Shown here in pieces: positions 1 through 14,010 of a stretch of DNA of 14,010 nt. Both the position numbers and the translations under genes were made by a program. Position 1 is the stretch's first letter, and every line of letters begins with the position of its first letter. The DNA is taken from positions 1 to 14,010 of the forward strand of contig WJIO01000202.1 in assembly GCA_014730235.1 (NCBI GenBank), read 5' to 3'. The notes below the pieces were generated by a model. That model made no database searches. It worked only from the letters and a program-made list of their open reading frames with translations, and had not been told where the DNA came from. This stretch comes from Candidatus Poribacteria bacterium (GTDB taxonomy: Bacteria > Poribacteria > DTPJ01 > WJIO01).

Positions 1-74
1 ATAAAGTAGACTCAATTTCAAACAGATTTCCACTGGTTAAAGCTCGGATGAAGGTGTTAATGAAAACTCTATAG
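1..74 (+). CDS. 3' end of an unrecognised gene (partial)
   Basis: One frame is open from base 3 to a TAG at 72-74 and gives a 23-residue tail ending in KARMKVLMKTL. The tail is basic and looks protein-like, but it is too short to assign. A small inverted repeat (GGTTG at 92-96, CAACC at 106-110, 9-base loop) follows 17 bases after the stop. A T6 run lies about 20 bases further on, so this is at best a poor terminator. The frame could be open by chance. Confidence 0.3.
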   Translation, partial: KVDSISNRFPLVKARMKVLMKTL

Positions 75-168
75 CATTACTATAACAGATAGGTTGCATA
101 TCAGTCAACCACAGGATAAAAATATTAGTTTTTTAAATTAATTCTATTTACGATTTCCTGTTATTATT

Positions 169-303
169 GTAATCGTTAAAAATAAAGATTTTTATAAAAA
201 AACAAGCATAAATTTTTGTCATTCCTGCTTTCGCAGGAATGACAGCATATAGAAGTTTCTTATCTTTAACACAATGAACCCAGAAGAACCTTGATTTTTT
301 AGA
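169..303 (+). repeat. MITE-like palindromic repeat, copy A
   Basis: The core is a perfect 12-bp hairpin (arms TGTCATTCCTGC 217-228 and GCAGGAATGACA 233-244, loop TTTC). It is followed by AGTTTCTTATCTTTA (253-267), which is identical in copies B and C. A degenerate right end (CCAGAAGAACC, 280-290) and GATTTTTTAGA (293-303) follow, the latter also present in copy B at 4214-4224. The left end is not recognisable, but GTAATCGTTAAAAAT (169-183) recurs next to the relic at 2765. Boundaries are approximate. Confidence 0.7.
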
Positions 304-611
304 TTACGACGGAAATTCTGATGAAGGATAGATCAAATAATCATAATAGATGTAAAACCCAGGCAGGAAATAGGAAGTGCTTACGGTATTGACCCTATTT
401 AGCCACATCATTTCGATATATGGAGTTAGATGGCGTTCAGTTGGTTAAGGTATGTTGTCAACGGGTCCTCCGGTAAGCTAATAATCTGGAGAGAATTGAA
501 TCTGGAATAGGTTATTGGCTTATGATTAACCAATCTGGCAGATGGAATATCCGGGGAACTCCGTCGACAAACAACCTTTTTTGGAGACGGGTTGATGTTT
601 TTAAACTATAG
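302..611 (+). pseudogene. Decayed fragment of a secreted protein with a GKGYW-type domain
   Basis: No intact ORF exists, but two frames join into a recognisable domain. In the frame of base 415 one reads DIWS, a TAG (427-429), then MAFSWLRYVVNGSSGKL to about 480. After a one-base frameshift near 478-486, the frame of base 480 reads NNLERIESGIGYWLMINQSG, then RWNIRGTPSTNN, to a TAG at 609-611. From memory this matches the pattern 'VWsYd..WlRYv....LnnLe.IepGkGYWi.m...g.l.v.Gt' seen in C-terminal modules of secreted proteins. A Ca-loop-like DYDGNSDEG at 302-328, ending in TAG, may be an earlier part of the same gene. The TAG at 427 sits where the family has Tyr, so one base change would explain it. 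The parent gene and the true 5' limit are unknown. The fragment lies directly after repeat copy A. Confidence 0.55.
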
Positions 612-635
612 TATATATTGCATTAATACCTGGAG

Positions 636-929
636 TTAGTTATATAAAGGTAAAGGTTCTTCCGAAAAATCTTTCATGGATACATTCAATATTGGTGTTC
701 CAAAAATATCTTCCTCGCTGGCGTAACCCAAACCCATAATTATATCTGCTAACTGTGCTTCCATTGTTATCTTAAATTCAGCTGCGGACAATTTTCCTGA
801 TTTTACTATTGCTTCTCCAGATTTTCGTGAGGCATCCTGAATCATCATAGCGATATTAAGTTGATTGCGGGTTATTATACCATCTTCTACCAAACTTTCT
901 CCCAAAGGTGAATTTCTGAATATCTCCAT
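636..929 (-). CDS. Stand-alone MshEN-like small protein
   Basis: The ATG at 929 is preferred because GGAGGT lies 7 bases upstream; a longer form starting at a TTG (944) would overlap that site. The product has 97 residues, no signal peptide and no membrane segment. Residues 9-31 (LGESLVEDGIIT..QL..AM..Q) and 37-59 (SGEAIVKSGKLSAAEF....EAQ) are two tandem halves with the pattern of the MshEN domain (RLGxxLV..G.I....L..AL..Q), known as the N-terminal c-di-GMP-binding domain of MshE/PilB/GspE-type ATPases. The Arg that opens the motif is Pro8 in half one. The second half has KSG instead of RLG, so ligand binding is uncertain. There is no ATPase domain and no pilus gene nearby. It could be a small c-di-GMP adaptor or a diverged fold relative. 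Family call moderate, function unknown. Confidence 0.6.
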   Translation of the reverse strand: MEIFRNSPLGESLVEDGIITRNQLNIAMMIQDASRKSGEAIVKSGKLSAAEFKITMEAQLADIIMGLGYASEEDIFGTPILNVSMKDFSEEPLPLYN

Positions 930-1044
930 CAAGATTACCTCCAAATCTATTTATTTATAAAATATATTGTTAATCAAATCTATAATCTATAACGCAAGAC
1001 ATATGCCAGCATAAAATCAGCATTTTGGATGCTACTTAAAGATA

Positions 1045-1072
1045 ATTATATCAACCATTTATGGGTTTTCAA
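1045..1072 (-). promoter_or_regulatory. Predicted vegetative promoter of the MshEN-like gene
   Basis: On the - strand, TTGAAA (1072-1067), a 16-base spacer and a perfect TATAAT (1050-1045) precede the gene. The expected start is near 1038, giving a leader of about 110 bases. The 930-1218 gap holds nothing else convincing; no clear terminator for the upstream binding-protein gene is visible. Confidence 0.5.
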
Positions 1073-1218
1073 TGGAAATATTACCCGTTTTTTTATGTTA
1101 GTTTATATCTAACGATTAAAGGTATGTCACCAAGAAAGAAAAAGAGTATTAAGGTGTTAACTTGTATAAAGCCTTTAATGTTGCGGTTTTATATACTGTT
1201 GGTTGGATTCTAACAGGT

Positions 1219-2181
1219 TTAGAATTTTACTTGAAGACCTAAATCCCGTAAGTTCTCCCGGTATTGCAAGATATTCATAGGTGTTACAACTACAATACCT
1301 GTGTCAATAATAGCTGATTTAGGGAGGATATTAAGGGTGTTGGATATACCTGCTTTTACCATGTTATGCAAAACTAATGTAGTTAAAAAGCCAATGCTGT
1401 AGGGTTTCCGGGCTATTGTCGTCTGAATTATTCCCTGTCGAACTTTATCCATGATTTCCGGAGATTCACCAATGCTAACTATCTTTATTTGTCTTGTTTT
1501 ACCTGTATTTTCTACGGCTTCTGCGGTTATAACACCGCATCTATTAGAGGCGCAAAATATACCTTTTAAGTCGTTATGAGAATTAAGGAAAGCCTCTATT
1601 TCTGTTATCTCTATATCTTCCCTCTCTTTCTCCAGAGCCGTAATTATCTCTATATCTTCAAATTCCGCCATTGTATCTCTGAACCCCTGAATACGCTGAA
1701 GAATATCGAGATTATTTGTGGAAGTAGTTAATATGGCAATTTTACCTCTGTCTGGTATAAGAGCTTCTATTTGTTTACCTGCTTCATCACCCGCATGGTA
1801 GTTTCCTGTACCAATATAAACATGTCTGCTCTTTACCACATCGGTATCTATCGCCGCACAGGGAATTCCTGATTGCATGGCCTTAAGAACCGTTGGAGCA
1901 ATAGATTTAGAATCAGAGGGGGCAAAGGCTATTGCATTAATTTCACTCTTAATAAGTTCTTCTATCTTTTTGATCTGCCACGCTGGGTCTTCTTCTTTGG
2001 GGACGTGAAAATCAATATTAACACCAAGACGCTCAGCGGCTTTTTCCGCTCCGGATCTTATATCATTCCAATATGAATTTTTTGCTTTTCCAACAAAAGC
2101 GACTTTTATCTTCTGTTGTTCTCTATCTTCACAACCATATAAAGCAAGCAAAATTAACAATAAACTTAGTATTTTTCTCAC
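1219..2181 (-). CDS. Periplasmic sugar-binding lipoprotein (RbsB-like, Peripla_BP_4 type)
   Basis: The 320-residue product starts at GTG (2181), chosen for the GAGGAGG site about 7 bases upstream and because it gives a proper signal sequence. Residues 1-16 (MRKILSLLLILLALYG) then Cys17 form a lipoprotein signal; the Tyr at -2 is unusual. The mature part reads as two Rossmann-like lobes: IKVAFVGKAKNSYWNDIRSG (25-44), then SEINAIAFAPSD and AIDTDV, then KIAILTT and GIFCASN. This is the pattern of ribose/galactose-type binding proteins, which capture a sugar outside the membrane and hand it to an ABC importer or a sensor. No permease or ATPase gene is next to it, so it is an orphan here. The ligand cannot be told from sequence. 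It has its own predicted promoter. Confidence 0.85.
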   Translation of the reverse strand: MRKILSLLLILLALYGCEDREQQKIKVAFVGKAKNSYWNDIRSGAEKAAERLGVNIDFHVPKEEDPAWQIKKIEELIKSEINAIAFAPSDSKSIAPTVLKAMQSGIPCAAIDTDVVKSRHVYIGTGNYHAGDEAGKQIEALIPDRGKIAILTTSTNNLDILQRIQGFRDTMAEFEDIEIITALEKEREDIEITEIEAFLNSHNDLKGIFCASNRCGVITAEAVENTGKTRQIKIVSIGESPEIMDKVRQGIIQTTIARKPYSIGFLTTLVLHNMVKAGISNTLNILPKSAIIDTGIVVVTPMNILQYRENLRDLGLQVKF

Positions 2182-2253
2182 AAGAGCAACCTCCTCTTGA
2201 TACTTACAAAACTAAGCTAATCAATATATCATGTATTTATTTATACTATTTAT

Positions 2254-2282
2254 ATACTAACACATCAGATTTGGTTGGTCAA
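2254..2282 (-). promoter_or_regulatory. Predicted promoter of the sugar-binding protein gene
   Basis: On the - strand, TTGACC (2282-2277), a 17-base spacer and TAGTAT (2259-2254) precede the GTG start by about 70 bases. The A/T-rich leader ends in a strong GAGGAGG site. Confidence 0.45.
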
Positions 2283-2358
2283 GGTTTGTAGAGGCTTTTG
2301 GAGGGGAAAACAGGGCTTGTAAGTTAAAGATGTGGTAAATTGAGTTTAAAATGTCATT

Positions 2359-2739
2359 TTAATCAAATTCCATAAGCTTATCCTTTCTGTAAGCACCGGT
2401 TTTAAGGACCATGTTTTTTTCATATTTTATTCTATTTTGTTTTAGCTTTTGAAGAACTGAATCTGTAATGTCAATATCCAGTTGATTTGCAAAGCTGAGT
2501 ATATACATAGTTATATCCGCTAATTCCGACTTTATCCTTTTCATTGTCTCTTTGTCATTTTTTATCTGCTGAATGTCAGCCTTATCATCCCATTGAAATA
2601 TTTCCAGCAGTTCTCCAACCTCGATAGCGATGGAAACAGCCAGCTCTTTTGGATGATGGTATTTAATCCAATTTCTTTCCTCTACAAATTCTCTGATCTC
2701 TTTCTTTAATTCTTCCAGATTTGTTTTATCATCATCCAT
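2359..2739 (-). CDS. MazG-like nucleotide pyrophosphohydrolase
   Basis: A 126-residue, all-helical protein of the MazG/dCTPase superfamily, which hydrolyses (d)NTPs to NMP and pyrophosphate in the cytoplasm, usually to clear non-canonical or excess nucleotides. The metal-binding motif is visible: E40-x-x-E43 in IEVGELLEIFQW and E72-x-x-D75 in SELADITMYI, 28 residues apart. The N-terminal FVEERNWIKYHHPKELA segment resembles the single-domain RS21-C6/dCTPase branch more than full-length MazG. AAAGAGG lies 9 bases before the ATG. The gene follows the methyltransferase by 84 bases on the same strand and may be cotranscribed with it. A 17-base perfect palindrome (2346-2362) covers the stop codon. 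Substrate not determinable. Confidence 0.85.
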   Translation of the reverse strand: MDDDKTNLEELKKEIREFVEERNWIKYHHPKELAVSIAIEVGELLEIFQWDDKADIQQIKNDKETMKRIKSELADITMYILSFANQLDIDITDSVLQKLKQNRIKYEKNMVLKTGAYRKDKLMEFD

Positions 2740-2764
2740 TTTATTCAGCCTCTTTATCTCAAGC

Positions 2765-2812
2765 GTAATCGTTAAAAATTAGTTTGTCATCCCTGTAAAG
2801 GTAGGAATAACA
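2765..2812 (+). repeat. Relic of the palindromic repeat core
   Basis: GTAATCGTTAAAAAT (2765-2779) is identical to 169-183 beside copy A. It is followed by a degenerate core hairpin: TGTCATCCCT (2785-2794), an 8-base loop, and AGGAATAACA (2803-2812). The stem pairs along all 10 positions if two G-T pairs are allowed. It fills most of the 84-base gap between the methyltransferase and MazG-like genes. Confidence 0.5.
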
Positions 2813-2823
2813 ATAAATTTTAT

Positions 2824-3957
2824 TCATTTTTTAGCCATTACCTCAAACAGAAAAATCTCTTCCTTTGATCCCAAAACTCTACTGGTTCGAGTTAAACTTT
2901 TGTATCCTGATATGTATAAATTATTATCATGAATTATTTTTTTCAAATGATTAATACTATCCCCCCCTTTTCTCTGGGAAACGTCGGAATACTGAATCAG
3001 GATTACACCATTTAAATCCAGATAATTTCTTACTTTAGCCATGAATCCATCAATAACTTTATAACCGGGATCGTAATTGGCGGTATCATACAAAGTCTGT
3101 GGTTCTCCCTTTATCCATGGTGCATTAAAGATAATAACATGGAATTTTTCACCTTTTAGAGGATCAAAGAGGTTTGCAGGACCTTTTACATCCACGATTC
3201 CATCAAAACCAAGTTTTTTAATATTGCATCTGGCATTTTTTACAGCATTGGGATTACTGTCAGTGGCTGTAACTTTTGACGCACCCATTTTAGCTGCCAG
3301 TAAAGCCAGAATTCCTGTGCCTGTGCCTATATCCAGAACTTTTTTACCATCTATCAAATGTTTACATTCCAGGAACATGGATGGCACGCTCTGATCATTA
3401 GGAACATACACATGGGGATATATAGTTATGGAATCATTTAAATAATTAATAAATATTCCCTCTTTTGCCCGTTTCATATCTGTGAGTATTCGCTGAAGCC
3501 TGCGTATGGGTATCAGGTATTTGTTACCTTCTATAGGTTTTTGAAACCACTCCTGAAGACCTGAAGTATCAGGCCCTTTTTCTATATCTAGCAGCGAATC
3601 ATCCCTCATCATAAGCAGGATGCGGTGCAGTTTTTGCCTTCGTTCATCAGTATAAGCGGCGCTGCGCTGGGATGGATTTTCTATATGACTGTATTTACCA
3701 TCAGTGATAAGCTTTCGTTCAAAATGCTGACAGTATCGAAAAATTCCATTTGCCCGGGGATAAGAACCTTTCAATACAAGTGCCTTATTCATGACCAACA
3801 GGTTAAATAATTTTTCAGCTGATTCACAGGAATCATGTATCTCCACCGACTCAATTGTTCCTGTAAATATGGCAAACTCATGAGGGATTATAAATTCTCC
3901 GTATTCAGGTATACTAATTTTGATATTTTTATTTTGTACCCGGGTATTCATAACCAT
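2824..3957 (-). CDS. Class I SAM-dependent methyltransferase with an unassigned N-terminal half
   Basis: A 377-residue protein. The C-terminal half is a Rossmann methyltransferase: motif I VLDIGTGTGILALL (207-220), the acidic ribose-binding loop ATDSNP (231-236) with D233, and motif IV IIFNAPWI (275-282), an NPPY/NPPW variant. That motif is typical of MTS/HemK-like enzymes that act on planar amide or amino nitrogens (rRNA, protein Gln, adenine). The first ~185 residues match nothing I recognise and may choose the substrate. Two ATGs (3957 and 3951) are possible; neither has a clear Shine-Dalgarno sequence. The upstream bases hold a predicted promoter. It may be cotranscribed with the MazG-like gene downstream. 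Substrate unknown; assignment as methyltransferase secure. Confidence 0.85.
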   Translation of the reverse strand: MVMNTRVQNKNIKISIPEYGEFIIPHEFAIFTGTIESVEIHDSCESAEKLFNLLVMNKALVLKGSYPRANGIFRYCQHFERKLITDGKYSHIENPSQRSAAYTDERRQKLHRILLMMRDDSLLDIEKGPDTSGLQEWFQKPIEGNKYLIPIRRLQRILTDMKRAKEGIFINYLNDSITIYPHVYVPNDQSVPSMFLECKHLIDGKKVLDIGTGTGILALLAAKMGASKVTATDSNPNAVKNARCNIKKLGFDGIVDVKGPANLFDPLKGEKFHVIIFNAPWIKGEPQTLYDTANYDPGYKVIDGFMAKVRNYLDLNGVILIQYSDVSQRKGGDSINHLKKIIHDNNLYISGYKSLTRTSRVLGSKEEIFLFEVMAKK

Positions 3958-4005
3958 TTTTCAATCAGCAGTGACAATATTATTTGAATTTCAAGCGCGG
4001 TGTAA

Positions 4006-4034
4006 ATATTAACATTTATGAGAATATGCTTCAA
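4006..4034 (-). promoter_or_regulatory. Predicted promoter of the methyltransferase gene
   Basis: On the - strand, TTGAAG (4034-4029), a 17-base spacer and TAATAT (4011-4006) imply a start near 3999 and a leader of about 42 bases. The leader contains the short palindrome TTGAATTTCAA (3983-3993) but no ribosome binding site. Confidence 0.4.
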
Positions 4035-4056
4035 GTATTAAAAATTAAATATAGGA

Positions 4057-4224
4057 TCTTCAAAATTAAGTGTGGTATTAATAAGAATTTTTGTATATTG
4101 TCATTCCTGCTTCAAGCTTTTTGAAAAAGCTTGAGCAAAAAGGAATAAGAGTTTCGCAGGAATGACAGTATAAAAAAGTTTCTTATCTTTACCCCACTCA
4201 AGCCGGAAAAGCCAGATTTTTTAG
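4057..4224 (+). repeat. MITE-like palindromic repeat, copy B, with an expanded loop
   Basis: The left end (ATCTTC...AAGTGTGGT, 4057-4076) and right end (ACCCCACTCAAGCCGG, 4191-4206) are imperfect inverted repeats of each other. The 12-bp core arms match copy A exactly (TGTCATTCCTGC 4099-4110, GCAGGAATGACA 4156-4167). The loop is 45 bases instead of 4 and carries an additional perfect palindrome: CAAGCTTTTT (4113-4122), G, AAAAAGCTTG (4124-4133). AGTTTCTTATCTTTA (4177-4191) and GATTTTTTAGA (4214-4224) are shared with copy A. Same orientation as copies A and C. Confidence 0.75.
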
Positions 4225-4263
4225 AATTCTCAGATAAGTATAAAATTGCAAAATTGAGGGGAG

Positions 4264-4345
4264 GGACAGGAAGGATGGGATTTTAATTTATAAGGGAGGG
4301 GAATAATATTTATATTGTAATTAGGATCCCATCCTATTCCTGACC
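4264..4345 (-). other. Long imperfect hairpin over the 3' end of the small ORF
   Basis: On the + strand, GGACAGGAAGGATGGGAT (4264-4281) pairs with ATCCCATCCTATTCCTGACC (4326-4345): 10 pairs, a 2-base bulge, 5 pairs, one mismatch, 2 pairs, with a 44-base loop. On the - strand one arm is made of the last codons of the small ORF, and its TAA lies in the loop. The 3' arm is followed by C/T-rich sequence, not a clean T run. It may stabilise or end the small mRNA, but it is not a standard intrinsic terminator. Confidence 0.5.
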
Positions 4346-4440
4346 TTCAATTTTTTCATGGCCTCATCCATCATAGCGAAGGATATTGGCATAGTAAGAA
4401 GCACGATTATAATTGTTGCCAGGATTCTCACCTTAATCAC
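4321..4440 (-). CDS. Small secreted or membrane-anchored peptide (39 residues)
   Basis: The frame runs from GTG (4440) to TAA (4321-4323). AGGAAAGG lies just upstream, with AAGGA 7 bases from the GTG. The product reads as a signal peptide: basic MIKVR, hydrophobic ILATIIIVLLTMPI, and a plausible cleavage site SFA (residues 20-22). A 17-residue basic tail, MMDEAMKKLKVRNRMGS, follows. It could be exported as a short cationic peptide, or stay as a single-span membrane protein if uncleaved. A sigma-54-type promoter starts about 150 bases upstream and a leader hairpin lies between, so the unit looks deliberately expressed. No homologue is recognised. The alternative is the 5' stub of a lost secreted-protein gene, since the peptide is short and nothing continues the frame. 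Existence moderately likely, function unknown. Confidence 0.5.
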   Translation of the reverse strand: MIKVRILATIIIVLLTMPISFAMMDEAMKKLKVRNRMGS

Positions 4441-4545
4441 TTACCTTTCCTTACTCCTTGAGGGTCAAATTTCTGACGCTGTCTTTCGGATTTCTGTCAA
4501 GTTCAAATTATTTTTTGTGGATTATTTTGTGTAATTGCATCCTGC

Positions 4546-4586
4546 AGATGCTTTTCAAGGGTGAAATATTCCAAGATCAAGCATCT
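4546..4586 (-). promoter_or_regulatory. Leader hairpin after the sigma-54 promoter
   Basis: AGATGCTT (4546-4553) and AAGCATCT (4579-4586) are a perfect 8-bp inverted repeat with a 25-base loop. On the - strand transcript predicted from 4601-4616 the hairpin would begin within about 5 bases of the 5' end, which can protect an mRNA. The rest of the leader down to the small ORF contains a 10-codon ATG frame with no proper ribosome binding site. Confidence 0.45.
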
Positions 4587-4600
4587 ATACTATTTATATT

Positions 4601-4616
4601 TGCAACAATTGTGCCA
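4601..4616 (-). promoter_or_regulatory. Sigma-54 (RpoN) type -24/-12 promoter
   Basis: On the - strand the sequence is TGGCAC (4616-4611), five bases, TTGCA (4605-4601). This fits the RpoN consensus TGGCAC-N5-TTGC(A/T) at every defined position, with GG and GC at the required spacing. The predicted start is near 4591, reading toward the small peptide ORF. The 144 bases between it and the oxidoreductase stop codon are very A/T rich and could hold an enhancer-binding protein site. The only symmetric candidate seen is CGCT-N13-AGCG (4651-4671), which is weak. A TAGTAT just downstream could also act as a vegetative -10 but has no good -35 partner. Confidence 0.6.
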
Positions 4617-4760
4617 TCTAAAATAAAATTTTAACTTCAAATAAAATAGTCGCTTAAAAACTTTATTAGCGGTTGTTTAATTTAGTAATTTTTAGAAAAC
4701 ATATTCAGGTTTTCCCTTAATGAACTTCACCCGTCAGGAGAAAAAAGGTAGTATAAAATT

Positions 4761-5771
4761 TCATATCTGGATTCTAACATCCTTACCTGTATCTGCGGAT
4801 TCTATAATAGCACATAATACGGCCGTATTCATAAGACCATCTATTTCGTTGCTGATAGGGTTTCTGTCATTAATTATACACTCAAGAAAATGATATATGG
4901 AATCATAGGGAAATCCACGACTATATCCGAAAATTGTTTCAGGATTTCTGGTATATTCGGCCTTATCACCGTATTTACGAAGCACATGCTGAGTCATATC
5001 CAGGTATGTAATTCCCTTACTTCCAATTAGCTTAACATAATGGTCAACTATATATGGTAGGGATTCAGGCAGTATCCAGGATGTCTCAAAACATGCAGCC
5101 GCACCGTTTTTAAAATTTACTAGAGCGGTCATAGTATCATGGGTGTCAATACCCATAGATTTCAGAACACCTTCAGTTTTGGAAGCATATACAGTCTCCG
5201 CCTCAGACATAAAGAACCACCTCACCAAATCGATCATATGTGGCAAAAGAAACATAGTGGGTGATGATTTATCCGACCAGCTTAACATTTGCTTTGGAAC
5301 ATATGTAGTATTGCTGAGACGGGCATAAGCATGCTTTAATTCCCCCAATTCCCCATCCAGGATAGCTTTTTTTGTATTATGATGGGGTACATTCCATCGG
5401 TTGGAGAAATTAACCATTAACCTACATCCTGATTTTTTTACAGCTTTTACAATGGCTTTCGCATCGTCCATAGTTGTGGCCATGGGTTTTTCACAAATAA
5501 CATGCTTTTCAGCTTCCAGACTGGTAATAACCGGATCTCTGTGGGCAAAATCCGGTGTGACTACATGTATTATATCCAATTCGGTTTTATGCAGCATTTC
5601 ACGATAATCGGTATATGCTTTAAGATTAAATTCTTCTGCCGCTTCATTGGCCCGTTCTTGATTTATATCGCATACCGCGACAGGTTTTGCATATGGGTAC
5701 TGTAAACAAGCTTTCAGATGTATTTTCCCCAGTATACCAGCACCTATTATACCACATTTCAATAATTCCAT
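4761..5771 (-). CDS. Gfo/Idh/MocA family NAD(P)-dependent oxidoreductase
   Basis: A 336-residue cytosolic dehydrogenase of typical family length. The N-terminal Rossmann domain shows CGIIGAGILGKIH (6-18) with the dinucleotide-binding GxGxxG, and AVCDINQERA (32-41). The hallmark CEKPMA (93-98) carries the catalytic-region Lys95. The C-terminal domain has PHMIDLVRWF (177-186), where H178 and D181 match the family's His/Asp pair. These enzymes oxidise or reduce a hydroxyl of sugars, inositols or related polyols. The substrate cannot be predicted, and no sugar-catabolic partner gene is adjacent. AGGAGG lies 8 bases before the ATG. Upstream on the same strand are repeat copies C and D; a TATAAT at 5927-5932 with a weak -35 (TTACCA, 18-base spacing) lies between them and may be its promoter. 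Confidence 0.9.
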   Translation of the reverse strand: MELLKCGIIGAGILGKIHLKACLQYPYAKPVAVCDINQERANEAAEEFNLKAYTDYREMLHKTELDIIHVVTPDFAHRDPVITSLEAEKHVICEKPMATTMDDAKAIVKAVKKSGCRLMVNFSNRWNVPHHNTKKAILDGELGELKHAYARLSNTTYVPKQMLSWSDKSSPTMFLLPHMIDLVRWFFMSEAETVYASKTEGVLKSMGIDTHDTMTALVNFKNGAAACFETSWILPESLPYIVDHYVKLIGSKGITYLDMTQHVLRKYGDKAEYTRNPETIFGYSRGFPYDSIYHFLECIINDRNPISNEIDGLMNTAVLCAIIESADTGKDVRIQI

Positions 5772-5803
5772 TATTCAATCCTCCTGCATTTGATAAAAAA
5801 TTA

Positions 5804-5922
5804 GGCTCTTCCGGGTTTAGTGTGGTCACAATTGAAAATTCTCTCAGCTTGTCATTCCTGCTTTCGAGGAATGACAGTATAAAGAAGTTTCTTATCTTTA
5901 CCCCACTCAAGTCGGAAGAACC
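5804..5922 (+). repeat. MITE-like palindromic repeat, copy C (best preserved)
   Basis: The 23-base ends, GGCTCTTCCGGGTTTAGTGT... (5804-5826) and ACCCCACTCAAGTCGGAAGA... (5900-5922), are inverted repeats matching at 18 of 23 positions. The core hairpin is TGTCATTCCT (5850-5859), a 7-base loop, and AGGAATGACA (5867-5876); one C of the copy A stem is missing. AGTTTCTTATCTTTA (5886-5900) is identical to copies A and B. The element is about 119 bp with no ORF and lies 33 bases upstream of the oxidoreductase start. Confidence 0.8.
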
Positions 5923-5931
5923 AGAAATTAT

Positions 5932-6002
5932 AGTTCTTCCGGATTTAGGGTGGTAATAATTTGAAAAGCTTTTTACATTTCCACACTCAAGTCAGAAAAA
6001 GC
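5932..6002 (+). repeat. MITE-like repeat, copy D (core deleted)
   Basis: The left end (TTCTTCCGGATTTAGGGTGG, 5934-5953) closely matches the left end of copy C, and the right end (CCACACTCAAGTCAGAAAAA, 5981-6000) matches the right ends of B and C. The hairpin core is absent, leaving about 71 bp. It abuts copy C. The junction forms a perfect 9-bp hairpin, CGGAAGAAC (5913-5921) with GTTCTTCCG (5933-5941). Confidence 0.65.
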
Positions 6003-6094
6003 AAATTTATAAGGACAGAATAACAGAATATTTATGATATGTAAAGATTTTTGCTGTTATGAAGAAGAATAGAAGTGGTTGGATAAATCCGGGC

Positions 6095-6155
6095 AAAAAA
6101 AGAAAGGTAAGAGGCGAGGGTTATACGGCGGCTATGTTTGAACCTCTTACCTTTC
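6095..6155 (-). terminator. Strong intrinsic terminator on the - strand with no gene upstream
   Basis: GAAAGGTAAGAGG (6102-6114) and CCTCTTACCTTTC (6143-6155) form a perfect 13-bp stem with a 28-base loop. On the - strand it is followed at once by seven T (6101-6095), the layout of a rho-independent terminator; the + strand has no T run. The only DNA that could feed it lies between here and the divergent nusA promoter (about 6156-6372), which has no gene. It may end a small RNA, or sit as an attenuator in a long leader of the oxidoreductase gene. Confidence 0.65.
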
Positions 6156-6337
6156 CTAATGCAGCACTGGATGTTTAGGAAACGTTGTTGCTTACATAGT
6201 TCGGCACAGTTTGCTAAAAACTTTAGGGAAAAAGTAAGAAATATTTAAATAAATGCGATAATTCATTAAAATAATGCTCTTTTATGTTGGATCTGACTTA
6301 AATCAGAGAGATAAATCCTTCTATTGTGAATTTTTTC
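6156..6337. other. Non-coding stretch between the - strand terminator and the nusA promoter
   Basis: No gene is seen. CTGACTTAAATCAG (6293-6306) is a near-perfect 14-base palindrome about 32 bases upstream of the nusA -35 box and could be an operator. The rest is A/T rich. If a small RNA ends at 6095, its promoter should lie here on the - strand, but I found no convincing -35/-10 pair. Confidence 0.3.
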
Positions 6338-6366
6338 TTGAAAACTTTGTGCTACTATGCTATAAT
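6338..6366 (+). promoter_or_regulatory. Main promoter of the nusA-ribF operon
   Basis: TTGAAA (6338-6343), a 17-base spacer and a perfect TATAAT (6361-6366), with TG one base upstream of the -10 (extended -10). The predicted start is near 6373, giving a leader of about 320 bases before nusA. It is the strongest promoter-like site in the window. Confidence 0.75.
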
Positions 6367-6543
6367 CTCTATGGTTAAAGGTATGCCTGTATATATTTAC
6401 AGTTTTAATTAAATTTGACATCTCTGGTGAATTTACTTACCGATTTATTACAGCTATAATTTACTTAAATCATTTTATTTCAAAGTAAGTCAAATAACTG
6501 TATTTATATAAAACAGGCAAAATCTTATGATTTTTCTTTTCAG

Positions 6544-6573
6544 GAGTGGGTCATTACCCGCTCTTTTCTTTTG
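6544..6573 (+). terminator. Attenuator-like intrinsic terminator in the nusA leader
   Basis: GAGTGGGT (6544-6551), loop CATT, and ACCCGCTC (6556-6563) give an 8-bp stem with one G-T pair, followed by TTTTCTTTT (6564-6572). It lies about 170 bases after the predicted start and 121 bases before the nusA ATG, inside the operon leader, so it must be read through for expression. In Bacillus subtilis the nusA operon is reported to be autoregulated by NusA-dependent attenuation, and this element fits that scheme. A second small hairpin follows (ATCATT 6583-6588, AATGAT 6595-6600). ACTTAC (6435-6440) and GTAAGT (6485-6490) could form an upstream stem; no clear anti-terminator is visible. Confidence 0.7.
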
Positions 6574-6644
6574 TTAGGTTATATCATTTAAGATAATGAT
6601 TAAAAAGTGCTGTTATAGATTTCCGATTATGAAAATGAATTAAT

Positions 6645-6696
6645 AGGGAGGTTGGCCCATAACTGCATAACAGAATGATGGGCCTCGTGTAAAATG
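6645..6696 (+). promoter_or_regulatory. nusA ribosome binding site separated from its ATG by a hairpin
   Basis: The only good Shine-Dalgarno sequence, AGGGAGG (6645-6651), is 42 bases from the nusA ATG (6694), too far for normal use. Between them GGCCCAT (6654-6660) and ATGGGCC (6678-6684) form a perfect 7-bp stem. Folding removes 31 bases and leaves 11 bases between the site and the ATG. A TTG at 6652 is in frame with nusA but meets TGA at 6676-6678. Bases 6667-6673 (ATAACAG) in the loop can pair with CTGTTAT (6610-6616), giving a possible pseudoknot. Confidence 0.5.
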
Positions 6697-7977
6697 AAGG
6701 ATGATCTACTGGGAATCATCGATCAAATAAGTCGCCAAAGAGAGTTATCACGGGAAGTTCTTATAGAAGCAATAGAAAGGGCATTACTGCAAGCAGCCAA
6801 GAAACGTTATGGCTCTCATAAGGAAGTATCTGTTAGTATTGATAGGGAAACGGGTGAAATTAAGGTTATCGCGCCCAAAAAAGTTGTTGAAATAATGACT
6901 GACTATTCTACAGAGATACCTATTGAAGAAGCTCAAAAAATAAATCCGGATGTAGAAATTGGACAGATTATTGAAGTGGAGACCATACCCAAGGACTTTG
7001 GCAGAATATCAGCTCAAACCGCAAAACAAATAGTCGCCCAAAGACTCAGAGAAGCAGAAAGAGAAAATATATACGAAGAATATAAAGACCGAGAAGGTGA
7101 TATTGTCAGCGGCGTTGTTCAGCGTATGGAATATAACGACGTTATTATAGACCTTGACAGAACTGAAGCCTTATTACCCTATAGAGAACAGATGAAAGGT
7201 GAAGAGTATCGTCGTGGAGATAGATTACGGGCATTAGTAGTAGAGGTGAAGCCTGACTCAAAAGGGCCACAAATTATATTGTCCAGAACTCATCCTGATC
7301 TGATTAAAAGACTTTTTGAACTGGAAGTTCCGGAAATATATGACGGATTAGTGGAGATTAAAGCTGCTGCCAGAGAACCAGGAGATCGCTCAAAAATAGC
7401 AGTATCAACTAACGTTGACAATCTGGATGCTGTTGGTACCTGCGTTGGTATGAGAGGCTCCAGAGTTCAGATGGTAGTAAATGAGCTTAGCGGCGAAAGA
7501 ATTGATATATTACCCTGGAATTCATCCCCGGAAACCTTTATAGCCAATGCTTTGAGTCCAGCAAAAATAGTAAGCGTAAACGTAGATGAAGAAGATAAAT
7601 CCGCAATGGTAGTAGTTCCTGATGATCAGTTGTCTCTTGCAATAGGACGTAAAGGGCAGAATGTACGTCTGGCAGCCAAGCTTACAGGTTGGAATATTGA
7701 TATAAAGAGTCAATCTGAAGCGGGAACAGCATCAAGGGAGAAAATAGCTCGAAGCATTTTTAAATCATTACCAGTAACTGAACTGGAGGGCGTCGGAGAT
7801 AAGACCGCGGATAAACTTCAGGAAGCAGGATATTCATCTGTTGAAGACATAGCTGATACTAATATTGATATGCTATCTTCTGTTCCCGGTATTGGATCAA
7901 AAACGGCTGAAAAGCTTCATGAAGCGGCTTTGGAAAGGCTTAAAGAATCAAAAGATGACGAAGATATTGAGGAGTAA
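6694..7977 (+). CDS. nusA: Transcription termination/antitermination factor NusA
   Basis: NusA binds RNA polymerase and nascent RNA and tunes pausing, termination and antitermination. The 427-residue product has the N-terminal polymerase-binding domain (about 1-125), an S1 domain (about 135-200), KH1 with the GMRG loop (252-255) and KH2 with AIGRKGQNVRLAAKLTGW (316-333). After KH2 there is a C-terminal helix-hairpin-helix pair, LEGVGDKTADKL (364-375) and SVPGIGSKTAEKL (396-408), and an acidic tail (KDDEDIEE). Many Firmicute NusA proteins stop near 350-370 residues, while E. coli has two acidic repeats in 495, so this one is intermediate. The start gives the normal family N-terminus even though the ATG lacks an adjacent Shine-Dalgarno sequence. 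It heads the operon; rimP, its usual upstream partner, is missing. Confidence 0.97.
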   Translation: MKDDLLGIIDQISRQRELSREVLIEAIERALLQAAKKRYGSHKEVSVSIDRETGEIKVIAPKKVVEIMTDYSTEIPIEEAQKINPDVEIGQIIEVETIPKDFGRISAQTAKQIVAQRLREAERENIYEEYKDREGDIVSGVVQRMEYNDVIIDLDRTEALLPYREQMKGEEYRRGDRLRALVVEVKPDSKGPQIILSRTHPDLIKRLFELEVPEIYDGLVEIKAAAREPGDRSKIAVSTNVDNLDAVGTCVGMRGSRVQMVVNELSGERIDILPWNSSPETFIANALSPAKIVSVNVDEEDKSAMVVVPDDQLSLAIGRKGQNVRLAAKLTGWNIDIKSQSEAGTASREKIARSIFKSLPVTELEGVGDKTADKLQEAGYSSVEDIADTNIDMLSSVPGIGSKTAEKLHEAALERLKESKDDEDIEE

Positions 7978-7988
7978 ATTTTCCGGCA

Positions 7989-8270
7989 ATGCCATTGCCA
8001 CAAAGAACCTGTATAGGTTGTCATAGGATTAAGCTAAAGCAAGATCTAATAAAACTTGTTTTTTCGCCCTATGGAGAGTTAGTTTTAGATAAAAGAAAAA
8101 AAATGGGCGGAAGAGGTGCTTACGTTTGCCCTAGCAAAAGCTGTATAAATAAAGCAATGCAAACTGAAAGGCTTAAAAGGGCATTTAGAGTTGATCCGGA
8201 GATGAAGAAATTTATTAATCAGGAATCGGTAAGGAGAATAAAACAGAGCTTATTAGCTTTAATATGTTAA
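7989..8270 (+). CDS. rnpM: RNase P modulator RnpM / YlxR (DUF448)
   Basis: A 93-residue basic RNA-binding protein of the YlxR family, renamed RnpM in Bacillus subtilis, where it is reported to bind RNase P RNA and modulate its activity. Family marks are RTCIGCH (6-12), the GGRGAYVCPSKSC block (40-52) and the closing helix ERLKRAFR. Cys8, Cys11, Cys47 and Cys52 form a possible zinc-binding set. The gene starts 11 bases after the nusA stop. The likely ribosome binding site is GAGGAG in the last nusA codons, 14 bases from the ATG, which is rather long and suggests translational coupling. In many genomes the L7Ae-like gene ylxQ follows; it is absent here. Confidence 0.92.
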   Translation: MPLPQRTCIGCHRIKLKQDLIKLVFSPYGELVLDKRKKMGGRGAYVCPSKSCINKAMQTERLKRAFRVDPEMKKFINQESVRRIKQSLLALIC

Positions 8271-8330
8271 ATATGTCAATTTTTATATTGTATCAAACCT
8301 ATTTATAAAAGAATTTGGAGGCATTTAAAC

Positions 8331-10289
8331 TTGGAGCAGAGCAAATCTCAAAAAATGAAGACAGTAAGAGTCTATGAACTGGCAAGAGAACTCCAAATAT
8401 CTAATAAAGAACTTATTAAGAAACTAAATGATTACGGTGTTGAAGTTAAAAGCCATATGAGTTCTGTTGATGAAGAGACAGCTGAGTTGATCTATGCAGA
8501 ATTGGGTGAATCAGCTTTAGAAGAAACCTCAGAGGAAACAAAAGAGGAAATAAAGGTTGAGGAAGGAACAGCAATAGCTGAGCTGGCAAAACTTCTAGAT
8601 ATAGAACGAAATGATATATTAAAATTCCTTATAAATAAAGGAATTATGGTTAATGTAAATCAACGTCTTAATCTTGATATTTTGGAACTCCTGTCAGAGA
8701 AATATGGTTTTGAAGCTATCGAAGAACGATCTCTGGAAGAAAGAATAATATCCGAAGAACCGGATGATCCTGAGAAACTAGTACCCAGACCGCCTGTTGT
8801 TACTATAATGGGGCATGTTAATCACGGCAAGACCTCATTATTGGATGCTGTAAGGGAATCCAATATTATGGATTCAGAAGCTGGCGGTATAACACAACAT
8901 ATAGGCGCTTATAGAGTTCGTCTTGACAGCGGATATGTGGTTTTTCTTGACACTCCAGGGCATGAAGCTTTTACCAAAATGCGCTCCCGAGGAGCTCAGG
9001 TTACAGATGTAGTTGTTCTTGTTGTAGCCGCCGACGACGGGGTTATGCCACAAACAGTAGAAGCTATTGACCATGCGAAAGCTGCTGATGTTCCTATAGT
9101 TGTGGCTGTCAATAAAATTGACAAGGAAAACGCTAACCCCAATATTATAAAACAACAACTTTCAGAATATCAACTCATTCCAGAAGAATGGGGCGGTCAG
9201 ACTATATTTATTGATATATCTGCAAAGAATAAAATTGGTGTTGATGAATTACTGGAAAATCTGCTTCTGGAAGCTGAACTTCTTGAGCTTAAGGCAAATC
9301 CTGATAAACCAGCAAGAGGAACTATCGTAGAATCACAAATAGATCGAAGTCGGGGGCCAGTAGCCACAGTGCTTGTTCAGGACGGAACTTTGAAGATAGG
9401 TGATGCCTTTGTAGCGGGAATCTATGACGGTAAAGTTCGCGCGATGATAAACGATCATGGTGAAAACGTAAAAGAGGCTTTGCCATCAACCCCTGTAGAG
9501 GTGCTTGGTTTCTCTGGTGTGCCGGAAGCAGGAGATATGTTCTTTGTCATTGAGGATGAAAAAGAGGCCAAAACCCTGAGTGAAAAACGTCAAAATGAAG
9601 TTTTGGAAAAAGAAAGGGCAGCTACTGGACGTAAAACCGTTGATATATATCAGATGATTAAAGAAGGTGAAATTAAAGACCTTAATCTGATTATAAAAGG
9701 TGATGTTCATGGTTCGATAGAGGCACTTATAGGATCACTTCAGGGGATAAATTCTGAAGAGGTAAACCTGAATATTATCCGTTCTGCTGTAGGTGAAGTT
9801 ACAGAAAATGACGTTATACTTGCTTCGGCTTCTAAAGCCATTATTGTGGGCTTTAATGTGAGAGTATCGGGCCCGGCTTCCAGGCTTGCAGATCGGGAAG
9901 GTGTTGATATAAAAACCTATGAAGTTATCTATGAAGCTATATCCGACGTAAAAGCTGCTATGGAAGGCCTTATGGAACCCGAACTCCGGGAAGTTGTGGC
10001 AGGAAGAGCTCAGGTTCTTCAGTTATTTGAAATATCCCGACTGGGTACAGTAGCAGGTTGTATGGTAAACAGCGGTAGAATAATTCGCGGCTCTCATATG
10101 AGGTTAATAAGAAATAACAGAACTATTCATGAAGGTAGAATTGATTCTCTGAAACGCTTCAGTCAGGACGTAAGGGAAATATCCTCTGGTCAGGAATGTG
10201 GTATTCTTATTAACGATTTTTCAGATTTTGAAGTTGGGGATATAATAGAGTCATATACATACGAAGAGATCCCGGTAACCTTGGGATAA
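8331..10289 (+). CDS. infB: Translation initiation factor IF-2
   Basis: IF-2 is the GTPase that places initiator fMet-tRNA on the 30S subunit and promotes subunit joining. At 652 residues it is a short form. There are two IF2_N-type helical modules (about 11-60 and 78-128) joined by an acidic linker. The G domain has G1 GHVNHGKT (161-168), G3 DTPGH (207-211), G4 NKID (261-264) and G5 SAK (297-299). Domains II to IV follow, including [10 protein letters not shown] and the C-terminal fMet-tRNA-binding barrel. G1 carries Asn164 where GHVDHGKT is usual. The TTG start at 8331 is chosen because TTGGAGG lies 9 bases upstream; an ATG at 8355 ([10 protein letters not shown]) is a possible second start with a weaker site. 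A 60-base gap precedes it. Confidence 0.97.
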
Positions 10290-10296
10290 CAAGTAA

Positions 10297-10578
10297 ATGC
10301 ACATCGGTGTTTGTACACTTCAGCTAAGGCTTTCAGGAAACCGCTCTCTTAAAGAGAAAAGACGTGTTGTCAAAAGCATGAAAGACCGAATCAGGAATAG
10401 ATTTAACGTCTCTATTGCTGAAGTTGATAACTTAGATAAATGGCAATGGGCAACACTGGGGGTGGTTTGTATATCCAATGATTCTAAATTTACCAACAGC
10501 ATCCTCTCAAAAGTGGTGAATTATGTGGAAACAGGCTGTATGGTTGATTTAGTTGATTATTATATCGAGATACAATAA
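10297..10578 (+). CDS. ylxP: DUF503 family protein YlxP
   Basis: A 93-residue protein matching YlxP/DUF503, a ferredoxin-like fold small protein regularly found between infB and rbfA. Recognisable blocks are MHIGVCTLQLRL at the start, the SLKEKRRVVKSMKDRIRNRF helix (18-37) and VSIAEVDNLDKWQWATLGVV (39-58). Its molecular role is not established; the conserved position suggests ribosome assembly or translation. It starts 7 bases after the infB stop with only a weak ribosome binding site in the infB tail (TTGGGA), so translational coupling is likely. No oddities. Confidence 0.93.
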   Translation: MHIGVCTLQLRLSGNRSLKEKRRVVKSMKDRIRNRFNVSIAEVDNLDKWQWATLGVVCISNDSKFTNSILSKVVNYVETGCMVDLVDYYIEIQ

Positions 10579-10612
10579 ATTAGAAATCTAATTCAGCTTA
10601 AGGAAATATTAA

Positions 10613-10996
10613 TTGTTGCATTATAAAAGATCAGACAGACTTGGTGATCTGATACAAAGAGAGATCAGTGATATCCTTCATAAACAAATCAAAGATCCCA
10701 GAATTGGATTTTGTACCGTAATGCGCGTGGATGTTTCTGACGATCTACGTCATGCTAAAGTACGGGTAAGCATTATGGGATCTGAAAACCAGCAAGAAAG
10801 ATCCCTAGAGGGTTTAAAAAGTGCAAAGAATTTCATCAAAAAAGAGATTGGAAATCGAATTGCGTTGAAACACATACCTGAATTGGTATTTGTTCTCGAT
10901 CATTCTGTGGATTATAGCCTTCGTATAGATAAACTAATAAAGGAAGAACATAAAAAGGATAAATCAAGGAATCCTGAGAATGATACAGAATTGTAA
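10613..10996 (+). CDS. rbfA: 30S ribosome-binding factor RbfA
   Basis: RbfA is a KH-fold protein that binds the immature 30S subunit near helix 1 of 16S rRNA and supports late maturation and cold adaptation. The 127-residue product shows the family pattern RSDRLGDLIQREISDIL (6-22), then KDPRIGFCTVMRVDVSDDL (27-45) and ALKHIPELVFVLDHSVDY (84-101). It ends in a charged tail rich in Lys and Glu. The start is one of two adjacent TTG codons (10613 and 10616), with AAGGA 8 bases before the first. No ATG fits. It lies 34 bases after ylxP and 32 bases before nrnA. Confidence 0.95.
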   Translation: MLHYKRSDRLGDLIQREISDILHKQIKDPRIGFCTVMRVDVSDDLRHAKVRVSIMGSENQQERSLEGLKSAKNFIKKEIGNRIALKHIPELVFVLDHSVDYSLRIDKLIKEEHKKDKSRNPENDTEL

Positions 10997-11028
10997 ATTT
11001 ACTTTGGGTTCCTTTTCATGATTTTACT

Positions 11029-12042
11029 ATGCCGAAAACAAAATTAATGGGAGATATACTAAATGTTATAAAAGGTAATGATTCCTTTATAATTTCGTCC
11101 CATATAAATCCCGATGGAGATGCCGTAGGTTCTCAGCTTGCCGTATATTCTCTATTAAAAGATCTTGAAAAATCCGTCTGTATAGTCAACAGAGATCCCA
11201 TACCTTTTATCTATAAATTCCTGTTAGAAAATGATTTACCCTATATCAGCCTGAAAGATATGGAAATGGCTGAAAATCAAAATTCCTGGATGGATGCGCA
11301 GGTTGCTATTGTGTTGGACTGCGCAAGTTTAGCGCGAACTGGTGATGCCCTTGCGGAAAAAATCAGAAAATTTGATAAGATAATTAACATCGATCATCAT
11401 GCAAGCAAAGAAGAATTCGGGCATTATAACTTAATAGACCCGGAAGCCTGTGCCACTGCCGAACTTATATTTGATTTAATGTCATACGGAGATATAAGAA
11501 TAGGAAGAAAAAGGGCAGATTACCTTTATACTGCCATACTTACCGATACCGGCAGCTTTAGATACGGCAACTCTACCCCAAAAGCTCATGATATAGCTTC
11601 CCGGATGATCAAAGAGGGAGTAAATCCTCAAAAAATAGCGGAACTGGTGTATGAGGTAATACCATATCAACAGGCAAAACTATTTGGTATGTCTCTGGAC
11701 ACTCTTGAAATTAGCACTGATGGCAAAATTGCTCAGATGTGGGTTACCAACGACATGATGGAAAAAACCGGAACAACGGCAGAGGATACTGAGGATTTTA
11801 TAGATTATGTTCGATCATTAAGAGGGGTGGAGATAGCTTTGTTTTTCAGAGAAACAGAAGGAAATAATATTAAAGCCAGTTTGAGATCTAAAAACAATTT
11901 GGATGTCAGTAAGGTTGCCGCTGTTTTCGGAGGTGGGGGGCATAAAGCCGCTGCTGGATGTACTATACAAGAGCCAATCGGTAAAGCCAGAAAAATGGTC
12001 GTTGATGCTTTAAAAAAATACCAACACTGGGAAAAAGCATAA
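11029..12042 (+). CDS. nrnA: Bifunctional nanoRNase / pAp phosphatase NrnA (DHH-DHHA1)
   Basis: NrnA degrades RNA dinucleotides and short oligonucleotides and dephosphorylates 3'-phosphoadenosine 5'-phosphate. The 337-residue protein has the full set of Mn-binding DHH motifs: SSHINPDGDAVGSQ (23-36), VLDCAS (95-100), INIDHHAS (119-126) and LTDTGSFRYG (171-180). The C-terminal DHHA1 substrate-binding motif GGGGHKAAAG is at 301-310. Length is normal for the family. The ATG has no recognisable Shine-Dalgarno sequence: the 32-base spacer after rbfA is T rich. An overlapping ATG at 11018 in another frame opens only 9 codons. Translation may depend on reinitiation from rbfA. Confidence 0.93.
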   Translation: MPKTKLMGDILNVIKGNDSFIISSHINPDGDAVGSQLAVYSLLKDLEKSVCIVNRDPIPFIYKFLLENDLPYISLKDMEMAENQNSWMDAQVAIVLDCASLARTGDALAEKIRKFDKIINIDHHASKEEFGHYNLIDPEACATAELIFDLMSYGDIRIGRKRADYLYTAILTDTGSFRYGNSTPKAHDIASRMIKEGVNPQKIAELVYEVIPYQQAKLFGMSLDTLEISTDGKIAQMWVTNDMMEKTGTTAEDTEDFIDYVRSLRGVEIALFFRETEGNNIKASLRSKNNLDVSKVAAVFGGGGHKAAAGCTIQEPIGKARKMVVDALKKYQHWEKA

Positions 12043-12048
12043 GTTAAA

Positions 12049-13017
12049 ATGGACGGTCTTCTGAATATAAATAAACCTGCGGGAATGACCTCGCATGATG
12101 TGGTAGCTGAACTGCGGCGTTTATTAAAGGAAAAGAAAATCGGGCATACAGGAACGCTGGATCCCGATGCAACGGGAGTTCTTCCCGTATGTATAGGCAA
12201 ATCAACAAAAATTATTCAATTTCTAGAGGACAACCAAAAGGGCTACGAAGGAACTATTACCTTTGGTATTGAGACTGATACCCTGGATTCCAGCGGTTCA
12301 GTAACCAGTATATCAGATAGCAAATATTTAACTCAAGAGGAATTGGAAAAAGCTTTTAGAGATTTTACAGGTGAGATTAATCAAATTCCACCCATGGTTT
12401 CGGCTGTAAAATTCAAGGGCAAACGTTTATATGAAATAGCCCGACAGGGAAAAACAGTAAAACGTAAACCAAGAAAAATAAATGTATATGATCTAACTCT
12501 TTTAAAACTGTATGAAGGTAAAGCAGCATCGAATCTGGCAGAGGGTATATATAAAAAAGCAGATTTCCGGGTTTTGTGTTCCAAAGGCACTTATGTTCGT
12601 TCATTAGCTGCGGACATTGGCAGAAAGCTGAATTGTGGAGCACATCTTTCCTGTTTAATAAGGACAATTTCGGGACAGTTTAATTTAAGTAATTCGGTAG
12701 AACTTGAAAAAATCAGGGAAAAACCTGAAATTGCAAGTAATTTGATTTTGACAATTAATGATGCGCTATCATTCATGCCAGCAATCACAGTAAATAACAA
12801 GGCAAGGAAACGATTTCTTAACGGTATGCAGTTAAGAAATGTAGATATTAATCATTATAATGATGACTTTCAGGATGATGACCCGGTAAGGGTGATTGAT
12901 ACATCAGGAACACTCCTGGGGATAGGCAGAATTATTAACACCCGGGGATTTGTTGCAGAACCAGATTTACATAATACAATATGTAAAGCAATAAAAGTAT
13001 TGAAAAACGATACATAA
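12049..13017 (+). CDS. truB: tRNA pseudouridine-55 synthase TruB
   Basis: TruB isomerises uridine-55 to pseudouridine in the T loop of nearly all tRNAs and also acts as a tRNA chaperone. The 322-residue product has the catalytic motif GHTGTLDPDATGVLP (32-46) with Asp38, and the conserved active-site Tyr66 in KGYEGTITFG; the 28-residue spacing equals that of Asp48/Tyr76 in E. coli. IPPMVSAVKFKGKRLYEIAR and the later CSKGTYVRSLAADIG motif are typical. The last ~80 residues are less conserved and correspond to the family's C-terminal RNA-contact region. It starts 6 bases after nrnA, with a weak site in the nrnA tail (GGGAAAAAG). The operon order supports the call. Confidence 0.95.
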   Translation: MDGLLNINKPAGMTSHDVVAELRRLLKEKKIGHTGTLDPDATGVLPVCIGKSTKIIQFLEDNQKGYEGTITFGIETDTLDSSGSVTSISDSKYLTQEELEKAFRDFTGEINQIPPMVSAVKFKGKRLYEIARQGKTVKRKPRKINVYDLTLLKLYEGKAASNLAEGIYKKADFRVLCSKGTYVRSLAADIGRKLNCGAHLSCLIRTISGQFNLSNSVELEKIREKPEIASNLILTINDALSFMPAITVNNKARKRFLNGMQLRNVDINHYNDDFQDDDPVRVIDTSGTLLGIGRIINTRGFVAEPDLHNTICKAIKVLKNDT

Positions 13018-13038
13018 CAGCAATAAAGAAGATGGATA

Positions 13039-13935
13039 ATGGAAGTGATATTACCAAATGGAGTTGTTCTGAGCTTTGGGGTATTTGATGGGGTTCATAT
13101 AGCTCATCAAATAGTTATTAAAAAAGTAGTAAACAGAGCTAGAGAACTTGGTATTGGATCTGTTATTATATCTTTTGATCCACATCCAGCCTTGTCTGTG
13201 TCAGGTAAAGCACCGTTAAGCCTGATGACGGTAAAAAAGAAGGTTGAGATACTAAAGAGTATGGGGATTGATGAAGTTATCGTAGAAAATTTTAATACGA
13301 ATTTCTCTCAGCTTTCCCCTGAACAATTTGTTAAAGAAATTCTCATTGACAGATTTAATGCAAAGGAAATTATCGTTGGATACGACTGCGCATTTGGTAA
13401 AAATAAATCTGGAAATAAAAAGAAACTAAAGGATCTCGGTAAAAAGTATGGATTTAACGTTGATATAGTGGAACCATATATGTTTAACGGAGAAATAGTA
13501 AGCAGTACAAGGATCAGAAATGCCATAATAGAAGGAAAAATTAAACTGGCAGAAAAGCTTTTGGGAAGACCCTATTCTATATCGGGTGTAATAGAACATG
13601 GAAAGGGAATAGGACATAAAATAGGTTATGCCACAGCCAATTTACACCAGAAAGACCAGGTTTTACCTCCTTTTGGTGTATATGCCGTTAAGGTGTATCT
13701 CAGGGAAAAACAATATGGAGGCATACTGAACATGGGTATGCAACCTACCTTTGGTGCGGATAGATTTCGTATCGAAGTACATTTAATGGGATTTCAAGGT
13801 TCATTATACGGTGAGAATATGGAAGTTTTATTTATATCCAAAATCCGTGATGAAAAGACCTTTAGTAGTTCCCGGGAATTAGCTGAGCAAATAAAAAGAG
13901 ATGAAGTAGCAGCCAGGAAAATACTTTATTCATAA
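13039..13935 (+). CDS. ribF: Bifunctional riboflavin kinase / FAD synthetase RibF
   Basis: RibF phosphorylates riboflavin to FMN and adenylylates FMN to FAD. The 298-residue product has an N-terminal nucleotidyltransferase domain with GVFDGVHIAH (14-23), SFDPHP (45-50), GYDCAFG (114-120) and SSTRIR (155-160). The C-terminal kinase domain has GKGIGHKIGYATANL (188-202), LPPFGVYAVKV, NMGMQPTFG and the EVHLMGF..SLYGENMEVLF stretch. Two usually invariant positions differ: the HxGH signature reads HIAH (Ala22), and the kinase PTAN motif reads ATAN (198-201), keeping the Thr and Asn that bind metal and nucleotide. Both domains are otherwise complete, so it is probably active. It starts 21 bases after truB with a purine-rich site (AGAAGATGGA). 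Confidence 0.94.
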   Translation: MEVILPNGVVLSFGVFDGVHIAHQIVIKKVVNRARELGIGSVIISFDPHPALSVSGKAPLSLMTVKKKVEILKSMGIDEVIVENFNTNFSQLSPEQFVKEILIDRFNAKEIIVGYDCAFGKNKSGNKKKLKDLGKKYGFNVDIVEPYMFNGEIVSSTRIRNAIIEGKIKLAEKLLGRPYSISGVIEHGKGIGHKIGYATANLHQKDQVLPPFGVYAVKVYLREKQYGGILNMGMQPTFGADRFRIEVHLMGFQGSLYGENMEVLFISKIRDEKTFSSSRELAEQIKRDEVAARKILYS

Positions 13936-13959
13936 GCGCTGCGACTGCAATCTTTTACG

Positions 13960-13988
13960 TTTACAAGAAGTTTCATTTATGATATATT
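13960..13988 (+). promoter_or_regulatory. Predicted promoter for the gene after ribF
   Basis: TTTACA (13960-13965), a 17-base spacer and TATATT (13983-13988) with an extended -10 TG (13980-13981). The predicted start, near 13995, falls right at the ribosome binding site of the next gene, so a transcript from it would have a very short leader. No terminator is seen between ribF and this site. Confidence 0.5.
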
Positions 13989-13994
13989 ATTATC

Positions 13995-14010
13995 GGGAGG
14001 TATTTTGGTA
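13995..14010 (+). promoter_or_regulatory. Ribosome binding site of the next gene, probably rpsO
   Basis: GGGAGG (13995-14000) is a strong Shine-Dalgarno sequence; the matching start codon should fall within or just beyond the last bases (a TTG lies at 14005, or an ATG could begin at 14010). In operons of this type ribF or truB is normally followed by rpsO, coding ribosomal protein S15. The identity rests on synteny only, since no codons are readable. Confidence 0.45.

What the first reader, a model, noticed from the sequence alone, without database searches (positions are those of the whole stretch)
4321..4616. Sigma-54 promoter driving a 39-residue signal-peptide ORF with structured leader and 3' end
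Five elements line up on the - strand: a TGGCAC-N5-TTGCA promoter (4601-4616), an 8-bp leader hairpin at the predicted 5' end (4546-4586), a purine-rich ribosome binding site, a GTG-started ORF whose product is a clear signal peptide plus a 17-residue basic tail (4321-4440), and a long hairpin over the stop codon. The ten defined bases of the promoter are expected about 0.03 times on both strands of 14 kb with equal base use. RpoN promoters need an activator, so this may be a signal-controlled secreted peptide unit, such as a pheromone, small toxin or membrane regulator. The function is inference.
Basis: partly seen in the sequence, partly recalled or inferred. Interest (0 to 1): 0.66.

Follow-up and report, generated by a model that had tools for sequence, protein, structure and literature searches.

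The report
RpoN-switched small exported peptide gene
A tiny gene in an uncultured Poribacteria bacterium, switched on by an RpoN (sigma-54) promoter, makes a conserved 36-39-residue exported peptide; its closest available relative keeps both peptide and promoter, and both leaders carry a binding-site-like element shared with surface-protein genes, so it is a real, regulated small gene of still unproven function.

Summary
TGGCAC-N5-TTGCA lies at 4601-4616 (-), the GTG ORF at 4321-4440, and the genome has rpoN and about 27 strong RpoN activators. The decisive test, conservation, is positive. The only other held genome of the class (G001, Ca. Poribacteria SpSt-970, another family; IF-2 67% identical) carries the peptide (MKILLATILIVLTMPISYAMMDLAIRKIRMKIGIKSD), with TGGCAT-N5-TTGCA 188 nt upstream and different neighbours. 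DNA similarity is confined to the ORF; dN 0.27, dS 2.3. The stretch from hydrophobic core across the predicted cleavage site is most constrained.

Corrections: the leader hairpin and strong 3' hairpin are not conserved. The homologous start suggests 36 rather than 39 residues. The leader carries an unreported tandem palindrome, TCARANNTYTGA-N9-TCARANNTYTGA (4465-4497). It recurs near RpoN promoters of secreted and Ig/cadherin-like proteins in both genomes, weakly in G001's peptide leader, and upstream of a G001 histidine-kinase/RpoN-activator operon. I read it as an enhancer downstream of the start site.

Best explanation: an activator-controlled, stand-alone gene for a small envelope peptide within a cell-surface regulon. 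Feedback on the sensor kinase is the leading but unproven role. SecM-like control is contradicted: nothing lies downstream in G001.

The parts
4601..4616 (-). Sigma-54 promoter TGGCAC-AATTG-TTGCA; predicted transcription start near 4590
   Evidence: Only match in the window, 0.03 expected; 25 vs 2 control sites genome-wide; TGGCAT-ACAAT-TTGCA at the same relative place in G001 (L003 1796-1781)
4441..4590 (-). Predicted 5' leader, about 150 nt; overall sequence and fold not conserved
   Evidence: Leader local alignment no better than shuffles (214 of 1000 reach it); fold z -0.35 here, -0.03 in G001
4545..4587 (-).
   Evidence: z -2.0 in isolation, no counterpart in G001
4465..4497 (.). Tandem palindrome TCAAATTTCTGA-N9-TCGGATTTCTGT (21-bp period), candidate binding site of an NtrC-type activator, about +94 to +126 of the predicted start site
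   Evidence: Found at G000:C181 by BLAST; pattern with up to 3 mismatches 24 vs 4 control in G000, 14 vs 4 in G001; score 28.5 with a matrix built without this site, 0 of 1760 simulated promoter regions reach it
4444..4459 (-). Purine-rich ribosome binding region AAGGAGTAAGGAAAGG
   Evidence: Read
4321..4440 (-). Small exported-peptide ORF, 39 aa from GTG 4440 or 36 aa from GTG 4431; predicted signal peptide ending SFA, then MMDEAMKKLKVRNRMGS
   Evidence: Homolog in G001, E 1.9e-6 single sequence; dN 0.27, dS 2.26, codon-position differences 6/7/18; no Pfam or NCBIfam family
4264..4345 (-). Strong hairpin spanning the last codons and stop; may stabilise or end the transcript, not conserved
   Evidence: -27.4 kcal/mol, z -5.3 here; z -0.6 at the G001 gene end

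Best explanation
This is a real, stand-alone small gene. RpoN RNA polymerase sits at 4601-4616 and is opened by an NtrC-type activator that binds the tandem palindrome at 4465-4497, inside the leader (an enhancer downstream of the start site). The best candidate activator is the response regulator of a sCache-type histidine kinase/response regulator pair conserved in both genomes (G001:C426, G000:C360). The mRNA encodes a 36-39-residue peptide with a signal-peptide-like N-terminus, which goes to the inner membrane or, if cleaved after SFA, leaves a 17-residue basic peptide in the periplasm. It is made together with secreted and Ig/cadherin-like surface proteins whose promoters carry the same element. 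Most likely role: a small envelope peptide that tunes this regulon, for example by feedback on the periplasmic sensor of the kinase. Shown by computation: promoter, rpoN, coding conservation, promoter conservation, shared element. Inferred: activator identity, export, feedback role (the role alone perhaps 0.25).
For: Promoter unique in the window and enriched genome-wide; rpoN; about 27 and 17 strong activators. Homologous 37-aa peptide in G001 with TGGCAT-N5-TTGCA 188 nt upstream; nucleotide similarity limited to 4422-4351, inside the ORF; dN 0.27 vs dS 2.26 and third-position-biased differences, against IF-2 identity of 67%. Different neighbours and a convergent gene 8 nt after the G001 stop make it an autonomous gene. 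Tandem element: independent matrix scores 28.5 in the window and 19.2 in the G001 peptide leader, 0 of 1760 simulated regions reach either; 6 of 44 RpoN promoter regions score 14 or more, 0.05 expected, though three of the six contributed to the matrix. Element near secreted, SIMPL, LVIVD and Ig/cadherin proteins and upstream of the G001 kinase/activator operon; orthologous activator 71% identical with near-identical DNA-binding helix.
Against: Only two genomes carry the peptide, and only two of the class are held. In G001 the element is degenerate with 20-bp spacing. The G000 kinase/activator operon has only one strong palindrome about 77 bp upstream and no recognisable RpoN promoter in the stretch read. 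No SignalP or expression data. The hydrophobic stretch could be an uncleaved membrane segment. No data test the feedback role.
Confidence: 0.68

Rival explanations
1. Exported peptide signal: the peptide, or a fragment of its signal peptide, is released and sensed by neighbouring cells, coupling the surface regulon to density.
For: Predicted type-I-like signal peptide with S-(F/Y)-A cleavage motif and a short basic remainder in both genomes; constraint is highest from the hydrophobic core across the cleavage site (dN 0.10 over the first 19 codons vs 0.63 over the last 12).
Against: No exporter, protease or receptor gene next to it in either genome; two-membrane cells need an extra release step; the C-terminal tail is variable.
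Confidence: 0.17
2. Structural or assembly helper: a small membrane protein that assists export or anchoring of the surface proteins of the same regulon.
For: Shared element with secreted and Ig/cadherin-like proteins in both genomes; RpoN commonly controls the cell exterior (PMC3162934).
Against: No physical linkage to any export machinery; no similarity to known helper families.
Confidence: 0.25
3. Secretion-monitoring leader peptide (SecM-like) or regulatory upstream ORF: translation of the signal-peptide ORF and the hairpin over its stop codon control the downstream methyltransferase gene (2824-3957).
For: Same strand as the methyltransferase; a strong hairpin spans the stop codon.
Against: 363 nt separate the stop from the next start; in G001 the next gene is convergent, 8 nt away, and the hairpin is absent.
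Confidence: 0.04
4. The RNA matters: a sigma-54-dependent small regulatory RNA with a small ORF (dual-function sRNA).
For: Long leader, short transcript of about 250-330 nt, RpoN promoter as for GlmY (PMC3162934).
Against: Leader sequence and fold are not conserved; only the ORF is.
Confidence: 0.06
5. Type I toxin-like hydrophobic peptide.
For: Short, hydrophobic, basic tail.
Against: Single copy, activator-dependent promoter, similar promoter in a distant relative, no evidence for an antisense RNA.
Confidence: 0.04
6. Chance: an open frame behind a chance promoter match.
For: A 39-codon frame in AT-rich DNA is easy to find by chance.
Against: Homolog with the same promoter in another family, low dN/dS, similarity confined to the frame.
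Confidence: 0.02

Closest known systems
MgrB, 47-aa inner-membrane feedback inhibitor of PhoQ/PhoP (PMC2789325)
   Same: Short peptide with one N-terminal hydrophobic segment, apparently in the regulon of a two-component system with a periplasmic sensor
   Different: No sequence similarity claimed or tested; MgrB is PhoP-dependent, here RpoN/NtrC-type; feedback not shown; the element-activator link is inferred
NtrC-family regulons with enhancers downstream of the start site, such as FlrC of Vibrio (PMC6504787)
   Same: RpoN promoter with the putative activator site downstream of the start site
   Different: Site sequence and target genes differ; here the same element also occurs upstream of other promoters
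RpoN/PrsK-PrsR control of PEP-CTERM surface proteins (PMC9850573, PMC1569441)
   Same: A histidine kinase plus RpoN activator possibly controlling secreted surface proteins
   Different: Orthology of the kinase/activator and presence of PEP-CTERM tails were not tested; the peptide has no PEP-CTERM tail
SecM-type secretion-monitoring leader peptides
   Same: Signal peptide ORF with an RNA hairpin at its end
   Different: No regulated downstream gene in the G001 relative; hairpin not conserved

Membership tests
Sigma-54-dependent promoter/gene | -24/-12 element with GG and GC ten bases apart, close to TGGCACG-N4-TTGCA | tested here: met
   TGGCACAATTGTTGCA
Sigma-54-dependent promoter/gene | rpoN and AAA+ activators in the genome | tested here: met
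Sigma-54-dependent promoter/gene | Promoter conserved before the orthologous gene | tested here: met
   TGGCATACAATTTGCA in G001
Sigma-54-dependent promoter/gene | Transcript start about 12 nt downstream and loss of expression without rpoN | not testable with these tools
   Needs 5' mapping in a culture or heterologous host
Protein-coding small gene | Amino-acid conservation above nucleotide conservation | tested here: met
   dN 0.27, dS 2.26; differences by codon position 6/7/18; only 43 of 20000 randomised substitutions score as well without a stop
Sec signal peptide | Basic n-region, hydrophobic core, Pro and small residues at -3/-1 | tested here: inconclusive
   Seen by eye in both homologs (MPISFA, MPISYA); SignalP not available, an uncleaved membrane helix is possible
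MgrB-like feedback peptide | Membrane peptide that binds and inhibits the sensor kinase of its own regulon | not testable with these tools
   Regulon membership inferred from the shared element only
SecM-like leader peptide | Downstream gene controlled by the leader ORF, conserved with it | tested here: not met
   Convergent gene 8 nt away in G001
Known protein family (Pfam, NCBIfam) | Profile match | tested here: not met
   None for the window peptide; only a non-significant hit for the homolog

The most novel reading that the evidence does not exclude
A new family of RpoN-controlled exported peptides in Poribacteria in which the signal-peptide and cleavage-site segment itself is the active message, controlled by an activator site embedded in the leader, so that peptide signalling and the surface-protein programme are coupled.
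Probability: 0.12. Interest if true: 0.7.

Novelty: new member of a known kind. Interest (0 to 1): 0.45.

Why it matters
Small exported peptides are missed by gene callers, above all in uncultured phyla. Here one is supported by sequence alone: coding conservation, promoter conservation and a shared regulatory element. It also exposes an RpoN regulon for surface proteins in Poribacteria, with a candidate sensor kinase, activator and binding site that can be tested biochemically without cultivation.

Tried and rejected
Homologs elsewhere: 84 genomes of the phylum, the GTDB 220 genome collection (only the G001 record) and viral contigs (a chance match inside a different protein) gave nothing more; plasmids none. 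Rfam: only sub-threshold matches; the MIR1507 hit at 4257-4353 merely reflects the 3' hairpin. Leader RNA conservation: rejected. SecM-like model: rejected by G001 gene order. Heat-shock-type enhancer TGCCAAAATGGCA, found at other RpoN promoters, is absent from both peptide promoters. Amphipathic-helix test of the tail: hydrophobic moment not above shuffles (0.36 and 0.60 of shuffles reach it), so an antimicrobial-helix reading gets no support. An RNA reading of the tandem palindrome is less likely because it also lies upstream of some promoters, outside their transcripts.

Full report
What is there. On the - strand the sequence reads TGGCAC-AATTG-TTGCA at 4616-4601, a 150-nt leader from a predicted start at 4590, a purine-rich RBS (4459-4444) and a GTG-started frame of 39 codons (4440-4321). 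The pattern TGGCAYN5TTGCW occurs once in the window with 0.03 expected. The window is a whole contig (C129) of a 5.5-Mb draft genome. The nearest held genome, G001, matches a record titled Candidatus Poribacteria SpSt-970, which places the phylum.

RpoN is in use. rpoN is present (E 1e-60). The strict consensus TGGCAYRN4TTGCW occurs 25 times against 2 for the reversed pattern in the own genome, and 21 against 1 in G001. There are about 27 and 17 strong activator (PF00158) matches.

The peptide is real. One relative in the same order but another family, G001, encodes MKILLATILIVLTMPISYAMMDLAIRKIRMKIGIKSD. Upstream of it, 188 nt before the ATG (161 nt in the window), stands TGGCAT-ACAAT-TTGCA. 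With 21 such sites in 4.6 Mb, finding one on the right strand within 300 nt upstream by chance has a probability of roughly 7e-4 (my arithmetic). DNA similarity between the genomes covers only 4422-4351, inside the frame. Over 31 aligned codons the differences are 6, 7 and 18 by codon position; dN 0.27, dS 2.26. The first 19 codons (LATIIIVLTMPISFAMMDE) have dN 0.10, the last 12 have 0.63. IF-2 is 67% identical between the two genomes, so this is not recent DNA. The peptide is not found in 82 further genomes of the phylum, but only two genomes of this class are held. The dS value is near saturation and rests on 31 codons, so only its direction is safe.

The unit is autonomous. In the window the gene lies between a Gfo/Idh/MocA oxidoreductase and a methyltransferase. 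In G001 it lies between a PIN-like gene and an rRNA-methyltransferase-like gene (named from their sequences), the latter convergent and ending 8 nt from the peptide stop. So no downstream gene is shared, and leader-peptide models such as SecM are contradicted.

What is not conserved. The leader as a whole, the leader hairpin and the 3' hairpin. The 3' hairpin is strong (z -5.3) and may end or protect the transcript in this genome only. The homolog's ATG aligns with the second GTG (4431), so the start is uncertain: 36 or 39 residues.

A shared regulatory element. Part of the leader (4515-4464) matches a place just before the start of an Ig-domain secreted protein at G000:C181. The common part is two 12-bp palindromes, TCARANNTYTGA, 21 bp apart (two helical turns). 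With up to 3 mismatches it occurs 24 times against 4 for the control in the own genome, and 14 against 4 in G001. Of the nine sites with up to 2 mismatches that I count as separate loci, eight lie between genes. Associated genes include Ig/cadherin-like secreted proteins in both genomes, SIMPL/DUF541 and LVIVD proteins. A matrix built without the window or the G001 peptide site scores 28.5 and 19.2 there; none of 1760 simulated regions reaches either. I chose the pattern after seeing the window copy, so the window score is not a blind test; the G001 leader is the more independent one, and it is weak (20-bp spacing, four mismatches). The element also stands upstream of the RpoN promoter of a histidine kinase/activator operon in G001. 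Its activator has a 71% identical ortholog in G000, with the same DNA-binding helix and a sCache/HAMP kinase beside it; a single strong palindrome precedes that G000 operon. RpoN activators can work from downstream of the start site, as FlrC does in Vibrio (PMC6504787).

How it probably works. A periplasmic signal acts on the kinase; the activator binds the leader element and opens the RpoN promoter; the peptide is made with the surface proteins of the regulon and goes to the envelope. What it does there is inference. A feedback role like that of MgrB on PhoQ (PMC2789325) is the most economical, since the peptide is short, has one hydrophobic segment and appears to share a regulon with a periplasmic-sensing kinase. 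A secreted signal or an assembly helper are close rivals. Nothing measured here separates these three.

Relation to known things. RpoN control of the cell exterior is a known theme (PMC3162934), as are downstream enhancers and small peptides in two-component regulons. The peptide itself belongs to no Pfam or NCBIfam family. I therefore call it a new member of a known kind.

Noticed in passing
L031, L032, L036, L026 (own genome); L039, L045, L052 (G001): Strict RpoN promoters stand before hsp20 and clpB in both genomes and before groESL in the own genome, with a shared inverted repeat (TGCCAAAATGGCA, TGTCATTTTGGCAT and similar) upstream of several of them and of receiver-domain genes. This looks like a heat-shock regulon under RpoN control.
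   Followed up: partly
window 993-1008 (-): A second RpoN-like site, TGGCATATGTCTTGCG, about 50 nt upstream of the 102-aa ORF 636-944 (-), which has no Pfam match.
   Followed up: no
L041 501-516 and downstream (G001:C102); L049 (G001:C240): RpoN promoters before a small Cys-rich peptide (MRYEKPILINLTDIEISEGCYCES...) and before a radical-SAM-like protein; possibly a modified peptide and its enzyme, on separate contigs.
   Followed up: no
window 4684-4722 (-): A repeat of about 40 bp (CATTAAGGGAAAACCTGAATATGTTTTCTAAAAATTACT) upstream of the promoter, with at least seven other copies in the genome.
   Followed up: partly
window 4090-4230, 5780-5960 and many contigs: Scattered REP-like inverted repeats (TTCCGG-TTAGTGTGGTAA ... 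GTCATTCCTGC) typical of this genome, some between genes near RpoN sites.
   Followed up: no
G000:C324:826-879 (L127), G001:C36:8095-8148 (L126): Three palindromes in a row at 21-bp spacing, before a metallophosphoesterase gene and a LVIVD-repeat secreted protein.
   Followed up: partly
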